Positions 1 through 64,000 of a stretch of DNA of 64,000 nucleotides are shown piece by piece. The number at the start of each line of letters is the position of its first letter. The first letter of the stretch is position 1. This stretch comes from Aquificaceae bacterium (lineage in GTDB: Bacteria > Aquificota > Aquificia > Aquificales > Aquificaceae). The stretch lies in assembly GCA_026981975.1 (NCBI GenBank), contig JALSHV010000008.1, forward strand, positions 1-64,000. Reading direction: 5' to 3'. Both the position numbers and the translations under genes were made by a program. The notes beneath the pieces were generated by a model. The model had not been told where the DNA came from. It did no database searches and was given only the letters and a program-made list of their open reading frames with translations.

Positions 1-3
1 AAA

Positions 4-76
4 TCGGGGCGAGCGGACTTGAACCGCCGACCTCTGGCTCCCGAAGCCAGCGCTCTACCACCTGAGCTACGCCCCG
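4..76 (-). tRNA. tRNA-Pro (CGG anticodon)
   Basis: On the minus strand the sequence folds into a full cloverleaf: a 7-bp acceptor stem (CGGGGCG with CGCCCCG), a D arm, a 5-bp anticodon stem CTGGC/GCCAG around loop TTCGGGA, and a T arm with TTCAAGT. The anticodon CGG reads proline CCG. The C-G first pair is typical of bacterial tRNA-Pro. The bases after the discriminator A are TTT, so the 3' CCA is not encoded. It lies 8 bases beyond the end of bioB on the same strand and may be co-transcribed with it. Confidence 0.95.
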
Positions 77-84
77 TTTCTGGC

Positions 85-1089
85 TTATCTTAAAAGTTTT
101 TCTTTTCTACGCAAAGATAAATCTTCAAGAAGACGATAATCCTTTTTTACATCTCTTCCTGCTCTTGTTAAATATCCCCCTACCATTAGTGCATTAACCA
201 TAAGGACCGCCATTCCGTGAAAATCACCAAGAGTTTGTTCTCTACCACCGCACAATCTCAGCTCTGCTGTTGGGTTTGTAAATCTAAACATAGCAATTAT
301 TTTAAGAGCTGTCAGAGGAGGAATTTTTTCCACTCCCTCAAGAGGAGTCCCTTCTATTGGCATAAGGAAATTGAGAGGAATGGAATCCACCTCTAATTCC
401 CTGTAAGTGATAGCAAGATCAACTCTATCTTCGTTACTTTCACCAAGACCGAATATTCCCCCACAGCAAGTAGAAAGCCCTACTTCCTTTATATTCACTA
501 TGGTTTGATATCTCTCCTTCCATCTGTGGGTGGAAACTATCTTAGGGAAAAAGTTTTCCGAAGTTTCAAGATTATGGTTTACTCTCTTAACTCCCGCTTG
601 TTTGAGAGTCTCCAACTGATCCTTATCCAGAGTTCCTGCTGAAACACATGCATTTACAGTCAGATTTTCATTTTCAGAAATATCTCTAACAGCTTCAGCG
701 ATAAGTTCTATCTCTTGAGAAGATGCTTTTTTACCTGCAAGAACTACACAGTATCTATTGGCTCCGAACTCCATACTTCTTTCAGCACCTTCAAGGATTT
801 CCTCCTTAGGCACAAGCCCGTAGATGTTTATAGGTGTTTTATAGAACCCTGATTGAGCGCAAAACTTGCAGTCTTCCGTGCAAGCTCCGCTTTTAGCGTT
901 TATTATTGAACAGAACTCAATTTCCCTTTCCGGAAAGAAATTTTCTTTTATCTTTTGAGCGCAGTAAACCAAAAAGGGAACATACTGATTCGGTATGTTA
1001 AGTAATTCAAGAGCTGATTCTTTTGATATGGTTTTTCCTTCCAAAACCTTTTCACACAGAGAATATATTAAATTTTCAATTCTGTCCAT
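85..1089 (-). CDS. bioB: Biotin synthase BioB
   Basis: Radical-SAM enzyme that inserts sulfur into dethiobiotin in the last step of biotin synthesis. The 334-residue product has the CxxxCxxC cluster motif (CTEDCKFC, Cys70/74/77) that binds the SAM-coupled 4Fe-4S cluster. It also has the BioB hallmarks NACVSAGTL, ETSENFFP and RLCGGREQTL, the last near the conserved Arg region at the second cluster. Length is normal for the family. It is the last protein gene of a minus-strand run behind a V4R protein and a MIP18-type Fe-S assembly protein, which suits an enzyme that consumes Fe-S clusters. No other bio genes are in the window. Confidence 0.96.
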   Translation of the reverse strand: MDRIENLIYSLCEKVLEGKTISKESALELLNIPNQYVPFLVYCAQKIKENFFPEREIEFCSIINAKSGACTEDCKFCAQSGFYKTPINIYGLVPKEEILEGAERSMEFGANRYCVVLAGKKASSQEIELIAEAVRDISENENLTVNACVSAGTLDKDQLETLKQAGVKRVNHNLETSENFFPKIVSTHRWKERYQTIVNIKEVGLSTCCGGIFGLGESNEDRVDLAITYRELEVDSIPLNFLMPIEGTPLEGVEKIPPLTALKIIAMFRFTNPTAELRLCGGREQTLGDFHGMAVLMVNALMVGGYLTRAGRDVKKDYRLLEDLSLRRKEKLLR

Positions 1090-1113
1090 TTTTTCCTCCA
1101 GAATAAAGAGAAT

Positions 1114-1599
1114 TTATTTTTGTTTCAACCTAAAAGTGCATCTCTCATATCCTTGTGCCGTGCAAGAAATCTCTTCTACATCAAAATTCCTTTCTAAGAA
1201 ATCGCTCAGAAATCCTTTGAAGAATCCAGCCATCGGACGACATACAGGTTTTTGAGCTTTGCCTACAGCCTCTACAAGTATAGAACCTTCCACGTATATT
1301 TCCATCTGCTCCATATCGTATTCTAATAAATCTATTAAACGAGAAGACTCCGCTATTATAGTTAAAAGTTCCAAAGCTTCATCAAGTCTATCCGTAAACA
1401 CACCGTATCTTTCCCTGAGGGTTCTTGCTCCCTTTTTCCCTCCGTATTCCGCAGCTTTTTTGATAATCCTATCAACACCGAATTTAGAAAGTTTATGGAT
1501 TTCCCGATAGCCGTCTATTAGAGCAGCTCTGTGGATAAGAACAGATTCTCTCTCTATAGCCTCCGCAAGCGCTCTGATATTGCTTTTTAAATATCCCAT
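1114..1599 (-). CDS. V4R-domain protein
   Basis: About 161 residues. The C-terminal half (VEGSILVEAVGKAQKPVC... to EISCTAQGYERCTF) matches the V4R (4-vinyl reductase) small-molecule-binding fold, with the spaced cysteines common in that family. The N-terminal half is helical. The ligand is unknown. I chose the ATG at 1599, preceded by AAGG eight bases upstream and overlapping the previous gene by 13 bases. The in-frame ATG at 1653 would give a 67-base overlap and is less likely. It sits between a MIP18 protein and bioB, which hints at Fe-S or cofactor handling, but that is inference. Confidence 0.75.
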   Translation of the reverse strand: MGYLKSNIRALAEAIERESVLIHRAALIDGYREIHKLSKFGVDRIIKKAAEYGGKKGARTLRERYGVFTDRLDEALELLTIIAESSRLIDLLEYDMEQMEIYVEGSILVEAVGKAQKPVCRPMAGFFKGFLSDFLERNFDVEEISCTAQGYERCTFRLKQK

Positions 1600-1895
1600 C
1601 CCAAACGCCTTAAGTGTCTCTTGCCCTCTTCTGAAATCCTTTCCTTCGTCCATGGTGGCTCAAATACAAATTCTACAATAACATCTTTCAAATCTGAAAA
1701 GTTTTCAAGAATTTTTTCTTTTATGTGTTCAGCAAAGAACTGCTTAGCAGGGCATGCAGGCACAGTAAGAGTCATGTCCACGTAGGCTATATCCTTTTCA
1801 ACTCTTATACCGTAGATAAGACCTAAGCTTACAATATCAATAGGAATCTCAGGATCTCTTACCTTTCTAAGAATTTCAAGAATCTTTTTTTCCAT
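1587..1895 (-). CDS. MIP18 (DUF59) family Fe-S assembly protein
   Basis: 102-residue protein of the MIP18/PaaD/SufT superfamily, which helps assemble or transfer iron-sulfur clusters. Visible signatures are the N-terminal VRDPEIPIDIVSLGLIYG block and the TLTVPACPAKQF segment with the single conserved cysteine, followed by FEPPWTKERISEEGK at the C-terminus. The length is right for a stand-alone domain. It is first in a tight run with the V4R protein and biotin synthase, both downstream on the minus strand, and begins about 50 bases after the motB end. The specific client protein cannot be told from sequence. Confidence 0.9.
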   Translation of the reverse strand: MEKKILEILRKVRDPEIPIDIVSLGLIYGIRVEKDIAYVDMTLTVPACPAKQFFAEHIKEKILENFSDLKDVIVEFVFEPPWTKERISEEGKRHLRRLGWDI

Positions 1896-1946
1896 GGGAA
1901 AAAAATAGTCAAGTTTTTCCTAAAAGAATAGGACATTTATCATCTT

Positions 1947-2621
1947 TCACTCTTTCCTTTTAGTGAGATTTACATAGATCTCAACTCTATTGTTCCTCTC
2001 CATAAGGATAGGCTGACGCCAAGTATAAAGGGGACGTGTATCTCCATAGCCAGCGGCAGATAGCTTTGTTGGTTCTACTCCTTCTCTTTGAAGAAAGCGA
2101 ACAACTTCCGTAGCTCTTCTGACGGAAAGCTCCCACTTATCTTTAACATAAGGATCTTTAATCTCCACCACTTTACTGACGTGCCCTTCTACTCTTATAA
2201 AGGATCGTTCTGGAAGCTTTTTTAAAACTTCCGCCACTCCTCTTAAAACCTGTTGAGCTTTCGGAGTAAGTCTGTAACTTCCGTCTTGGAAGAATATCTT
2301 GTCAAAAAGCCTCAACTTTACAAAATCCGCTGTTATAACTATCTGGAAAGCCCACGGTGGTAGCACTTTTTGAACTCTTCTTTTTATTTTCAAAGCAACC
2401 TCCTTCGGAGGTGGATTAATTGGAGGCAGTATAGAAGTCTTCTTTATGTAAAACTTTCTTTCAGGTTGGAAGTAGGATATGAACTTTTCAAGTTGTGCCA
2501 CGTCAAGACTACTCATAGCGTAGATAAGAATAAAAAAGGTAAGTAAAAGAGACATTAAATCACTAAAAGAAGTAAGCCAAGCGGGAGGTTTTTTACACTC
2601 TTCCTTTTTCTTAAAAGCCAT
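1947..2621 (-). CDS. motB: Flagellar stator protein MotB (second copy)
   Basis: Stator B subunit that couples ion flow to flagellar rotation. It has a short cytoplasmic N-terminus, one membrane helix (about residues 17-37) carrying the ion-binding aspartate in SFSDLMSLLLTFF (Asp21), a periplasmic plug/linker region and a C-terminal OmpA-like peptidoglycan-binding domain (about residues 115-220, with EGHVSK, WELSVRRA, AAGYGDTRP and ERNNRVEI). The FxDLMSLL pattern resembles PomB-type (sodium) subunits more than E. coli MotB; that coupling is inference. It follows the other motB after 8 bases. The N-termini of the two copies are nearly identical, while the periplasmic parts have diverged. Confidence 0.92.
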   Translation of the reverse strand: MAFKKKEECKKPPAWLTSFSDLMSLLLTFFILIYAMSSLDVAQLEKFISYFQPERKFYIKKTSILPPINPPPKEVALKIKRRVQKVLPPWAFQIVITADFVKLRLFDKIFFQDGSYRLTPKAQQVLRGVAEVLKKLPERSFIRVEGHVSKVVEIKDPYVKDKWELSVRRATEVVRFLQREGVEPTKLSAAGYGDTRPLYTWRQPILMERNNRVEIYVNLTKRKE

Positions 2622-2629
2622 GATTTACC

Positions 2630-3334
2630 TCACGGATTCAGTTTTATACAGAATTCAATACGTCTGTTACGCTCTCTTCCAGCCGGAGTATCATTAGGAG
2701 CTATAGGATGGTATTCTCCGAAGCCAACTGCTGATAGAATATCTTCAGGATAACCGCATTCTTTAAATATTCTTAAAACACTAACCGCTCTTGCCGTTGA
2801 AAGTTCCCAGTTTGAAGGAAATCTCGGTGTTGAAATGGGAAGACTATCTGTGTATCCCTCAAAAGTAATTGGGAGAGAAAAAGGTTTAAGTCTCTTGCAC
2901 ATTTGTAGAAAAATATTCCTTGCTTCCGGATAAGGAATTTCCGCAGCAGGTGGAAAAAGCTTGCTGACGTTAACTCTTAATTTCATACACGTTCCCGTTA
3001 CCAGATAATCAGCTTCTATACCTTGTGCAAGAAGGAGTTTTCTTATTTCAGTTATTTCTTTTTTTAGATCGGCAAACTTTTTAATCCTGTAGTGCATATT
3101 TTCCATTTGAACGGGAATTCTAGAGGCTTTTAAAGCCCCTTCTTCAGAAAAGACAACCTGTTTACCCCCGAATGCTTCTACAAGACCTTTAAGAACTTGG
3201 TAGAACTTTTCAAGGGAGATTATACTCATAGAGTAGAGAAGAATGAAAAAAGTAAGCAAAAGGGACATTAAATCTCCGAAAGAGGTAAGCCAAGCGGGAG
3301 CTTTCTTACATTCTTCCTTTTTTTTTCTTTGCAT
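2630..3334 (-). CDS. motB: Flagellar stator protein MotB (first copy)
   Basis: Paralogue of the next gene: N-terminal KKKEECKKAPAWLTSFGD, one membrane helix with ion-binding Asp21 in GDLMSLLLTFFILLYSMS, then a periplasmic region and an OmpA-type domain (FEGYTDSLPIS, NWELSTARAVSVLR, GFGEYHPIAPN, ERNRRIEFCI). It has 234 residues. The start ATG is at 3334, where the motA stop ends, so translation is probably coupled to motA. It is likely the primary partner of the single MotA, with the second MotB as an alternative; which pairs preferentially cannot be read from sequence. Confidence 0.93.
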   Translation of the reverse strand: MQRKKKEECKKAPAWLTSFGDLMSLLLTFFILLYSMSIISLEKFYQVLKGLVEAFGGKQVVFSEEGALKASRIPVQMENMHYRIKKFADLKKEITEIRKLLLAQGIEADYLVTGTCMKLRVNVSKLFPPAAEIPYPEARNIFLQMCKRLKPFSLPITFEGYTDSLPISTPRFPSNWELSTARAVSVLRIFKECGYPEDILSAVGFGEYHPIAPNDTPAGRERNRRIEFCIKLNP

Positions 3335-4098
3335 TACGTTTCCTCAGCCATTTCAACTCCAAGCATAATAGCCAATTCCTGTCTGAGGATATTGGGATTG
3401 ACTCCCTTTTGTATGCCTTCTATTGCCATCAGGTATATATTTTTAAAAAGGATTTCTGTATCTCTTACCTTCTTGAGTTTAGTGGCTACAGGAATTGCAA
3501 AAGCATTGGCAAGTATAGCACCGTAAAGAGTGGTTATAAGAGCAACCGCCATACCAGGACCCAAAGCAGAGGGATCGTTAAGATTTTTAAGCATCTGGAT
3601 AAGACCTATAAGAGTTCCTATCATACCGAAAGCGGGAAAAAGATCTCCCAACCTTTCCCATACAGCTACATTAGTTGAAAGTTTATCCTCAAGTTGAGCT
3701 ATAGCTCCTTCAGCACTGACTTTTATCTCTTCAAGTTCTAAACCGTCAACCAACATTCTTATCATATCTCCTAAAAGAGGATCTCTTTCGTAGTAAAGTT
3801 CTATTTCTGACTCTAGGGCTAAGATTCCCTCTCTTCTTACCTTTGTGGCTATCTCAGATAGGAATTCCACGGTTTCCAAAGAATCAGGGGGTTTCCAGAG
3901 AAAAGCTTCCTTAATAGAAGTGACACCTCTTATGAAGTCTTTTAAAGGAAATCCTCCCAAGGTAGCAGCCATTCCGCCACCTACTACTATAAAAATGGAA
4001 GGTATATTTATGAAAGCCGTGGGACTTCCGCCAATAAAGATAGCAACCGCTATCATGGCAAAAGCTCCAATTATTCCTATAAGAGCGCTCGGATCCAT
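3334..4098 (-). CDS. motA: Flagellar stator protein MotA
   Basis: Inner-membrane A subunit of the flagellar stator, 254 residues. Four membrane segments are visible: two near the N-terminus (about 3-22 and 28-48) and two in the C-terminal half around AFGMIGTLIGLIQML and GMAVALITTLYGAILANAF. Between them is a large charged cytoplasmic loop that would contact the rotor. The conserved Pro of the LFPAFGMIGT segment and the ALITTLYG motif are MotA/PomA/ExbB hallmarks. It is first gene of motA-motB-motB, read away from rnr, and has a sigma-28-like promoter just upstream (4113-4139). Confidence 0.95.
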   Translation of the reverse strand: MDPSALIGIIGAFAMIAVAIFIGGSPTAFINIPSIFIVVGGGMAATLGGFPLKDFIRGVTSIKEAFLWKPPDSLETVEFLSEIATKVRREGILALESEIELYYERDPLLGDMIRMLVDGLELEEIKVSAEGAIAQLEDKLSTNVAVWERLGDLFPAFGMIGTLIGLIQMLKNLNDPSALGPGMAVALITTLYGAILANAFAIPVATKLKKVRDTEILFKNIYLMAIEGIQKGVNPNILRQELAIMLGVEMAEET

Positions 4099-4112
4099 CT
4101 TACCGCATATAT

Positions 4113-4139
4113 CTATCGGTAGGTAGCCTATAATTTAAA
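4113..4139 (-). promoter_or_regulatory. Candidate sigma-28 (FliA) promoter of motA
   Basis: Read on the minus strand the region is TTTAAA, 13 bases, then ACCGATAG, close to the FliA -10 consensus GCCGATAA. The same TTTAAA-N13 spacing precedes GCCGATAT upstream of fliC at 50 kb in this window. The -10 ends 15 bases before the motA ATG. A match in two flagellar operons with identical spacing supports the call, although the classical FliA spacing is about two bases longer. Confidence 0.6.
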
Positions 4140-4143
4140 GTGA

Positions 4144-6255
4144 ATGGAAAAAAGAAAGGAAGTAGTATCAGAAAAAGAGGTAATAGAGCTACTAAAAAAG
4201 AAAAGAAAACCCTTAGCATTCTCCGATTTAGCAAAGATACTCGGAATAGAAAAAAAAGAAAGGAAAAACTTAAAAAAAATACTAAAGAAGTTGAAAAAAA
4301 TCGGAAAAATAAAGATAATAAAAGGAAAATTTTTATGGAGTGAAGAAGAAAAAGTTACAGGAACAGTTATACCCTATCCAGCAGGTTTTGGTTTTTTATC
4401 CGTAGAAGGCAGAGAAAAAGATATTTATATACCTCCTTTTGAACTTCAAAAAGTTCTTGGAGGAGACATTGTAAGAGCAAGAATAGTTGATTTCAAAGGA
4501 AAAAAAGAGATAAGAGTAGAAAAGGTTTTAAAAAGAGCGAAGCGTGAAATAGTAGGTAAAGTTGTCAAAGCGAAAAGGAATTGTATCCTTGAGCCGTTAG
4601 ATGAAAACGCCCATTTGAAATTTATTCTATCTTCAAAGACTTGTAATGAAATTGAAGAAGGGACAGTTGTAGTGGCAAAAATAACCCAGTTTCCCACAGG
4701 TGTAAGTTTTCCCAGAGCAAAAGTTAAAGAGGTTATAGGAAATCCTAATAAAGAATTTATTGCTTTAGAACTTATTATCAGAAAATACAATTTACCTACA
4801 GAATATCCTGCGGAAGTTTTAAGAGAAATTAAGGAATTACCCTCCACAATTCCCGAAGATGAAATAAAAAGAAGAAGAGATCTCAGAGATCAGATATGTT
4901 TCACAATTGATCCTGAAAAAGCAAGGGATTTTGACGATGCAGTTGCCGTTGAACTGACACCAGAAGGAAATTATAAACTCTTTGTTCACATAGCAGATGT
5001 TTCTTACTACGTTAAAGAAAACAGTGCTACTGACAAACACGCCTATGAAAGAGGATTTACTTTTTATTTGCCTCATAAGGCTCTTCACATGCTTCCAGAA
5101 AGACTCTCAGCAGATTTATGCAGTTTAAAGCCGAATGAAGACAGATTGACTCTAACTTGTGAAATGATCTTTGATAAAAAAGGGGAACTTGTTTACTATG
5201 ATATATACGAAAGCGTTATAAAAAGTAAAGCAAGATTAACTTACACAGAAGCTCTTTCCCTTATAGTAGGAGATCCTTCTCTTGAATCCAGATTCGCACA
5301 TGTAGTTAAACCTCTTAGGCTTATGGAAGATCTTTACAGAATACTCAGCAGAAGAAGATGGGAAAAAGGGAGTATAGACTTTGACCTGCCAGAGGCAGAA
5401 GTAATAGTAGATGAATACGGAGAACCTACAGCTGTTATCCCCTATGAAAGGCACATAGCTCACAGAATAATAGAACAGTTTATGATCGCTGCCAATGAAA
5501 CTGTAGCTATGCATCTTGAAAATTCGGGATATCCGTGTCTTTACAGAATTCACGAACCTCCAGATGAAGAAAGGGTTGAAAATCTTTTGGAAATACTCGC
5601 TGGATTGGGTTACACTTTAAGAAAACCGCGGGAATTTTCCCCCAAATTTTTCCAAAAGATAATAGAAGACTTTGAAGGGAGACCTGAAGAACAGCTTGTA
5701 AGATTTCTTACCCTCCGAGCCATGAGTAGAGCAAAATACAGTCCCCATAATCTCGGGCACTTCGGGTTGGCTTCGGATCATTACGCTCACTTCACTTCCC
5801 CTATAAGAAGATATCCGGATATTCTTGTTCACCGGTTGGTAAAGAAATCACTCAAAGGAGAACAAGTAAACTACGAAAAGTGCATAGGTTCCCTTGAAGA
5901 AGCCGGTAATTACCTCTCCCAAAGAGAAAGACTCGCTGATGAAGTAGAGTGGGAAGCTCTTGATATTTTAAAAGCACGCTATATGAAATCAAGATTGGGA
6001 GAAGTTTTTGAAGGAATTATAACAGGAGTGGTTCAGTTCGGTTTCTTTGTTGAACTAAGAGAAATACTTGTTGAAGGACTTGTCAGAATAAACACTTTGA
6101 CAGATGACAATTACCTTTTTGACGAACCAGCTCACAGGTTTGTTGGAATGCGAACAGGGAAAGTTTATAGGTTAGGAGATAAGGTAAGGGTGAAAGTTCT
6201 TGCGGTTGATGAAGAAAGAGGGAAAATAGAACTTATGCTCGCCGACCCTGAATAA
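4144..6255 (+). CDS. rnr: Ribonuclease R
   Basis: 3'-5' exoribonuclease of the RNase II/R family, 703 residues. Order: a basic winged-helix-like N-terminus (1-65), cold-shock OB folds (about 70-220), the RNB catalytic core (about 240-580, with FTIDPEKARDFDDAVAVE holding the metal-binding aspartates and HFTSPIRRYPD near the active site), and a C-terminal S1 domain (GEVFEGIITGVVQFGFFVEL onward). Having both the N-terminal helix-turn-helix-like part and S1 points to RNase R rather than RNase II. It is divergent from motA, and its 3' end overlaps the convergent Nudix gene by 23 bases. Confidence 0.95.
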   Translation: MEKRKEVVSEKEVIELLKKKRKPLAFSDLAKILGIEKKERKNLKKILKKLKKIGKIKIIKGKFLWSEEEKVTGTVIPYPAGFGFLSVEGREKDIYIPPFELQKVLGGDIVRARIVDFKGKKEIRVEKVLKRAKREIVGKVVKAKRNCILEPLDENAHLKFILSSKTCNEIEEGTVVVAKITQFPTGVSFPRAKVKEVIGNPNKEFIALELIIRKYNLPTEYPAEVLREIKELPSTIPEDEIKRRRDLRDQICFTIDPEKARDFDDAVAVELTPEGNYKLFVHIADVSYYVKENSATDKHAYERGFTFYLPHKALHMLPERLSADLCSLKPNEDRLTLTCEMIFDKKGELVYYDIYESVIKSKARLTYTEALSLIVGDPSLESRFAHVVKPLRLMEDLYRILSRRRWEKGSIDFDLPEAEVIVDEYGEPTAVIPYERHIAHRIIEQFMIAANETVAMHLENSGYPCLYRIHEPPDEERVENLLEILAGLGYTLRKPREFSPKFFQKIIEDFEGRPEEQLVRFLTLRAMSRAKYSPHNLGHFGLASDHYAHFTSPIRRYPDILVHRLVKKSLKGEQVNYEKCIGSLEEAGNYLSQRERLADEVEWEALDILKARYMKSRLGEVFEGIITGVVQFGFFVELREILVEGLVRINTLTDDNYLFDEPAHRFVGMRTGKVYRLGDKVRVKVLAVDEERGKIELMLADPE

Positions 6256-6649
6256 AATCAAGGATTATTCTCTTATGATCAAATACAAGCTTGCTTAAAG
6301 GAATCTCCTCTAACTTAAAGATCTTAACTTCTTTTGCATCACTCCCCGCCTTTGGATTTCCCTGCGAATCCCCCACAAAAACAACCGACACAACGTGAAA
6401 TCTAGGATCACGCGATGGATCTGAATATACACCCAACAGATAGGCAAGTTTTACTTCTAAGCCTGTTTCTTCTTTAATTTCTCTAATAGCTGCTTTTTCT
6501 ACGGACTCTCCTAATTCTACAAATCCACCCGGTAGAGCTAAACCTTGTGGAGGATTTTTTCTTTCAATTAAGACAATACCTTTGAACTTCTGTTCTTCCC
6601 AAACTCTTACAATAACATCAGTAGCAAGATAAGGAGTTTTGGGTTTCAT
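6233..6649 (-). CDS. Nudix hydrolase, ADP-ribose pyrophosphatase-like
   Basis: 138-residue Nudix protein with a perfect box GX5EX7REUXEEXGU (Gly42 to Leu64: GFVELGE...REIKEETGL), the metal- and pyrophosphate-binding loop. The opening TPYLATDVIVRV and the PGGFVELGES context resemble small ADP-ribose or NDP-sugar pyrophosphatases, but substrate cannot be fixed from sequence. It would clear reactive nucleotide-diphosphate derivatives. The gene is convergent with rnr (23-base overlap) and divergent from pheT with only 30 bases between. Confidence 0.88.
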   Translation of the reverse strand: MKPKTPYLATDVIVRVWEEQKFKGIVLIERKNPPQGLALPGGFVELGESVEKAAIREIKEETGLEVKLAYLLGVYSDPSRDPRFHVVSVVFVGDSQGNPKAGSDAKEVKIFKLEEIPLSKLVFDHKRIILDFIQGRRA

Positions 6650-6679
6650 AAAAAAAATTCTATTAAAATATCTTAAGTT

Positions 6680-8989
6680 ATGCGCATTCCTTTTTCATGG
6701 TTAAAAGAGTTTGTTTGTATTGAAGGGTTAAAAGCCCGGGATATTGCAGAAGTTTTATCTCTTAAAAGTGTTGAGGCAACAGTAGAGGTTTTTTCTAAGA
6801 ATATAAAAGGTGTAGTTTACGGAAGAATACATAAAGTAGAAAAACATTTGGAACTATCAATCTTGAAAATAAGTATAGGAAAGGAAAAAGTTATTACCGT
6901 TGTAACCTCCGATACTTCCCTTAACGTGGGAGAGGGAGTTTTAGTAGCCCTCCCGGGAGCTTCTATTGAAGGAAAACCTGTTTTTGAAAAAAAAATAGGA
7001 GGTATTGTTTCGCAGGGTTTGATCATGACAGCTTCTGATCTAGGTTTGGAAGATGCAGAAGAAGGAGTTCTCAAGTTGGAAGGGGATTTTGAACCGGGAA
7101 CGGAAGCGGAGAAGTTACTGGGCTTTGGAGAAGAAATCCTTGAACTTGATATAACACCAAATAGAGGGGATCTTCTCTCCGTAAGAGGATTAGCAAGAGA
7201 GCTGAGTGCATTACTAAATCTTGAGAAAAAAGAAAAAAAATACCCAAATTTCAAAGCCACGGGAGAAATAGAAATCAGCTTAGAAGATAAAGACTGTAAA
7301 AGATATAGGGGAGCTGTTATAAAAGGTATAAAACCCCGAAGATCTCCCTTGTGGCTCAGAGTTCGCTTGTGGCAGAGCGGATTCAAAACTATAAACAGTA
7401 TCGTAGATGTTACAAATTACATCTTAATTGAAGAAGGACAACCGCTACACGCTTTTGATTTAGATACTCTTTGTGGGGGAATAACAGTTCGTAAAGCTCG
7501 TAAAGGAGAAGTAATAAGAACTCTTGAAGGAGAAGAAAAGGAGCTTAATGAAGAAATCCTTATAATAGCAGATGAGGAAAAACCCATAGCAATTGCAGGT
7601 ATAGTAGGAGGACTGCATACAGCTGTAAACAAAAATACACGTAATATTCTTCTGGAAGCAGCTTATTTTGAACCTTTAAGAATCAGGAAAGGTTCAAGAA
7701 TCTTAAGTATCAAGACAGAAAGTAGTTACCGATTTGAAAGAAATACAGACATAGAAAGATTGAAAGAAGCTCAGAACAAAGCCATTCAATTGTTACTGGA
7801 AACCTCAGGAGGTAAACTTGAGTCTTTAAAGGACGTATATCCAGAACCCTTTAAGCCTAAGACTGTTTTTCTGTCGGCAGGGAAGTTCTCCAGATATACT
7901 GGAGAAGATTACAACGAAGAAGAAATTGAAAATATATTATCGCGCCTTGAAATTCCTTATGAACTGAAAAAGTGCGGGGTAGAAGTTTTCATTCCTTCTC
8001 ACAGAAGTTTTGATATGAGCAGAGATGTAGATTTGATAGAAGAAATAGTAAGAGTAAAAGGCTACGATAGTTTTCCTTCTATAGCTCTTAACCTTCCTGT
8101 AAAAACTACCTTTTGGAGAGATGAATTGCTTGAAATAAAGAAATTTCTAAGGGATCAGGGATTTCAGGAAATAATTACCATCTCCTATGAAGATGCAGAG
8201 CTTTACACTAAATTCAATCTTGACTTTCCCAGTGTAGAAATCCTTAACCCCCTTCAACCTTCTCAAAGATTTATGAGAGCTTCTCTCATTCCATCACTTA
8301 TCAAAACAGCTCTTTACAATAATAACCATTACAATTACGATATTGCCATCTTTGAAGTAGGCCATGTCTTCAATAAAGAAAAGGAAGAAGTTAGGGCTGG
8401 TATCCTGTTACAGGGATTTAAGCCGGGATTTCCCTTACAGGAGTGGAATCTTTATGATCTATCTCGTGTTATTCAGGGAATAGCGGATTTGTATCGTAAG
8501 CGATTTCACTTAGAATCAATAAATATTGAATTCCTTCACCCTCACGCTCAGGCAGCTGTATTTTTGGGAAAGGAAAGTATAGGCTTTATAGGTAAACTGC
8601 ACCCTACTCTTAAAGAAGATCTTAACTTAAGGAAAGATGTGCTTTTAGCGGAAATAAAACTTGATCCACTATTTGTGGAAGAAAAACTCTTTTACAAAAC
8701 TTTTTCCCGTTTTCCACCCGTTATAAGAGATTTAGCTCTCCTTATGGACAAAAACGTTTCAGTGAGTAAATTATTAAATGAGATCCAGTTTCAGCTCGGA
8801 GACAAGGTGGAGAAGGTAATGGTATTTGACCTTTACACAGGCTCTAAGGTAGGGGAAGGCAAGAAAAGTGTAGGGGTAAGAATAATTCTCAGAAGTAAAA
8901 AAGGTAGTCTGTCCGCAGAGGAAGTTAATACTCTTATGGAAACACTAATACACAGGTTGAAAAATCTTCTGGGCGTGGAGATAAGATAA
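6680..8989 (+). CDS. pheT: Phenylalanyl-tRNA synthetase beta subunit
   Basis: 769-residue beta chain of the heterotetrameric PheRS. Domains in order: N-terminal segment MRIPFSWLKEFV, EMAP/OB-type tRNA-binding domain (about 40-150), B3/B4 editing domain (about 205-375, with QPLHAFDLDTL), B5 DNA-binding-like fold (about 395-470), the catalytic-like core (about 475-670) and a C-terminal ferredoxin-fold anticodon-binding domain (SRFPPVIRDLALLMD... to the end). The alpha-subunit gene pheS is not adjacent, so the two genes are unlinked here. The stop is directly followed by the 6S RNA region. Confidence 0.96.
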   Translation: MRIPFSWLKEFVCIEGLKARDIAEVLSLKSVEATVEVFSKNIKGVVYGRIHKVEKHLELSILKISIGKEKVITVVTSDTSLNVGEGVLVALPGASIEGKPVFEKKIGGIVSQGLIMTASDLGLEDAEEGVLKLEGDFEPGTEAEKLLGFGEEILELDITPNRGDLLSVRGLARELSALLNLEKKEKKYPNFKATGEIEISLEDKDCKRYRGAVIKGIKPRRSPLWLRVRLWQSGFKTINSIVDVTNYILIEEGQPLHAFDLDTLCGGITVRKARKGEVIRTLEGEEKELNEEILIIADEEKPIAIAGIVGGLHTAVNKNTRNILLEAAYFEPLRIRKGSRILSIKTESSYRFERNTDIERLKEAQNKAIQLLLETSGGKLESLKDVYPEPFKPKTVFLSAGKFSRYTGEDYNEEEIENILSRLEIPYELKKCGVEVFIPSHRSFDMSRDVDLIEEIVRVKGYDSFPSIALNLPVKTTFWRDELLEIKKFLRDQGFQEIITISYEDAELYTKFNLDFPSVEILNPLQPSQRFMRASLIPSLIKTALYNNNHYNYDIAIFEVGHVFNKEKEEVRAGILLQGFKPGFPLQEWNLYDLSRVIQGIADLYRKRFHLESINIEFLHPHAQAAVFLGKESIGFIGKLHPTLKEDLNLRKDVLLAEIKLDPLFVEEKLFYKTFSRFPPVIRDLALLMDKNVSVSKLLNEIQFQLGDKVEKVMVFDLYTGSKVGEGKKSVGVRIILRSKKGSLSAEEVNTLMETLIHRLKNLLGVEIR

Positions 8990-8992
8990 AAT

Positions 8993-9155
8993 CTCCTGCC
9001 CTGTTCGTGGCGCAGGGATAGCAATTGGGGCCTACAAGTGGGCTTAAAGGGAACCCGGCTTCGGGGAAGTCCCGTGAGGACTCTCCGAGAGGGTACCCAC
9101 CTTAAATTTAAGGGGCCCACAGGTGTCCCTGACGATCCACGGCAGGGCGGGTTTT
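8993..9155 (+). ncRNA. ssrS: 6S RNA (RNA polymerase regulator)
   Basis: The GC-rich stretch between pheT and the 5-formyl-THF cyclo-ligase gene lacks a plausible reading frame and folds as a long rod. The ends CCTGCCCTG (8995 on) and GGCAGGGCGG (9141-9150) pair, followed by CAGGGA (9013-9018) with TCCCTG (9126-9131). Next come GTGGGCTTAAAGG (9038-9050) with CCTTAAAT...GGGCCCAC (9100-9120), then an apical hairpin. A closing stem, internal bulge and capped apical stem fit 6S RNA, which mimics an open promoter and binds sigma-70 RNA polymerase. In many bacteria 6S RNA sits just upstream of this same cyclo-ligase gene, which supports the call. Exact ends are estimates. Confidence 0.8.
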
Positions 9156-9169
9156 AAACATCTCCTTGC

Positions 9170-9198
9170 CTTCCCCTCCTGTTTTCAGGAGGTGGAAG
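9170..9198 (+). promoter_or_regulatory. Hairpin holding the ribosome binding site of the cyclo-ligase gene
   Basis: CTTCCCCTCCTG (9170-9181), a TTTT loop and CAGGAGGTGGAAG (9186-9198) form a 12-bp stem with one bulged T at 9193. The 3' arm contains AGGAGGT, the Shine-Dalgarno of the gene starting at GTG 9203, so the site would be masked when folded. No T-run follows, so it is not a standard intrinsic terminator. Confidence 0.7.
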
Positions 9199-9202
9199 TT
9201 AG

Positions 9203-9757
9203 GTGCTAAAAAAGGAAGTCATACGAAGAAGGTTCTTAAAAGAGAGATTATTACATCGCGGTAAAGTAAAAGAAGAAAAAGATAAAAAAATACTGAAAAA
9301 TCTCCTGAAACTTCCCGAACTCAACAAGGCAAGGAATATTCTCTTTTACTGTGCAGTGAAGGGAGAACCTGATTTAACACCATTGATGAAGTTAATGTTA
9401 AAAAAGAACGGATATGTAATACTACCAAAGGTAGAAGGTTATAACTTAAAGCTCTATACTGTAAGGGATTTATCTACTCTGAAAAAGGGAAAGTTTGGAA
9501 TACCTGAACCGATTGAAGGGGAAATTGTAGATCCAGAAAGCACCGATCTTGCCTTTATACCAGGGCTTATTTTTGATAGGGAAGGATACAGAATAGGATT
9601 TGGAAAAGGTTATTACGACAGATTATTAGAAAATTTAAAAGCTACAAGTATAGGAGTTGCTTACTCTTTTCAGGTTCTTCCTAAGATTCCCAAAGATCCG
9701 TGGGACAAGCCGGTTCACCTCGTAGTAACGGAAGAGGAAATAATAAGGAGGTTTTAA
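9203..9757 (+). CDS. ygfA: 5-formyltetrahydrofolate cyclo-ligase
   Basis: 184-residue enzyme that converts 5-formyl-THF to 5,10-methenyl-THF using ATP. Key features are the basic N-terminus with RRRFLKERL, NILFYCAVKGEPD, the substrate loop FIPGLIFDREGYRIGFG and the family signature RIGFGKGYYDRLL, followed by IGVAYSFQ. The GTG start at 9203 is supported by AGGAGGT nine bases upstream. It lies immediately behind the 6S RNA, the usual arrangement in many bacteria, and 1 base before rny, so ygfA, rny and perhaps 6S RNA are probably co-transcribed. Confidence 0.94.
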   Translation: MLKKEVIRRRFLKERLLHRGKVKEEKDKKILKNLLKLPELNKARNILFYCAVKGEPDLTPLMKLMLKKNGYVILPKVEGYNLKLYTVRDLSTLKKGKFGIPEPIEGEIVDPESTDLAFIPGLIFDREGYRIGFGKGYYDRLLENLKATSIGVAYSFQVLPKIPKDPWDKPVHLVVTEEEIIRRF

Positions 9758-9758
9758 A

Positions 9759-11390
9759 ATGGAACTTACGATTTTGATAACTCTAATTGTTGTATTAATA
9801 CTGATAGGTTTCTTGGTTTTTTTTAAAAGAAAGAAAGTAACAGAAATTGAAACTGTTGATATTGAAAGGGAAATAAGAAAGGCAGAAGAAAAAGCCTTTC
9901 ACCTTGTAAAAGAAGCACAGGAAAAAGCGGAAAGGCTTTTAAAAGAAGCTGATGAAAAAGCTCAAAGTATAATCTCCGAAGCGCAAAAGGAAGCAGAACG
10001 TCTAAGGAAAGAACTTGAGGAAAAAAGGAAAGAGGTAAAAGAGTGGGAAGAGAACATACAAACTAAGGAAAAGCAGTTAGAAAGGAAGTGGGAACTACTT
10101 GAACGCAGGGAAGAAGATTTGTATAAGAGAGAAAGAGAGATTAGGGAAGCAGAAAAGCAGTTAGAGGAAAAAAAGAAAGAACTTATACAACGTGAACAGA
10201 TTATTTCCTCAGAAGAAGAGGAAATCAAGAAATTGAAACAGCAAGAAATTCTTGAACTTCAAAGGATAGCCTCTTTAACTTTTGAAGAAGCAAGGCAGGA
10301 GCTTATGAAAAGAGTAGAAGAAGAAAGCAAATTAGAAGCCATAAAGATTATGAAAAAAATAGAAGAGGAAGCAAGGGAAAAAGCGGAATTTGAAGCCAAA
10401 AGGATACTGACAACAGCTCTTCAGAGAATATCCCCTCAAATTGCTATAAACTACACAACCACTTCTGTAGAATTACCAAGTAATGAATTTAAGGGAAGAA
10501 TTATAGGAAGGGAAGGCAGAAATATAAGAACCTTTGAACTTCTTACGGGAGTGGATTTGATCATAGATGATACACCCGATATAGTTACTATATCTTCTTT
10601 TGATCCCATGAGAAGGGAAATAGCACGGGAAGCTCTTGAAAGACTTATACAAGACGGACGAATTCATCCCGCTCGCATAGAGGAGATAGTAGATGAAGTT
10701 AAAAAAGAAATGGATGAACGAATAAGGAAAATGGGAGAGGAAACCGTCTTTGAATTAGGACTTCACGATATTAATCCGGGACTCTACTACTACATAGGAA
10801 AACTGTATTTCCGCACAAGTTATTCTCAAAACGTCTTATTACACTCAAAAGAAGTAGCCCACCTTGCAGGGCTTCTTGCGGAAGAGTTGAACCTTGATGC
10901 CAAATTAGCACGTAGAGCCGGGCTTCTCCACGACATAGGGAAAGCTGTTTCTCACGAGCTTGCAGGATCTCACACAGATGTAGGAGTAGAACTGTGCAAA
11001 AAATACGGTGAACCAGAAGCGGTTATAAACGCCATAAAAGCACATCACGAAGAAGAAGCTGTCAGATATCCGGAAGTTGCTCTTGTTTGCGCTGCGGACG
11101 CTCTTTCCGCTGCAAGGCCGGGTGCTAGAAGGGAAACTCTTGAAGCCTATCTCAAAAGACTTGAAAAACTTGAAGAAATAGTAAAATCCTTTAAAGGAGT
11201 AGCAAATGCCTATGCGGTTCAAGCAGGTAGAGAAATAAGGGTAATAGTAAATCCGGAGGAGATAACCGATGAAGAAACCTTTGTCTTATCAAGAGATATA
11301 GCAAAGAAGATAGAGGAAGAAATGGACTACCCGGGACAGATAAAGGTAGTGGTAATAAGGGAATTGCGCCATGTAGAATATGCTAAATAA
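9759..11390 (+). CDS. rny: Ribonuclease Y
   Basis: Membrane-anchored endoribonuclease that starts mRNA decay, 543 residues. One N-terminal membrane helix (about 3-23) is followed by a long Lys/Glu-rich coiled coil (about 30-200), a KH RNA-binding domain (about 235-300, with GRIIGREGRNIRTFE) and an HD-type phosphohydrolase domain carrying the metal pair His391-Asp392 in GLLHDIGKA. All RNase Y domains are present at normal length. It is followed after a tRNA-Leu by a YmdB-type phosphoesterase gene, the common rny-ymdB pairing. The presence of an RNase G/E gene at 47.5 kb means this organism has both classes of decay nuclease. Confidence 0.97.
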   Translation: MELTILITLIVVLILIGFLVFFKRKKVTEIETVDIEREIRKAEEKAFHLVKEAQEKAERLLKEADEKAQSIISEAQKEAERLRKELEEKRKEVKEWEENIQTKEKQLERKWELLERREEDLYKREREIREAEKQLEEKKKELIQREQIISSEEEEIKKLKQQEILELQRIASLTFEEARQELMKRVEEESKLEAIKIMKKIEEEAREKAEFEAKRILTTALQRISPQIAINYTTTSVELPSNEFKGRIIGREGRNIRTFELLTGVDLIIDDTPDIVTISSFDPMRREIAREALERLIQDGRIHPARIEEIVDEVKKEMDERIRKMGEETVFELGLHDINPGLYYYIGKLYFRTSYSQNVLLHSKEVAHLAGLLAEELNLDAKLARRAGLLHDIGKAVSHELAGSHTDVGVELCKKYGEPEAVINAIKAHHEEEAVRYPEVALVCAADALSAARPGARRETLEAYLKRLEKLEEIVKSFKGVANAYAVQAGREIRVIVNPEEITDEETFVLSRDIAKKIEEEMDYPGQIKVVVIRELRHVEYAK

Positions 11391-11398
11391 TAATATTA

Positions 11399-11486
11399 GC
11401 GGGTGTGGCGGAATTGGCAGACGCGCCGGACTCAGGATCCGGTGCCCTTCAAGGGCGTGAGGGTTCGACTCCCTCCACCCGCACCA
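11399..11486 (+). tRNA. tRNA-Leu (CAG anticodon)
   Basis: Class II tRNA with long variable arm (TGCCCTTCAAGGGCGT). Acceptor GCGGGTG pairs with CACCCGC; anticodon stem CCGGA/TCCGG surrounds loop CTCAGGA, giving anticodon CAG (leucine CUG). The T loop is TTCGACT. The 3' CCA is encoded at 11484-11486. It sits between rny and the YmdB-like gene. Confidence 0.96.
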
Positions 11487-11496
11487 CAGTAAGGAT

Positions 11497-12282
11497 ATGA
11501 GATTTTTAATTATCGGAGATATAGTAGGAAAACCGGGACGTAAGGCTGTTTGTAGTTTGCTTCCTGCTATTAGGAATAGGGAAAATCCAGATGTAGTAAT
11601 AGCCAATATAGAAAATGCAGCCGGGGGTTTTGGTATTACAAGAAAGATATACGAAGAGCTTAAATCATACGGTATAGACTTTTTCACTTCTGGCAACCAC
11701 ATTTGGGATAGAAAGGAGATTTTCAAGTTCATAGATGAGGCAGGGAACTTACTAAGACCTGCAAATTATCCAGAAGGAGTTCCCGGCAGAGGATATATTA
11801 TCTGCAAACACAATAAGACAAAATTTGCTCTGATAAACCTTATGGGAAGGATCTTTTTAGATCCTAATCTGGACAATCCTTTTAAGATTTTTGACAAAAT
11901 ATACTCCGAGATTTCAAAAGAGGTAAATACAATACTTGTAGATTTCCATGCGGAAACCACTTCGGAGAAAAAAGCCTTTGCCATATACGTTGACGGTAGA
12001 GCTTCCTTAGTTTACGGCACTCATACTCATGTCCAGACTGCAGATGAATGTATTCTTAACCATGGAACAGCTTATATAACAGATGTGGGTATGACAGGCT
12101 CGTTTTATTCGGTAATAGGAATGGATCCCTCTGGTCCTCTTAAGAGATTTCTTACAGCTCTACCTCAAAAGTTTGAAGTAGAGGAAAAGGGGCAGGTTAT
12201 CCTAAACGGTATAGTAGTTGATATAGATGATAAAAGGGGGAAAGCTCTTTATATAAAAAGAATTACGGAGTTTTTAAAGTGA
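11497..12282 (+). CDS. ymdB: YmdB family metallophosphoesterase
   Basis: 261-residue calcineurin-like phosphoesterase of the YmdB/TIGR00282 family, which hydrolyses 2',3'-cyclic nucleotides in characterised members. Metal-binding motifs in order: GDIVGKPGR (Asp8), ENAAGG, SGNHIWD and FHAETTSEK, then YGTHTHVQTAD near residues 170-180. It starts 10 bases after tRNA-Leu, and its stop overlaps the start of the lytic transglycosylase gene. Proximity to RNase Y fits a joint role in RNA end metabolism, a pairing seen in many bacteria. Confidence 0.94.
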   Translation: MRFLIIGDIVGKPGRKAVCSLLPAIRNRENPDVVIANIENAAGGFGITRKIYEELKSYGIDFFTSGNHIWDRKEIFKFIDEAGNLLRPANYPEGVPGRGYIICKHNKTKFALINLMGRIFLDPNLDNPFKIFDKIYSEISKEVNTILVDFHAETTSEKKAFAIYVDGRASLVYGTHTHVQTADECILNHGTAYITDVGMTGSFYSVIGMDPSGPLKRFLTALPQKFEVEEKGQVILNGIVVDIDDKRGKALYIKRITEFLK

Positions 12283-13910
12283 TACTTGTTCTCCTGCTCA
12301 TAACCCTGAACCTGAGCTTGGGTAATCCACCCATTGAATACAGAATTCTGAAAAAGTTTAAAGAGACTCAAGATATAGGTGCTGCTCTTTTTCTTTTGGA
12401 GAATTACCCTTCCGCTGTCTTCAGAGATGAACTGAGAGTTGAACTTGCCTACCTATTTTTTAAACGCGGGGAAAAGGAGCGAGCTCGCAGAATACTGAGA
12501 AATGCGGATCTCTTTAAGATAAGGGAAGAATACGCAAATGTCATTTCCAGTATGTGGAAAGAACTCTCTTTACCTTACAAGCCTTTCGTTTTAAGATTTC
12601 CCGAACTTGCTGTAGATTTAATACCTGAAGTTTCCTTAAGTGAAAGAGAAAAAGAAACTGTCCTAAAAAGATTACTTAGCAAAGGCTTATTAGAAGAAGT
12701 TGTAAAACTTGCAGAAGATTTATGCTTTTATAAAGGAAAAGCTCTTTATATGCTTAAGCGGTATGAAGAAAGTTTAAAAACTTTAAAAAAGTGCAACGAT
12801 GAAAGAGCTGATGTTTACGTCCTACTTTCCTATCTTAAAATGAAAGATTTAAATTCCGCAGAACTGTTTGTTTTAAAAAGAAATAAGGAAGATCTTTACT
12901 TCCGATTAGGCTGGCTTTTTTTAGTAGCAGGTGATTATAAGAGGGCAAAAAAATACATATCACTTTCAGGGAATAACTACCGTCGTTTTTTTTACAGCGG
13001 ACTTATTGAGTTTATACAAAAAAGATTCCTTCTTGCTTACGAGAATTTTTCTCTCTCCGAAAAGTATACCTTAGGGAACGCTCAAAAAGCACAGGTTTAT
13101 TTCTGGAAGTATAAAACCTTAAAAGCATTGGGAAAAGATGATCTTGCTCTAAGCTATCTTGAAAAGTGCAGTGAACTCTTTGGTTTCTACGCTGCCGTTG
13201 CTAGAAGATATTTGGGGAAAAAAGTTTACAAAAAACCTTCCCTTTCTTTTAAAGAAGTTAAAGAGAGTTCCTTTTTTAAGAGATTGAAAGATATCAGGAA
13301 TTTAGGATTTGCTTACTATATGAGATTGGAAGCCTTTGAAAAGGCTCATAAGCTTAAACCTGAAGATATCCTCAGGCTTCTGCGTATAGATCCCTATACA
13401 GCCATTAAATTAGCTGTTAGAGTCTTCGGAGCTGGTTCTGATATTTACATATCCGTAGCTTTTCCTACACCTTTTAAAGCTGTTGTAAAAAAAGCTTCAG
13501 CTCGTTACAATGTTCCACAGGAGCTTATATACGCTGTTATGCGTCAAGAGAGTCTCTTTGATCCCTTCGCAGTTTCCCGCTCCGGTGCAAAGGGACTTAT
13601 GCAACTCATGGATAAAACAGCCAAATGGAAAGCGGAAAGAATAGGCTATGATCTCAGAGATATATTTGATATAGAAACGAATATTATTCTGGGAACTGCA
13701 TATCTGCGGTTTTTATTGGATTTATGGAAAGGTGATCTTGTAAGGGCTATAGCAAGCTACAACGCGGGACAGGGTGTTGTAAGCCGATGGAAAAATTACA
13801 ATGATGACTTTGTATTTATAGAGACCATTCCCTACGATGAAACGCGCACTTACGTCAAGAGAGTTTTATGGTTTTACTATGTATACGTAGAAAAGCTATC
13901 GCTCAGATAA
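12279..13910 (+). CDS. Soluble lytic transglycosylase (Slt70-like)
   Basis: Periplasmic peptidoglycan-cleaving enzyme, 543 residues. A hydrophobic signal-like N-terminus (MILVLLLITLNLSLG) precedes a long helical, TPR-like superhelix (about 20-390), then a GH23 SLT domain (about 395-530). The catalytic glutamate is in YAVMRQESLFDP, followed by SGAKGLMQLMDKTA, LGTAYLRFLL and IASYNAGQG, all family landmarks. It cuts glycan strands to make anhydro-muropeptides. The overlap with the upstream phosphoesterase gene (ATGA type) suggests co-translation. The 3' end overlaps the convergent DUF2203 gene by 15 bases. Confidence 0.93.
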   Translation: MILVLLLITLNLSLGNPPIEYRILKKFKETQDIGAALFLLENYPSAVFRDELRVELAYLFFKRGEKERARRILRNADLFKIREEYANVISSMWKELSLPYKPFVLRFPELAVDLIPEVSLSEREKETVLKRLLSKGLLEEVVKLAEDLCFYKGKALYMLKRYEESLKTLKKCNDERADVYVLLSYLKMKDLNSAELFVLKRNKEDLYFRLGWLFLVAGDYKRAKKYISLSGNNYRRFFYSGLIEFIQKRFLLAYENFSLSEKYTLGNAQKAQVYFWKYKTLKALGKDDLALSYLEKCSELFGFYAAVARRYLGKKVYKKPSLSFKEVKESSFFKRLKDIRNLGFAYYMRLEAFEKAHKLKPEDILRLLRIDPYTAIKLAVRVFGAGSDIYISVAFPTPFKAVVKKASARYNVPQELIYAVMRQESLFDPFAVSRSGAKGLMQLMDKTAKWKAERIGYDLRDIFDIETNIILGTAYLRFLLDLWKGDLVRAIASYNAGQGVVSRWKNYNDDFVFIETIPYDETRTYVKRVLWFYYVYVEKLSLR

Positions 13911-14291
13911 ATGTCCTTCAAGCTGGGTGATCGGCTTTCTACCGGCAAAACCGTCGTTTAGTTCGTGCCAAAACATAATTGTATCTTCGTCCTCTCTCCA
14001 GCAGAACCATATATAACGTCCTTCGTAGTAAGAAAGAAAATCTATTGAAATAGGATCAACTGCTTTCACAACACCTCCCATGTCCTCTATTTTCAAAAAG
14101 CACTTCTTTATATGATTCTCAATCTCTACTAACTTTGTTTGGTAAAACATCTTTTCCAGCTCATCATCTTCTTCTTCTACACGAGGGTATATTTCCATTA
14201 GCTCTTCTTTTTTATTGTTTATATCCTCCACTATGGGTTTTATTCTTGCTACAAGACTTCGTGCTTCTTCTAATGTAAAAATCTTCATCAC
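13896..14291 (-). CDS. DUF2203 family protein
   Basis: 131-residue protein of unknown function. The N-terminal FTLEEARSLVARIKPIVEDI, the DMGGVVKAVDPISIDFLSYYEGRYIWFCW segment (broken here at YEGR) and the C-terminal pair CWRED...FWHELNDGFAGRKPI are typical of DUF2203. The charged helical first half followed by a compact, aromatic-rich second half suggests a cytosolic protein. The start is GTG at 14291 or ATG at 14288. It is a single gene convergent with the transglycosylase gene. Confidence 0.85.
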   Translation of the reverse strand: MMKIFTLEEARSLVARIKPIVEDINNKKEELMEIYPRVEEEDDELEKMFYQTKLVEIENHIKKCFLKIEDMGGVVKAVDPISIDFLSYYEGRYIWFCWREDEDTIMFWHELNDGFAGRKPITQLEGHLSER

Positions 14292-14343
14292 ATTTTTAAA
14301 TATCGGTTAAAAATTTACCGATTACAACTTCAGGAGGTTTAAA

Positions 14344-15261
14344 ATGGGTTTTCTGCTGTGGATACTTCTACTTGGTATAGGGTTGTCTTTTTCTGTTCCT
14401 AAGCTTATTTCACCTCAATGGCTTAAGGAGAATCTCACTAAAGAGGATATTGTAATCTTAGAATTTTCAGATGCCCAAAGCTATATAGTAGAAGGACATA
14501 TCCCCGGAGCTATTCTAACGGAAAAGGAAGATTGGAGAATTATGGAGGAAAACACCAAAGCTCTTGTTAGAAAATCTGTGAAAGAATACGAAGAACTCTT
14601 CAGAAATTGGGGAATAAACGATAATACTAATGTAGTTATCTATTATAAGGGCAACAAAATCAACGAAATACTCGGTGCAGTTTACGCCTACTGGATTTTT
14701 CACCTCTTAGGACACGAAAAGGTGGGAATACTCAAAGGAGGCTGGAATGAGTGGATAAAAAAAGGATATCCTGTAAGTTATGAAGAACCCGCCATTAAAA
14801 GAGGTTCTTTCAAAGCTAAATACAATCCTTATAAGGAAATAAACGCGGAATACTTACTCAAAAACATAGGGAAAAAACCTATAATAGACGGTAGGCCTGT
14901 AAGACATTACTTTGGAATTTCAAAATTTCCCGCTGCGAAGAAATACGGACATGTTCCTTGTTCAATTCCTCTTCCATGGGAATGGTGGGTTAAAAAAGAT
15001 GAAGAGACTAAGAAATACTTTGTGGAGATCCCGCAGTATATTGAAGAGTTTATGAAAAATCACGGAATAAAAAAGGATACGGAAGTGCTACTCTTCTGCT
15101 TTGGAGGAACTGGTGCTGCTTTTCTTTACACTGTTATGGATATCTTCGGTTACTCCGGAATGAGAGTTTACGATGCTTCCAAAAGAGAGTGGGAAGCCTT
15201 AAACTACCCTCTTAACCGCTTTGTATGGGAAGTGTGTAACTCTGCAGATACTAAGAAGTAA
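14344..15261 (+). CDS. Periplasmic tandem-rhodanese sulfurtransferase
   Basis: 305 residues. A signal peptide (MGFLLWILLLGIGLSFS) leads two rhodanese folds: an inactive first domain (about 20-145, HIPGAILTEKEDW, ILKGGWNEWIKKGYPV) and a second domain (about 155-300) with the active-site loop CFGGTGA, whose cysteine would carry the persulfide. The wider loop differs from the CxxGxTA pattern of bovine rhodanese but keeps the Cys and small residues. Export suggests work on thiosulfate or reduced sulfur, which fits sulfur-oxidising Aquificales; substrate is not proven. SD AGGAGG precedes the ATG. Confidence 0.88.
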   Translation: MGFLLWILLLGIGLSFSVPKLISPQWLKENLTKEDIVILEFSDAQSYIVEGHIPGAILTEKEDWRIMEENTKALVRKSVKEYEELFRNWGINDNTNVVIYYKGNKINEILGAVYAYWIFHLLGHEKVGILKGGWNEWIKKGYPVSYEEPAIKRGSFKAKYNPYKEINAEYLLKNIGKKPIIDGRPVRHYFGISKFPAAKKYGHVPCSIPLPWEWWVKKDEETKKYFVEIPQYIEEFMKNHGIKKDTEVLLFCFGGTGAAFLYTVMDIFGYSGMRVYDASKREWEALNYPLNRFVWEVCNSADTKK

Positions 15262-15274
15262 AATATACGTAAAA

Positions 15275-16330
15275 ATGCGGATCGGTATTTTAAGCAGGTG
15301 GAACGCAACCTGTGGTGTATCTTTACACGCTGAACTAATAGGTAGAGAATTACAGAGCAGAGGACACTCCATCTGCGTTTTTGCTCCTTTAAAACAAAGC
15401 GCAAGCAAGTGGTGGCATCACAGGATAGTTAAGGAAGATGAAAGTTATGTCTTAAGAGTTTACACTGAGCTATCACCCGCAGGAGAAAAAGGATATCTCA
15501 ATCCTGAAGACATCATCTCTGAAAACTTAGATATTCTCATAGTAGAATCCTATGAAAAACTTCCTTACGAAGATGTGGAAAAATTAGTGCTGACTTTAAG
15601 AAAAAGAGAAATTCCTTCAATTGCGGTGATTCACGAAGGTCGCCACTCAGATCTGGGCTATACAACTTTGGATATATTTGAGATCGTATTCGTATTTGAT
15701 GACAGATTTATAAACGAAGTAGTAAAGAATAAAGTAAGTAAAGCAAAGGTAAAAATACTACCGTATCCTTGTATTCCTGTTTCAGAAGGGAGTAGGAAAT
15801 TTGCCGAAGACGGCACTGTTGTTTTCTTCTCTTTCGGTAGGCAACCACCAGAAGAGTATGAAGATTACATTTACGCTTTGCGAGATTTGAAGAGAGAATT
15901 TCCTCAATTACTTTACAGAATTGTGAGGGCTTCAGATCCGCTTCCTGTCAGTGATGATTGGATAGTTCAGGAGAAGAAAATCTTAGATACAAAGGAAATT
16001 TACTCTTTCCTTCATAAAGCTGATATTCATTTGCTTCCAAAGGGAAAAACCAATAGAGTTGTTGTGTCCTCAACACTGTTTCAAACCTTAGGATCTATGT
16101 GTATAACTGTGGCTCCGCAATCGCGCTTTTTTGAAAGCCTACCTAAAGGAGATTTTTCCCCCTTACTTCTTTATAAAAACGTGACGGATTTAAAAGAAAA
16201 GATAAAAGCACTGATAGAAAACCCGGATTTAAGGGAAAAGATAAAAAGACAAGCACGCCTTTTTGTAGAAGAAAACAGTGTGGAACAGGTTACCAATAAA
16301 CTCCTGAGATTTTTACCTTCTAAGACCTGA
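15275..16330 (+). CDS. Glycosyltransferase, GT-B fold
   Basis: 351 residues from ATG 15275, where MRIGILSRWNATCGVSLHAE begins a classic N-terminal GT-B Rossmann strand with acceptor loop. An upstream in-frame ATG at 15221 would lie inside the rhodanese gene and is rejected. The C-terminal half has DIHLLPKGKTNRVVVSSTLFQ and a terminal helix region (REKIKRQARLFVEENS) like GT4 family enzymes. It probably acts in surface glycan or LPS synthesis, next to a convergent heptosyltransferase gene (11-base 3' overlap). Donor and acceptor are unknown. Confidence 0.8.
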   Translation: MRIGILSRWNATCGVSLHAELIGRELQSRGHSICVFAPLKQSASKWWHHRIVKEDESYVLRVYTELSPAGEKGYLNPEDIISENLDILIVESYEKLPYEDVEKLVLTLRKREIPSIAVIHEGRHSDLGYTTLDIFEIVFVFDDRFINEVVKNKVSKAKVKILPYPCIPVSEGSRKFAEDGTVVFFSFGRQPPEEYEDYIYALRDLKREFPQLLYRIVRASDPLPVSDDWIVQEKKILDTKEIYSFLHKADIHLLPKGKTNRVVVSSTLFQTLGSMCITVAPQSRFFESLPKGDFSPLLLYKNVTDLKEKIKALIENPDLREKIKRQARLFVEENSVEQVTNKLLRFLPSKT

Positions 16331-17270
16331 CTTGAGGAAGCAGTTTAAGAGCTTCGCTCAAAACCAACGCAGGATCTATGTCAAGACATCTATAGTCTCC
16401 GTGTTCACATTCTCCTTTACCGTGAATATCACAAGGTTGGCATTCTAAGTTTTTTATAATAACTCTTCCTTCCTCTGGATAAAGAGAGAAGCCTAGAGTG
16501 GGATGAGTTCCACCGTATATTTGAACAGCGGGAGTTCCAACCGCTCTGGCACAGTGAAGTAGTCCCGAATCGTTCCCTATGAACACCTCTGAGAGCTTAA
16601 TAACAGCTAAAACGTCTATTAGCGGGAGTTTACCGCACAGGTTTATACCTTTAACTTGGCCGAAAATTTCCCTGTCCTTTTCGTCCCCCACCCAAACAAC
16701 CTCAAAACCCAAATCTATGAGCATTTGTGCTACTTCAGGAAATCTCGGATATGTTTTCTTTTTATACTTAGCTCCTGCTCCTAAGGTTACAAATCTATCA
16801 GAAGGTATCAACTCTCTGAGCTTTTCTACCCTTTCTTCCGAAAGGATTATCTTAGGACGTGGTTTAACCGCATCTGGTTTAAGGACTCTGAGATAACTTT
16901 CCGTAACGTAGTAAGGTTTTCTCAACCTGCTAAGACGAACCGCCAACCTTCTCCTGAGACTGTCTTTTTTATAAATCAACCATTTACCGTTTAATTTTCG
17001 TCTTAACAGAAAAGTTTTAAAATTACGGTGAATGTCTATAAACAGACTAAAATTCATAGCTTTTATACTTTGAATAAAATCCTCTTCTAAAAGTTCTTCT
17101 CGTGAAACTCCTATTGTAAATATTCTCCAATCGTCCTCAAAAAGTTGATCATAAGGACTGAAGGTTAAAAGATAGGGTTGATATCCCTTCTCTATTAAGG
17201 GATCTATTAAAACGGAGGAAAGTGCTACATCTCCCAGCGAAGACAGCCTTACTATAAGAGCTTTTCTCAT
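16320..17270 (-). CDS. Glycosyltransferase family 9 (heptosyltransferase-like)
   Basis: 316-residue ADP-heptose:LPS heptosyltransferase-type enzyme. It starts with MRKALIVRLSSLGDVALSS, the signature GT9 N-terminus, and in the C-terminal domain has VTLGAGAKYKKKTYP, FIGNDSGLLHCARAVGTPAVQIYG and the donor-binding region after it. It would add heptose to LPS inner core. A Cys-rich tail segment (CQPCDIHGKGECEHGDYRC) is compatible with structural metal or disulfides. The start ATG overlaps the moaD-like stop (TTATGA), so the two genes are translationally coupled. Confidence 0.88.
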   Translation of the reverse strand: MRKALIVRLSSLGDVALSSVLIDPLIEKGYQPYLLTFSPYDQLFEDDWRIFTIGVSREELLEEDFIQSIKAMNFSLFIDIHRNFKTFLLRRKLNGKWLIYKKDSLRRRLAVRLSRLRKPYYVTESYLRVLKPDAVKPRPKIILSEERVEKLRELIPSDRFVTLGAGAKYKKKTYPRFPEVAQMLIDLGFEVVWVGDEKDREIFGQVKGINLCGKLPLIDVLAVIKLSEVFIGNDSGLLHCARAVGTPAVQIYGGTHPTLGFSLYPEEGRVIIKNLECQPCDIHGKGECEHGDYRCLDIDPALVLSEALKLLPQVRS

Positions 17271-17506
17271 AAGCCACCGCTGACAGGCGGTATTACCGCC
17301 ACTCTTTCATCGCCAGATAGCTTATAGCTGTCATCTACGTATTCTTCGTTAACTGCAAATTTGATTCTTCCTATAAGAGATTTCAAATCCGGATACCTAT
17401 TTTCTAAAAGCTTTCTCAGATCCCCTATTGTGCCGCTGAGCTCTATTTCCTCTTCGCTTTTTCCTATTTTTTCTCGTATGAGAGAAAAGTAAACAACCCT
17501 TGGCAT
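17267..17506 (-). CDS. moaD: MoaD/ThiS-like sulfur carrier protein ending in Gly-Gly-Leu
   Basis: 79-residue ubiquitin-fold protein: VVYFSLIREKIGKSEEEIEL, LRKLLENRYPDLK, FAVNEEYVDDSYKLSGDERVAVIPPVSGG match MoaD, the small subunit of molybdopterin synthase. Canonical MoaD ends exactly at the di-glycine that is adenylated and thiocarboxylated; here one extra leucine follows (GGL). The reading is clear because TTA TGA overlaps the ATG of the heptosyltransferase gene. Either a protease trims it, or this is a variant carrier. MoeA is encoded at 54 kb, so molybdopterin synthesis is present in the genome. Confidence 0.85.
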   Translation of the reverse strand: MPRVVYFSLIREKIGKSEEEIELSGTIGDLRKLLENRYPDLKSLIGRIKFAVNEEYVDDSYKLSGDERVAVIPPVSGGL

Positions 17507-17540
17507 AGGAATAAATATAAACTAAAATTAAGCTGTAGTT

Positions 17541-18227
17541 ATGGGGGAATCAGAAAAACTAATAGGTTTCTTAAGAAAAAGTGTTCTCTTCCGAAATTTA
17601 TCGGAAAAAGATCTCAGGAAGATATCTTTAAACTTTGAAATAGTGAACCTTCCCATGGGAGAAGTTCTTTTCTACGAAAAAGAAGAAGGCGGTGATATGT
17701 ATGTAGTTTTAGAGGGCAGAGTGCGAGCATCTTTGTTTGACGAACACGGAAACGAATTCGTCTTAGCGGAAATAGGTCCCGGAGAGTTTATAGGAGAAAT
17801 GAGTATGATAGACGAACTTCCCAGATCTGCAACGGTTATAGCTCAGGAAAACACAAGATTGGCTAAGTTAAGAAGAGATATATTCTTTAGGATAATAAGA
17901 GAAAATCAAGATATAGCCATAAACGTTATTAAAGCTCTTGTGGCAAGACTTAGAAAGACCGACGACATGGTAGAAGCTTTAGCTTTCAGAAGTGTGGAAG
18001 GGAGAATAGTGAAATTTCTCCTAAAGCTGGGAAAGGAAAAAGGAGTAAAAGAAGCTGATAATTACAGAATAAGAAAAATGACTCACAGAGACTTGGCTTC
18101 ACGGGTGGGAGCTTCCAGAGAAGCGGTAACAAAAGCCCTTAAGACTTTGAATTTTAAAGGGGTTTTGAAAGATACGGGTAACTTCTGGTTAATATCGGCT
18201 CACGCAGAAGAAGCCATAGATCCTTAA
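17541..18227 (+). CDS. Crp/Fnr family transcriptional regulator
   Basis: 228 residues. The N-terminal cyclic-nucleotide-binding beta barrel (about 10-125) includes EGGDMYVVLEGRVRA and IGPGEFIGEMSMIDELPRSATV. A long dimer helix follows, then a C-terminal winged helix (about 150-220) with the recognition helix in LASRVGASREAVTKALKTL. The GEFIGE...PRSATV loop keeps the Arg-Ser pair that contacts the phosphate in cAMP-binding Crp, so a nucleotide ligand is possible. No N-terminal Fnr cysteines are visible. It is divergent from the moaD-like gene with 34 bases between. Targets cannot be read. Confidence 0.93.
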   Translation: MGESEKLIGFLRKSVLFRNLSEKDLRKISLNFEIVNLPMGEVLFYEKEEGGDMYVVLEGRVRASLFDEHGNEFVLAEIGPGEFIGEMSMIDELPRSATVIAQENTRLAKLRRDIFFRIIRENQDIAINVIKALVARLRKTDDMVEALAFRSVEGRIVKFLLKLGKEKGVKEADNYRIRKMTHRDLASRVGASREAVTKALKTLNFKGVLKDTGNFWLISAHAEEAIDP

Positions 18228-18511
18228 AGTTTGAGAATTTCACTGTAAAGCTCCAGCAGCAAATAGGACCAGTTTTTCTCTATGAAATCTGAAATTCTGT
18301 CCAAGGTTTCTTTCACAAAAGAGTATTCGTTACCTACAACAGCTATGCCAAGTGTGCTTCTCTGCCACAGATCTTGGTGTTCTACTTCTGATACGGAGAG
18401 GTTAAAGTGATGTCTTAGCTTATCTTTTATTGATCTTATCTCTTTTCTTTTGCTCTTAAGAGAATTGACTTCGGGCATGAACAACTGCACCTTGAGAATA
18501 CCTACTATCAT
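18224..18511 (-). CDS. DUF503 family protein
   Basis: 95-residue protein of a widespread family with a ferredoxin-like fold, often near rbfA and infB but here beside tadA. The N-terminus MIVGILKVQLFMPEVNSLKSKR and the central VSEVEHQDLWQRSTLGIAVVGN are diagnostic. Its start overlaps the tadA stop by four bases, so the two genes are coupled. The 3' end overlaps the convergent crp-like gene by four bases. Function unknown. Confidence 0.88.
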   Translation of the reverse strand: MIVGILKVQLFMPEVNSLKSKRKEIRSIKDKLRHHFNLSVSEVEHQDLWQRSTLGIAVVGNEYSFVKETLDRISDFIEKNWSYLLLELYSEILKL

Positions 18512-18960
18512 CTTCTTTCCTTAAAGAAATCTTTTAAAAGTTTGCCACATTCGGGAAAAGGAAGGTAAATCCATTTTACATTGTGATTTGTTCTTTCATC
18601 ATTTAATAGATTGTATAAGCTCAAAATTCCTCCGTGTTTCTCATCAAGAGCACCGAAAACCACCTCTTTTACTTTAAAAAGAATAAGTGCATAGGCACAC
18701 ATAATACAAGGCTCTATTGTAACGTAGAGCGTGCAGTCAGTAAGATACTTACTACCCAACTGGAGAGAAGCTCTTCTAAGGGCTAGAATCTCCGCGTGAG
18801 CTGAGGGATCTTTGAGTTTTTCAACTGCATTGTAAGCTCTTGCTACTATTCTCCCTTCTTTAACAATCACACTTCCTATAGGAACTTCCCCTTCCACGTA
18901 GGCTTTCTGAGCTTCCTTAAGAGCTTCAATAAGAAAGTTTTCCCTTGTCACATATATCAC
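18508..18960 (-). CDS. tadA: tRNA-specific adenosine deaminase TadA
   Basis: 150-residue zinc deaminase that makes inosine at position 34 of tRNA-Arg(ACG). Zinc and catalytic residues are seen in SAHAEILAL (His ligand, catalytic Glu) and EPCIMCAYAL (two Cys ligands). The N-terminal EAQKAYVEGEVPIGSVIVKEGRIVA is the family opening (cited in part). Length is normal. The gene precedes DUF503 with a four-base overlap and follows nadE by 10 bases, suggesting one transcript nadE-tadA-DUF503. Confidence 0.95.
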   Translation of the reverse strand: MIYVTRENFLIEALKEAQKAYVEGEVPIGSVIVKEGRIVARAYNAVEKLKDPSAHAEILALRRASLQLGSKYLTDCTLYVTIEPCIMCAYALILFKVKEVVFGALDEKHGGILSLYNLLNDERTNHNVKWIYLPFPECGKLLKDFFKERR

Positions 18961-18970
18961 TCCTTTAAGC

Positions 18971-20680
18971 TTAATGTTTCCATCTGTATCTGTTCACAAC
19001 AGGCATACGCCAATCCTTACCGAAAGCTCTGGAAGTCACTTTTAAACCGATGGGTGCTTGTTTCCTTTTGTATTCTGCTTTTCTTACCATCTGCGCTACT
19101 TTCTCTACAATTTCCTTATCAAAACCTCTTTCCGAGATTTCCTTCACCGCTAAGTTTTCCTCTAAGAGCAACTGCAGTATAGGATCAAGAATCTCGTAAG
19201 GAGGGAGTGTATCTTGATCTCTTTGGTTTGGTTTTAACTCCGCGGAAGGCGCCTTATGAAAAACTCTTTCAGGAATTACTTTTCCCAGAGAATTTCTGTA
19301 AATAGCCAGCTTGTATATTTGAGTTTTGTAAACATCTTTTAGAGGGGCAAAACCACCTGCCATGTCACCGTAGATGGTTGTATATCCCGTAGCTGCTTCG
19401 CTTTTGTTGGAAGTAGAAAGGACTATATAACCAAACCTATTAGAAATATAAAATAAAATATTGGCTCTGATTCTTGCTTGTATATTCTCATCAGCGATAT
19501 CAAAAGGGAGTTCTCCGAAAAGAAGCATCATCTCTTTCCTGTAAGTGTTAAAAACAGCATCTATAGGAATTGTGTGAAATTCAATACTGAGATTATCGGC
19601 AAGCTGTTTTGCATCTTCAAAGCTTTCCTTAGAAGTGAAACGAGAAGGCATGAAAACACCCACCGTATTTTCCGGACCTATAGCATCAGTAGCAATGCAA
19701 GCAGTAAGGGAAGAATCAATTCCACCTGACAAACCTATAACAGCTTTTTCAAAACCGTTTTTAAAGATATAATCTCTTGTTCCTGTTACTATAGCTCTAT
19801 AGAGTTCCTCTTCCCCTTCAGGATTAGTTTCCAGTCTGTTATTGACAGGTTTCTTTGGCGGTAGAGCTAATTTTTTTATATCAACAGAATGATTTACACA
19901 ATAGCTCGCTTCTCTCCAGCGCAGATCTATAAGTCTGCGCTTTTTTACAATACTGAGATCAAGATTTACAGTAAGCAGATCCTCTTCAAAAGCCTTTGCT
20001 CTTGCCACTATTCTGCCAAGTGGATCAACCACCATGCTTCTACCATCAAATACAAGTTCGTCCTGTCCACCTACGAGATTCACATAAGCTATGAAACAAA
20101 TGTTGTCCTCAGCCCTTGCTCTAATAAAGCCTTCTCTAAAAGACTGTTTCCCTATATGATAAGGAGATGCATTTACATTTACTATAAGTTGTGCGCCTAA
20201 AAGTGCTGTTTGTCTTTCAAGTCCGTCAGGATACCAAATATCCTCACATATGGAAAAACCTATTTTACAACCGTTTATTTCTATTAAAAGTGGTTTATTC
20301 CCTTCTCTGAAATATCTTTTCTCATCAAACACACTGTAATTGGGTAATTTGCTTTTAGAGTATACTCCCAAAATTTCTCCTTTATAAATAAGAGCTAAGC
20401 TGTTAAAGAGATCTTCTTTAAGATAAGGCAGTCCTACGGCGATTAGTGTTTCAAGGCTTTTGGTTCTTTCCTTCAAATCTTCAAGAGCTTTCATACAATC
20501 TGTCAAAAAGTCATACCTTAACAGCAAATCCTCAGGGAAATAGCCACTCAGAGCCATTTCCGGAAAAACAACTATATGGCTATCTTCTTCTTTTTCTTTG
20601 AGCACCTTCCAAATTCTCTCTAAGTTGCCTTCTATATCTCCCACAGTCGGATTTATCTGAGCCAAGGTTATGTTGATCAT
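18971..20680 (-). CDS. nadE: Glutamine-dependent NAD+ synthetase
   Basis: 569-residue fused enzyme making NAD from deamido-NAD, ATP and glutamine. The N-terminal nitrilase-type glutaminase domain (about 1-260) carries the Glu-Lys-Cys triad in VFPEMALSGY, SKSKLPNYSVFDE and FSICEDIWYPDG. The C-terminal synthetase domain (about 285-569) has the ATP pyrophosphatase loop GLSGGIDSSLTA and LSTSNKSEAATGY. Both active sites look intact, so ammonia is drawn from glutamine. It is first gene of the minus-strand run to tadA and DUF503, divergent from the flavoprotein gene. Confidence 0.96.
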   Translation of the reverse strand: MINITLAQINPTVGDIEGNLERIWKVLKEKEEDSHIVVFPEMALSGYFPEDLLLRYDFLTDCMKALEDLKERTKSLETLIAVGLPYLKEDLFNSLALIYKGEILGVYSKSKLPNYSVFDEKRYFREGNKPLLIEINGCKIGFSICEDIWYPDGLERQTALLGAQLIVNVNASPYHIGKQSFREGFIRARAEDNICFIAYVNLVGGQDELVFDGRSMVVDPLGRIVARAKAFEEDLLTVNLDLSIVKKRRLIDLRWREASYCVNHSVDIKKLALPPKKPVNNRLETNPEGEEELYRAIVTGTRDYIFKNGFEKAVIGLSGGIDSSLTACIATDAIGPENTVGVFMPSRFTSKESFEDAKQLADNLSIEFHTIPIDAVFNTYRKEMMLLFGELPFDIADENIQARIRANILFYISNRFGYIVLSTSNKSEAATGYTTIYGDMAGGFAPLKDVYKTQIYKLAIYRNSLGKVIPERVFHKAPSAELKPNQRDQDTLPPYEILDPILQLLLEENLAVKEISERGFDKEIVEKVAQMVRKAEYKRKQAPIGLKVTSRAFGKDWRMPVVNRYRWKH

Positions 20681-20726
20681 TGGATTTAGTATAACTGAAT
20701 AATCTAACTCTTCCTATAATAATCCT

Positions 20727-21860
20727 GTGAAATACGATGCTGTAGTAATAGGAGCTGGACCCGCTGGTTCAAGTTGCGCAGCTGAACTGGCGAATAGAGG
20801 AATGCGGGTTCTGCTCTTAGATAAAAAAAGATTCCCTCGTCAAAAACTTTGCGGGGGTTGTGTTTCCAGCAGAATAAACCCTTATCTTCCGAAGGGTTGG
20901 CAGGTTTCAATCCTTAACCCAGTAAAGGGTGCTATCTTGGGTTTTAAGGATATATACGAGAAAAGAAAAGTTGATATCCCTGTGGCATGGACAGTGGACA
21001 GAAGTCTTTTTGATACTTTTCTTCTAAGAGAAGCTGAACGTAAAGGTGCTGATGTATTAGAATCTGCAGAGTTCTTTTTCTTTGAGGACAATGAATCCTT
21101 TTTTAAAGTTATAACCTCTGCAGGTGTGTTTAAGACAGATTTTTTAATAGGAGCCGATGGTTTTTATACAAAGGTAGGCAGGCAATTAGGGTATCGTAGA
21201 AGACAATACTTTCGTTCCGTTGAAGTTGAAGGAGAAGGAAATCTTAAAGAGGAGGTGTTCATAAAAATTGGAGTGGTAAGCAGAGGATACTTTTGGATTT
21301 TCCCTAAGAGAGATAAGGTAAACATAGGAATAGCAACAACCGGAAAAGAACAACTTCCAGAAGTTCTCAAGGAGTGTGTAACAAACGGCTCTCCATTCAA
21401 TCTTCGGAGAACAGGAAAACCGAAAAGCTGGCCCATACCTTTTTCCACAAAAAGAGAGGACATACACCTAGGGAAGGGTAAAGTTGTCCTTGTAGGAGAT
21501 GCTGCAGGACTTGTAGATCCCTTACTGGGGGAAGGCATTTACTACGCTGTTAGAAGCGGTATCCTCGCAGGGAAATTTATTGCAGATGGAAAGCCGGAAG
21601 AATACAGAAAAGCTGTTCTTAAAGAAATAGCCCCCGAACTTATCTATGCGGCTAAAATAGCAAATCTCGCTTATCGCTTTCAGGAAATTGCTTTCCGAAT
21701 GGGGAAAAGCTATGCGATTGAACAGTTTTTTCATCTCCTTTCCGGACGGGAAAACTTTAAGAGTATTTACATGAAAGGACTTCCTCTTTTTTTCCTTTAT
21801 ATGCTTGAATCCTTTGCGAAAAAAACTGCCAGAAGCATATTTAAACAAGGGAGGTTGTAA
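20727..21860 (+). CDS. FAD-dependent geranylgeranyl-reductase family protein
   Basis: 377 residues. The N-terminal FAD-binding Rossmann motif VIGAGPAGSSCAAEL, the family motif RFPRQKLCGGCVS, and the second FAD motif VVLVGDAAGLVDPLLGEGIYYA are those of the geranylgeranyl reductase/ChlP group. Members reduce isoprenoid double bonds, for example quinone tails or archaeal-type lipids. Saturation of the menathioquinone-type side chain is a possible role in Aquificales but is inference. It is followed after 2 bases by phoU, probably co-transcribed. Confidence 0.88.
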   Translation: MKYDAVVIGAGPAGSSCAAELANRGMRVLLLDKKRFPRQKLCGGCVSSRINPYLPKGWQVSILNPVKGAILGFKDIYEKRKVDIPVAWTVDRSLFDTFLLREAERKGADVLESAEFFFFEDNESFFKVITSAGVFKTDFLIGADGFYTKVGRQLGYRRRQYFRSVEVEGEGNLKEEVFIKIGVVSRGYFWIFPKRDKVNIGIATTGKEQLPEVLKECVTNGSPFNLRRTGKPKSWPIPFSTKREDIHLGKGKVVLVGDAAGLVDPLLGEGIYYAVRSGILAGKFIADGKPEEYRKAVLKEIAPELIYAAKIANLAYRFQEIAFRMGKSYAIEQFFHLLSGRENFKSIYMKGLPLFFLYMLESFAKKTARSIFKQGRL

Positions 21861-21862
21861 GT

Positions 21863-22528
21863 ATGAAGTTTTTTGAAGAATTAGAGGAAACCAAAGAGTT
21901 AGTTGTTAAAATGGCAAAGTTAGTTCAAACAGCTATAGACAAAGCTATAAAGTCTTTGAACGAACAAAGTATAGAGCTTGCGGAGGAAGTTATAAAAGGA
22001 GATGACGAAATAGATACTCTTGAAGTAGAAATAGAAAAAAAATGCATACGTATGATGGCGCTTTATCAACCGGAAGCAAGTGATTTGAGATTAGTTATGG
22101 GTATATACAAGATAGTCTCTGATTTAGAAAGAATGGGAGATGAAGCGGAGAATATAGCGGAAAGATCCATATTTTTAGCACAAGAACCTCCGCTTAAACC
22201 TTACGTAAATCTTACCCTTATGGCTCAGATGGTAAAGGAAATGGTTAACGACAGTGTTATCTGTTTTCTTCAAAAAGACACACTGCTTGCGAAGAAAATC
22301 ATAGAAAAGGACGATATGATAGATGAACTCTATCACCAGCTTGAAAGGGAACTTATAACCTATGTTATGGAAGATCCCAGAAATATAAAAAAAGTTCTAC
22401 ATCTTTCTTTCGTTGCCAGACATTTTGAAAGAATAGCAGATCACTCCGAAAACATAGCGGAGATGGCTATATACTGGGCTGAAGGAGAAATGGTAAAACA
22501 CCTTCATATAAAAGATCAGGGGAAGTGA
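21863..22528 (+). CDS. phoU: Phosphate signalling protein PhoU
   Basis: 221-residue all-helical protein with the two tandem three-helix bundles of PhoU. The metal-binding motifs are repeated: KGDDEIDTLEVEIEKKC in the first half and EKDDMIDELYHQLERE in the second, each followed by a helix with the DLERMGDEAENIAE or HFERIADHSENIAE pattern. It modulates the Pst transporter and PhoR. SD GGGAGG precedes the start. No pst or pho genes are in the window. Its partner upstream is the flavoprotein gene; the functional link is unclear. Confidence 0.95.
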   Translation: MKFFEELEETKELVVKMAKLVQTAIDKAIKSLNEQSIELAEEVIKGDDEIDTLEVEIEKKCIRMMALYQPEASDLRLVMGIYKIVSDLERMGDEAENIAERSIFLAQEPPLKPYVNLTLMAQMVKEMVNDSVICFLQKDTLLAKKIIEKDDMIDELYHQLERELITYVMEDPRNIKKVLHLSFVARHFERIADHSENIAEMAIYWAEGEMVKHLHIKDQGK

Positions 22529-22634
22529 AATTTACCTTCAAATAGATAAAATTAGGAACGATTAATAATAACTATGAGAGCTGTAGAAGTTGAATCTACA
22601 GTATTATGGCTGGCTTTAAGGAAAAAGCATATGA

Positions 22635-25502
<2,868 letters not shown>

Positions 25503-25528
<26 letters not shown>

Positions 25529-26411
25529 TCTCTGTTCCTATTCCCCTTTCTGTGAATATTTCCAGAAGAAGGGAGTGAGGTATTCTACCATCAACAATAT
25601 GCACTTTTTTAACACCCCCTTCAAGAGCTTTCAGGGCGGAACTTACTTTTGGGATCATTCCTTCTTTTATAACTCCTTTCTTTAAGAGGAGAAATGCCTC
25701 TTGCTGACAAAGGGAAGAAAAAACGTTACCTTCAGCGTCTTTTACTCCTGAAGTATCAGTAAGAAAAATAAGTTTTTCAGCCTTCAGCTGACGTGCTATT
25801 TCCGAGGCGGCAATATCAGCGTTTATATTGTAAGCTTCTCCTTCATCTCCTACACCTACAGGAGCAATTATAGGTATAAAACCGCTTTTCAGAAGTGATA
25901 CTATCAAATGCACGTTTACTTCTACAATCTCACCTACATAACCCACATCGTCATCAGGTGGGGGCAAACCAATACTTGTAAAATACTCCCTTGCGTTTAA
26001 TTTCCTTGCCTTTAAAAGTTTCCCGTCCCTACCGGAAATACCCACTGCGTAAACCCTCTCACCGCTGTATTTATTTATAAGAGCTACAATATCTTTATTT
26101 ATATCACCTGAAAGAACCATTTCTACAATATGCATTGTTTCTTCATCTGTCTTTCTGATCCCTCCTACAAAACGGGATTTTATACCGAAACGTTTAAGAG
26201 TGTTACTTATTTGAGGTCCTCCACCGTGAACGACGACAGTTTCTATTCCCACGTATTTAAGAAGGACTACGTCTCTGGCAAAGGATTCCCTTAAATGTTC
26301 CTGCATCATGGCAGATCCGCCGTATTTTACAACAAACACCTTCCCGTGAAATTCCCTTATGTAGGGAAGTGCTTCCTGAAGAATTTTTGCTTTTTCTATC
26401 AGTTCCTTCAT
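25503..26411 (-). CDS. argB: Acetylglutamate kinase
   Basis: 302-residue kinase for the second step of arginine synthesis. VVKYGGSAM (phosphate-binding), VVHGGGPQISNTLKRFG (substrate), NINADIAASEIARQL and LIFLTDTSGVKDA are the family landmarks. The arginine-sensing N-terminal helix (LIEKAKILQEALPYIREF) suggests feedback inhibition by arginine. I use ATG 26411, which overlaps the pgk stop as TGATG; an upstream start at 26444 lies inside pgk. Translational coupling to pgk is likely. Confidence 0.96.
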
Positions 26412-27604
26412 CAATCCTGAATTTCGTCCAGATGTTCTAAACAAGGGAGGGAATTACCTTTAAGTAATTCAAGAAAAGCCCCTCCTCCTGTTGACACAAA
26501 ATCTATAGCACTATCAACACCTGCTCTATGAATGGCGTGATCCGTATCTCCTCCACCTGCAATGGTGAGAGCTGAAGACTCCGCCATTATCTTGGCAGTT
26601 TCAAAAGTTCCGTTTTTAAATCTGTCCAGTTCAAAAACTCCCATTGGTCCATTCCATATGGCGGTTTGAGCGTCTGTCATTATCTCCTTAAGAAGTCCTA
26701 AGGAAACAGGTCCTATATCCAATCCCAACCAACCTTCAGGTATTTCTTGCCAGGGAACTACCTTAGTAGGAGTTCTGTCCGATATTTCCTTACCTATGAC
26801 AAAATCCACAGGCAGGTAAAGCTTTACTCCTTTTTCTTTTGCGGATTTCATTATTTCCAAGGCTGTATTGAGAAGATCTTCTTCTACCAAGGACTTTCCT
26901 ACTTTATAACCCATTGCTTTTATAAAGGTGAAAGCCATTGCACCCCCTATAAAGATCTTGTCAACTCTTTCTATCAAATTTCTTATGATACCCAGCTTAG
27001 TTGATACTTTAGAACCACCGAGGATAGCAACTACGGGTCTTTGGGGATTTACCATTGCTTTTTCAAAATACCTGATTTCCTTTTCAAGCAAAAACCCCAT
27101 CACAGCAGGTTTTAAAAACTTTGGAACAAGATATACAGAAGCGTGTTTTCTGTGACAAGTGCCAAAGGCGTCACTTACGTAAACTTCTCCAAGCTCCGCC
27201 AATTGCCGAGCAAAATCCTCACTTCCTTCTGTTTCTTCCTTGTAGAATCTTAAGTTCTCCAAAAGGAGAACTTCCCCTTCCTTCAGTTTGTTTACTTCTT
27301 CCTTAACTTTTTGGCCCACACAGTCATGAATCAATTTAACATCTCTGCCTATGTAACGTGAAAGCCTCTTGGCTACAGGAGCAAGGGAATATCTCAGATC
27401 TTTCCCTTCCGGTCTTCCCAAGTGAGATATTAGAATTATCTTAGCTTGCGCATCCATAAGGTATTCAATAGTAGGAAGAGAGGCTCTAATACGTGTATCG
27501 TCTTCTATATTCCCTTGCTCGTCTATGGGAACATTAAAGTCAACCCTTACAAGAACCTTCTTCCCTTTGAGATTCAAATCTCTTAAAGTTTTCTTGTGAT
27601 GCAT
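26411..27604 (-). CDS. pgk: Phosphoglycerate kinase
   Basis: 397-residue glycolytic and gluconeogenic kinase. The N-domain has GKKVLVRVDFNVPID, LISHLGRPEG, LLENLRFYKEE and FGTCHRKHAS; the C-domain has ILGGSKVSTKLGI, the nucleotide site NGPMGVFE and TIAGGGDTDHAI...STGGGAFLELL. In a carbon-fixing Aquificales cell it would work mainly toward triose phosphate. The argB gene follows with a TGATG overlap. Length is normal for a monofunctional Pgk. Confidence 0.97.
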   Translation of the reverse strand: MHHKKTLRDLNLKGKKVLVRVDFNVPIDEQGNIEDDTRIRASLPTIEYLMDAQAKIILISHLGRPEGKDLRYSLAPVAKRLSRYIGRDVKLIHDCVGQKVKEEVNKLKEGEVLLLENLRFYKEETEGSEDFARQLAELGEVYVSDAFGTCHRKHASVYLVPKFLKPAVMGFLLEKEIRYFEKAMVNPQRPVVAILGGSKVSTKLGIIRNLIERVDKIFIGGAMAFTFIKAMGYKVGKSLVEEDLLNTALEIMKSAKEKGVKLYLPVDFVIGKEISDRTPTKVVPWQEIPEGWLGLDIGPVSLGLLKEIMTDAQTAIWNGPMGVFELDRFKNGTFETAKIMAESSALTIAGGGDTDHAIHRAGVDSAIDFVSTGGGAFLELLKGNSLPCLEHLDEIQD

Positions 27605-27635
27605 ATTAAGAAATTATAAAATTTATTGATCGGTT

Positions 27636-28214
27636 ATGAGAGAGGCTGAAATAAAAAGAGAGACTTTGGAAACAAAAATAAATCTCTATATAAACCTTGA
27701 CGGTTCTGGATCGTATGAAGTTAAAACACCCGTGGGTTTTCTTAACCATATGCTTGAAAGCTTCGCAAAACACGGAAGATTTGATCTAAAAGTGGAAGCG
27801 GAGGGTGATATTCACGTTTCTTTCCACCATACTGTAGAAGATTGTGGAATAGTTCTCGGAAAGGCAGTTCTAAAAGCTCTGGGAGATCTAAAAGGCATAA
27901 GGAGATTCGGTGATGCAATTGTTCCCATGGACGAAGCCCTTGTTCTGTGTGCTTTAGATCTTAGTGGAAGGGGATTGTTCTTTTACGAGGACAAAAACCT
28001 CAGAGGTAAAATAACCGAATTTGATTTTGAGCTTATATGGGAATTTCTCAAGGGATTTGCTCTTGAGAGCAGAAGCACCCTTCATATCAAGGTATTGGAA
28101 GGAAGAATACTTCACCACGTGGCGGAAGCAGTTTTTAAATCTTTTTCCCTGGCTCTTAAGGAGTCGGTTGGCTTCTTCGGTGGAAACGTTCCCTCTACTA
28201 AGGGCGTTCTTTAA
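27636..28214 (+). CDS. hisB: Imidazoleglycerol-phosphate dehydratase
   Basis: 192-residue monofunctional HisB. The manganese-binding His clusters are visible: [29 protein letters not shown] in the first half and the matching [13 protein letters not shown] near the end, with [15 protein letters not shown] in between. No fused phosphatase domain. It is divergent from pgk with 31 bases between, and directly adjacent (0 bases) to a sugar-type ABC permease gene. Other his genes are not nearby, consistent with the scattered biosynthetic genes of Aquificales. Confidence 0.96.
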
Positions 28215-29027
28215 ATGAAAAAATTACTGTTAGTGATAGGACTGTTTATATCTTTAGTTTTTTCCTTACTCCCTCTTTTTTGGATAGGTGTGGTTTCCTT
28301 TTCCACAGACTTGAGATTTCTTACGGGAGAAAAATTTCAGTTTACTCTTAAAAACTACAAAGATCTTTTTGTTGTTAAAGATTTCCATTTCTTGGATTAT
28401 CTCATAAACAGTATAGTAGTTTCTTCTCTATCAGCTCTTTTAGCTATTTTCTGTTCAACTTTGTTAGCTTACGCTTTGTCCAGAATATCCCCCGTATTGG
28501 CTTTTCCCTTGCTTATGCTCAGTCTTGCTGTATCCCTTTTCCCTCAAATAAGCACAGTGGGTTTTCTCTACAGTTTTTTTTCTCAGCTTAATCTTATAAA
28601 TACTTACACAGCCCTTGTTTTACCCTATACCGCCTGGAGCTTACCATTGGGTATATGGTTGATGTATGCCTATATGACAAGTATTCCCCATGAAATAGAC
28701 AAAGCAGCTCTGATAGACGGTGCAAGCAGATTGCAGATCTTGATCCGTATAATAATTCCTCTTTCTAAACCGGGTATAATTACTACTTACATACTACTGT
28801 TTTTATTCTGCTTTAATGAATTTCTATTTGCTCTTATATTCACCACAGATTATAGAGCAAGAACTGTTCCCGTAGGCATAGCCCTTTTTGAAGGGCTTTA
28901 CGGTCAGATACCTTGGGGACACATATCAGCAGCTTCCCTTATCTCCGTTTTACCGGTCATTTTAACAGTGCTTATGCTTCAAAACCACATAGTAAAAGGT
29001 CTTACAGGAGGAGCTGTCAAAGGATAA
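28215..29027 (+). CDS. ABC transporter permease, MalG-like
   Basis: 270-residue inner-membrane permease of the binding-protein-dependent carbohydrate type. Six membrane helices are apparent. The cytoplasmic EAA loop that docks the ATPase is seen as DKAALIDGASRLQIL...PLSKPGI. The N-terminus (first helix, then periplasmic NYKDLFVVKDF) and the C-terminal GLTGGAVKG are typical of MalG/LacG relatives. No MalF-like permease, ATPase or binding protein is adjacent; hisB lies upstream and reverse gyrase downstream. The substrate is therefore unknown. Confidence 0.87.
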   Translation: MKKLLLVIGLFISLVFSLLPLFWIGVVSFSTDLRFLTGEKFQFTLKNYKDLFVVKDFHFLDYLINSIVVSSLSALLAIFCSTLLAYALSRISPVLAFPLLMLSLAVSLFPQISTVGFLYSFFSQLNLINTYTALVLPYTAWSLPLGIWLMYAYMTSIPHEIDKAALIDGASRLQILIRIIIPLSKPGIITTYILLFLFCFNEFLFALIFTTDYRARTVPVGIALFEGLYGQIPWGHISAASLISVLPVILTVLMLQNHIVKGLTGGAVKG

Positions 29028-29036
29028 AATGATTCC

Positions 29037-32000
29037 ATGGATCTTTTAATAATTAGAAGAGGGTGTCCCAACTGCGGAGAATCCATTGACGATACCAGAC
29101 TTACAGAAGGTTTTCCCTGCAACAGATGTATACAAGATACCGGCAAGGATATATGTGAATATCTTGAAAAGGTAAAAAAGTTAAAAGGATTTAAATCTTT
29201 TTGCGAAGTTGAAAAAAAACTTAACTCTTTTGAAAACTTCTTTGAGAAATCCATAGGATCAAAACCGTGGAGTCTTCAAAAATTATGGGCTAAAAGAGCG
29301 TTAAAGGGAAAATCTTTTGCAGTGATTGCTCCCACAGGAGTAGGTAAAACAACTTTTGGTTTTATTTTTTCTCTATTTACAAAACCGAAGTCTATTCTTC
29401 TATTTCCCACAAGATTATTAGCAATTCAAGCAGATAAAAAGTTAAAGGAACTTTCAGGGAAACTATCCTTAAAAAAGGAAATACTACTGTATAAACCTTC
29501 AAAGAAAATAAGAGAAAAATTTCTCAATGGAGATTTTGATATCTTGTGTGGAACAAATATGTTTCTTCACAAAAACTTTGAGCATCTCTTAAAATTTAAA
29601 TTCAGTTTCTTGTTTATTGACGATATAGATTCTTTTCTAAAAAGCTCTAAGAACATAGAAAACTTGTTTAAGCTTTTAGGTTTTGAAGAAAAAGATATAA
29701 AATTGGCACTTAAAGAGAAGAAGAACTTACAGGAACAAGAAAAGCTTGCCCGTTTAAGGGAAAAAAAGCGGGAAACAGTTTTAATTGTTTCCTCAGCTAC
29801 TGCAAAACCAAAAGGAGGAAGAATAAAACTCTTCAAAAACCTTCTTGGATTTGATGTGCAGAAAGCAAATCTTACTCTAAGAAACATAGTTGATGTTGCG
29901 AATCCTGTTAAGAACTTAGAAGAAGCTCTTTATTTATCCAGCGATCTTATAAAGCAGTTGGGAAAAGGTGGACTTGTTTTTCTCTCCGTTTTCTACAAAA
30001 AAGAAAAAGTTAAAGAGGTTGTTCAATTTTACAGAGAAAAAGGTATTAAAACAGTGAGCTACCTTGAACACAAACCAGCAGAACTCAACAGGATTCTTGC
30101 AGAGGGTAACTTTGATGTAGCTGTAGGAATTTCTCACCTTTCAAATCCCCTTGTAAGAGGAGTTGATCTACCACACATAATCAGATATGCTCTGTTTCTG
30201 GATATACCCAAGCATATATTTCCCGTAGATTTTAACGTTCAACCTTCCAGACTCCACTCCCTTTTGTTAACTGTTTTTAATCTTTTAGAAAAAGAGGACC
30301 GCCTTAAGGCGGTAAGTTATATAAAGTATCTGAGAAAATACTTGACTTTGAAAGAAGAACAACTTGATAGATATCCCCGTATAAAGGAAAAAGTCTTTGA
30401 GATTGGAAATTTCCTGAAGGAAAAGCTGGAAGACAGAGAATTTCTAAGAAAAATAGAAAATTCTGAAGACGTTTCCCTTAAAAAAATAGACAATCAACTC
30501 TGTATAGTGGTGGCAGACGCAGCTACTTACATACAAGCTTCTGGAAGAACTTCCCGCTTCACAGCAGGGGGTATGACAAAGGGTTTATCCGTTTTATTTT
30601 ACGAAGATGTTAAAGCTTTTAATTCTCTGAAGAAGAGACTTTCAGCTTACTTTATGCAAACAGAAGTGGAGTTTAAAGATTTAAAAGATATAGAGCTAAC
30701 TTCACTTCTTAAAGAGATAGATAGGGACAGAAATAAAGCTCTTGCTTTTATTGAAAAGAAAAACATTGAAAGTGTTAAAGATCTCTTTCGCACAGCGCTG
30801 ATTGTAGTAGAATCCCCTGTTAAAGCAAAAACCATTGCGGGATTTTTCGGAAAGCCTCAGATAAGACTTATAAAAGATTTACCTGTCTACGAAGTTCCTC
30901 TGGAAAACAAATTACTTATGATAACCGCTTCTATGGGACATTTATTTGATATAGTGACGGATAAAGGTTTCTTCGGTATTTTGGACAACAACGGAAAGTA
31001 TGTTCCCCTTTACGATACTATAAAAAGATGTAAAAGCACAGGATTACAACATACAGAATTATCCTATCTCAGAAGAAAATGTCCGGATTCGGTAGAGGAC
31101 AAGATAAACACTGTTGAAGCTTTAAAAGAAGTAGCTCATGAATCAGATGAAATTTTTATAGCTACAGATCCGGACGCGGAAGGAGAAAAGATAGCTTACG
31201 ATCTTTTCCTTATGCTAAAACCTTTTAATTCTGATATAAAGAGAGCTGAGTTTCACGAAGTAACCCCTAAGGCTTTTAGAAAAGCTTTAAAAGAGTATAG
31301 ACAAATTGATAAAAATTTAGTAAAAGCTCAAATTGTAAGAAGAATTCTTGACAGATGGGTGGGTTTTTCCCTATCAAGAATTCTGTGGAAGATATTCGGT
31401 AAAAACTGGCTTTCAGCTGGAAGGGTTCAAACACCTGTTCTTGGCTGGATAATACAGAGATATAAGGAATCCCGTCTTAAAAAAGGGGAGATTCTGCTAC
31501 AGATAAACAACATACCTTTCAAAATTCAGATAGAGGATATAAAGCTTTGCCAAAAAGTCTACGCGGAAATTAAAGAAGACAGGCTGAAACTTATAAAAGG
31601 CTCTCAGAAGTTGAAAAATCCGCTTCCTCCTTATTCCACCGATACAATCTTAGAAGAAGCGGGAGAAAAGCTACACTTTTCCGCTGATAAAACCATGTCA
31701 CTACTACAACATCTGTTTGAATCAGGACTTATCACCTATCACAGAACTGATTCAATAAGAGTTTCCGAAGCGGGTAGATATACAGTAGCAAGATCCTATA
31801 TAGTGAACAAGTTCGGAGAAGAGTATTTCTATCCACGACTTTGGGAAGAAAAAGGAACTCACGAATGTATAAGACCCACACGCCCCTTAGATCCTACAGA
31901 CTTGAGTTTTATGATCACGGCAGAACTCATAGATCTAGAAGAGGAAGCTTTAAAGCTTTACGAGCTTATTTTCAAACGTTTTATGGCTTCTCAGATGAGA

Positions 32001-32513
32001 CCCGCTAAGGTTATAACGGGGGAACTGATCTTGGAGCTCCCGAATTTCAGTTGGAAGGAAGAAGTAGTTGTGGATACAGTAGAACACGGTTTTGATCTCA
32101 TTTATCCTACTTTTTTCCCTTTGGGAGAAGATTTCTTGAAAATTACCGCAAAGAAATTAAGAAAGGTTCCCCAAAAACCCCTCTTTACACAAGGAACTCT
32201 AATACAAGAAATGAAGAAACGTGGTTTGGGCAGACCTTCCACTTACGCTCATATAGTTCAAACTCTTTTAGAAAGAGGTTATGTAAAGGAAGTAAAGGGA
32301 AAACTGATTCCAACTAAAAGAGGTATTGAAATATACAAATACCTTGCACAGAACTACGGTGAATACGTAAGCGAAGAGCTTACAAGGAAATTAGAGGAGG
32401 CAATGGATAAGATAGAAAGAGGAGAGCTTGATTATCTTCAACCGCTCAGAGAGATATACGGTATAAAGAATATACTGTCAGAAGACACACTCGGGGAACC
32501 ATACCATGGGTGA
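29037..32513 (+). CDS. rgy: Reverse gyrase
   Basis: 1158-residue ATP-dependent topoisomerase that introduces positive supercoils; found in hyperthermophiles. Order: N-terminal zinc finger (Cys10/13/28/31), SF2 helicase-like domain with Walker A APTGVGKTTF (Lys104) and a DD-type box FIDDIDSF, a second RecA-like half, then a TopoIA domain from about 585 with TOPRIM (VVESPVKAKTIAGFFG, IATDPDAEGEKIAYDL) and the catalytic tyrosine in GLITYHRTDS (about Tyr901). A second zinc finger, present in many reverse gyrases, is not visible. Its last codons overlap the start of a 31-residue membrane peptide gene. Confidence 0.97.
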   Translation: MDLLIIRRGCPNCGESIDDTRLTEGFPCNRCIQDTGKDICEYLEKVKKLKGFKSFCEVEKKLNSFENFFEKSIGSKPWSLQKLWAKRALKGKSFAVIAPTGVGKTTFGFIFSLFTKPKSILLFPTRLLAIQADKKLKELSGKLSLKKEILLYKPSKKIREKFLNGDFDILCGTNMFLHKNFEHLLKFKFSFLFIDDIDSFLKSSKNIENLFKLLGFEEKDIKLALKEKKNLQEQEKLARLREKKRETVLIVSSATAKPKGGRIKLFKNLLGFDVQKANLTLRNIVDVANPVKNLEEALYLSSDLIKQLGKGGLVFLSVFYKKEKVKEVVQFYREKGIKTVSYLEHKPAELNRILAEGNFDVAVGISHLSNPLVRGVDLPHIIRYALFLDIPKHIFPVDFNVQPSRLHSLLLTVFNLLEKEDRLKAVSYIKYLRKYLTLKEEQLDRYPRIKEKVFEIGNFLKEKLEDREFLRKIENSEDVSLKKIDNQLCIVVADAATYIQASGRTSRFTAGGMTKGLSVLFYEDVKAFNSLKKRLSAYFMQTEVEFKDLKDIELTSLLKEIDRDRNKALAFIEKKNIESVKDLFRTALIVVESPVKAKTIAGFFGKPQIRLIKDLPVYEVPLENKLLMITASMGHLFDIVTDKGFFGILDNNGKYVPLYDTIKRCKSTGLQHTELSYLRRKCPDSVEDKINTVEALKEVAHESDEIFIATDPDAEGEKIAYDLFLMLKPFNSDIKRAEFHEVTPKAFRKALKEYRQIDKNLVKAQIVRRILDRWVGFSLSRILWKIFGKNWLSAGRVQTPVLGWIIQRYKESRLKKGEILLQINNIPFKIQIEDIKLCQKVYAEIKEDRLKLIKGSQKLKNPLPPYSTDTILEEAGEKLHFSADKTMSLLQHLFESGLITYHRTDSIRVSEAGRYTVARSYIVNKFGEEYFYPRLWEEKGTHECIRPTRPLDPTDLSFMITAELIDLEEEALKLYELIFKRFMASQMRPAKVITGELILELPNFSWKEEVVVDTVEHGFDLIYPTFFPLGEDFLKITAKKLRKVPQKPLFTQGTLIQEMKKRGLGRPSTYAHIVQTLLERGYVKEVKGKLIPTKRGIEIYKYLAQNYGEYVSEELTRKLEEAMDKIERGELDYLQPLREIYGIKNILSEDTLGEPYHG

Positions 32514-32601
32514 CATAGTGGCTCTTATAATCTTATTAATTCTCCTGCACGGTGTTCTGATCGCTTACATAAAGTTCATGAGCGGAAGACCTAATAATTA
32601 A
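32506..32601 (+). CDS. Small single-pass membrane peptide (31 aa)
   Basis: An ATG at 32506, inside the last codons of the reverse gyrase gene but in another frame, opens a 31-residue frame: MGDIVALIILLILLHGV, then LIAYIKFMSGRPNN. It is one hydrophobic helix with a short positively charged C-terminal tail, as expected for a membrane microprotein with the N-terminus outside. GGGG lies about 9 bases upstream as a weak ribosome site. The ATG overlap with the rgy stop resembles coupled genes, and it precedes the FMN-binding gene by 40 bases. No known family recognised; it could be chance, so confidence is moderate. Confidence 0.5.
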   Translation: MGDIVALIILLILLHGVLIAYIKFMSGRPNN

Positions 32602-32641
32602 AATTGAGATTGAATGTAATTTTTTATATAATGTTTCCACT

Positions 32642-33175
32642 ATGAGAGTTGTTTTTCTCTTAATCTCTTTACTAGCTATTTTTTCCTCTTCCGATGCCAA
32701 AAGATTCTATAAGCCGGAAGAAGTCCTCGGCAAACTGTTTCCGGGTGCTAAGGTGCAAATCAGGAATATAATCCTTACAAAGGATCAGAAACGGAACGTG
32801 GAAAAGTTGGGGAGAATAACCTTAGATTCAAGATTCGTTTCCTTTTACATTGTAAGGAAAGGAAGAAAGATTATCGCTTACGGTTACGTGGACACTCACA
32901 GGGTGAGAACAAGAAGTGAAAGTGTTCTTTTTGTAATAAACCCTTCAGGTAGTTTAGAACTTGTAGAGGTGTTGGCTTTTAACGAACCTTTGGAATACAT
33001 GGCGGACAAAAGTTGGCTCGTGTTGTTTAAAGGGAAAAATCTACTTAAGGATAAAATACGTCTCAAAAGAGATATACCCAACATTACTGGAGCTACTCTT
33101 ACAGCAAGGGTAATTACAAAAGCCGCCCGAAAGGCTCTTGCTCTGTGGTATGTTCTTTTCGGGAGCAAAAAATGA
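32642..33175 (+). CDS. Exported FMN-binding domain protein
   Basis: 177 residues with a signal peptide (MRVVFLLISLLAIFSSSDA) and an FMN-binding domain of the NqrC/RnfG type. The flavinylation motif is TGATLT (residues 149-154) after RDIPNI, where Thr154 would be esterified to FMN by ApbE. The HRVRTRSESVLFVINPSGSLELVEVLAF stretch is the usual beta-rich part of the domain (quoted in shortened form: HRVRTRSESVLFVI). The stop overlaps the start of the next gene by four bases (ATGA), so the flavoprotein and the membrane protein are surely one translational unit. No apbE is in the window. Confidence 0.85.
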   Translation: MRVVFLLISLLAIFSSSDAKRFYKPEEVLGKLFPGAKVQIRNIILTKDQKRNVEKLGRITLDSRFVSFYIVRKGRKIIAYGYVDTHRVRTRSESVLFVINPSGSLELVEVLAFNEPLEYMADKSWLVLFKGKNLLKDKIRLKRDIPNITGATLTARVITKAARKALALWYVLFGSKK

Positions 33176-34104
33176 GGTTTTTTATCACTTCTAATATAAA
33201 GAATAATCCTGCTCTTAGAATTTTGATTTTAGCAATCCTGACAGGTTGTTTGCTCTACTGGATAGGAAACTGGTTCTTTTATCACTCTAAATTCGGGCTT
33301 TCGTATAACAAGATGTTTTTATACTTCTTCTCCGATCCCTCCTTCCCTGAACCCTTACCTATTTCCCAACTTTTTGAAGATATTCACATAAGTATGTTTA
33401 TGGTTATTGTCCTTTGCACCCTTTTGTCCTCCCTTTTCCTTCAAAGTCAAAAAAACAAATTTCAACAAACAGTGTTAATATTAACTCTTTTTGGAACAGG
33501 TATTACAGAAGTTCTCCTATCCCTTGTAATTTACTTTATATCTCCTGTTTTTATATACGCAAAGATATTTGCGTTTTTGTTCTTTCAAATAACCTTTCTT
33601 TTGATATTCATTATTACTTTAAGGTTTTACCTCTTAGGAAAAGGAGAAACCTACACAGAAAAATCTCTTTTATATACAGTTGTTTTACTCTTTTCCACAT
33701 CAGCGGTTTTGTTTACTTTTTTGAGTTTTTTTTTATTCATCTCTAAGGTAGGAATAACCCCTCAAAGCATATCAGAGTATTACTTGGGAAATCCAACCAA
33801 GTTTATGAAACCGAAAAGTTTATCAACTCTATTGGAATCTACAGTTCCCCATCTGCTCGTAATGAGTGTTTTTATATTTACACTGATCCATTTTATTCTC
33901 TTCACTACTTTTAAAGGGAAGCTTTTGAGTGGAATTTTACTCTTTTCCTGTGCATTTTTTGAAAGCACAAGCGGTCTTTTCATAAGATTAGGTGTAGAAC
34001 CTTTTAGCTATATAAAACTTATTTCCTTCATAGGTTTCTGTGTAGGAGTGCTTTTCCTTTCCTTTAAAGTTATAATTTCCGTCGGAAGCAGTATAAAATC
34101 TTAA
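33172..34104 (+). CDS. Eight-helix membrane protein with internal duplication
   Basis: 310 residues from ATG 33172, coupled to the flavoprotein gene. I count eight membrane helices as two repeats of four. Repeat 1 has KFGLSYNKMFLYFFSDPSF then a helix with EDIHISMFM; repeat 2 has KVGITPQSISEYYLGNPTK then a helix with STVPHLLVM. The last two helices of each repeat also match (LTLFGTGITEVLLS and IYAKIFAFLFF against ILLFSCAFFESTSG and SYIKLISFIGF). I do not recognise the family. Coupled translation with an FMN-binding exoprotein suggests a transmembrane electron-transfer partner; this is inference. Confidence 0.85.
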   Translation: MRFFITSNIKNNPALRILILAILTGCLLYWIGNWFFYHSKFGLSYNKMFLYFFSDPSFPEPLPISQLFEDIHISMFMVIVLCTLLSSLFLQSQKNKFQQTVLILTLFGTGITEVLLSLVIYFISPVFIYAKIFAFLFFQITFLLIFIITLRFYLLGKGETYTEKSLLYTVVLLFSTSAVLFTFLSFFLFISKVGITPQSISEYYLGNPTKFMKPKSLSTLLESTVPHLLVMSVFIFTLIHFILFTTFKGKLLSGILLFSCAFFESTSGLFIRLGVEPFSYIKLISFIGFCVGVLFLSFKVIISVGSSIKS

Positions 34105-34111
34105 TATACAA

Positions 34112-34195
34112 GGGGGTATGGCGGAACTGGCAGACGCAGCGGACTTAAAATCCGCGGGCCTTCGGGCCGTCCGGGTTCGACTCCCGGTACCCCCA
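34112..34195 (+). tRNA. tRNA-Leu (TAA anticodon)
   Basis: Class II tRNA. Acceptor GGGGGTA pairs with TACCCCC; anticodon stem GCGGA/TCCGC holds loop CTTAAAA, giving anticodon TAA (leucine UUA). Long variable arm GGGCCTTCGGGCCG and T loop TTCGACT are present. The base following the stem is A and CCA is not encoded. It lies 8 bases before the trm1 gene. Confidence 0.95.
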
Positions 34196-34203
34196 TTGAA
34201 AAC

Positions 34204-35376
34204 ATGATCAGGATATCAGAAGGGAAAGCACAGATACTAATACCTGAAATAAGAGATATCGCTTCTTCCGATATGCCTGTTTTTTACAACCCGCACATGA
34301 AAATCAACAGAGATCTTGCGGTGCTTGCTCTTCAGTATCAGTGCGAAAGACTGGGGCGAAGATTGATGGTTGCCGATCCTATGTCCGCAAGTGGAGTAAG
34401 AGCTTTGAGATTTCTGAAGGAAACTTCTTGCATTGAAAAAGTCTTTGTAAACGATATTGATAGCCAAGCTGTTAATATTATAAAGAAGAACTTTGAAATT
34501 AACGGTATTCCTCCAGATAAATACGAAATACACGAAGAAGATGCCAATGCCTTTTTACGGAGAAAATGGGGTTTCGGATTTGATTATGTTGACTTAGATC
34601 CTTTCGGTTCACCTGTTCCTTTTATAGAATCAGTAGCCCTTAGCATGAAAAGGGGAGCAATTGCTGGTATTACTGCTACAGATACAGCACCTCTTTCTGG
34701 AACATATCCGGCAACATGTAAACGAAGATACGGTTCTTTTCCTCTCCGCAATGAATTCAAACATGAGGTGGGTATAAGAATTCTTATTAAGAAAGTTATA
34801 GAGCTGTCCGCTCAATACGATATAGCAATGGTGCCTTTGTTTGCTTATTCTCATTTACACTACTTTAAACTTTTCCTTAGGAAGGAAAGAGGAGCAAAGA
34901 TCGTAGATTCCCTTCTTAAAAAGATAGGTTTTGTTCTATACTGTTTTAACTGTTTGAACAGAGTGGTGGAAACTGATCATTTCAAGCTCAGGGAAACCTG
35001 CCCAATTTGTAGGAGTAGATTCTCCATAGGAGGTCCCATGTGGATAGGTGAACTGTGGGATAGGGAATTCACTCAATATCTGTGCGTAGAAGCTGAAAAA
35101 AGAGAAGAAATAAACAGAGAAACTAAAAAGATTTTATCCCTGATAAAGGAGGAAATGAGAGTTCCTACGCTTGGATTTTATACTCTTTCTAAGCTATCTC
35201 AAAAACTGCACATTCCTCAGCAACCACCCATAAAAAAAGCGGTTGAGTTTTTCCAAGGAGTGCGAACTCACTTTGAGGGAGATGGATTCCGAACCCTTCT
35301 ATCCCATGAGGAAATTTTAAATCTTTCTGAAAAACTTAAACTGATTTTGGAGGTGGGAAATGAAACTTCTTCTTAG
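34204..35376 (+). CDS. trm1: tRNA (guanine-26,N2-N2) dimethyltransferase Trm1
   Basis: 390 residues, archaeal/eukaryotic-type enzyme that dimethylates G26 of tRNA; the Aquifex homologue also modifies G27. Visible features are MPVFYNPHMKINRDLAVL, the SAM-binding VADPMSASGVRALRF, the catalytic DLDPFGSPVPF and TDTAPLSGTYP. A zinc-binding Cys4 follows in CFNCLNRV...CPICRS, and the C-terminal domain is a winged-helix-like module. Trm1 is rare in bacteria and characteristic of Aquificales. It follows a tRNA-Leu and overlaps the following cytochrome c gene by 17 bases. Confidence 0.95.
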   Translation: MIRISEGKAQILIPEIRDIASSDMPVFYNPHMKINRDLAVLALQYQCERLGRRLMVADPMSASGVRALRFLKETSCIEKVFVNDIDSQAVNIIKKNFEINGIPPDKYEIHEEDANAFLRRKWGFGFDYVDLDPFGSPVPFIESVALSMKRGAIAGITATDTAPLSGTYPATCKRRYGSFPLRNEFKHEVGIRILIKKVIELSAQYDIAMVPLFAYSHLHYFKLFLRKERGAKIVDSLLKKIGFVLYCFNCLNRVVETDHFKLRETCPICRSRFSIGGPMWIGELWDREFTQYLCVEAEKREEINRETKKILSLIKEEMRVPTLGFYTLSKLSQKLHIPQQPPIKKAVEFFQGVRTHFEGDGFRTLLSHEEILNLSEKLKLILEVGNETSS

Positions 35377-35803
35377 CTTGTTTGTCCTTCTGGAATTAGC
35401 AAAGGCACAGGATATTTTGGAAAAGGGTTATCAAGTTTACAAGAAAAACTGTGCCTCTTGTCATTTATTAAGTGTTCCACCAGAAAAAATGATGAAGATA
35501 AGAGAAGCAATAAAGTCAGGAAGCAAACCACCCATTAAAGCTCCTCCACTTGAAGAAGTATCAGCACGTGTTAAAAAGTTTTATCCTAAGGAAAAGGATT
35601 TCGTTGAATTTGTGGTGGACTATATAACAGAACCTTCTCAAGATAAAGGGGTGTGTTTACCTATGGCTTATAAAGTGTTCGGAGTTATGCCTCCGGTGGG
35701 TAAAACCATGAGTAAAGAAGATAAAGAAGCAGTAGCTCTGTGGCTTTACAGGAATTTCCACTACACATGGGAAGAGTTTATAGAAAAACACCCTCATCAC
35801 TAA
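35360..35803 (+). CDS. Periplasmic mono-heme cytochrome c
   Basis: 147 residues: signal peptide (MKLLLSLFVLLELAKA) then a class I cytochrome c fold with a single heme site CASCH (about residues 32-36). A methionine-containing segment such as MAYKVFGVMPPVGKTM could supply the sixth iron ligand. The C-terminal tail has WEEFIEKHPHH. SD GGAGGTGGG precedes the ATG within trm1. It probably shuttles electrons in the periplasm, for example to a terminal oxidase or from sulfur oxidation; the partner is not in the window. Confidence 0.9.
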   Translation: MKLLLSLFVLLELAKAQDILEKGYQVYKKNCASCHLLSVPPEKMMKIREAIKSGSKPPIKAPPLEEVSARVKKFYPKEKDFVEFVVDYITEPSQDKGVCLPMAYKVFGVMPPVGKTMSKEDKEAVALWLYRNFHYTWEEFIEKHPHH

Positions 35804-35804
35804 A

Positions 35805-35880
35805 TGGTAGGCGCGGGGGGACTTGAACCCCCGACCTCCTGCGTGTCGGGCAGGCGCTCTCCCGACTGAGCTACGCGCCT
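35805..35880 (-). tRNA. tRNA-Val (GAC anticodon)
   Basis: Minus-strand cloverleaf: acceptor AGGCGCG with CGCGCCT, D arm, anticodon stem CCTGC/GCAGG around loop CCGACAC giving anticodon GAC (valine), variable loop and T loop TTCAAGT. The terminal CCA is encoded (plus bases 35805-35807). It is convergent with the cytochrome c gene. Confidence 0.95.
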
Positions 35881-35928
35881 TGAATTAGATTATTGTCCAG
35901 AACCCTTTAGCAGTCAAGAGCTTTTTTT

Positions 35929-36447
35929 TTATTCATTAACCACAGCGGCGGTTGTTGCACTCTTTAGTTGAACAAATTCGGTAACTACACTGTAAGAATC
36001 CCTAAGAGTGTAAAAAGCATCAAGTAAGTTTTTCTCAAAATTTCGCTCCATACTCTTTATCACGTAATCTATGTCTCTCATTTTTATTAAAGCTAACCCG
36101 GACCATTTTTCTTTTATCATGCCCACAGTTACGTTAAAGCGATTGAAAAAACTCAGGATATTCTCCTTATTGAACTTAGCCCCGCCGTCTATTAGAAGAA
36201 CATCACTTCCCCTTAGTTTTCTAAGTCCTCTGTAAGCAGCAAAAACAGGGTTATCCCTTAAACTGTTTATCAAACACAGATCTGGAAATCTATCAAAGAT
36301 ATCTTTAAACTGAGAGCTTATAGAGGCGTAAATACTATCCACACCGACAGTTTTTTTAAGGATTTTAATATTATTTTCTAATTCTTGATACAATTTGTCT
36401 TTACCCTCTTCAAGCAAATCCGAATAGAACAGAAGAAGTGTTTTCAT
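35929..36447 (-). CDS. Conserved hypothetical protein, sugar-nucleotidyltransferase-like fold
   Basis: 172 residues from ATG 36447 (MKTLLLFYSDLLEEGKDKLY). No confident family. The N-terminal hydrophobic strand followed by a helix, the VLLIDGGAKFNKENILSFF block and the final helix give a faint likeness to a degenerate nucleotidyltransferase. The diagnostic glycine-rich loop with Lys/Arg is missing, so catalysis is doubtful. It is divergent from kdtA with 33 bases between, so the two probably share a promoter region. An earlier in-frame ATG at 36465 is possible. Confidence 0.6.
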   Translation of the reverse strand: MKTLLLFYSDLLEEGKDKLYQELENNIKILKKTVGVDSIYASISSQFKDIFDRFPDLCLINSLRDNPVFAAYRGLRKLRGSDVLLIDGGAKFNKENILSFFNRFNVTVGMIKEKWSGLALIKMRDIDYVIKSMERNFEKNLLDAFYTLRDSYSVVTEFVQLKSATTAAVVNE

Positions 36448-36480
36448 ACTATAATTGTAAAGCAATTTCGGATACGTTTC

Positions 36481-37572
36481 ATGGACTTTGATCTTAAAAG
36501 ACGTTTACTTTTAAAAGTTTCTCCTCCAAGCGAAACAGATTCTACACTTTGGATACACTGTGCAAGTGTGGGAGAGTTTAACACAGTTAAGCCTGTATTA
36601 AGGGAACTGATTAAAGAGTTTTCCATAGTTCTCACTTATTTCTCTCCGAGAGCAAAGAAGTATATTGAAGCTGTGGAAGGATTTTACAACTGGTCTTTAC
36701 CTCTCCCGCTGGATATCCCTTTCCTTATAAGAAGATTTGAAAATATTTTCAACCCCAAGGCTCTTGTAATTGTGGAAAGAGAGCTTTGGTTTTCCCTTAT
36801 CAGATTTACAAGATGCAAAAAGATTCTTATAAACGCTTACGCTAAGGGCAACTTTATAGAGCGTTTGCTAATTCCGAAATATTCCCTTATACTGGCTAGA
36901 ACAGAAAAAGATAAGGAAGTATTTCTAAAAGAGGGAGCAAAAAAAGTAAAAGTCTGCGGAAATCTAAAATTAGTTCAAGAAGAATTCCCAAGATTAGGAA
37001 AAAGGAAAATTAATGTTCAAGGTAAGATTTTAGTGGCTGGTAGCACTCACAAAGGTGAAGAGGAAAAAATATTAAGAATTTTCAAGGTTTTGAGAAAGGA
37101 AATCCCTTTGAAACTTGTAATAGCTCCAAGACATATAAGTAGAGCGGAAGAAGTGCTTAATATATCACGAAAAATGGGGTTCAGAAGCGCACTCAGGACA
37201 TCTTATCAACAAGACTGGGAAGTTCTTGTATTGGATACCCTTGGGGAATTAAAGGATTTTTACCACTTAGCAGATGTTACCTTTGTAGGAGGAACCCTTA
37301 TACCCTTGGGAGGACACAACCTATTGGAACCTGCATTTTTTGGAAAACCTGTTATTTTCGGAACTTACACAAGTAAAGTTAAAGATATTGAAGAGTTACT
37401 CATAAAAAAAGGTTACGGTTTTAAAATAAGATCCGAAGAGGAATTTACAAAAGTCGCACTCTATCTTTTAAAAAAAGGATTTAAACCTTCTGAAGATTTC
37501 ACCGAACTTGCTCACAGAGTAAAAGAGTGCTACCTTTGGAACATTTTTTCAGAGCTTAAACAGCTTCCTTAG
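36481..37572 (+). CDS. waaA: 3-deoxy-D-manno-octulosonic acid transferase (KdtA/WaaA)
   Basis: 363 residues from ATG 36481. Membrane-associated GT-B enzyme that adds KDO to lipid A. The N-terminal domain has WIHCASVGEFNTVKPVL (base-Glu region), VERELWFSLIRF; the C-terminal domain has VAGSTHKGEEE, LVIAPRHISRAEEV, FVGGTLIPLGGHNLLEPAF and KPVIFGTYTSKVKD. Shorter than the E. coli enzyme but close to the Aquifex form. Its presence proves a KDO-containing LPS. The 3' end overlaps the ArsC-like gene by 24 bases. Confidence 0.95.
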   Translation: MDFDLKRRLLLKVSPPSETDSTLWIHCASVGEFNTVKPVLRELIKEFSIVLTYFSPRAKKYIEAVEGFYNWSLPLPLDIPFLIRRFENIFNPKALVIVERELWFSLIRFTRCKKILINAYAKGNFIERLLIPKYSLILARTEKDKEVFLKEGAKKVKVCGNLKLVQEEFPRLGKRKINVQGKILVAGSTHKGEEEKILRIFKVLRKEIPLKLVIAPRHISRAEEVLNISRKMGFRSALRTSYQQDWEVLVLDTLGELKDFYHLADVTFVGGTLIPLGGHNLLEPAFFGKPVIFGTYTSKVKDIEELLIKKGYGFKIRSEEEFTKVALYLLKKGFKPSEDFTELAHRVKECYLWNIFSELKQLP

Positions 37573-37944
37573 GAGTTCTTCAATTTCTTCTCTTGTTTGA
37601 CGAAAAGAGTCCAATGAATCTGAAGGACAATCTACGAACCAACTCTCCCTTCTTTTATGGGATAGAACAAAATCACACTGTTTTCGTGCGGAGTCACCTA
37701 TGGTAATCAGTATATCTATATTTTCATAAGGTATTTTATTTAAAGGTTTAGGATAAAGTTTCCTAAGGGGATATCCCTTTTCCTGAAGAACTTTAAAAGT
37801 AAGAGGATTCACTTCCTTTTTCGGTTCTACACCTGCTGAAAACACTTCGGCGTTGAGAGAAAGTTCTTTTACAATTTTCCGTGTTATAGATTCCGCTATT
37901 ATGCTCCTGATAGCGTTACCTTTGCTGATAAAGGCTATTTTCAT
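37549..37944 (-). CDS. ArsC/low-molecular-weight phosphatase-like protein lacking the catalytic cysteine
   Basis: 131 residues aligned with thioredoxin-coupled arsenate reductases. The P-loop is ISKGNAIRS where active enzymes have VCxGNxCRS, so the nucleophilic Cys is Ser7 (codon AGC on the minus strand). The second redox Cys is also lost (TIGDSA for the usual TxCDSA), while the third is kept in KQCDFV. The fold appears complete. Hence it should not work as a normal arsenate reductase or phosphatase. It overlaps mqnC upstream by four bases and is convergent with kdtA. Confidence 0.85.
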   Translation of the reverse strand: MKIAFISKGNAIRSIIAESITRKIVKELSLNAEVFSAGVEPKKEVNPLTFKVLQEKGYPLRKLYPKPLNKIPYENIDILITIGDSARKQCDFVLSHKRRESWFVDCPSDSLDSFRQTREEIEELLRKLFKL

Positions 37945-39026
37945 GAAAAGTATTTTATCACCCTGTAGTAAGTATCCCTTTGAGCAGGTATAAAACCCGC
38001 TCCTTTGATAGCGGATACTATTTCTTCAACTTTCGGAATGCTAACTTTAAATCCTGTAGAGGAAATTACGTTTTCTTCTATCATAACAGATCCTATATCG
38101 TTTGCTCCAAAGTGAAGGGCTACTGTTCCTATTGACATAGTTTGAGTAACATGGGAGCTCTGTATATTTTTAAAGTTGTCCAAGTAAATCCTTGAAAGTG
38201 CTAGAACTTTGAGATAATAAGAGGGACTCGCTGTATCCAAATGATCAAGAGCTGTGTTGCCTTTTTGGAAGGTCCAAGGAATGAAAGCTGTAAAGCCTCC
38301 TGTTTTATCCTGAATAGATCTGATTCTATCCAAGTGTTCTACTATATGTTCTCCTTTTTCCAAGTGTCCAAACATCATAGTAGCTGTAGTAGGAATACCT
38401 AATTCATGAGCTGTTAGATGAACTTCTTCCCACTCTTCAACACTACACTTTGCGGGAGAAATTCTTTTTCTTATTTCCTGTGACAGTATTTCAGCTCCGC
38501 CTCCTGGAATAGAAGATAATCCTGCTTCTTTCAATCTAAGGATAACTTCCCTTATACTGAGATTTTCCCTTTTAGCAATATAAACTATTTCAGGTGCAGA
38601 GAAAGAATGAATTTGAATTTGGGGAAACTTCTCCTTAACAGAAGCAATCATCTCCTCGTAGAAACTTAAAGGCAAATCCGGGTTTAAGCCTCCTTGCATC
38701 AGGAGAGTAGTTCCTCCCCAATTAACCAACTCCTTTACCTTTTCAAGGAGTTCTTCCTTTTTAAGGAGAAAAGCGTCTTTATCTGATTTATTTCTGTAGA
38801 AAGCACAGAACTTGCACTGAGACACACATATATTTGTGTAATTAACGTTTCTATCTATAACAAAGGTAACCATATTTTCTGGATTCTTTTCTCTTCTGAT
38901 AAAATCCGCAAGTATGCCAAGTGTTAGTATATCCTTCTTCAGAAGGTAAAGGGCTTCTTCTGCGGTTATTCTTTTCCCTTCAAAGATTTTATCCTTGATT
39001 TTTTCCAAGGAAATATTTCCCGTCAT
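37941..39026 (-). CDS. mqnC: Cyclic dehypoxanthinyl futalosine synthase MqnC
   Basis: 361-residue radical-SAM enzyme of the futalosine menaquinone pathway. The cluster motif is CVSQCKFC preceded by FVIDRNVNYTNI, characteristic of MqnC; also LMQGGLNPDLP, SSIPGGGAEIL, KRISPAK and TTATMMFGHLEKGEHIVEH (here 20 residues or fewer per quote). It forms the spiro-carbocycle of the naphthoquinone. Aquificales use menathioquinone, so this supplies the ring of their main quinone. Neighbouring genes do not include other mqn genes, so the pathway is scattered. Confidence 0.94.
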   Translation of the reverse strand: MTGNISLEKIKDKIFEGKRITAEEALYLLKKDILTLGILADFIRREKNPENMVTFVIDRNVNYTNICVSQCKFCAFYRNKSDKDAFLLKKEELLEKVKELVNWGGTTLLMQGGLNPDLPLSFYEEMIASVKEKFPQIQIHSFSAPEIVYIAKRENLSIREVILRLKEAGLSSIPGGGAEILSQEIRKRISPAKCSVEEWEEVHLTAHELGIPTTATMMFGHLEKGEHIVEHLDRIRSIQDKTGGFTAFIPWTFQKGNTALDHLDTASPSYYLKVLALSRIYLDNFKNIQSSHVTQTMSIGTVALHFGANDIGSVMIEENVISSTGFKVSIPKVEEIVSAIKGAGFIPAQRDTYYRVIKYFS

Positions 39027-39259
39027 CTTCCCAACTGTCTGCAGATTCTCAAATGAACATATAAAAGTTCTCCAGACAGTCCATCTGTTGACAGTTTTCT
39101 TACAGCATTACAACATTCTTTTACCACTTTATCCTCTTCTAATGATGGAATGCCCTTGAAGGTGTATTTATTTAAAACCTTAGAGCAGTCTATTACCCTT
39201 TCACCTGTATTGATAAGTCCTGTATAGACAAGTGATAATAGTATAAAGCTCAATGCCAT
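39023..39259 (-). CDS. Small exported protein, unknown
   Basis: 78 residues. A signal-like hydrophobic start (MALSFILLSLVYTGLINTG) is followed by a charged body with five cysteines (DCSKVL, ECCNAV, RICRQL and others), which could form disulfides or hold a metal. It overlaps mqnC at the 3' end and the preceding exported-protein gene at the 5' end, so all three are coupled. No family recognised. Short length makes the call less certain. Confidence 0.6.
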   Translation of the reverse strand: MALSFILLSLVYTGLINTGERVIDCSKVLNKYTFKGIPSLEEDKVVKECCNAVRKLSTDGLSGELLYVHLRICRQLGR

Positions 39260-40074
39260 TTCGGAAGTCCTGTGCCAGCGGGACTGTATCCTTCGGGAAC
39301 ACTGAAGAAGTTATCTTTTACCTTTTTCTTTTTAACAGAGCGAACCACAACGGTGCTTGACATATCCCCCACTGTTGAGGTTGACATTACTTGAACACCG
39401 TATTTATCTATAAAGTCCATAGTTATTGATTCTATTTGATTCATCATCTTTAAAACTTTTGGATTCTTGTTGATTTTAGGATCTTTTTTAGCTTCTCTGA
39501 AGAGATTTTTAAACCTTGTCTTCTCCGCTTCTTTAAGAATATTACTGTCTTTTGTTACCCACATAACCGTTTTTATAACTCTTCCTTGTTTATCTTTTAT
39601 CGTTGCTACTACTTTTCTAGCTTTCCATTTACCTATTTTCTTAAATTCTTTTGTTACTTCTAATCCTTTTTCTTTGGTCTTTAACTTACACTCTTGTGTA
39701 TTGCAATCTACAAGCATTGTAACAAAACCGAACATTACCATGTGAGCTGGGGTTTCCATTTTGAAATAGCTTTTGTTTTCGTGAAAGATTCTGTAGTTAA
39801 TTATTTTTCCTTCCTTGTAAACTTGGAGATTCTCTTCTTTTTTAACTTTAGTCTTAGACTCTCCTCCATGAAAGGAAAAACCTTGAGAATGTCCTGAAGA
39901 TACAGTTGTTTTTATCTCTTCAACTATTTTAACATAGCCCCTTGCTATATATTCCGTTATTTTCTGAGTGCTTTCTATCCCCATACCTTTTACATCAGCT
40001 TCTTTCTCTATTACAGTCACATTAACAGCAAAAATTACACTTATGTGGATCAGAAAGAGTAAAAAACCTATCAT
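39250..40074 (-). CDS. Exported protein, DUF4412-like
   Basis: 274 residues with a signal peptide (MIGFLLFLIHISVIFA). The repeated beta-strand pattern, a CxxxxC pair (DCNTQEC), KWKARKVVATI and MWVTKDSNI, and the final FFSVPEGYSP recall the DUF4412/outer-membrane-lipoprotein-sorting-like fold that ends with F-x-V-P-x-G-Y. Function unknown. It heads a short unit with the 78-residue exported protein and mqnC downstream on the minus strand. The two unknown genes upstream (40.1-41.2 kb) may belong to the same transcript. Confidence 0.7.
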   Translation of the reverse strand: MIGFLLFLIHISVIFAVNVTVIEKEADVKGMGIESTQKITEYIARGYVKIVEEIKTTVSSGHSQGFSFHGGESKTKVKKEENLQVYKEGKIINYRIFHENKSYFKMETPAHMVMFGFVTMLVDCNTQECKLKTKEKGLEVTKEFKKIGKWKARKVVATIKDKQGRVIKTVMWVTKDSNILKEAEKTRFKNLFREAKKDPKINKNPKVLKMMNQIESITMDFIDKYGVQVMSTSTVGDMSSTVVVRSVKKKKVKDNFFSVPEGYSPAGTGLPKWH

Positions 40075-40098
40075 TTTCTACCTCCTTATTGGTAATCG

Positions 40099-40542
40099 TT
40101 AAAGTTTACCATTTTCATTATCTTCCTGTTCTCCGAAAAATATTTTTTCCGGATCTTCTTCTGTTTTCTCTACGCCAGCTGTAAGTAAGAAGTTCTCTAA
40201 ACTACCCGCATCGGAACGAAGAGTTATTCTCTTTTTTCCCTGCGGAGTTTCCCATAAAACAGAGTAAGAATCTCCGCTTACTTCTACATCAGCTTCAAGC
40301 TTTTTAAAACCTCTTTTTTCCATTTCTTCGTAGAAGAGATCTTCAAATAGAAAAACGAAAAGGGGATAATCTTTTTTTATCTTTGAGGAATCTGGCACTG
40401 TATCTTCCAAGGAATTGAACACCTTAAGTATTGCGGAACTCAAAGCTTGACCGAAATCTTCTTTAGTAAGATGCTCTTCAGCCGCAAACCAAATTTGAAA
40501 CCTGTCTTCATAGGATTTAAGTTCTACTTTAAAGAGTTTCAT
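40099..40542 (-). CDS. Hypothetical cytosolic protein
   Basis: 147 residues, acidic and soluble by appearance. MKLFKVELKSYEDRFQIWFAAEE (shortened: MKLFKVELKSYEDRF) begins a mixed alpha/beta protein. No signal, no recognised motif. Its start overlaps the stop of the gene before it by four bases, so the two unknown proteins are made together. The final stretch EKIFFGEQEDNENGKL is strongly acidic. Confidence 0.65.
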   Translation of the reverse strand: MKLFKVELKSYEDRFQIWFAAEEHLTKEDFGQALSSAILKVFNSLEDTVPDSSKIKKDYPLFVFLFEDLFYEEMEKRGFKKLEADVEVSGDSYSVLWETPQGKKRITLRSDAGSLENFLLTAGVEKTEEDPEKIFFGEQEDNENGKL

Positions 40543-41243
40543 TTCACCACCGCCGATACAGGTATTTTTACAGGTTTAAAACGAAAACTGTGTCTAAGAG
40601 CCTTTTCTCTCCCCTCCTTTACAAGCTTCCTCAGATGGGAGGGAATGTTTTCTTCAAAGCTAAAGTTGTAAAGGAAATACCTTACACCCAGCTTGGGAAG
40701 AATATTCGTGGGTATAATGTAATGTCTGCTTTCATAAGAAAAAGTGAAAGGAAGGGTTGCAGGAGAGGGGGGAAGCACTACTTCTATAAAATCCCTGAAT
40801 TCAACCTCGTCCTTTCCTTCAACGTATGCTCTAAGGGCTTTTAGAATAACCTTCGTCCCCGCACAGTTTTTTAGGAAAATCTCCATATCCACTATTCTAT
40901 CTTTAAGTCCCCTGCGGTTAAAATCTAAGGATTTCCCTCCCTTATATCCGTATATAAATTCGGAATCGCTGAATAGATCAACTTTATACCCGTCCACAGA
41001 ACTTGATTCCACTACTATTGTCGGTAGATAATCTTTCCCCTTTATATTCTCAAATAAAACCCAAACACAGGTTTTAGGAGGACTGGGTTCAACTCCCCTT
41101 ACAGATACGTATCCCACTACTCTACCGGGTGGTATCATAGGGTTAGGACTTAAAACTTCTATATGCCCACAATAGTGAAATATCTTTAAACTTCCTCCCA
41201 AAGAGAGGTTTACAGCAAGCAGTGAAATTATTAAAAATCGCAT
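40539..41243 (-). CDS. Exported hypothetical protein
   Basis: 234 residues with a signal peptide (MRFLIISLLAVNLSLGG). The body is beta-rich with several cysteines (HYCGHIEV, KTCVWVLF, KNCAGTK) and a Pro-rich segment IEVVLPPSPATLPFTF. No family recognised. It is first in a pair with the 147-residue protein, read just after tyrS. The C-terminal part is basic (HLRKLVKEGREKALRH). Confidence 0.65.
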   Translation of the reverse strand: MRFLIISLLAVNLSLGGSLKIFHYCGHIEVLSPNPMIPPGRVVGYVSVRGVEPSPPKTCVWVLFENIKGKDYLPTIVVESSSVDGYKVDLFSDSEFIYGYKGGKSLDFNRRGLKDRIVDMEIFLKNCAGTKVILKALRAYVEGKDEVEFRDFIEVVLPPSPATLPFTFSYESRHYIIPTNILPKLGVRYFLYNFSFEENIPSHLRKLVKEGREKALRHSFRFKPVKIPVSAVVK

Positions 41244-41268
41244 TCTATACTTATGAAGATATTTCCGA

Positions 41269-42462
41269 TTAAGAAGAAGAGGAACTTTTTTTTCTCACGC
41301 GGTAGAATTTCTTTTTTCCTACTTGCACCTTAATCTCTCCGTCAAGTTTTACCTTAAAGTGAGGATCCGTTATTTTTTCCGAATTTATTCTCAAACCTCC
41401 ACTTTGTATTACCCTTCTTCCTTCGTTTCTCGAAGGAACGGCGGAAAGCTTAATAAGCAAATCTAAGGCGCTTAGTTCTTCTTCATTGAATTCTGCAAGC
41501 GGTGCATCTTCGGGGAATTCTTTTTTTGAGTATGTTTTCTCAAACCATTCCCTAGCTTGCTGTGAAGTTTCTTCTCCGTAAAACATTTCAACTATTAAAC
41601 TTGCAAGGTGTTTTTTCGCTTCCATGGGATGCCATTCCTCTTTTATCCTTTTTATTTCCTGCTGGCTGTAGTCGGTAAGCAGTGCATAGTATTCCCACAT
41701 CAGTTTATCAGATAGAGACATCAGTTTTCCAAATATAGTTTTAGGATCTTCCGTTATTCCCACGTAGTTACCGTAAGATTTAGACATCTTACGAACACCG
41801 TCTAATCCTACAAGAAGTGGAAGTGTTATACAAATCTGAGGTCTTTGCCCGAATTCCCTTTGTATATCCCTTCCTATTAAAAGGTTAAATTTCTGATCTG
41901 TTCCTCCCAACTCTATGTCCGCTTTTACAGCTACTGAATCATACGCTTGCAGCAAAGGATACAAAAACTCGTGAATGTATATGGGAGATCCTTCGGTGAA
42001 TCTCTTTGAAAAATCTTCTCTTTCCAGCATTCTAGCTACCGTGTATTTAGCTGAAAGTTCAACTATTCCTTTTGTTCCCAATTTCTCTATCCAAGAACTG
42101 TTAAAAAGTAGGGTAGTTTTTTCTGGATCAAGGATCTTAAAGGCTTGCTGTTTATAAGTTTTCGCGTTTTCCAATACTTCTTCCCTTGTAAGAGGAGGTC
42201 TCGTTTCCCTCCTGCCTGTAGGATCTCCTATTGTGGCGGTAAAATCTCCGATTATAAGTATGACTTCGTGTCCCAAATCCTGAAATTGGCGCATTTTCCT
42301 TAAAAGAACCACATGTCCTAAGTGAAGATCGGGTGCGGTTGGATCAAATCCTACTTTTACACGAAGAGGTCTGCCTTCTTTCAATCTGTTGAGTAATTCC
42401 TCCTCTTCTATTATTTCTGCCGTTCCCTTCCTAAGGAGTTTAAATTGATCTTCAGCATTCAT
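41269..42462 (-). CDS. tyrS: Tyrosyl-tRNA synthetase
   Basis: 397 residues. Class I core with HLGH in [14 protein letters not shown], the tyrosine site [16 protein letters not shown] and KMSKS in [13 protein letters not shown], then an anticodon domain and a C-terminal S4 RNA-binding domain ([17 protein letters not shown]). It belongs to the TyrRS type with a shorter catalytic core common in thermophiles. The protein ends in five serines (RKKSSSSS), from the sense of a simple codon run; a curious but probably harmless tail. It is read directly after trmI with 5 bases between. Confidence 0.96.
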
Positions 42463-42467
42463 GGATT

Positions 42468-43208
42468 CTAATTATAAATTTTCCTACAGAATACAAGATA
42501 AGCTGTATGAGCTGTCATAGTGTCTTCCGGTCTAAATCTTTCAGGAACTGTTTTGTAGTATCTGTGGAAAATTTCAACAACTTCAATCCCTCCGAAGAGT
42601 CCTTTTATATTGCTTAAAAGATCTACCACCTGATTCGTCGTCGGCAATAGAAAACCTACAGGAGCGGAATTCTTTAAAACTCTGTGTAGTTTATCCAAGA
42701 AAGGAATAGGATCTTTGACATCTACAAAAGCGGAATCGTAAAACTCGTTCTTTATTTCCGCTTTTAAAAAATCTTCCAAATGGAATACAACGTTTTTACC
42801 TAATCCGAATCTTTCAAAATTACTTTTTGCCAGTTTGAAGAAATCCTCCACTACTTCATAAGTGTGAACTTCCCCTGCAAGTTCTGAAAGCACAGCGCAC
42901 AATGCTCCACTTCCTGTTCCGAATTCCAAAACGCGTGTGTTCTTCCTTATACCCAGTTTAAAAGCTATATAAAAAGCGTCCTTCGGATATATTATTTGAG
43001 TTTTCCTTCTGAACCCGAGAAGAATAATATCTTCCAAGGTAGCCTTAAAGACTTCAAACTTTCCTACCCTTAATCCTTCGGGTTTATTCAGAAGAAAAGA
43101 GAATTTCAGAATATCCTTTTTAACATTCAGAGAACCTTTAGAATCCAAACGCCTTAGATACTTTTTGTCCTCATACCTGATAAGGAGCCAGTCTCCTTCT
43201 TTAAACAT
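42468..43208 (-). CDS. trmI: tRNA (adenine-58-N1)-methyltransferase TrmI
   Basis: 246 residues. The N-terminal beta barrel ([20 protein letters not shown] in short) is followed by a Rossmann SAM domain with [18 protein letters not shown] (motif I), the substrate channel IYPKDAFYI and [18 protein letters not shown]. This TrmI architecture methylates A58 (and in some relatives A57) in tRNA. It is four bases behind the DUF4388-like gene and precedes tyrS, so tRNA functions cluster here. Confidence 0.93.
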
Positions 43209-43211
43209 TAA

Positions 43212-44615
43212 TCAACTTTTTATCTTTAAATATCTATCCACTTCCAAAAGATTAAAGATATCTTTTAAAGGTCTTAGATGAAATTCCAGCTCTTCTTGAT
43301 GCTTTTGTTCTCCTATTTCCTGAGCACCTAAATCAAGTATAAAGCCCAACAAATTCATAAGTTTGTGTTCTTCTTCCTCACCGGGATTTTTTACAAGGCG
43401 AACCTTACCTTCCCAAAAACTTAAAAAGGGATACTTTACAACCTCTTGAAGAATCACTGTATTTATCTTTGTAGGTGCGTGTTTCATGAATATACTTAAA
43501 ACTTCGTTTATCATAAAAATGTAAACAATAGAAGGCATGTTGTCCACTTTTTTGTAGAAAAACAAACTTAAAAAGTAAGGTTCTTCAAATTTAAGTGTAT
43601 GAGAAGGTTTAAATATCCCTTCAGATTCCATTAAAGACATCACAAGATGTCCTTCCTTAAAAACCACAAAGATATCTCCTCTTCTTTGAGAGATCAGCAA
43701 AAGAGCATCTTTTTTATACTTACTTAAACCTAAAAACAGTTTACTTATCTCCATAAAGTTACTACTAACACTGTTTATATCCGGTTGAGACAAATAACGT
43801 ATGGCAATGAATCTAACTATACTCTTATCTAAGGAAATTAAAGTCAACTCCGCATTCTTATCAGGGGACAGTAGAAATTCAAATATATCGTAATCCACAG
43901 GGAAAACAGCGAAAATATCTCCGTTTTCATAAAAGAGATTTATAGTATAAGTAGGAGCTGATATTTTTGCTATACCTGAGAACTTATTGTTCTTAAGACT
44001 TTCAAGAATTGCCACTATGTTAACTCTTCTTAAAGGAACACCTTCCATAAGGTAGTCTATTTCCAGATCACCACTACTTTTCTCTTCTCTGAATTCGTAT
44101 ATGTCCAGTTTTCCTTCCGTCAAAAGATCTTTAATTTTCCTGACTACTGAAACTACTGACTCTGCGGACAAAGAAATAGCTTCCACAAGGCTTTTTCCCT
44201 CAAAAAAACTTGCAAATCTGTCCGAAGCTTTAAAGATTGCATACGGAGATATCACTCTGTCAAGAACATCATCAAGTTCCCTTCTGACTATTGTTGCCTG
44301 TATCATAAGCTCATCAGCACTTACAGGATTCTCTAAAATCATACCTTTAACCTTTTCTTCTTCGTAAAAAGCAAAGAATCCTTCAGGATTTGATAACATT
44401 TGAGCTAAGCAATAAACAAGGAGATTGTAGCTGTTTACTTTTTCCCTGTTCAGCAGTTCTACATCACTGCGAAATTCTGTAACAGATCCTTCCTTTATTT
44501 TCATGGAAAGAAAATATCTGTTTACAAATAGCTCAAGAGTTCCCGATCTTCCCTGAAGTAATCCTGTGATTACGTCGTTTAAACTACGAGTATCGCCAAT
44601 GTAACCGTAGAACAT
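43212..44615 (-). CDS. DUF4388-like protein, probable GTPase partner
   Basis: 467 residues, cytosolic. The N-terminal MFYGYIGDTRSLNDVITGLLQGRSGTLELF (quoted short: LNDVITGLLQGRSGTLEL) and the middle MEGVPLRRVNIVAILESL...GDIFAVFP resemble the DUF4388 (PATAN-like) module, repeated at about 1-100 and 175-260. The C-terminal part has LLFISQ-like hydrophobic strands (KDALLLISQRRGDIFVVFKEGH). DUF4388 domains often occur with GTPase or signalling proteins. It lies directly downstream of an MglA-like GTPase gene (8 bases), so the pair is likely functional. Confidence 0.7.
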   Translation of the reverse strand: MFYGYIGDTRSLNDVITGLLQGRSGTLELFVNRYFLSMKIKEGSVTEFRSDVELLNREKVNSYNLLVYCLAQMLSNPEGFFAFYEEEKVKGMILENPVSADELMIQATIVRRELDDVLDRVISPYAIFKASDRFASFFEGKSLVEAISLSAESVVSVVRKIKDLLTEGKLDIYEFREEKSSGDLEIDYLMEGVPLRRVNIVAILESLKNNKFSGIAKISAPTYTINLFYENGDIFAVFPVDYDIFEFLLSPDKNAELTLISLDKSIVRFIAIRYLSQPDINSVSSNFMEISKLFLGLSKYKKDALLLISQRRGDIFVVFKEGHLVMSLMESEGIFKPSHTLKFEEPYFLSLFFYKKVDNMPSIVYIFMINEVLSIFMKHAPTKINTVILQEVVKYPFLSFWEGKVRLVKNPGEEEEHKLMNLLGFILDLGAQEIGEQKHQEELEFHLRPLKDIFNLLEVDRYLKIKS

Positions 44616-44623
44616 CTTAGTGT

Positions 44624-45196
44624 TTATCCTATCATTTTCCTGAACTTCTCCTTAAGCTCCTGAGCTATAAGATCAAAGGTTTCTACTACTCCCGTCCCCC
44701 TGATAGCTACAGCCTCAACCGTTTTTTTTCCGGGTATGTATACTTCCCTTTGTAGAGTTTCTAAAGGTAAAGCATCGGGGAGATCCCTTTTGTTGTATTG
44801 AATAACAACAGGTGTTTCTTCCAGTTCCTTACCGTAAGCTTTTAAATCTTGACTAAGAATTCCTATAAACTCTGCGTTTTCCTTGAGTTTTTTCTCGGAA
44901 GAGTCCACAACAAAGACTACCGCATCAACACCTCTCATTACCATTCTTCTGATGTCCTTGTAAATGTTTTGACCCGGTATTGTGTATATAGAAAAGGTAA
45001 GAGTAAAACCGTCCGTTTTTATTTTTTTTGTTATAAAGTCAAATACCAGTGTCCGTTCTCCTTTGGTATCAAAACTAAGTAGATCAAGGCCACTCTTTTT
45101 GGCAAGCTGTTCTATATTTGTGGTCTTTCCCGAAAGTGCTATACCGTGATAAACAACTTTGAATCTCACAATTCCCTTTGATGAATCAACAATCAT
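44624..45196 (-). CDS. MglA-like small Ras-family GTPase
   Basis: 190 residues. P-loop HGIALSGKTTN, then the MglA-type switch region ERTLVFDFI, the Walker B-like TIPGQ (where Ras has DTAGQ) and the guanine motif QYNKRD. The TxPGQ form is specific to the MglA/bacterial Ras-like group that controls cell polarity, gliding and twitching in Myxococcus and Thermus. It is coupled to a DUF4388-like protein and directly preceded by the LapA-LapB fusion gene. No MglB (roadblock) gene was seen, so the DUF4388 protein may substitute as its partner; that is inference. Confidence 0.9.
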   Translation of the reverse strand: MIVDSSKGIVRFKVVYHGIALSGKTTNIEQLAKKSGLDLLSFDTKGERTLVFDFITKKIKTDGFTLTFSIYTIPGQNIYKDIRRMVMRGVDAVVFVVDSSEKKLKENAEFIGILSQDLKAYGKELEETPVVIQYNKRDLPDALPLETLQREVYIPGKKTVEAVAIRGTGVVETFDLIAQELKEKFRKMIG

Positions 45197-45197
45197 C

Positions 45198-46295
45198 TTA
45201 ACTCCCTCCTTTTACCCTCAATTTATTCCATTCAAGACAGTTAGAACAGAGGGGAGAGTATTTTTTGAATTCCTTACCACAGGCACTGCATTCCCACAGG
45301 TAAAGCAGAAGAGCAATTTCCTTCCCACACTCTTTTGCTTTTTCATTTCCTAAATCGGTTATAAGTTTTATCGGTTCTCTTAAGCTTTCTTTTAGTTCTT
45401 CAAGCTTTTCATACATTCCTACGCTTAGATAAAGAAGAGCCATTACTTCTTTTTTTATACTTTTTTTGTTTTCTTCTGCAATTTCTAATATCTCCGGGTT
45501 AAGAGCATTTTTCTCTATGAGAATCGTGAGAACTTCGTTCTGAATTCCCTCAGTGAAAGCTCGGGAGAAACTCTTCTTTCTTCTTTTATTATCCTGAATA
45601 GAGGAAAGAAAGGCAAGAGAAGTGGGAGTAGGAGGTAATTTTTCTACTTCAGTGATGGATTCCTCTCCTTTGACTTCTGTTAGAAGAGTTGCTAAAATTC
45701 TCTTTTCATTATCTCGCATGTTCTTTTCGCTGTCAGAAATTATGCTTCTTTGAAGTTCAAGAGCCTTTTCTCTTTCTCCTTTTAGAAAATAAATACTCCT
45801 TAAAAGTTTCCTTGCCTTGAGATTTTTCCACTGCTTTCCAAGGGCTTTCTCAAGCAGATCTTTTGATTTTTCCAAATCTTCTCTTAGCAGAGCTTCTGCA
45901 AGAGCGGTCTCCGCTATCCCTTCTTTATACTTCTCGGTTTTCAATGAAGGTATTTTCCCAAGTGCTTTTTGAACGTTAACTACTAATGGAGTTATCTCTT
46001 CATTGTTCAGAAGTTTAGACAGTTCAGTTTCTGCCTTTGAAGGGTATCCTTTCCACATATAGGACAATCCTTTCTTGAGTTTTTCCGTATAACGTTTCCA
46101 GCGCAGACTTTTTATTTCGGAAAGCATAAAAGCTATTAGAAAACCTGCTACGAAGCTTATGAGTATTGCTAAGAACAAGGGCATTTCCACGGAGTATTGG
46201 AAAAAGACAAGCTTAACCCCCTGCAGGTTGTAGTAAGCGAAAATAAGAGCTAACAACAGGACAGATACAAAGATAAAAATTCTTAGCACTATCAT
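45198..46295 (-). CDS. LapA-LapB fusion (LPS assembly regulator)
   Basis: 365 residues. The N-terminus is a LapA (DUF1049) domain: two membrane helices with FAYYNLQGVKLVFFQYSVEM between. The middle (about 75-325) is helical repeat like the TPR part of LapB. The C-terminus is the rubredoxin-like LapB knuckle CSACGKEFKKYSPLCSNCLEW. In E. coli LapA and LapB are adjacent separate proteins; LapB controls LpxC turnover and LPS assembly. The single-chain form here is unusual. Context is envelope: rsfS, bamD-like gene, rng upstream. Confidence 0.85.
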   Translation of the reverse strand: MIVLRIFIFVSVLLLALIFAYYNLQGVKLVFFQYSVEMPLFLAILISFVAGFLIAFMLSEIKSLRWKRYTEKLKKGLSYMWKGYPSKAETELSKLLNNEEITPLVVNVQKALGKIPSLKTEKYKEGIAETALAEALLREDLEKSKDLLEKALGKQWKNLKARKLLRSIYFLKGEREKALELQRSIISDSEKNMRDNEKRILATLLTEVKGEESITEVEKLPPTPTSLAFLSSIQDNKRRKKSFSRAFTEGIQNEVLTILIEKNALNPEILEIAEENKKSIKKEVMALLYLSVGMYEKLEELKESLREPIKLITDLGNEKAKECGKEIALLLYLWECSACGKEFKKYSPLCSNCLEWNKLRVKGGS

Positions 46296-46621
46296 ATTTC
46301 AAGCCTCCTTGCTTCTGACCATATCCACTCTATCCTATAGTGATCTCTCCACTCAGGAGTGAATATATGGATCACAATGTCCAAAAGATCTACAAGTATC
46401 CAATTTCCAAATTCCATACCTTCTACGTGATCTACGGTGTATCCCGCTTTTTGAACTTCTTCAATAAGATGTTTTGCTATCGCCTTTGCGTGGGTAGATG
46501 AATTAGCGGTGGTTATTATGAAGAAATCCGCTATATTTGTCAGGTTAGAAACGTCCAGTATTACCGTATCTTCCGCTTTCTTACTTTCCAACACTTTTTT
46601 TAAAAATATCAGCTTTTCCAT
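46292..46621 (-). CDS. rsfS: Ribosome silencing factor RsfS
   Basis: 109 residues. IADFFIITTANSSTHAKAIA, VEGMEFGNWILVDLLDIVIHIF and RDHYRIEWIWSEAR (each read in order, the first two quoted in short form) are the RsfS/Iojap signature. It binds ribosomal protein L14 on the 50S subunit and blocks subunit joining in starvation. Its 3' end overlaps the LapA-LapB gene by four bases and its start overlaps the BamD-like gene by 13 bases; so it is embedded in an envelope operon. Confidence 0.93.
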   Translation of the reverse strand: MEKLIFLKKVLESKKAEDTVILDVSNLTNIADFFIITTANSSTHAKAIAKHLIEEVQKAGYTVDHVEGMEFGNWILVDLLDIVIHIFTPEWRDHYRIEWIWSEARRLEI

Positions 46622-47526
46622 TCTTTCTCTCTTACAAGTCTTTCAAGATCTTTGTAAAGGGGAGTCTCTCCGTAAACTTCCTTAAATTTTGCAAGAGCGG
46701 AGAGAGCTTCTTTAAGAGAATTCTCTTTTATTTTCTCCCATCGGATTATTTCCTTTTTGAGAAATGAAATTCTTCTTTCAATAGCTTTCCTTTCTTCCTC
46801 TGTTGCAGATTTGAGTTTTTTTTGGGTTTTTGTAAGAAGATCCATAATCTTTTCTTTCTCTCTGCGCACTTGACTCTCAACAAAGAGAAGGCTTTTTATA
46901 TATCTGTAAAACACTTCCTCTTTAGAAATGTATTGGGAAAAGTTCAACATAAGTTCCTTATATCTCAGAGCAGCGGAATAGGTATAACCGTAGTCCTCAT
47001 AGAACTTGGCTATCAAAAATTCATGCTGTGCTATTTTACGGTAGGCTGTTTCTATAAGTTTATTTACCTTAGGAGTATAAGGGCTGTTAGGAAACTTGTT
47101 AATAAATTCCTTGCCTTTTTCTATAGCTTTCCAAGTGTATTCTTGATCCCTATAAGGATCAGGTGAGACTTTTATGTAGCTATCAACAAGCATGTAAAAG
47201 GCTTCTTCTGTTCTTGCCAGCTTAGGATAATAAAAAATGTAGTCTTCAAGAGCCACTATAGCGTTAACGTAATCTTCATCTAAGTAGTAACTTTTCCCTA
47301 AAAGGAATTTAGCTTCTTCAATCTGGGAAGGAGTTAAATAGTCCATAAATTTAAGAGCTTCTTCAAAATCCCATGTAGCTGTGCCGTAATCCCCTTCCTT
47401 GAAAGCTTCAAGAGCAGAGGAGTAAAGTTCCTGAGCCTTTTCCGCTCTTTCTTCTTCAGAAAGCTTAGCACAACCTGAAAGAAAAAGAAAAGCTACTATA
47501 AAAGCTATTTTCACACTTACACTCAC
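46609..47526 (-). CDS. BamD-like outer-membrane assembly lipoprotein
   Basis: About 305 residues. A lipoprotein signal ends in FLSGCAK (lipobox LSGC), then TPR-like helical repeats (AQELYSSALEAFKEGDYG, EEALKF, KFLLGKSYYLDEDYVNAI, FYMLVDSYI). The order and the Tyr-rich repeats match BamD/ComL, a core partner of BamA. I use GTG 47526, which overlaps the rng stop as GTGA; a GTG at 47514 is an alternative. An upstream ATG at 47589 lies inside rng and is rejected. The C-terminal coiled coil (KTQKKLKSATEEERKAIER) is extra compared with E. coli BamD. Confidence 0.85.
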   Translation of the reverse strand: MSVSVKIAFIVAFLFLSGCAKLSEEERAEKAQELYSSALEAFKEGDYGTATWDFEEALKFMDYLTPSQIEEAKFLLGKSYYLDEDYVNAIVALEDYIFYYPKLARTEEAFYMLVDSYIKVSPDPYRDQEYTWKAIEKGKEFINKFPNSPYTPKVNKLIETAYRKIAQHEFLIAKFYEDYGYTYSAALRYKELMLNFSQYISKEEVFYRYIKSLLFVESQVRREKEKIMDLLTKTQKKLKSATEEERKAIERRISFLKKEIIRWEKIKENSLKEALSALAKFKEVYGETPLYKDLERLVREKEWKS

Positions 47527-48911
47527 CCGGTAAGAAGTATTTCGTAATAGTCCAAAGGAACATTGCATTCCACTTTGAGAGCTATCCACTCTTTTAGATT
47601 TCTCGCTTCCAATAGCCTTTCTACTTCTTCCCTTAATAAGGGATTGATCCTTAACTCCATATACCTTCCTTTAAAGTAGCTTATCTCTTTTTCTATCTCG
47701 TATAGAACTACTTCCCTGCTTTTAACGTAACCCTTACCCTTGCAAGCGGGACAACAGGAAGACAGTGCTTGTGTTACACTGGGGGTTTCCTTACGACGGG
47801 TTAACTCAAGAAGTCCGAGTTGTGTTATACCGTAGATATGAACCTTAACACCCTCATCTGCGAAGAGTTCTTTCATTTTTTTTACCAGAATTTCTTTATT
47901 TTTGCGATCCTTCATATCTATGAAGTCTATTATCACTATACCACCTATATCCCTTAGCTTTATGTGCTTTGCAATTTCCTCTGCCGCTTCAAGGTTAGTC
48001 CGCAGTGCGGTTTCTTCAAGGGTGTCTCCACACACAGAACCGCTGTTGACGTCTATTACTGTCATAGCTTCTGTTTCTTCTATTATTATGTATCCACCGC
48101 TCTTAAGCCATATATATCGGGCGAAAATCTTAGCTAATACTTTGTCCAGACCGTATTTTTTAAAATAGTAACTTATATTCTTTATGTATCTTATCTTATT
48201 GATCAGTTCTGGGAAGTTACTTTCAAGAAAAACCATCAACTCACCCCAAAGATCTCTGTCGTCTATAATTATTTCACTTATATCGTGCCAGTTATCCCTT
48301 ATTATTTGAGCGTATAAGGGAACTTCTTCATAGACCATTCCAGTTTTTATACCGCTGGCTTTTTCCTTTATAGCATTCCATTTTTTTCTTAAAGTGTTGA
48401 GTTCCTCAAGGAGGATACTGTCCTTTACCTTCTCTGCAGAGGTTCTTACAATTACACCTTCCCCGTTGAGATTTTTCTCAAATAGCTTTTTGAAATGTAT
48501 TTTTAGATCGTTGTTTCCAATCTTTGATGAAATAAACACTTTATTCCCTGTAGGTAAATACACAAGGTATCTGCCGGGAATGCTTATCCTACAGGTAACT
48601 TTTCCTCCTTTATCTTCCGTGGGTTCTCTTTTCATCTGAACTATAAGATCATCTCCCACTTCTGGCAAGCAACACATTTCTCCGTTCTCGTGTTGACTTT
48701 TAAGAGGCAAATAAGCTTCCTTATCCAAACCTATATCTAAGAATGCTCCATCAAGGTTTTTTGCCAGTCTTTTAACTTTTCCTTTAAAGATACTGCCTAC
48801 TAATCTTTTCTCTCCCCTCCTTTCAACTTTTATTTCTGTTATCGCTCTATCCTTTAAAAGAAAAGAAAGAGTCAATGTTCTGCTGGAGGATATAATTAGA
48901 ACTACTTCCAT
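47523..48911 (-). CDS. rng: Ribonuclease G/E
   Basis: 462 residues, RNase E/G family endoribonuclease. An S1 domain (about 35-125, LVGSIFKGKVKRLAKNLDGAF) precedes the catalytic region with the metal-binding aspartates in VIDVNSG and IVIDFIDMK. A zinc-link CCPACKGKGYV near residue 410 joins subunits. No C-terminal degradosome scaffold, so it is the short RNase G type. It processes rRNA 5' ends and decays mRNA. With rny at 9.8 kb it makes two endonuclease systems in one genome. Confidence 0.94.
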   Translation of the reverse strand: MEVVLIISSSRTLTLSFLLKDRAITEIKVERRGEKRLVGSIFKGKVKRLAKNLDGAFLDIGLDKEAYLPLKSQHENGEMCCLPEVGDDLIVQMKREPTEDKGGKVTCRISIPGRYLVYLPTGNKVFISSKIGNNDLKIHFKKLFEKNLNGEGVIVRTSAEKVKDSILLEELNTLRKKWNAIKEKASGIKTGMVYEEVPLYAQIIRDNWHDISEIIIDDRDLWGELMVFLESNFPELINKIRYIKNISYYFKKYGLDKVLAKIFARYIWLKSGGYIIIEETEAMTVIDVNSGSVCGDTLEETALRTNLEAAEEIAKHIKLRDIGGIVIIDFIDMKDRKNKEILVKKMKELFADEGVKVHIYGITQLGLLELTRRKETPSVTQALSSCCPACKGKGYVKSREVVLYEIEKEISYFKGRYMELRINPLLREEVERLLEARNLKEWIALKVECNVPLDYYEILLTG

Positions 48912-48941
48912 TAGTGAGATATTTTAAAGTATTTTTATAAA

Positions 48942-49727
48942 ATGCTCATCGGTCTAATAGCTGGTAGTGGAAAACTTCCTGAGATTTTCAAAGGGGAAGC
49001 TGTTCGTAGGGGATTTAAAGTAGTTTCCGTGGGAGTTAAGGATATTACAGATATGAAAACAGACGAAGTGTTTCCACTGGGTAAGGTGGGAAGTGTTTTA
49101 AAGTTTTTCAAAAAAAACAGAGTTTCCAGTATTGTCATGTTGGGTAAATTTGAGCATAATTTGCTCTTTTCTAATTTTTTGAATTTTGATATGCAAGCTC
49201 TTTCCATTCTACGAAGAGCCAAGGACAGAAAACCGGCAAGTCTTATAAAAGCGTTTATAGATTTCTTTGAAGAGAAAGGATTTGAATTTATTGATCCCAG
49301 TCCTTTCCTTGAATCTCTTTTAGCGGAAGAAGGAATCTTAAACAGAATAAAACCTTCCGAAAAGGCTTTTGAAGACGGTATATTCGGATTTCCTCTTGCA
49401 AAAGATATAGCAGAAATGGATATAGGACAAACCTTAGTTGTAAAGGATAAGTCCGTAGTAGCTGTTGAAGCTATGGAAGGAACTCAAAAAACCATAGAAA
49501 GGGCTGGTAAAATAGCAGGTAAAGGTATTCGGGTAATTAAAGTAGCAAGGAAAAAACAAGATTTCAGAATAGATGTTCCCGCTGTGGGACTTGATACACT
49601 AAAGGTTATGAAATTAGCAGGTGCTGATGCTCTTTTCTTAGAAGCGGGTAAGGTATATATAATAGAAAAGTCTGTATTCCTTCGGCAAGCTGATAGGTAT
49701 AAAATTTCTGTAATAGGGTTGAAATGA
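48942..49727 (+). CDS. lpxI: UDP-2,3-diacylglucosamine diphosphatase LpxI
   Basis: 261 residues. LpxI is the lipid A enzyme used instead of LpxH in many bacteria. IAGSGKLPEIFKGEAVRRGF, MLGKFEHNLLFSN, AEMDIGQTLVVKDKSVVAVEAMEG (first 20 residues only) and DVPAVGLDTLKVMKLAGADA are diagnostic of the N- and C-terminal domains. It is divergent from rng with 30 bases between and overlaps the next small gene (ATGA). With KdtA and the LapA-LapB fusion it confirms lipid A synthesis. Confidence 0.94.
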   Translation: MLIGLIAGSGKLPEIFKGEAVRRGFKVVSVGVKDITDMKTDEVFPLGKVGSVLKFFKKNRVSSIVMLGKFEHNLLFSNFLNFDMQALSILRRAKDRKPASLIKAFIDFFEEKGFEFIDPSPFLESLLAEEGILNRIKPSEKAFEDGIFGFPLAKDIAEMDIGQTLVVKDKSVVAVEAMEGTQKTIERAGKIAGKGIRVIKVARKKQDFRIDVPAVGLDTLKVMKLAGADALFLEAGKVYIIEKSVFLRQADRYKISVIGLK

Positions 49728-50029
49728 AACACGATTGGGAATCTTACAAGGAAAAAGTTTACGAACTGAAAGGATTGCTTAAAAACGTAAATAAGGGAAG
49801 CAATGTTGATGTTGATGTTCTTATTCCCTCCGACAAGGATTACAGCTCTGAAAAGGGAATTCCTTATGTTCGCATACGCTATTACATAAACGATCACTTT
49901 CAAGAAAGGAAAATAGAGCTTTACGAACATTATCTCAAAAGAGATTTGGAAGATCTTATGAATTTAATAGAACACTTTATACAGGAATTTGAAATGGAAA
50001 TTGATCAAAGCCAATACGGTGGAGGTTAA
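49724..50029 (+). CDS. Small hypothetical protein coupled to lpxI
   Basis: 101 residues, soluble, charged. MKHDWESYKEKVYELKGLLK begins a helical N-terminus, then VDVLIPSDKDYSSEKGIPYVR looks like a beta strand pair, followed by a helix YEHYLKRDLEDLMNLIEHF. No family recognised. Its start overlaps the lpxI stop by four bases, so it is likely made with LpxI. The C-terminal QYGGG tail is short and flexible. Confidence 0.7.
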   Translation: MKHDWESYKEKVYELKGLLKNVNKGSNVDVDVLIPSDKDYSSEKGIPYVRIRYYINDHFQERKIELYEHYLKRDLEDLMNLIEHFIQEFEMEIDQSQYGGG

Positions 50030-50039
50030 AAACGCAAAA

Positions 50040-50129
50040 GGAGGGGTGGCCGAGCGGACGAAGGCGGGGGATTTGAAATCCCTTGCAGGGTTCTAAGCCC
50101 TGCCGTGGGTTCGAATCCCACCCCCTCCG
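50040..50129 (+). tRNA. tRNA-Ser (TGA anticodon)
   Basis: Class II tRNA: acceptor GGAGGGG with CCCCTCC, anticodon stem GGGGA/TCCCT with loop TTTGAAA, giving anticodon TGA (serine UCA). A long variable arm GCAGGGTTCTAAGCCCTGC and discriminator G fit serine. The 3' CCA is not encoded. It is 10 bases behind the small hypothetical gene and just ahead of the fliC promoter. Confidence 0.95.
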
Positions 50130-50144
50130 TAATTCTGTGCCAGT

Positions 50145-50171
50145 TTTAAAAATTTCTATCTGAGCCGATAT
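50145..50171 (+). promoter_or_regulatory. Candidate sigma-28 (FliA) promoter of fliC
   Basis: TTTAAA (50145-50150) is followed after 13 bases by GCCGATAT (50164-50171), matching the FliA -10 consensus GCCGATAA at seven of eight bases. The spacing equals that before motA at 4.1 kb in this window. It lies 36 bases before the fliC ATG, and a strong SD AAAGGAGGT follows. Confidence 0.75.
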
Positions 50172-50207
50172 AGATAACTGACTGAAAATTCAAAGGAGGT
50201 GTCAGCC

Positions 50208-51863
50208 ATGGCTCTGAGAATTAACTTTAACTATTCAGCGGCGGTTACTCACACCGCCCTGAGGCAGAATGAAAGGCTTATGAACAAATCTCTTTTAAGA
50301 TTGTCCACCGGACTGAGAATCTTGAATGCCGCGGACGATTCCGCAGGGTTGTTCATTGCGGATCAGCTTGCCCTTGTCTCCGCCGGTCTTGAACAGGGTA
50401 ACAGGAATATTCAAACGGGAATATCAGCTCTTCAAATAGCGGAAAATTCAGCGGGACAGATCTACAACAGACTTAAGGAAATCTACGTGAAAGCGGAAAA
50501 CGCTGCCAATGATATCAACGATCCCAACGCAAGAGCTGCGCTTCAGAGAGAGATAAGTAATCTTGTTGATGCTATTCAGAAGATAGGAACGGATACGGAG
50601 TATAACGGAATAAAGCTATTAGATGGGACATTTGCAGGCAAATACATTCACTACGGTCCGAGAAAAGATCAGGTGATTAATGTTTCCATTGGTGATTTAA
50701 GAGCAACAGCACTGGGAGCTTATATTGCAACAGGCAACGGCGCTACGAGTAATGTCACGGCAGCCTACGCTACAGGAGGCACTCTTGCAAATCTAACTAC
50801 TAATCTTGGAACTAATTTTGTCTTTGCTAACGGTGAATACGTGAAAGTAGCTGGGGTGAGTGTGTATTCCAATACTTCGGCAACCAACTACCTTGTTGAC
50901 GCTGCGACTTTAGCAAACAATATAAATTCAGACACAACAATGCAAAAACTCGGTATAGAAGCCACAGCGAAGAACGAGAGTGTTGCGAATGCATCTTATA
51001 ATACAAGCACGGTTGTGCAAGTTACAGGAGCTGTTGGAACTACAGCAACAACTGTTTCGGTAAGCTTGAACTTCTACATAGGTGACGGGACTAAAACATT
51101 TACAGTAAATCTTGGGACTATAAACCTTGATTCCGGAGGCAATGAAACCTCTAGAAACATAGCCACTCTTGATGATCTTGTTAATAGAATAAACACTCAA
51201 GCAGGAGCTGTTAACGCACCTATAACTGCGGTTAACGACAATGGAAAACTTAAGCTTGTAACTAACAACGGTGAAACAATAGCAATTGAAGCAAGTATAA
51301 CAGTTACAGGTGATGCTTTTTCAAATGCCACTGTTAATTTTGATCAGCTCATTCAGTTTAGCGCCGATGCAACTACAAGAAGTGCTACTCTAACCACTAC
51401 AAATCCTTATGCAGCTGTTGCCAAGGTAGGTAAGGTTGATATAGCAGGAACAGACAGCTTCCTAATTGAATATTCTGGGGTAAGCGGTACTACTGCAGGA
51501 AACAAGGGACTTGACTTTCAAGTTGCTTCTGGAACCAACGTCGGAATACAAAATCTTTACTCAATAGATGTATCTACTAATGCAAATGCGGAAACAGCAC
51601 TTCTGATTGTTAAAAAGGCTGTTCAAAGAGTAGATAAGATTCGTTCTCAAATTGGTGCGGTGATGAATAACCTACAAGCTATATACGACGCTCAAAAAGT
51701 GGCTCAGGACAACACCAACGAAGCGGAAAACGTCATAAGGAACGTGGACTTTGCCAAAGAGATGGCAACCTTCACCACAATGCAAATAAGAATGCAGTCC
51801 AGTATAGCCATGCTTGCACAAGCGAACACCCTGCCCCAGTTGGTTTTACAGCTTCTGAGGTAA
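50208..51863 (+). CDS. fliC: Flagellin
   Basis: 551 residues from ATG 50208, preceded by AAAGGAGGT. The conserved N-terminal D0/D1 part has NKSLLRLSTGLRILNAADDS and GISALQIAENSAGQIYNRL, and the C-terminal D1/D0 helix ends with QSSIAMLAQANTLPQLVLQL. The central D2/D3 region (about 170-460) is variable, Thr/Asn-rich, and holds a flagellin IN motif (LDDLVNRINTQ). It is the filament protein, secreted by the type III flagellar system. It heads fliC-flaG-fliD-fliS and is separated from flaG by a strong hairpin, which should keep flagellin output higher than that of the later genes. Confidence 0.97.
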   Translation: MALRINFNYSAAVTHTALRQNERLMNKSLLRLSTGLRILNAADDSAGLFIADQLALVSAGLEQGNRNIQTGISALQIAENSAGQIYNRLKEIYVKAENAANDINDPNARAALQREISNLVDAIQKIGTDTEYNGIKLLDGTFAGKYIHYGPRKDQVINVSIGDLRATALGAYIATGNGATSNVTAAYATGGTLANLTTNLGTNFVFANGEYVKVAGVSVYSNTSATNYLVDAATLANNINSDTTMQKLGIEATAKNESVANASYNTSTVVQVTGAVGTTATTVSVSLNFYIGDGTKTFTVNLGTINLDSGGNETSRNIATLDDLVNRINTQAGAVNAPITAVNDNGKLKLVTNNGETIAIEASITVTGDAFSNATVNFDQLIQFSADATTRSATLTTTNPYAAVAKVGKVDIAGTDSFLIEYSGVSGTTAGNKGLDFQVASGTNVGIQNLYSIDVSTNANAETALLIVKKAVQRVDKIRSQIGAVMNNLQAIYDAQKVAQDNTNEAENVIRNVDFAKEMATFTTMQIRMQSSIAMLAQANTLPQLVLQLLR

Positions 51864-51872
51864 TTTAATTTA

Positions 51873-51897
51873 GGAGGGAAGGCTTGTCCTTCCCTCC
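51873..51897 (+). terminator. Strong hairpin between fliC and flaG
   Basis: GGAGGGAAGG (51873-51882), loop CTTGT and CCTTCCCTCC (51888-51897) form a perfect 10-bp stem. No T-run follows, so it is not a typical intrinsic terminator; it may stabilise the fliC transcript or cause partial termination or processing. Confidence 0.6.
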
Positions 51898-51918
51898 GCC
51901 TTGAAAGGAGTGCCTGCC

Positions 51919-52287
51919 ATGAGAATTAACGGGAGCGGTTCGGAAGTTGATCTTGAAGTGATCAGGCAGGCAAGCAAACAGATAGAACTTGTCCAAACAA
52001 CGGAGGGGATAAAAAGACAGATAAAAAGAGAAGTTAAGCAAGATATAAAGGAAACCGCACCCAGTAGAGAAGAACTTCAGCGCCTAATACAGGAAATCAG
52101 AAGAAAACTTGATTACTTGAATAAGTATTTGAAGATAGACATTGACGATCAACTGGAGATACCTGTAGTCAAAATCTTTGAAAGAGATACCAATAGACTC
52201 ATACGACAGATACCTCCTGATTATCTTCTTGAATTGATGAAAAAAATAGATCAGATGCTAGGTGTTTTGCTCAGTGAGAGGGTATAG
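51919..52287 (+). CDS. flaG: FlaG family protein
   Basis: 122 residues from ATG 51919 (SD AAAGGAGT, eight bases upstream). The C-terminal half matches FlaG: KYLKIDIDDQLEIPVVKIFE then RDTNRLIRQIPPDYLLELM, the family core. The N-terminus is basic and helical. FlaG affects filament length in several bacteria, and the gene usually sits between fliC and fliD as here. A TTG at 51901 would add six residues and is less likely. Confidence 0.9.
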   Translation: MRINGSGSEVDLEVIRQASKQIELVQTTEGIKRQIKREVKQDIKETAPSREELQRLIQEIRRKLDYLNKYLKIDIDDQLEIPVVKIFERDTNRLIRQIPPDYLLELMKKIDQMLGVLLSERV

Positions 52288-52289
52288 CA

Positions 52290-53621
52290 ATGGCAGGTGA
52301 ACTTTACATTTCCGGAATAGCGGGAGTAAACTTTGACGGAGGGGCAATAGTAGATCAAATAATGCAACTCAAATCTATTCCTATAAAGAAACTTCAACAG
52401 GAAAAAGCATTCATTCAAGCGAAGCTTTCTTCCCTTGCAAACTTGTCCGAAGGAATAGAAAGTTTTCTCTCCCTGTTTGAGAATTTAAACGTTGAAGAGC
52501 TGTTTACCTATAAAAAAGCGGAAGTTTCCAACAGTGATATCCTTGACGCTACCGCTGATCAGAATGCACCTGATCTTTCCTTTTCAGTTACCGTTAACAG
52601 ATTATCACAAATTGAAATGAGGGTTAGCAACGGTGGTTTTTCTGATCTTGGAGGAACTTTTGCTTCTTCGGGAACACTAACTATAAGCTACGATACCGGT
52701 TCCGGGGTTGAAAGTTTTAACGTAGACTACAGTGCAGGTCAAACTCTTGAGGATTTAGTTAACACTATAAACAACACACAGAGTAGAGTTAAAGCTTCCG
52801 TTTATTATGACGGTTCAGCTTACAAATTAATGCTTTCAGAAGCCGATGCAGGAGCTTCTACAGTAGAAACGGATACAGCCGGAGGAATTTTTGCTATAAA
52901 CGTTTCCGGTCTTCCTTCTGAACTCGGAACGGATCTGGACACTCTTCAAAATGCTCAAAATGCAGAGATAGTAATAGGTTCCGGATCCCCCATAACAAGC
53001 CCCTCTAACAGTTTTGATAATGTAATAAGCGGTATAACTCTGAAAGTGAAAAACACTGGATCAACCACTGTAACCGTCAGTGATGATAGTTCCCAGATAG
53101 TTTCCTTCTTAAATAACTTTGTGAAAAATTACAACTCTACGGTGGAGTTAGTAGATTCTATAACAAAGGGAGAAGGAGCAGTTTTTAAAGCTGATTACAC
53201 CATAGGAAGTTTAAAAACAGGTATAACGGACAGACTTGATCCTTTAATAGATCTGGGAATAATAGATTACGGAAGTGAAACCGGGAAAATAAATCTCAGA
53301 ACCGATAAACTCACCGAACTTCTCAGTTCCGATCCTGAAAGGGTAAAGGAAGCTTTAACAAAACTTAGAGATTCTTACAAAAGTTATTTATCAACCCAAA
53401 AAGAGTTTTTCGGTAGTTTTGAAAAGACATACTCTGACAGAATAGAAAGAATAGAAGAACGCATAGGAGAATTAGCTCAGAGATTGGCTCAAGAGGAGAG
53501 AGTTTTAAGATTAGAATACGCTCGCTTGGAAGCCTTTATAGCACAGGCAAATGAGCTGAGGGAGAGATTAAAGCAGTTTATAGTAACACTTTCTGAAATG
53601 ACAAAAGGAGGTGATAAGTAA
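52290..53621 (+). CDS. fliD: Flagellar cap protein FliD
   Basis: 443 residues. It forms the cap that folds flagellin at the filament tip. The N-terminal D0 part has GVNFDGGAIVDQIMQLKSIP, then a beta-rich centre with an IN motif (LEDLVNTINNTQ), and the C-terminal coiled coil (RIERIEERIGELAQRLAQEE, YARLEAFIAQANELRERLKQ). Shorter than in Salmonella. It starts two bases after flaG and its stop TAA overlaps the fliS ATG by one base. Confidence 0.94.
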   Translation: MAGELYISGIAGVNFDGGAIVDQIMQLKSIPIKKLQQEKAFIQAKLSSLANLSEGIESFLSLFENLNVEELFTYKKAEVSNSDILDATADQNAPDLSFSVTVNRLSQIEMRVSNGGFSDLGGTFASSGTLTISYDTGSGVESFNVDYSAGQTLEDLVNTINNTQSRVKASVYYDGSAYKLMLSEADAGASTVETDTAGGIFAINVSGLPSELGTDLDTLQNAQNAEIVIGSGSPITSPSNSFDNVISGITLKVKNTGSTTVTVSDDSSQIVSFLNNFVKNYNSTVELVDSITKGEGAVFKADYTIGSLKTGITDRLDPLIDLGIIDYGSETGKINLRTDKLTELLSSDPERVKEALTKLRDSYKSYLSTQKEFFGSFEKTYSDRIERIEERIGELAQRLAQEERVLRLEYARLEAFIAQANELRERLKQFIVTLSEMTKGGDK

Positions 53622-54037
53622 TGAGTCCCGCAGAAGTTTACTTGAAAAATATGGTAGAGAATGCAAATCCTATTCAGCTTTTGCTAATGCTTTACGATAA
53701 AGCTCTGGGATGTATAGAAGATTCCATAGAAGTCATAGAGAAAGGACTAAATAATCCGCAAAATGTAAAGAGAAAAGCAGAGAACTTGACAAAAGCTATG
53801 GATATACTTATAGTTCTTAAAAGCTCCTTAGACTCTAAAAAAGGACAAGAAATAGCGGGAAATCTTGACGAAATATACGAAATTCTTATAAATGAAATTG
53901 TAAGAGCTAATATGAAGAACGATGTAGAAATCTTGAGAAAGATAAAAGTTATTCTTGAAGAACTAAGAGAGGCTTGGGAGGAAGCAGAAAAGAATGTATT
54001 CAAAAAAGAGGAGGTAGTTTTAAAATCAGATGAATAG
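53621..54037 (+). CDS. fliS: Flagellin export chaperone FliS
   Basis: 138 residues, all helical. NANPIQLLLMLYDKALGCIE matches the N-terminal helix that contacts flagellin, followed by NLTKAMDILIVLKSSLD and EILINEIVRANMKND. It binds the C-terminal tail of FliC and stops premature assembly. SD AAAGGAGGTGA lies upstream within fliD. The next gene overlaps by eight bases. Confidence 0.93.
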   Translation: MSPAEVYLKNMVENANPIQLLLMLYDKALGCIEDSIEVIEKGLNNPQNVKRKAENLTKAMDILIVLKSSLDSKKGQEIAGNLDEIYEILINEIVRANMKNDVEILRKIKVILEELREAWEEAEKNVFKKEEVVLKSDE

Positions 54038-54272
54038 AAATCTGAAAGATCTTTTATTAGAATGTGAGATGCTTTTGGAAAAGGAAGATTTTGACACTCT
54101 GATCAAGGTATTAGGTGAAATTAATTCAGAAGAGATCAATAATTTAAGTAAAGAGGAATACGAAGAAGCTCTCAAAATAATAGAATTTCTCATAGAAAAA
54201 GCGGAAAAAAAGAAACTCGGTATAGCGGAGAAGCTTATGAACTTTCAGCGCTTTCGTGGATATTTAAAGTAA
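54030..54272 (+). CDS. Small helical protein in the fliT position
   Basis: 80 residues, rich in Glu, Lys and Leu; two or three helices. It starts within the fliS end, so it is coupled to it. In other bacteria the place after fliS holds fliT, the FliD chaperone; size and helix pattern agree, but no sequence signature is clear. I call it a possible FliT-type chaperone. Its 3' end overlaps the convergent moeA by nine bases. Confidence 0.65.
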   Translation: MNRNLKDLLLECEMLLEKEDFDTLIKVLGEINSEEINNLSKEEYEEALKIIEFLIEKAEKKKLGIAEKLMNFQRFRGYLK

Positions 54273-55484
54273 AAGAACTTCAACTTCTTCCCCTTTTTTA
54301 AGCTCCTTAACACCTTCGTAAATTATCATATAGCTGTTTGCTCCAACGTAAGAAGAAAGCATGTGGGATTGTTGCTTTTTGGCAGGTTTACATAAAAGAG
54401 AACCGTTTTCAAACCATAACCTCGCCCTTGCAAACTCTCTTCTCTTAGCATCTCTTCTAACATAATCTTCCGTTAGAATTGCTTTTATCTTTTTCTTAAA
54501 TATATCTTGCGCTCCTTGCATTTTTCTTATAGCGGGATATACCAATAAATCAAAAGCCACAGCACAAGAAACAGGATTACCCGGAAGACCGAAAAAAAGA
54601 CCCTTCTTCCCAAAAGTTCCAAAAAGAACAGGCTTTGCAGGTTTTATTCTGAGCTTATGGAATTTCACTTCAATTCCCGCCTTTTCCGCTAAAAAACGAA
54701 CGTAATCTTTATCTCCCATAGACACTCCACCAGTAGTTATGAAAATATCGTAGTCGTAACACTTCTTTAAGGCTTCCAGAAGTTCTGTAGGATCGTCCGG
54801 CACTATTCCTAAGAGATAAGGGTTTCCACCAGCAGATTCCGTTAAACTCCTAAGCATATGATGGTTAGAACTGCGAATTTGTGATATTCTATTGGAAGCC
54901 TCTCCTAACTCTAACAATTCATCTCCCGTGGAAAGTATCCCTACTCTCGGTTTTCTATAAACTTTAACAACGCTTTTGTTCACTCCACAGAGTAATCCTA
55001 TTTCATAACCACGAAGTTCCGTTCCCTTAGAAAGAACCAGTTCCCCCTTTTTTAAATCCTCTCCCTTCAATCTAATATTTGCACCTTTTTTAAAAGGTTT
55101 TTTAATGAATACAAATCCTTCTTCCTCCGAAGTGTATTCTACTGGAACTACAGTATCAGCTCCCGCAGGCAGAGGCGCTCCTGTGAGTATTTTTACAGCT
55201 GTTCCCTTTTCTACCTTTATACTGCTCTCAACACCTGCGGAATATTCTCCTATAATTCTGAGCTTTACAGGGCTTTCTTCAGAAACTTCTTTTATATCTT
55301 CACTCCTTACAGCAAATCCGTCCATTGCAGAATTGTCAAAAGCAGGTTTATCTGTATCGGAATAAACGTCTTCCGCTAAAATACAGCCTGTAGCTTCGCC
55401 TATGAATAAAACTTCCGTTTCAGGTGGTGGAATGTGTTTTAAGACAATGTCAAGAGCTTCCTCCACAGGTAAAAGTTCTGACAT
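54264..55484 (-). CDS. moeA: Molybdopterin molybdenumtransferase MoeA
   Basis: 406 residues. DKPAFDNSAMDGFAVRSED and AVKILTGAPLPAGADTVVP (MoeA domain I/II), STGDELLELGEASNRISQIR (split by the domain border), ITTGGVSMGDKDYVRF (metal-binding) and FFGLPGNPVSCAVAFDLLV (domain III) are the family landmarks. It inserts molybdate into molybdopterin-AMP. The gene is convergent with the flagellar operon and followed downstream by no molybdenum gene, but the moaD-like gene at 17 kb shows the pathway exists. Confidence 0.95.
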   Translation of the reverse strand: MSELLPVEEALDIVLKHIPPPETEVLFIGEATGCILAEDVYSDTDKPAFDNSAMDGFAVRSEDIKEVSEESPVKLRIIGEYSAGVESSIKVEKGTAVKILTGAPLPAGADTVVPVEYTSEEEGFVFIKKPFKKGANIRLKGEDLKKGELVLSKGTELRGYEIGLLCGVNKSVVKVYRKPRVGILSTGDELLELGEASNRISQIRSSNHHMLRSLTESAGGNPYLLGIVPDDPTELLEALKKCYDYDIFITTGGVSMGDKDYVRFLAEKAGIEVKFHKLRIKPAKPVLFGTFGKKGLFFGLPGNPVSCAVAFDLLVYPAIRKMQGAQDIFKKKIKAILTEDYVRRDAKRREFARARLWFENGSLLCKPAKKQQSHMLSSYVGANSYMIIYEGVKELKKGEEVEVLLL

Positions 55485-55524
55485 TTTAGTCCTCCAAATG
55501 CTCTTATTATTTTATAGAAAACTC

Positions 55525-55539
55525 GCGGGCTACGCCTGC
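55525..55539 (+). repeat. IS left-end hairpin
   Basis: GCGGGC, loop TAC, GCCTGC: six pairs with one G-T. It lies 26 bases ahead of the TnpB N-terminal fragment, where IS200/IS605 transposons place the hairpin recognised by TnpA. Confidence 0.65.
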
Positions 55540-55564
55540 AGAAGGCAGTTTAAAATATTAGGCG

Positions 55565-55738
55565 ATGAAAAGCCTGAGATGCTTGACCATAGTTTTAAAC
55601 AACCTCCCACCTGAATACGAAATTGTCCTCGGGTATCTCACATACCACTCAGGTAAACTCTACAACCAGGCACTGTATCTTCTCAAAAACAAGCTCGCTA
55701 AAGTCAATATGTTTGAACTCTACAATAAACTTAACTCC
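55565..55738 (+). pseudogene. tnpB: tnpB, N-terminal fragment
   Basis: About 58 codons on plus: YEIVLGYLTYHSGKLYNQAL, then YLLKNKLAKVNMFELYNKLN. The Leu-Tyr-Asn pattern (SGKLYNQALYLL) is the typical start of IS605 OrfB/TnpB proteins. Around 55735-55740 the similarity to TnpB on this strand stops and the inverted middle part begins. The frame continues open by chance to 55819. An inactive relic. Confidence 0.8.
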
Positions 55739-56220
55739 TCAATTCACCTCAAAGCCCTCTATCCCTATCACCATGAAGTTTCCGGAGTTTGGGTCTATCA
55801 CCATCACCCTATTTCCTGAGTATTCTCTGTTTTCCATTTCGGGTTCGTAGATTATGTGAAGCTCAAACTCCTGCCCTTTAGGGACTATCTGGATATTCCT
55901 TATGAGTTTCTCTTTCAGCTCAAGTCCTGTTTCTATCCAGAGGTATTTAACGTGTATATTATGTTTTTCTCTCAGCCACCTTCTCAGTTCCTTGGACAGG
56001 GACAGCCTTATCTTGGTGCCTATCACTTTAAAGCCCGTCCTGTCGTAGGTTATGGTTCTGTGGGGTTTTCTCTTGGGTCTGAACCTGGGAGGTTTTATCT
56101 CCTGTCCTTTGAATTTCTGAGGGTTTTTGAGGTATTCAAACCAGTTTTTGTAGGCTCTTACAAGCTCATCAAGGACTATTTGAGCTGTTCTTGACTGGAG
56201 GGTATAGGCAGGAGTAGGGG
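55739..56220 (-). pseudogene. tnpB: tnpB, middle fragment, inverted
   Basis: Reading minus, about 160 codons match TnpB in order: RTAQIVLDELVRAYKNWFEY, EIKPPRFRPKRKPHRTI, YDRTGFKVIGTKIRLSLS, KGQEFELHIIYEPE and the RuvC-I-like VMVIDPNSGNFMVIGIEG. Then it stops just past the first catalytic aspartate region. The rest of RuvC and the zinc finger are absent. The segment is in opposite direction to the ends of the element. An ACTCCT (55734-55739) and AGGAGT (56210-56215) inverted pair lies at the two breakpoints. Confidence 0.8.
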
Positions 56221-56224
56221 CGGT

Positions 56225-56293
56225 GTGAACTCGCCCGTGGTGGTAAGGCACCCCTTAGCGGGTGCAGTCCCACCCGAAGCTCCGCATCTCTGA
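56225..56293 (+). pseudogene. tnpB: tnpB, C-terminal remnant over the right end
   Basis: On plus, 22 codons read VNSPVVVRHPLAGAVPPEAP then HL and a stop at 56291. This is like the C-terminal tails of thermophile TnpB proteins, which run into the right-end hairpin. In active elements this part also encodes the omega-RNA scaffold. Here it is severed from the rest of the gene by the inverted middle. Confidence 0.65.
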
Positions 56294-56298
56294 TGCGG
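56282..56298 (+). repeat. IS right-end hairpin
   Basis: CCGCATC, loop TCT, GATGCGG: seven perfect pairs, followed by GGTAGTTCAC up to 56308, the usual right boundary in IS605-group elements. Confidence 0.75.
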
Positions 56299-56312
56299 GG
56301 TAGTTCACATCT

Positions 56313-57215
56313 TTACATGCTCAAATAACTTATAGGGGGAGATAGGACAAGTGTTCTTATTCCAAAGTAGAAAATGCCTAATTTAAACTTATATCTCATT
56401 ACTATTACGCTGTAAGCACCCGGATCATCAGCAGCAAATAAAACCCGTCTACGGGTGTAAATGCCTATTCTTTCCTTATCCTTATATAGGAATACAAGAG
56501 GGTTTTTCATATCAGCTTCTACTACTAAATGGAAAGGGAAAAAGGTAGCTTCCCCCGGCAGATAAAAACTTCTTTCCGAATAACCGAAAATTTTTATCTC
56601 TTTATCTTCAAGGAAAGCGACAGTTTCAAAGAATATGTCAGAAGGCAAAGTTTCTCCAAGTGAATCTCTTGAAAAGTATACATTCTTCCCTTTGCTTAGA
56701 ATACAGTTGTAAGAGGGAATATCAATCCCAAAAAAGGTTGTAAGAATAATCCTACCCCTATGGGATACAACATAACACTCCGCAGGTATTTCCCAGTTAA
56801 GCCGTGTAAGAACTCCGTCCGCTTGGGATCTCGTCAGAGTTTTAGGCACTACCTCAAAAAGGTAGTGGATTACGAACAAAGTTAAGGGTAAATTTTCCCC
56901 TAAAAGCACACATTCTTCAGGAAGCTTAGGCTTCGGGATAAGCTCACTCCCTACCTTTTCAGGGAAATCTCCTAAAGCGAAATCAAAACCTTTTTCTTTC
57001 AAAGTCTTCAACAGATTCTTTATACTGCCAGCGTGACCGGAGAAGGAACTCCTCACATCATAAGCGTAAGTGTAATTGTGTAAAAAAGGATAAGGATAAA
57101 GCTCCTTTAAAGAATAGCTTGTGTAAGGGACAAGTTTTACCGGTATTATTTGATAAAGAATAACACCCCACAGATATACAGAGAAGCAAATTCTAATAGC
57201 CTTGCGGATATTCAT
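56313..57215 (-). CDS. Membrane-anchored degenerate PHP-like protein
   Basis: 300 residues. The N-terminus has one hydrophobic helix (ICFSVYLWGVILYQIIPVKL). After it, YAYDVRSSFSGHAGSIKNLL then LKEKGFDFALGDF has the layout of PHP-domain strand 1 (HxHSxxSDGxxSxxE...KGxDFxxITDH) but with the metal-binding histidines replaced. The end (DDPGAYSVIVMRYKFKLGIF, RTLVLSPPISYL) resembles the C-terminal sheet of CehA/McbA-type PHP proteins. So it looks like a catalytically dead relative; function unknown. It overlaps the GT39 gene by 23 bases and is probably coupled to it. Confidence 0.6.
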   Translation of the reverse strand: MNIRKAIRICFSVYLWGVILYQIIPVKLVPYTSYSLKELYPYPFLHNYTYAYDVRSSFSGHAGSIKNLLKTLKEKGFDFALGDFPEKVGSELIPKPKLPEECVLLGENLPLTLFVIHYLFEVVPKTLTRSQADGVLTRLNWEIPAECYVVSHRGRIILTTFFGIDIPSYNCILSKGKNVYFSRDSLGETLPSDIFFETVAFLEDKEIKIFGYSERSFYLPGEATFFPFHLVVEADMKNPLVFLYKDKERIGIYTRRRVLFAADDPGAYSVIVMRYKFKLGIFYFGIRTLVLSPPISYLSM

Positions 57216-58650
57216 TGAACCTTCCTGTAAAGTTCTTGAACTTGTATATAAAAAATCGTTTTATCTGTTTTCCTCTCCAGTGAATTTTCACTTCTTTAAC
57301 AAGTTCATATTCACTGAAGTGTTTTTTTACACGGGGTGGCGGTTTATAATCCGATACAAAAATAGCTTCCTTCCCTTTAAAATTTTTAACACCTTCTTTC
57401 CAAAGATAATACTGAGTTCTTCTACCCATGTGGAAAACATAAGTTCTTGGATTTCCTTTAACGTAGAAGGCAAGTTCAGCGGATATTTGATAAGCGGTAG
57501 AAAAAATTAGCTCGTTTCCTTTGTAAATTTTACTAACTTCTTTCCCCAATTTTTCCCAACCTATCATAATCTTTACTGGATCTCTTTGAGGTGGTAAGAG
57601 AAAGCTTAGACCTATCCTATCTATGAGCGGTGTAAAATGTAGTAGAATCACTAATCCTGTGCAGAAAAAAAGGATTAAAAAAGTCAAAAATCTACTTACA
57701 AAGAAGAACTTATAAGTGTAAAAAGCTATGAGTATAGAAGCTGTAAAGTATCCGAATCCGCTCCAGTTAGCGTAAACTTCCTTTCTAAAAGAGAGTATTA
57801 AAAAGAAAAGAAAAACCGGAAGAGAGTAAACAGTCAAAAAAACATGTATTTTGTCTTTCTCTTTAAAAGCCTTCCACCAACCGTAGAGAAGAAAGAAAAA
57901 GGGAAAAAGGGAAAGTAAAAGCAACTGCCCTCCTAAAAATTCTAGGAAGGTATCCCAATTCGGGAATTCAGCTCCTTTATCCGCAAGAGAAGATACGTGC
58001 TTAAAAGATACAAAATCGTTACGTATATTCCAAATTAAAACAGGAAGTGATATAAGAACAGCGGGAATAAGGGAAGCGTAAGGTTTAAGAGAGAAGAGAA
58101 TATCTCTTCTGATAAGAGTCATATACAAAAGTGTTAAAGGAAAGAGAAATACAGCGGGATACTTACTTAAAAAAGCAAATCCTGCTGATATACCTACAAG
58201 TATCCACAAAAACAGAGAGTTTTTTTCAACAGCTAAGTAGATAAGTATAACACTTAAAGACCAGAAAAAGAGAAAGGGAGCATCTGTAGTCATCAAAAGG
58301 GAATTTATTGCAGTTCCTACAAATAGATTCGGTAAGAGAGAAGAGATAAGAGCCATTCTTTCATCAAAAAGTTTTTTTACGAAAAAGAAGGTTATGACGG
58401 AGAGCAGGAAAGAAAGAACAATTGGTGTGATTCTCACACCTATTTCAGTATTACCAAAAAAACAAGAAGTTATGTAGTTCATATAAGCTACCATTGGTGG
58501 TTTAGAGTAATAGCTCCAGTCCAAATGTCTAGACCAGTCCCAGTATTGAGCTTCTTCAGGGGAAAGATCTATAGGATAAAAAAGGACGTATATAATTCTG
58601 AATAAAGCCAAGACTGAATTTATCAGTAAAATTACAAGGAAAAGATTCAT
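57193..58650 (-). CDS. Glycosyltransferase family 39 (ArnT/PMT-like)
   Basis: 485 residues with about ten membrane helices. The N-terminal first loop has LSPEEAQYWDWSRHLDWSYY followed by KPPMVAYM: the acidic pair and DWSYYSKPP motif are hallmarks of GT39 enzymes that use polyprenyl-phosphate sugars. The C-terminal periplasmic domain is about 110 residues. Likely acts on lipid A or another surface glycan; sugar unknown. The stop of plsY overlaps its start, giving the order plsY, GT39, PHP-like on the minus strand. Confidence 0.87.
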   Translation of the reverse strand: MNLFLVILLINSVLALFRIIYVLFYPIDLSPEEAQYWDWSRHLDWSYYSKPPMVAYMNYITSCFFGNTEIGVRITPIVLSFLLSVITFFFVKKLFDERMALISSLLPNLFVGTAINSLLMTTDAPFLFFWSLSVILIYLAVEKNSLFLWILVGISAGFAFLSKYPAVFLFPLTLLYMTLIRRDILFSLKPYASLIPAVLISLPVLIWNIRNDFVSFKHVSSLADKGAEFPNWDTFLEFLGGQLLLLSLFPFFFLLYGWWKAFKEKDKIHVFLTVYSLPVFLFFLILSFRKEVYANWSGFGYFTASILIAFYTYKFFFVSRFLTFLILFFCTGLVILLHFTPLIDRIGLSFLLPPQRDPVKIMIGWEKLGKEVSKIYKGNELIFSTAYQISAELAFYVKGNPRTYVFHMGRRTQYYLWKEGVKNFKGKEAIFVSDYKPPPRVKKHFSEYELVKEVKIHWRGKQIKRFFIYKFKNFTGRFNEYPQGY

Positions 58651-59225
58651 ATCCGGGATTCTTCACCCTTAAGAAGTCTGTCTATGTTGGATCTGTGTTT
58701 GTAAATTATAAGAGCGCAGGTGAATATAGCCATCAAAACCAAGTGATCTGAAAATCCTCCAAAGAGGAAAAGAACAGGCACAGCAACAGAAGCACAAAGA
58801 GAAGCGAGAGAAACATATCTCTTCCAAGCAAGAATAACTGCCCAAAGTAGAAAAGCAGTAAAAGCCACTGATGTAGATATGGCTAAGATAACTCCAAAAG
58901 CAGTGGCTACTCCTTTTCCTCCCCTGAAGCGGGAAAAAACAGAAAACATGTGTCCCATAACAGAAGCAATTCCTGTTAAAGCTACTACCGCACTTTCAAT
59001 TCCGTAGAAGGACAAAGCCATTGAAACTGGTATAAAACCCTTCAGCATGTCCAGAAGGAATACGAGAATAGCGTATTTTTTACCCAAAGCTCTACCAACG
59101 TTAGTAGCACCTACATTTCCACTTCCTATTTGCCGCAGATCAACTCCTTTGAAACGCGCAATTATTTCTCCGAAAAGAATAGAACCCAGGAGATAAGAGA
59201 AAATTACAAGTATAAACTTTTCCAT
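58647..59225 (-). CDS. plsY: Acyl-phosphate glycerol-3-phosphate acyltransferase PlsY
   Basis: 192-residue membrane enzyme. GSILFGEIIARFKGVDLRQI, then GSGNVGATNVGRALGKK (glycerol-phosphate loop), MGHMFSVFSRFRGGKGVATA (second loop) and the C-terminal loop YKHRSNIDRLLKGEE are the three PlsY motifs. It makes lysophosphatidic acid from acyl-phosphate in phospholipid synthesis. First gene of the minus-strand run to GT39 and the PHP-like gene; divergent from the metal cluster. Confidence 0.95.
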   Translation of the reverse strand: MEKFILVIFSYLLGSILFGEIIARFKGVDLRQIGSGNVGATNVGRALGKKYAILVFLLDMLKGFIPVSMALSFYGIESAVVALTGIASVMGHMFSVFSRFRGGKGVATAFGVILAISTSVAFTAFLLWAVILAWKRYVSLASLCASVAVPVLFLFGGFSDHLVLMAIFTCALIIYKHRSNIDRLLKGEESRI

Positions 59226-59280
59226 TAGATTAAATTATATTAAAAAACAACTTTGCCCAGTTGAAAAATGTTTAATTACC

Positions 59281-59317
59281 GTTAAATTAACAGAAAATAT
59301 AAATCTTGAATTAACAT
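59281..59317 (+). promoter_or_regulatory. Candidate operator ahead of the metal-efflux cluster
   Basis: GTTAAATTAAC (59281-59291) is an 11-base palindrome with a central A, and ATTAACAT follows at 59310-59317, 25 bases before the tolC-type gene. ATTAACAT also occurs twice ahead of the P-type ATPase gene at 63.7 kb. Shared sites at both cluster promoters suggest one regulator; the AT-rich setting means chance is possible. Confidence 0.4.
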
Positions 59318-59342
59318 TACTCAGTAAATAAGATTAGAAGCG

Positions 59343-60527
59343 ATGAAAAGATTTTTAGTATTAATTTTAATTTTTGTAATAACTCTAACTTATGCAAATG
59401 AGTTGGATAGATTGGTAGAATTTACATTAAGGAATAATCCAGCTATAAAATCCTATAAAAATTTAAAAGAGTCCTATCTTTACAAAGAAAAATTTCAACT
59501 ATCTCTTCCCAATCCTCAAATTGGAGTAGGATTAACCAATTTAGATACTAAGGAATTCTTACCACGGCGGGAAAACCCCATGAGTGGAATTTCTCTGTTT
59601 ATATCACAGAAGTATATCCTGCCAATTAAGAGAGAAAAAAGTGCTGGTGTATTCGGACAAAAAGCCCTTAAAGTTCTCACACAAGAGGAAAACTACAAAA
59701 AAGAGTTAATCCGCAGAATTAAGGAACTTTATTGGGAATTTTCCTACTCTTTTGAAATGGAACAAATTGCCAAGGACATGGAAAGGGAAATAAAGGATCT
59801 GATAACTATTACTGAAGAAAAATACAGATACGGCAAAGCACTTCTTTCCGATCTTATACTGTTAAGAGTTGAACTTTTAAAGGTAAAAGAACTCCTTTTT
59901 AAAGCTCAAAAGCTTAGAGAAACTACTCTTAGTATGATAAAAGCCCTTGCAGGAGGAGATCCTGAACTTAAAGGAGATAAACTTGTCATGGTTTCTTTTC
60001 CGGAAACATTTGATCCTGAAAGGAATGTTAAAGTAAAACTAATAAAGGAAGAACTAAAAATTATAAAGAGGGAAATAGAAAGAGCTGAAGTGGAACACTA
60101 TCCCGACATTTTTCTCTCAGCGGGTTATACAGTCCGTCCCCAATTGCCAAATCTTCTTACTTTCAGGGCTGCTTTAACGATTCCCTTATGGAAGAAAAAA
60201 AGGGAAGATTTACTTGTTCTTGAAAAGAAGGAAAAATACAGGGCAAAACTTTTTGAGCTTGAAAATGAAAAGCTTAAAGTTACAGGGGAATTTTCAGCTC
60301 TTGAAGCTTCTTACAAAGTCACTTCCGAAATTCTAAAAACGGTTAGCAGAGAAATAGAGGAGAAAACTAAAGAAATAGAAGCTTTGCTAATAGCATACGA
60401 ATACGAAAGAACAGATATTAGGGATATACTTAGAGCTTACAGGATTCTGTGGTCTCTTGAGTTTGACAGGGCAAAGTTGATAAAAGAATTAAATCAAATT
60501 GTCGCTAAAGCGGAGGCTCTACAATGA
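59343..60527 (+). CDS. TolC family outer-membrane efflux protein
   Basis: 394 residues. A signal peptide (MKRFLVLILIFVITLTYA) is followed by the two-repeat TolC architecture, long helices LVEFTLRNNPAIKSYKNL, YRYGKALLSDLILLRVELLK and ERTDIRDILRAYRILWSL, and the strand-rich SAGYTVRPQ. Closest in style to CusC/CzcC-type channels. First gene of a cluster of metal handling genes; it overlaps the adaptor gene by four bases. Substrate is inferred from the neighbours. Confidence 0.9.
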   Translation: MKRFLVLILIFVITLTYANELDRLVEFTLRNNPAIKSYKNLKESYLYKEKFQLSLPNPQIGVGLTNLDTKEFLPRRENPMSGISLFISQKYILPIKREKSAGVFGQKALKVLTQEENYKKELIRRIKELYWEFSYSFEMEQIAKDMEREIKDLITITEEKYRYGKALLSDLILLRVELLKVKELLFKAQKLRETTLSMIKALAGGDPELKGDKLVMVSFPETFDPERNVKVKLIKEELKIIKREIERAEVEHYPDIFLSAGYTVRPQLPNLLTFRAALTIPLWKKKREDLLVLEKKEKYRAKLFELENEKLKVTGEFSALEASYKVTSEILKTVSREIEEKTKEIEALLIAYEYERTDIRDILRAYRILWSLEFDRAKLIKELNQIVAKAEALQ

Positions 60528-61894
60528 GAAAGGTAGGTGTAATTATCACGGCTGGAGTAATCTTTATCATAGCTCTAAGCTTTTTCTTTATTAAAGGTAG
60601 AGATAGCACCTATAAAGAAGTTATAACCTTTGAACAAAAAGGGATAAAAATTACCATTCTCTCCGCAGATGGTAAGATAAAACGTGGACATAATAAGATA
60701 AAGATACTAACCGATCCTCCAAAAAAGTTAAAGGAATTTTACTTTTACATGCCACCCATGCCCGGTATGGACGAGATGAGAGATGTTGCTCGTTTAAAAG
60801 AAGTATCAGAAGGGACTTATGAAGGCGATCTTCGTCTGAGTATGGAAGGTCCGTGGCAGATAAAGGCTGTTTTTGAAAAAGAAACCGTTGCAAAGGACGT
60901 TTTTGTGCCTCTTCATAAGGGGAGCTTGGCAGCAGATACAGGAGCACCTGCTTCTGATACAGGATATATAAAAGTAAAACCGGAAAAACTCCAACTTCTA
61001 GGAGTTGTAACAGAAGAAGTTAAAAGAAGAGAACTTATTAAAAGCTTTTCAACGGTAGGATACATAAGTTACGATCTTTCCAAGATATACGATATAACTG
61101 TAAGAGCAGATGCGTGGGTAGAAGAGACCTTTGACAGATTTGAGGGAGAATACGTAAGAAAAGGAATACCTCTTATGAAGATTCTAAGTCCCGATATTCA
61201 AATAGCCATTGATGAATTAAAATTAGCTCAGGAGAAAGGAGATAAAGAGCTTATAGAAAAAGCGAAAGAGAAGTTAGAATATTTGAAAGTAAAAGAAATA
61301 GTAAGATCCCCTGTTGAAGGTATTATAGTAGAACAGAAAGTTTACGAAGGAGGATACATAAAGGAAGGGCAAACAGCTTACAGAATAGCTGATATATCCA
61401 CTGTTTGGATAATAGCGGAAATTCCACTTAATCTTGGTAGATATGTTCGTAAAGGCACACAGGCTTTAGTAGTTCCAGAAGACAATCCAGATGAAATAGT
61501 AGAAGGATCAGTAGATTACATCTTCCCAGAAGCGGATCAATACGCTAAGACTATAAAGGTGCGAATAAAAGCAAAAAACAGAGGGATTTTACTTAAACCT
61601 AATACTTTAGTTGAAGTTTTATTTGAAATACCCTTAGGAAACGTCATAGCTGTTCCCGAAACAGCGGTGGTGGATACAGGTAAGAGAAAGATTGTTTTTG
61701 TGGAAAAAGGCAAGGGAATCTTTGAGCCTGTAAGGGTTCATTTAGGAAGAAAAGCGGAAGGTTTTTACGAAGTCAAGCATGGAATCAGGGAAGGCGATAG
61801 AGTAGTTGTAAGGGGGTCTTTCCTCCTGGACTCCGAAGCCCAGATCAGGGGGCTTTACGGAGAAACTGCAGGAGGAGGACACCACCATCACTGA
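60524..61894 (+). CDS. CusB/CzcB-like periplasmic adaptor with YtkA-like N-terminal domain
   Basis: 456 residues. One N-terminal membrane helix, then an N-terminal YtkA/FixH-like beta domain (about 35-130) with a Met-rich loop YMPPMPGMDEM. The membrane-fusion part has VGYISYDLSKIYDITVRADA, a helical hairpin and the lipoyl piece SPVEGIIVEQKVYEGGYIKE, then the beta-barrel and VRGSFLLDSEAQIRG near the end. A GGGHHHH C-terminus could bind metal. It bridges channel and pump. Here no RND pump gene follows; DUF411 comes next. Confidence 0.88.
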   Translation: MRKVGVIITAGVIFIIALSFFFIKGRDSTYKEVITFEQKGIKITILSADGKIKRGHNKIKILTDPPKKLKEFYFYMPPMPGMDEMRDVARLKEVSEGTYEGDLRLSMEGPWQIKAVFEKETVAKDVFVPLHKGSLAADTGAPASDTGYIKVKPEKLQLLGVVTEEVKRRELIKSFSTVGYISYDLSKIYDITVRADAWVEETFDRFEGEYVRKGIPLMKILSPDIQIAIDELKLAQEKGDKELIEKAKEKLEYLKVKEIVRSPVEGIIVEQKVYEGGYIKEGQTAYRIADISTVWIIAEIPLNLGRYVRKGTQALVVPEDNPDEIVEGSVDYIFPEADQYAKTIKVRIKAKNRGILLKPNTLVEVLFEIPLGNVIAVPETAVVDTGKRKIVFVEKGKGIFEPVRVHLGRKAEGFYEVKHGIREGDRVVVRGSFLLDSEAQIRGLYGETAGGGHHHH

Positions 61895-61907
61895 AGGAGG
61901 TGAAACA

Positions 61908-62279
61908 ATGGCAAAACTTGCAGCTCTTGTTATTCTCTTTATCACCATCGCCTTCCCTGTAGAGCTTATAGCCTATTACAATCCCAACTGTAAATGTTGT
62001 CATAAGTATTTCAAGCTTCTTGAAGAGAAGGGTTACAGTATAAAAAGAGTAGAAGTAGATTCGGAAATACTCTTCAGGAAGAAGGACGAATTGGGAATAC
62101 CGGTAGACAAACGCTCTTGTCATACAATGGTTATAGGGGATAAATTCATAGAAGGACATGTTCCTTCCGAGGGGATTGAAGCTCTTTTGAAAGATAAAAG
62201 TGCAAGAGGTGTGTATTCCCCTCACGGGACATTGAGCGGTTGGGGAATGGAAGAAAGAGAATACTATCTGATTAAGTAA
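61908..62279 (+). CDS. DUF411 metal-binding protein
   Basis: 123 residues, exported (hydrophobic start LAALVILFITIAFPVEL). YYNPNCKCCHKYFKLLEE with the CxCC motif and SCHTMVIGDKFIEGHVPSEG are the DUF411 signature; the cysteines are thought to bind copper. It is coupled by 13 bases to the adaptor gene, with SD GGAGGT. DUF411 genes are common in copper resistance clusters. Confidence 0.9.
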   Translation: MAKLAALVILFITIAFPVELIAYYNPNCKCCHKYFKLLEEKGYSIKRVEVDSEILFRKKDELGIPVDKRSCHTMVIGDKFIEGHVPSEGIEALLKDKSARGVYSPHGTLSGWGMEEREYYLIK

Positions 62280-62290
62280 AGGAGGTTATC

Positions 62291-62614
62291 ATGAAGAAAT
62301 TTTTTATTGCTCTTGGATTTTTAACACTTTTTGGATCAGCAGGGTTTTCTCAAATGATGGGAAGCATGCACAAGGGAGAAAAAACTCACTCTCATATGTC
62401 AATGATGATGTATATGATGAAAGATCCGGAACTCAGAAGGATAATTCAGGAACACCGCAAAAAGTGTATGCAAGAACTTATGGTAAAGCTTTATCAAAAT
62501 CCAAAGGTTATGGAAAAGTTAATAAACACGATAATCAACAATCCCGAAACCGCAAAAAAAGTTCTTGAGAACAATCCTCAGCTTAAAAAACAACTGGAGG
62601 AACTTTTAAGATGA
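62291..62614 (+). CDS. Met/His-rich exported protein
   Basis: 107 residues with a signal peptide ending near SAGFSQ. The mature start QMMGSMHKGEKTHSHMSMMM, then MYMM, is very rich in Met and His, fit for binding Cu(I). The rest is two short helices (PELRRIIQEHRKKCMQELM, PKVMEKLINTIINNP). Not a named family. It is probably a periplasmic copper-binding protein. The stop overlaps the next gene by four bases. Confidence 0.75.
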   Translation: MKKFFIALGFLTLFGSAGFSQMMGSMHKGEKTHSHMSMMMYMMKDPELRRIIQEHRKKCMQELMVKLYQNPKVMEKLINTIINNPETAKKVLENNPQLKKQLEELLR

Positions 62615-63147
62615 AGAGGTCTATAATAGTTATTTGCGCGCCTCTTCTCTTTTCCCTTTTTTCAATAGCCCATGAACAATTACAAGAAAATTACGAGAAC
62701 ACTATCTCTTACTCTCCCACTGTAAAAATACACCCTCCCGCTGTTCACTTTGCCATAGCACTTCCTTTATTTAATCTATTTTTACAAGGTTACTATTTGA
62801 TTAGAAGAAAAGATCCCGATGATACTGAATTCCTTGCAACGTTAATATCCTCAATAGCTGTTATTGGAGCTTCAGCAACAGGTTATGTTGTTCATGAAAG
62901 TATAGAAAATATGCCCCTTAGAAAGGAAGCTCTTGAGATCCTTCATATCCACGAAACCATAGGTATAGCTCTGGCATTTCTGTTCTCCGCCTTAGCTCTG
63001 TTAAGGATTTTATTTCACTTCAAACCTGTAAAGCCACTCAGATACAGTTATACAGCTCTGCTTGTAATAGGGTGTATAGCCCTGCTGATTCAGGGAAATC
63101 TCGGAGGTAATCTTGTTTATAAGTTCGGTGTGGGGGTTGAACCATGA
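62611..63147 (+). CDS. DUF2231 membrane protein
   Basis: 178 residues with four membrane helices. PTVKIHPPAVHFAIALPLFN and EILHIHETIGIALAFLFSAL contain the conserved His residues of DUF2231, a family of small membrane proteins often linked to heme or metal redox. A signal-like N-terminus (MKRSIIVICAPLLFSLFS) is present. It overlaps both neighbours by four bases, so it is in one operon with the Met/His-rich and NosL genes. Confidence 0.85.
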   Translation: MKRSIIVICAPLLFSLFSIAHEQLQENYENTISYSPTVKIHPPAVHFAIALPLFNLFLQGYYLIRRKDPDDTEFLATLISSIAVIGASATGYVVHESIENMPLRKEALEILHIHETIGIALAFLFSALALLRILFHFKPVKPLRYSYTALLVIGCIALLIQGNLGGNLVYKFGVGVEP

Positions 63148-63602
63148 GGAGATATGTAGTCTTCATGGCCTTTTTTATGGTTGCGGTTGGATTTGTCTTA
63201 GGACAACCAAAAGAACTACCTACGGGAGCAAAGTGTGTTATCTGCGGAATGAAAATAACCACAGAATCACCCTTGGTAGTGCAGATGAAACTCAAAGACG
63301 GAAGTTATATCTACGCTGGTTCTCCGAAACACGCCATGCGTTACTATTTAAAGAACAAAGAAAAGATAGCTCAGATCTGGGTTAAGGATTTCAAGACAGG
63401 TAAATGGATAGACGGAAGGAAAGCTTATTACGTGATTATAAAAGAAGGACCCGCAGGTAAGGACCTTGCTCCTTTCAGGAGTATGCTAAAAGCACGAAAA
63501 TTTGCCAAAGGTAAGAAGATTTTAAAGTTCTCGCAAATAAACAACGAACTCCTGGAACATTTGGGAGAAAATCACGAAGGAAATATGAAACATTCTCATT
63601 AA
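63144..63602 (+). CDS. NosL-like copper chaperone
   Basis: 152 residues with a signal peptide (MRRYVVFMAFFMVAVGFVLG). The Cu(I)-binding CVICGMKI, then LKDGSYIYAGSPKHAMRYY and WVKDFKTGKWIDGRKAYYVI match NosL, which delivers copper in the periplasm (to nitrous oxide reductase in denitrifiers). Here the context is efflux, and a HSH C-terminus may also bind metal. It is not a true lipoprotein, since no lipobox Cys is seen. Confidence 0.88.
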   Translation: MRRYVVFMAFFMVAVGFVLGQPKELPTGAKCVICGMKITTESPLVVQMKLKDGSYIYAGSPKHAMRYYLKNKEKIAQIWVKDFKTGKWIDGRKAYYVIIKEGPAGKDLAPFRSMLKARKFAKGKKILKFSQINNELLEHLGENHEGNMKHSH

Positions 63603-63639
63603 ATTACAGTTATTATTGTTGCTACTTATTTGATTTGTT

Positions 63640-63718
63640 TTGAAATTTCAATTTGTTTTAATTTAATTTTGTGAAATTAACATGGTTTTAACGTGAAAAA
63701 ACACCATTGTATTAACAT
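63640..63718 (+). promoter_or_regulatory. Candidate operator region of the P-type ATPase gene
   Basis: The 151-base gap holds a perfect 12-base palindrome TTGAAATTTCAA (63640-63651) and two ATTAACAT copies (63676-63683, 63711-63718). The same octamer lies before the tolC-type gene at 59.3 kb. A TTAACA-N17-TACTTT promoter pairing is possible. No other gene fits the gap. Confidence 0.4.
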
Positions 63719-63753
63719 AAAAAACGTATTAAGTTACTTTTGGAGGAGTAAAA

Positions 63754-64000
63754 ATGGAAATTTATACATGTCCAATGCATTCTGAGGTGAAGAGTAATAA
63801 ACCTGGTAAATGCCCTAAGTGCGGTATGGATTTGGTAAAAAAAGAAGAAAGACATCACCACACACAGCATTATCACGCAAAAGCGTCTCCTTCTCATATT
63901 TCAAAACACGAAAATCATAAAAAAGAAAAGCACGAAGCTCATACACATCACACCGAAGATATAAAGCGGAAAGCAATAGTCTCTTCAATACTGACTGTTC
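63754..64000 (+). CDS. Heavy-metal P-type ATPase, CopB-like (5' part; runs off the window)
   Basis: 82 codons are visible, from ATG 63754 with SD GGAGGAG. The N-terminus EIYTCPMHSEVKSNKPGKCP then KCGMDLV is the heavy-metal-binding (YHS-like) CPxCGM module of copper ATPases. A long His-rich linker (HHHTQHYHAKASPSHISKHE and further His) follows, then KRKAIVSSILTV begins the first membrane helix. It would pump Cu from the cytoplasm. The rest lies beyond the window. Confidence 0.85.
   Translation, partial: MEIYTCPMHSEVKSNKPGKCPKCGMDLVKKEERHHHTQHYHAKASPSHISKHENHKKEKHEAHTHHTEDIKRKAIVSSILTV

Follow-up and report, generated by a model that had tools for sequence, protein, structure and literature searches.

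6S RNA and ygfA, the gene of 5-formyltetrahydrofolate cyclo-ligase, are neighbors in many bacteria, and the Aquificaceae locus described here raises the question of why a hairpin holding the ribosome site of ygfA stands between the two. In the window, by which we mean the whole stretch of 64,000 nucleotides that was analyzed, pheT, 6S RNA, ygfA, and rny are packed in tight succession (Table 1). The initial annotation had placed rny in the ygfA operon, and the gene adjoining ygfA downstream does show the Pfam domains of RNase Y. The 6S RNA match starts at the very next base after the pheT stop codon (window positions 8986 to 8990), so that, if this start is near the real 5' end, 6S RNA is either transcribed from a promoter within pheT or cut from the pheT transcript.

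Table 1. Features of the pheT-6S-ygfA-rny locus, in window coordinates
Feature	Position	Strand	Basis
pheT (phenylalanyl-tRNA synthetase beta)	6680..8989	+	ORF; Pfam B3_4, FDX-ACB
6S RNA	8990..9157	+	Rfam RF00013, 63.5 bits, full-length model
TTGC, conserved unpaired head of the TTGCCTYC tract entering the 5' arm	9166..9169	+	f1 comparison; centroid fold
Hairpin 5' arm (anti-SD arm), CTTCC+CCTCCTG	9170..9181	+	Sequence, centroid fold
TTTT loop; sequence and length vary among relatives	9182..9185	+	Sequence, comparison
Hairpin 3' arm, CAGGAGG(T)GGAAG; T9193 bulged	9186..9198	+	Sequence, centroid fold
Shine-Dalgarno (SD) sequence of ygfA, AGGAGGTG, masked within the 3' arm	9187..9194	+	Sequence; SD-freeing cost
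ygfA (fau/fthC), 5-formyltetrahydrofolate cyclo-ligase, GTG start at 9203-9205	9203..9757	+	ORF; Pfam PF01812, 1e-41
rny (RNase Y), next operon gene	9759..11390	+	ORF; Pfam RNase_Y_N, KH_1, HD

As first annotated, the hairpin lies between 6S RNA and the GTG start codon, has a TTTT loop, and carries the Shine-Dalgarno (SD) sequence, a perfect 8-nucleotide AGGAGGTG, in its 3' arm. The 12 bp attributed to the stem were counted correctly but are not continuous, the hairpin (positions 9170 to 9198) being built of 5 plus 7 bp with one bulged U (U9193); this position is T or C in those relatives of family f1 that have the full hairpin. The centroid fold of 81 nucleotides is exactly the ygfA leader hairpin (-20.5 kcal/mol at 37 °C). 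The minimum-energy fold (-24.3 kcal/mol) retains the inner stem with the outer bases re-paired, and only modestly beats shuffled sequences (z score of -1.88; 8 of 200 as good). In the centroid fold of 256 nucleotides, 6S RNA and the hairpin stand side by side as separate units. The window thus has an SD paired in a stable local structure beside the start codon, as a cis-acting SD-sequestering element should.

To express how deeply the SD is buried, we used the SD-freeing cost, that is, the free energy needed to keep the SD unpaired, scored for ORFs with an SD of at least 4 nucleotides. The cost for ygfA is 15.3 kcal/mol at 37 °C and 8.7 kcal/mol at 75 °C, the highest among 49 SD-bearing ORFs of the window (at 75 °C the runner-up costs 2.8 and the median ORF 0.8 kcal/mol), so that the ribosome site is indeed buried, as had been annotated; a first, window-only version of the scoring likewise ranked ygfA first of 46. 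It also ranks first of 96 in G019 (seven stretches) and first of 91 in G056 (six stretches). Median costs for ygfA at 37 °C are 13.3 kcal/mol in f1 (n = 58), 14.2 kcal/mol in f3 (n = 36), and 11.1 kcal/mol in f5 (n = 18), against medians of 2.3 to 2.7 for the background SD-bearing ORFs of four genomes. Start codons as assigned for ygfA are commonly weak, with TTG in 24 of 58 f1 and 25 of 36 f3 genomes scored. In G019, the second most masked SD (12.0 kcal/mol at 37 °C) belongs to a 408-amino-acid ORF with a GTG start (L137:17421, plus strand). In the f5 genome G122 (seven stretches), ygfA is not among the seven costs listed; its SD, AAGGGG, poorly fits the standard SD list, and its modeled SD exposure is 6e-10 at 37 °C. 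The top two costs there belong to ORFs that share a leader (L149:9571, plus strand; L153:16119, minus strand), in which the repeated inverted repeat GGTGGACACC..GGTGTCCACC masks a 9-nucleotide SD; these are probably a mobile element guarding against read-through.

Conservation was followed through 136 genomes of the phylum, 64 of them in f1, the window's family, which we take as Aquificaceae. One f1 genome, G019, is taken as Aquifex aeolicus VF5 because its 6S match (C1:1219725-1219886) falls inside the 6S interval 1219679-1219903 given in PMC4227106, a survey of Aquificales noncoding RNAs with A. aeolicus dRNA-seq that covers this locus. When upstream regions are chosen by a ygfA match (n = 58), 56 keep the hairpin, 51 in full and 5 in a short form, and 2 have none. 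Among the 59 upstream regions read, 52 have the full hairpin, 5 (genus g10) the short TTGCCTCC..GGAGGTAT, and 2 (G022 and G028) none; the additional region is that of G005, which was taken in for its pattern, as were G110 and G097 in f3, without an adjoining ygfA match. The pattern TTGCCTTC N{1,3} CTCC N{2,14} GGAGGNGGA occurs exactly once each in 52 of the 136 genomes, all of f1, and its reversed control occurs in none of the 136. It precedes a ygfA match in 51 of the 52, the copy of G005 lying behind 6S RNA at a contig end that cuts off ygfA. A stricter f1 motif found 36 stretches in a public collection of 84,980 genomes, 35 of them titled Aquificota or a member of that phylum. The 36th, contig RFFP01000021.1 (L157), is titled Acidobacteria and agrees in length (42,841) and in the position of the motif with contig C31 of the f1 genome G072; its title is likely wrong.

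The f1 stem sequence hardly varies, and TTGCCTYC is present in 57 of the 59 upstream regions (56 of 58 if chosen by ygfA), its TTGC unpaired in the centroid fold before the 5' arm. No counts were taken from the alignments A2 (34 of the 59 f1 rows, with g10 poorly aligned) and A3. Two explanations of the invariant head were considered. Pairing of UUGCC with the 3' strand of 6S RNA was set aside as not required, since 9 of 52 sequences retain UUGCC opposite a strand that is without GGC(A/G)(A/G)G; a G.U-rich pairing could still form. A sigma-54 promoter made of TTGC and an upstream GG was rejected, the spacing varying among relatives (by eye). At the 6S-hairpin junctions of f1, 5 of the 51 scored fold so well that at most 5 of 100 shuffles equal them (a single shuffle for the window), and the junctions show a mild general tendency in this direction.

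In f3, which we take to be Hydrogenothermaceae, the hairpin is present in all 36 upstream regions chosen by ygfA match and in 38 of 38 if G097 and G110 are counted. The stem differs from that of f1, being typically (U)G(A/G)CCUUCC..GGGAGGUC(A), and the SD likewise lies in the 3' arm. In the f3 alignment A1 (33 rows out of 38, after removal of four duplicates and of G059, which is distinct), 95.4% of cells pair, compared with 90.6% in shuffles; 18 cells are changed on both sides, compared with 6.7; and the covariation score is 0.169, compared with 0.103. None of 500 shuffles reached any of these three values. Every structure slid along the alignment has a lower score and pairs at most 61.8% of cells, a control biased toward the observed structure because that structure was read from the same sequences. 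By pair, 2 of 11 change on both sides, 4 change on one side, and 5 never vary; 347 of 500 shuffles have at least as many two-sided pairs, the structure slid by +1 has 4 of them, and the 10 pair types are reached by 63 of 500 shuffles. Between families, both arms of the hairpin differ together, and the stems of f1, f3, and f5 are distinct. We thus find the stem kept with compensating changes, one of the two outcomes on which the initial annotation had made its reading depend, though shuffles yield as many two-sided pairs. As the f1 stem is nearly invariant and 5 of the 11 f3 pairs are fixed, the case rests partly on the difference between families.

A scan with an f3 pattern gave 30 matches in 29 genomes, of which 24 fall at a junction with ygfA or 6S RNA; as the reversed control itself gave 7, the 6 that lie elsewhere appear to be chance matches. 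As a separate observation, the f3 trailer leading up to the SD hairpin, which reads ACCGCG and in genus g16 GCCC, complements the end of the 6S 3' strand (CGCGGGG, or GGGGC), for example at L102, L087, L054, L104, L044, and L050. This pairing would form a second hairpin competing with the closing stem of 6S RNA. At most 5 of 100 shuffles are as good in g19, g20, and some members of g14 and g22, which is not so in many others.

That the sequence is an inverted repeat could also mean that it acts as DNA, as the dyad of an operator, or as an intrinsic terminator, rather than as an RNA element. We consider this extremely unlikely. Pairing of the arms is maintained across loops of different lengths, and in f3 the U.G wobble opposite the SD, where all 33 rows have U and C would be the better partner, breaks the symmetry expected of a DNA site. 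An intrinsic terminator needs a GC-rich stem and a T-run; there is no T-run behind this stem, and the hairpin is not listed by the terminator scan.

Whether the hairpin belongs to 6S RNA or to ygfA can be asked in f5, presumably Desulfurobacteriaceae. No f5 genome has an Rfam match to 6S RNA, with seven of them tested up to an E value of 1. The hairpin nevertheless covers the ygfA SD, mostly as AUCUUCCCUUAUGCCCC..GGGGU, and in places its arms have changed and still match (CAACUCC..GGAGUUG in G115 and CCCUUU..AAAGGG in G129). Strong masking, of at least 7.5 kcal/mol at 37 °C, was found in 16 of 20 upstream regions, including that of G132, which is without an exact CUUCC; G118 is weakly masked (2.7 kcal/mol), G130 and G131 are without the hairpin (the two genomes of genus g29), and in G117 the ygfA start was not reached. 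G122 carries the hairpin within a pheS-pheT-zapA-ygfA-rny gene order, where zapA ends 31 nucleotides before ygfA (zapA was assigned by Pfam ZapA at 4.8e-13, and pheS, pheT, and rny by eye). A short in-frame upstream ORF starting ATGCCCC was considered in f5 and rejected, as it occurs in some members only, its ATG being absent in g24 and most of g30 (by eye).

The hairpins of f5 without a detected 6S RNA, and zapA abutting ygfA in G122, indicate that the hairpin goes with ygfA and not with 6S RNA. Because the Rfam search also misses 6S RNA in some f1 genomes, the direct evidence is the zapA-ygfA gap of G122 only. The f5 genomes may have 6S RNA elsewhere, and PMC4227106 mentions divergent candidates for two Desulfurobacteriaceae. 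An element of 6S maturation would be present only where 6S RNA is the upstream neighbor, and this is not the distribution found, which speaks against the initial suggestion of a processing site that releases 6S RNA.

In a broader form of that idea, the hairpin would place an endonuclease, such as RNase Y, to split 6S or zapA RNA from the ygfA-rny mRNA and would shield the new 5' end, the masking of the SD being secondary or relieved by a cut in the 5' arm. The hairpin does stand right behind the 3' end of 6S RNA, the sequence of its 5' arm is conserved, and rny lies downstream in all three operons read (by Pfam in the window and by eye in G056 and G122). However, the element is present where no 6S RNA is detected, and cleavage confined to the linker would not unmask the SD. 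We regard such a guide as quite unlikely. Translation of ygfA could still depend on RNase cleavage, as was also proposed at the outset.

The genomes that are without the hairpin bear on a second alternative. None of the seven f2 genomes has it, and their SDs are weak (median cost of 3.0 kcal/mol); neither of the two f4 genomes has it, the one that was scored giving 0.5 kcal/mol. In G028, an f1 exception, a pheT-like frame (by eye) runs directly into ygfA without 6S RNA, and the SD costs 1.9 kcal/mol. The joint absence of 6S RNA and hairpin in this genome favors passive insulation, in which the hairpin would only damp ygfA translation on abundant RNA reading through from upstream (the pheT operon or 6S); the enzyme would be made in a constant small amount, and the stem would have no regulated opening. 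So does the junction in the window, as no terminator and, by a consensus scan, no sigma-70-like promoter was flagged on the plus strand at positions 9000 to 9210, including the interval between 6S RNA and ygfA. Masking of an SD against read-through is known for transposases, and the two repeated ORFs of G122, probably those of a mobile element, have masked SDs as well. On the other hand, a weak SD would suffice for insulation, yet the 8-nucleotide SD and its complement are both kept; ygfA genes of f5 carry the hairpin without a detected 6S RNA; and the CUUCC tract is kept in three families despite its different placement in the folds, the 5' arm being conserved as well. Passive insulation is the chief rival to regulated control, and we judge it unlikely.

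The initial annotation had also proposed a thermosensor, and an SD within a short hairpin is indeed the standard layout of RNA thermometers, in which heating would melt the stem and turn ygfA on. Growth optima are about 85 to 95 °C for A. aeolicus and 65 to 75 °C for Hydrogenothermaceae. Between 85 and 100 °C the modeled exposure of the SD, for which ViennaRNA energies are extrapolated to high temperature and cellular salts, proteins, and helicases are ignored, rises from 5e-4 to 0.07 in the window and from 1.5e-4 to 0.02 in G019; in G056 it goes from 1e-6 at 70 °C to 0.03 at 100 °C. A few relatives are modeled as looser. At 75 and 80 °C, respectively, exposure is 0.06 and 0.18 in G104 and 0.03 and 0.12 in G115 and G116, the last two being half free near 91 °C, and at 80 °C it is about 0.05 in G058 and G103. 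Four f1 rows (G009, G011, G012, and G018) were apparently scored at a later, in-gene GGAGG, and the rescoring of freeing costs by family used another choice of SD than this model. With these few exceptions, modeled exposure is low at the assumed growth temperatures in most genomes, which argues against a simple thermosensor. A thermometer working within the growth range accordingly finds no support in most genomes modeled, the looser relatives being partly exposed at 75 to 80 °C, and as an account of the hairpin it appears, on these modeled values, very unlikely.

If the stem does not simply melt, a factor might open it, possibly by way of the CUUCC tract of the 5' region. Within 60 nucleotides upstream of ygfA, CUUCC is found in 50 of 59 f1, 36 of 38 f3, 16 of 20 f5, 2 of 7 f2, and 0 of 2 f4 genomes, compared with 24 of 396 background ORFs in four genomes (7/59, 8/122, 3/108, and 6/107), ygfA itself included. 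Its partner is GGAAG in f1 and, through a U.G wobble, GGAGG in f3, so that part of its conservation in these two families is imposed by pairing; the f5 tract is placed outside the core stem, with other pairing partners in some folds. That the tract is kept in three families though placed differently in each fold suggests, from sequence comparison, that it is read by a sequence-reading factor. More specifically, CUUCC could be the recognition site of a dedicated trans-acting factor, either a folate enzyme that controls its own message or a nuclease that reads sequence, a proposal that we make only tentatively, as one with a modest chance of being right. Were it true, three Aquificota families would share a new regulatory RNA specific to this gene, and the recycling of 5-formyl-folate would be tied to a signal in thermophiles. 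The apical GGGGAAG of 6S RNA was considered as a trans partner of CUUCCCC and dropped, being present in the window and not kept in other genera (by eye).

Comparison across three Aquificota families shows that a perfect SD, predicted to be masked, is kept despite differing stem sequence. We therefore favor the reading, probable though by no means secure, that the hairpin is a cis-acting control element that keeps translation of ygfA off by default and is opened by some factor. The ygfA cistron on a pheT-6S (or zapA)-ygfA-rny transcript would be translated poorly by default, as 30S subunits would be unable to reach the SD. A factor reading the conserved CUUCC-containing 5' region would open the stem, upon which translation of ygfA would rise. 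Candidates for this opener are a protein, for example the folate enzyme in an autoregulatory role, and an endonuclease that removes the 5' arm. A control hairpin tied to ygfA, which persists when the neighbor is zapA, separates the regulation of the folate enzyme from 6S biogenesis. A compact translational switch that is predicted to stay folded near 85 °C also offers a probe of RNA control where simple melting is unlikely.

The hairpin matches no Rfam family and belongs to a known kind, the SD-masking leaders. In Rfam 15, 6S RNA was the only match between positions 8900 and 9350 at E values up to 5, and no riboswitch or leader family was matched; a search of six relatives likewise gave no leader, three of them matching 6S RNA and a single sub-threshold match, to a microRNA family, being due to chance. 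The literature searched yielded no description of a ygfA leader hairpin, and a remark on it may be contained in the papers on Aquifex RNomics (2005) or A. aeolicus 6S RNA (Biochimie 2015). Term searches of the accessible portions of two papers that cover Aquificota, PMC4227106 (main text) and PMC8632094, did not find the hairpin; the main text of the former, to the extent accessible, contains neither "formyltetrahydrofolate" nor "ygfA" and no passage on it.

PMC9130861 reports 6S RNA beside ygfA for several proteobacteria and some Firmicutes, and a Shewanella survey lists the 5' region of the 5-formyltetrahydrofolate cyclo-ligase gene as 6S RNA. Unlike the locus described here, the ssrS-fau junction of E. 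coli K-12 shows no comparable hairpin (z score of -0.01). The fthC motif of Streptococcus is also a structured leader before a 5-formyltetrahydrofolate cyclo-ligase gene. According to PMC11109978, it has been described only from Streptococcus and consists of three hairpins, the third of them a terminator-like stem (P3), with a putative upstream ORF. As far as can be judged from that description, the Aquificota leader is a different element: it has one hairpin, which masks the SD, and neither a terminator nor a consistent upstream ORF. Further parallels lie among leaders of other genes. As here, the ROSE and fourU thermometers have their SD in a hairpin that immediately precedes the start codon; the Aquificota hairpin differs in that, in most genomes modeled, it is predicted not to melt near the growth range, and to our knowledge of these motifs neither a fourU nor a ROSE sequence is visible in it. 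In the transposase genes of IS10, IS50, and IS200, hairpins that sequester the ribosome-binding site block ribosomes on longer transcripts. There a mobile gene is guarded from outside transcription, whereas here the hairpin stands before a housekeeping gene inside an operon.

Follow-up and report, generated by a model that had tools for sequence, protein, structure and literature searches.

An FMN-binding secreted protein and a duplicated eight-helix membrane protein encoded as a pair in Aquificota

The gene pair between reverse gyrase and tRNA-Leu

The window analyzed here, a stretch of 64,000 nucleotides, lies on contig C8 of a 1.61-Mb Aquificota genome (G000). Between the genes for reverse gyrase (29037-32513) and tRNA-Leu (34112-34195), it holds a 31-residue open reading frame for a membrane microprotein (32506-32601, + strand), a gene for a secreted FMN_bind protein of 177 residues (32642..33175, + strand), and a gene for a membrane protein of 310 residues and eight helices (33172..34104, + strand). 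As originally predicted, the last two frames overlap: the stop codon of the FMN gene and the ATG of the eight-helix gene share 4 bp (ATGA) at 33172-33175. These two genes are a genuine pair. The microprotein, which had been proposed as a third member, does not belong to the unit; in related genomes it is tied to reverse gyrase instead, and a promoter-like site stands before the FMN gene.

The microprotein comprises a single helix, and its start overlaps the 3' end of the reverse gyrase gene. A search at E ≤ 1 finds it conserved in 12 of the 41 genomes of the window's genus, where its relatives are open frames of about 40-68 residues with the pattern DV[VI]ALIL. At loci L151, L152, L154, and L155 the microprotein lies directly 3' of reverse gyrase, followed by trm1 at L154 and L155, and away from the FMN/eight-helix pair; in relatives the two are found on separate contigs or, in the closed genome G007, 264 kb apart. 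In the window's genome, the pair sits between the microprotein and trm1. The microprotein is a real gene, and these data suggest that it is a conserved companion of reverse gyrase. The promoter-like site, TTGAGA-17-TATAAT (32604..32632, + strand), matches the consensus at 11 of 12 positions and ends nine bases upstream of the FMN start codon; two such sites were found against 1.5 expected in shuffled sequence, and we treat it as a candidate promoter that offers a lead only. A single-heme cytochrome c is also encoded in the window, at 35360-35803 (+ strand), overlapping the end of trm1. We rejected it as a candidate partner: a homolog was found near the FMN/eight-helix pair in 0 of 18 relatives' loci tested.

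The N-terminus of the FMN protein resembles a signal peptide when judged by eye, and the protein matches FMN_bind (PF04205) at 23.8 bits, above the cut-off of 22. A profile of its family retrieves RnfG chains from the PDB (9eri_G, E 1.2e-8). The original prediction singled out Thr154 of a TGATLT flavin motif. The motif is present, with its core T149-G-A-T152 at 33086..33097 (+ strand), but the acceptor is Thr152 (33095-33097): within the ApbE motif D-x-x-[ST]GA[ST] the modified residue is the last one (PMC12052999), and T152 is invariant in the FMN alignment where T154 is not. All 18 aligned sequences keep the [ST]GAT core, with G150, A151, and T152 invariant and Ser or Thr at position 149. 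The usual motif Asp is missing, its position being taken by P146 with an invariant N147 beside it. The effect of this Asp on flavinylation is reported to be minor (PMC12052999), and the RnfG of 9eri likewise lacks an Asp at the corresponding place. Given the co-occurrence of ApbE described below, Thr152 is likely to be covalently flavinylated.

Repeats and invariant residues of the eight-helix protein

The eight-helix protein was predicted to consist of two four-helix repeats, and this reading holds well. A profile-profile (HMM-HMM) comparison finds the halves homologous with a probability of 99.4% (E 5.5e-22, 145 columns). Its AlphaFold2 model (mean pLDDT 91.2, pTM 0.88) places helices at residues 13-40, 45-52, 64-89, 96-122, 125-155, 164-192, 197-205, 217-242, 250-272, and 278-309. 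When the predicted layout of the two halves is compared, the order of elements is the same in each: a transmembrane helix (TM), a short loop helix, then three further TMs. Moreover, in Hydrogenothermaceae (such as G028, G034, G090, G091, G093, G094, and G098) the halves are encoded by two separate, neighboring genes. In a tree, each repeat of the fused proteins groups with the matching split gene, first with first and second with second (support 98/97), so the duplication is older than the difference between fused and split forms, and the halves behave as an obligate pair.

Across an alignment of 32 fused homologs, the invariant side chains are H72, K131, K192, K215, H227, H240, and K282. The histidines of the EDIH and PH motifs, flagged beforehand as one His in each second helix, are thus both invariant: H72 (codon 33385..33387, + strand) lies in TM2 and H227 (33850..33852, + strand) in TM6, each toward the periplasm. 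When the repeats are aligned, however, the two fall two positions apart, which makes them near-equivalent rather than strictly equivalent. A third invariant histidine absent from the earlier list, H240 (33889..33891, + strand), lies toward the cytoplasmic end of TM6. All three are retained in the split forms, H72 in the inspected first half-proteins and H227 and H240 in the inspected second half-proteins; K131 is not retained in most split forms. Counts of loop charges suggest that both termini face the cytoplasm, which would render the conserved loops K-x-G...Y...[DN]-P and PK[ST] periplasmic and place H72, K131, K192, H227, and K282 at the periplasmic ends of TM2, TM4, TM5, TM6, and TM8, respectively. 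Hence the conserved loops and six of the seven invariant residues (K131, K192, K215, K282, H72, and H227) map to the predicted periplasmic side. The invariant histidines may mark a heme b or a quinol site, and we retain both as candidates.

Sequence searches of Pfam, NCBIfam, and the PDB returned no credible match to the eight-helix protein. The best Pfam result, Acyl_transf_3 (E 0.00097), was obtained for only two of the 32 members and is not credible. A Foldseek search of the AlphaFold2 model against the PDB gave 158 matches, none at E ≤ 0.001, and therefore points to no mechanistic relative. The family has no widely conserved Cys column.

Genomic companions and comparison with known systems

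The co-occurrence survey covered 136 Aquificota genomes, with tallies taken from listed matches at E ≤ 0.001. The eight-helix protein was found in 71 genomes, FMN_bind in 65, ApbE in 71, a porin in about 67, and a two-heme lipoprotein in 24. In every genome where both were detected (64/64), the FMN_bind gene adjoins the eight-helix gene. The original prediction gave the FMN protein the eight-helix protein as its membrane partner, in a system it did not recognize, and reasoned that homologs of the eight-helix protein should neighbor flavin or heme genes. The partnership stands, given this adjacency and the homology of the repeats, with the microprotein removed from it; a heme gene, that of the two-heme lipoprotein, is present in 24 genomes.

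FMN_bind is single-copy in 63 of the 65 genomes that have it. The window's genome has two; the second, NosR, is encoded beside NosZ and an ApbE of its own and belongs to a separate known system. This leaves another, short ApbE (contig C2, L123:5226-6038) for the FMN/eight-helix pair. This NosR is split into two proteins encoded beside NosZ (L122:13201-16502, contig C14), one of 358 residues that corresponds to the FMN domain and one of 743 residues in which the NapH-like half is joined to the copper-maturation protein NosD.

The distribution of ApbE closely follows that of the eight-helix protein: 65 genomes have both, six the eight-helix protein only, six ApbE only, and 59 neither. The Fisher p value, uncorrected for phylogeny, is 2.9e-24. 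The exceptions are mostly incomplete genomes, though G048 and G058 break the rule at 99% completeness. In 35 genomes no more than 2.5 kb separates ApbE from the porin, or no more than 7 kb from the membrane gene; in 20 of 65, ApbE is within 2.5 kb of the eight-helix gene. A frequent gene order is porin, two-heme lipoprotein (where present), FMN protein, eight-helix protein, with ApbE alongside; one full cluster, ApbE-porin-two-heme lipoprotein-FMN-eight-helix, is found in G019 (L038). In the window's genus this cluster is broken, with ApbE and porin together elsewhere (e.g. G001, G007, G011, G015, and G016) and the FMN and eight-helix genes still together. In the window's genome these genes are dispersed: the porin lies on contig C4, the lipoprotein on C10, and the short ApbE on C2.

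The porin is OprP-like, about 420-470 residues long, and has no heme motif. The lipoprotein carries two CxxCH motifs; all 24 genomes that encode it also encode the eight-helix protein, and it is missing from 47 of the 71 eight-helix genomes. Its match to P460 is weak and below the cut-off (E 0.0036), so is not relied on, and its low-confidence AlphaFold2 model (pLDDT 41.7) was not used for fold searches. In G028 (L047:10439-13159) the frame of the two-heme lipoprotein runs on into that of an OprB-like porin, giving a protein of 907 residues. This read-through, found in G028 only among otherwise unfused Hydrogenothermaceae copies, recalls the cytochrome-porin fusions of the Cyc2 type. Outside this survey, a contig scan with patterns that catch close relatives only found the family solely in Aquificota, and plasmid searches found no eight-helix homologs.

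Five classes of membrane partner were linked to flavinylation in 2021: NapH-like, MsrQ-like, PepSY-like, DsbD, and NQR/RNF-like proteins (PMC8238504). DUF4405 was added as a further class of membrane cytochrome in 2024 (PMC11334425). Searches with the Pfam models representing the five classes (PF01794, PF03929/PF16357, PF12801, PF02683, and PF03116) matched none of the 32 eight-helix members at E ≤ 1. The pair resembles RNF and NQR in having a periplasmic FMN_bind domain with an [ST]GAT-type flavin site, as in RnfG and NqrC. Unlike those systems, its membrane partner is not RnfD or NqrB (no match to PF03116), and the two FMN_bind proteins of the window's genome are the pair member and NosR, with RnfG and NqrC not among them. 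With the MsrQ-like, PepSY-like, and DUF4405 systems it shares a multi-helix membrane protein, bearing conserved helix histidines, that is encoded beside a flavinylated (in this pair, probably flavinylated) periplasmic protein (PMC8238504; PMC11334425). Those cytochromes have a four-His pattern, whereas the eight-helix protein has three invariant histidines, is built of two four-helix repeats, has no credible Pfam match in 32 members, and has no fold match in the PDB. DUF4405 in particular comprises six helices with four central histidines, and membership was rejected on helix number, histidine number, and the lack of a Pfam match. The proposed role of feeding electrons to an FMN_bind domain is also that of NapH-like proteins and of NosR, which this genome encodes as its second FMN_bind protein, but NapH-like proteins have Fe-S clusters, while the eight-helix family has neither a Pfam NapH match nor widely conserved Cys.

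Heme A synthase CtaA (6a2j) also has eight helices formed from two four-helix halves, with helix histidines, yet its comparison to the model (Foldseek E 0.83, TM-score 0.24, rmsd 14 Å) is not a fold match. As in porin-cytochrome conduits and Cyc2, these loci combine a periplasmic redox protein with an outer-membrane barrel and a c-type heme protein nearby. Such conduits place a multi-heme cytochrome in or beside a large barrel; here, heme motifs are lacking in the porin and limited to two CxxCH in the lipoprotein, which is absent from two thirds of genomes (24/71 have it), so this assignment was also rejected. On present evidence, the eight-helix protein appears to work like known flavinylation systems but belongs to none of their membrane classes. 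In the literature on Aquificota together with iron or flavinylation, we found no description of an FMN/eight-helix system.

A possible route for electrons across the envelope

Our preferred reading, held at slightly better than even confidence, is that the pair supplies the core, in the inner membrane and the periplasm, of an electron transfer system based on flavinylation, probably running from quinol through FMN toward the outer membrane and its porin. ApbE would attach FMN to Thr152 of the secreted protein, which would dock on the conserved periplasmic loops of the eight-helix protein and there, at the periplasmic face, receive electrons from the quinol pool. His72 and His227, near this face, may constitute a redox or proton-handling site, whether heme b or a quinol site. 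The reduced FMN protein could then ferry electrons over the periplasm toward the outer membrane, where the OprP-like porin, joined in some genomes by the two-heme lipoprotein, would carry them the rest of the way to an oxidant, either external or imported through the porin. The window also encodes, at 37941-39026 (− strand), a radical-SAM protein that by eye resembles MqnC of the futalosine menaquinone route; a menaquinone-type quinol pool would fit as the donor.

Iron is a plausible final acceptor, given the association of flavinylation with iron transport in other systems (PMC8238504) and the presence of FeoB near the cluster in some three lineages, but this link is weak because FeoB is universal in the phylum. 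The same observations bear on a rival in which the system is an assimilatory iron reductase: the porin would admit chelated Fe(III), the FMN protein would reduce it in the periplasm, and FeoB would import the Fe(II). We consider this unlikely. In G019, G036, G111, and G003, about 5 kb or less separates FeoB from the cluster, and FeoB is divergent beside it in G036 and at the Sulfurihydrogenibium locus L049, in keeping with the iron transporters linked to flavinylated systems in other bacteria (PMC8238504). However, its presence in all 136 genomes, including those that lack the system, makes co-occurrence uninformative, and its proximity in only about three independent lineages barely exceeds the roughly one expected from a genome-size estimate.

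Two further readings appear distinctly less probable. The eight-helix protein may not be redox-active at all, instead exporting FAD to ApbE or holding its substrate. Its co-occurrence with ApbE would suit such a role in flavin supply or maturation, as would invariant periplasmic lysines that could bind phosphate, and according to PMC9973259 the ApbE of Listeria requires dedicated flavin transporters. We nonetheless judge a supply role improbable: linkage to the FMN gene (64/64) is far tighter than to ApbE (20/65 within 2.5 kb), and ApbE is found both in Aquificota with no detected eight-helix copy, such as G088, and in E. coli among other control genomes (the eight-helix survey having covered the Aquificota genomes). 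Least probable among the readings weighed here is a reversed flow, from an external reductant through porin or lipoprotein to FMN, the eight-helix protein, and quinone. Aquificota are lithotrophic, the parts fit either direction, and the read-through of lipoprotein into porin in G028 is reminiscent of Cyc2-type proteins, but that fusion occurs in a single genome and the FMN of FMN_bind proteins is normally reduced by quinol or NADH.

If electrons do pass from quinol to the FMN protein, the eight-helix protein could represent a new fold class of inner-membrane quinol:flavin oxidoreductase which, together with the porin, would give Aquificota a flavin-based trans-envelope route in place of multi-heme cytochromes. 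We advance this broader proposal tentatively, as possible but doubtful. Surveys of flavinylation have left many FMN_bind proteins with no known membrane partner, and the eight-helix family looks like a further membrane class beyond the five of 2021 and DUF4405; profile searches would miss it because no Pfam model covers it. In most Aquificota genomes with the eight-helix protein, the FMN protein of the pair is the sole FMN_bind protein found, and the flavinylation target of ApbE in Aquifex and its relatives becomes directly testable. The natural split and fused forms can, in turn, show what each half does. Overall, this system occurs in about half of the sampled phylum and points to a new route for electrons out of the cell.
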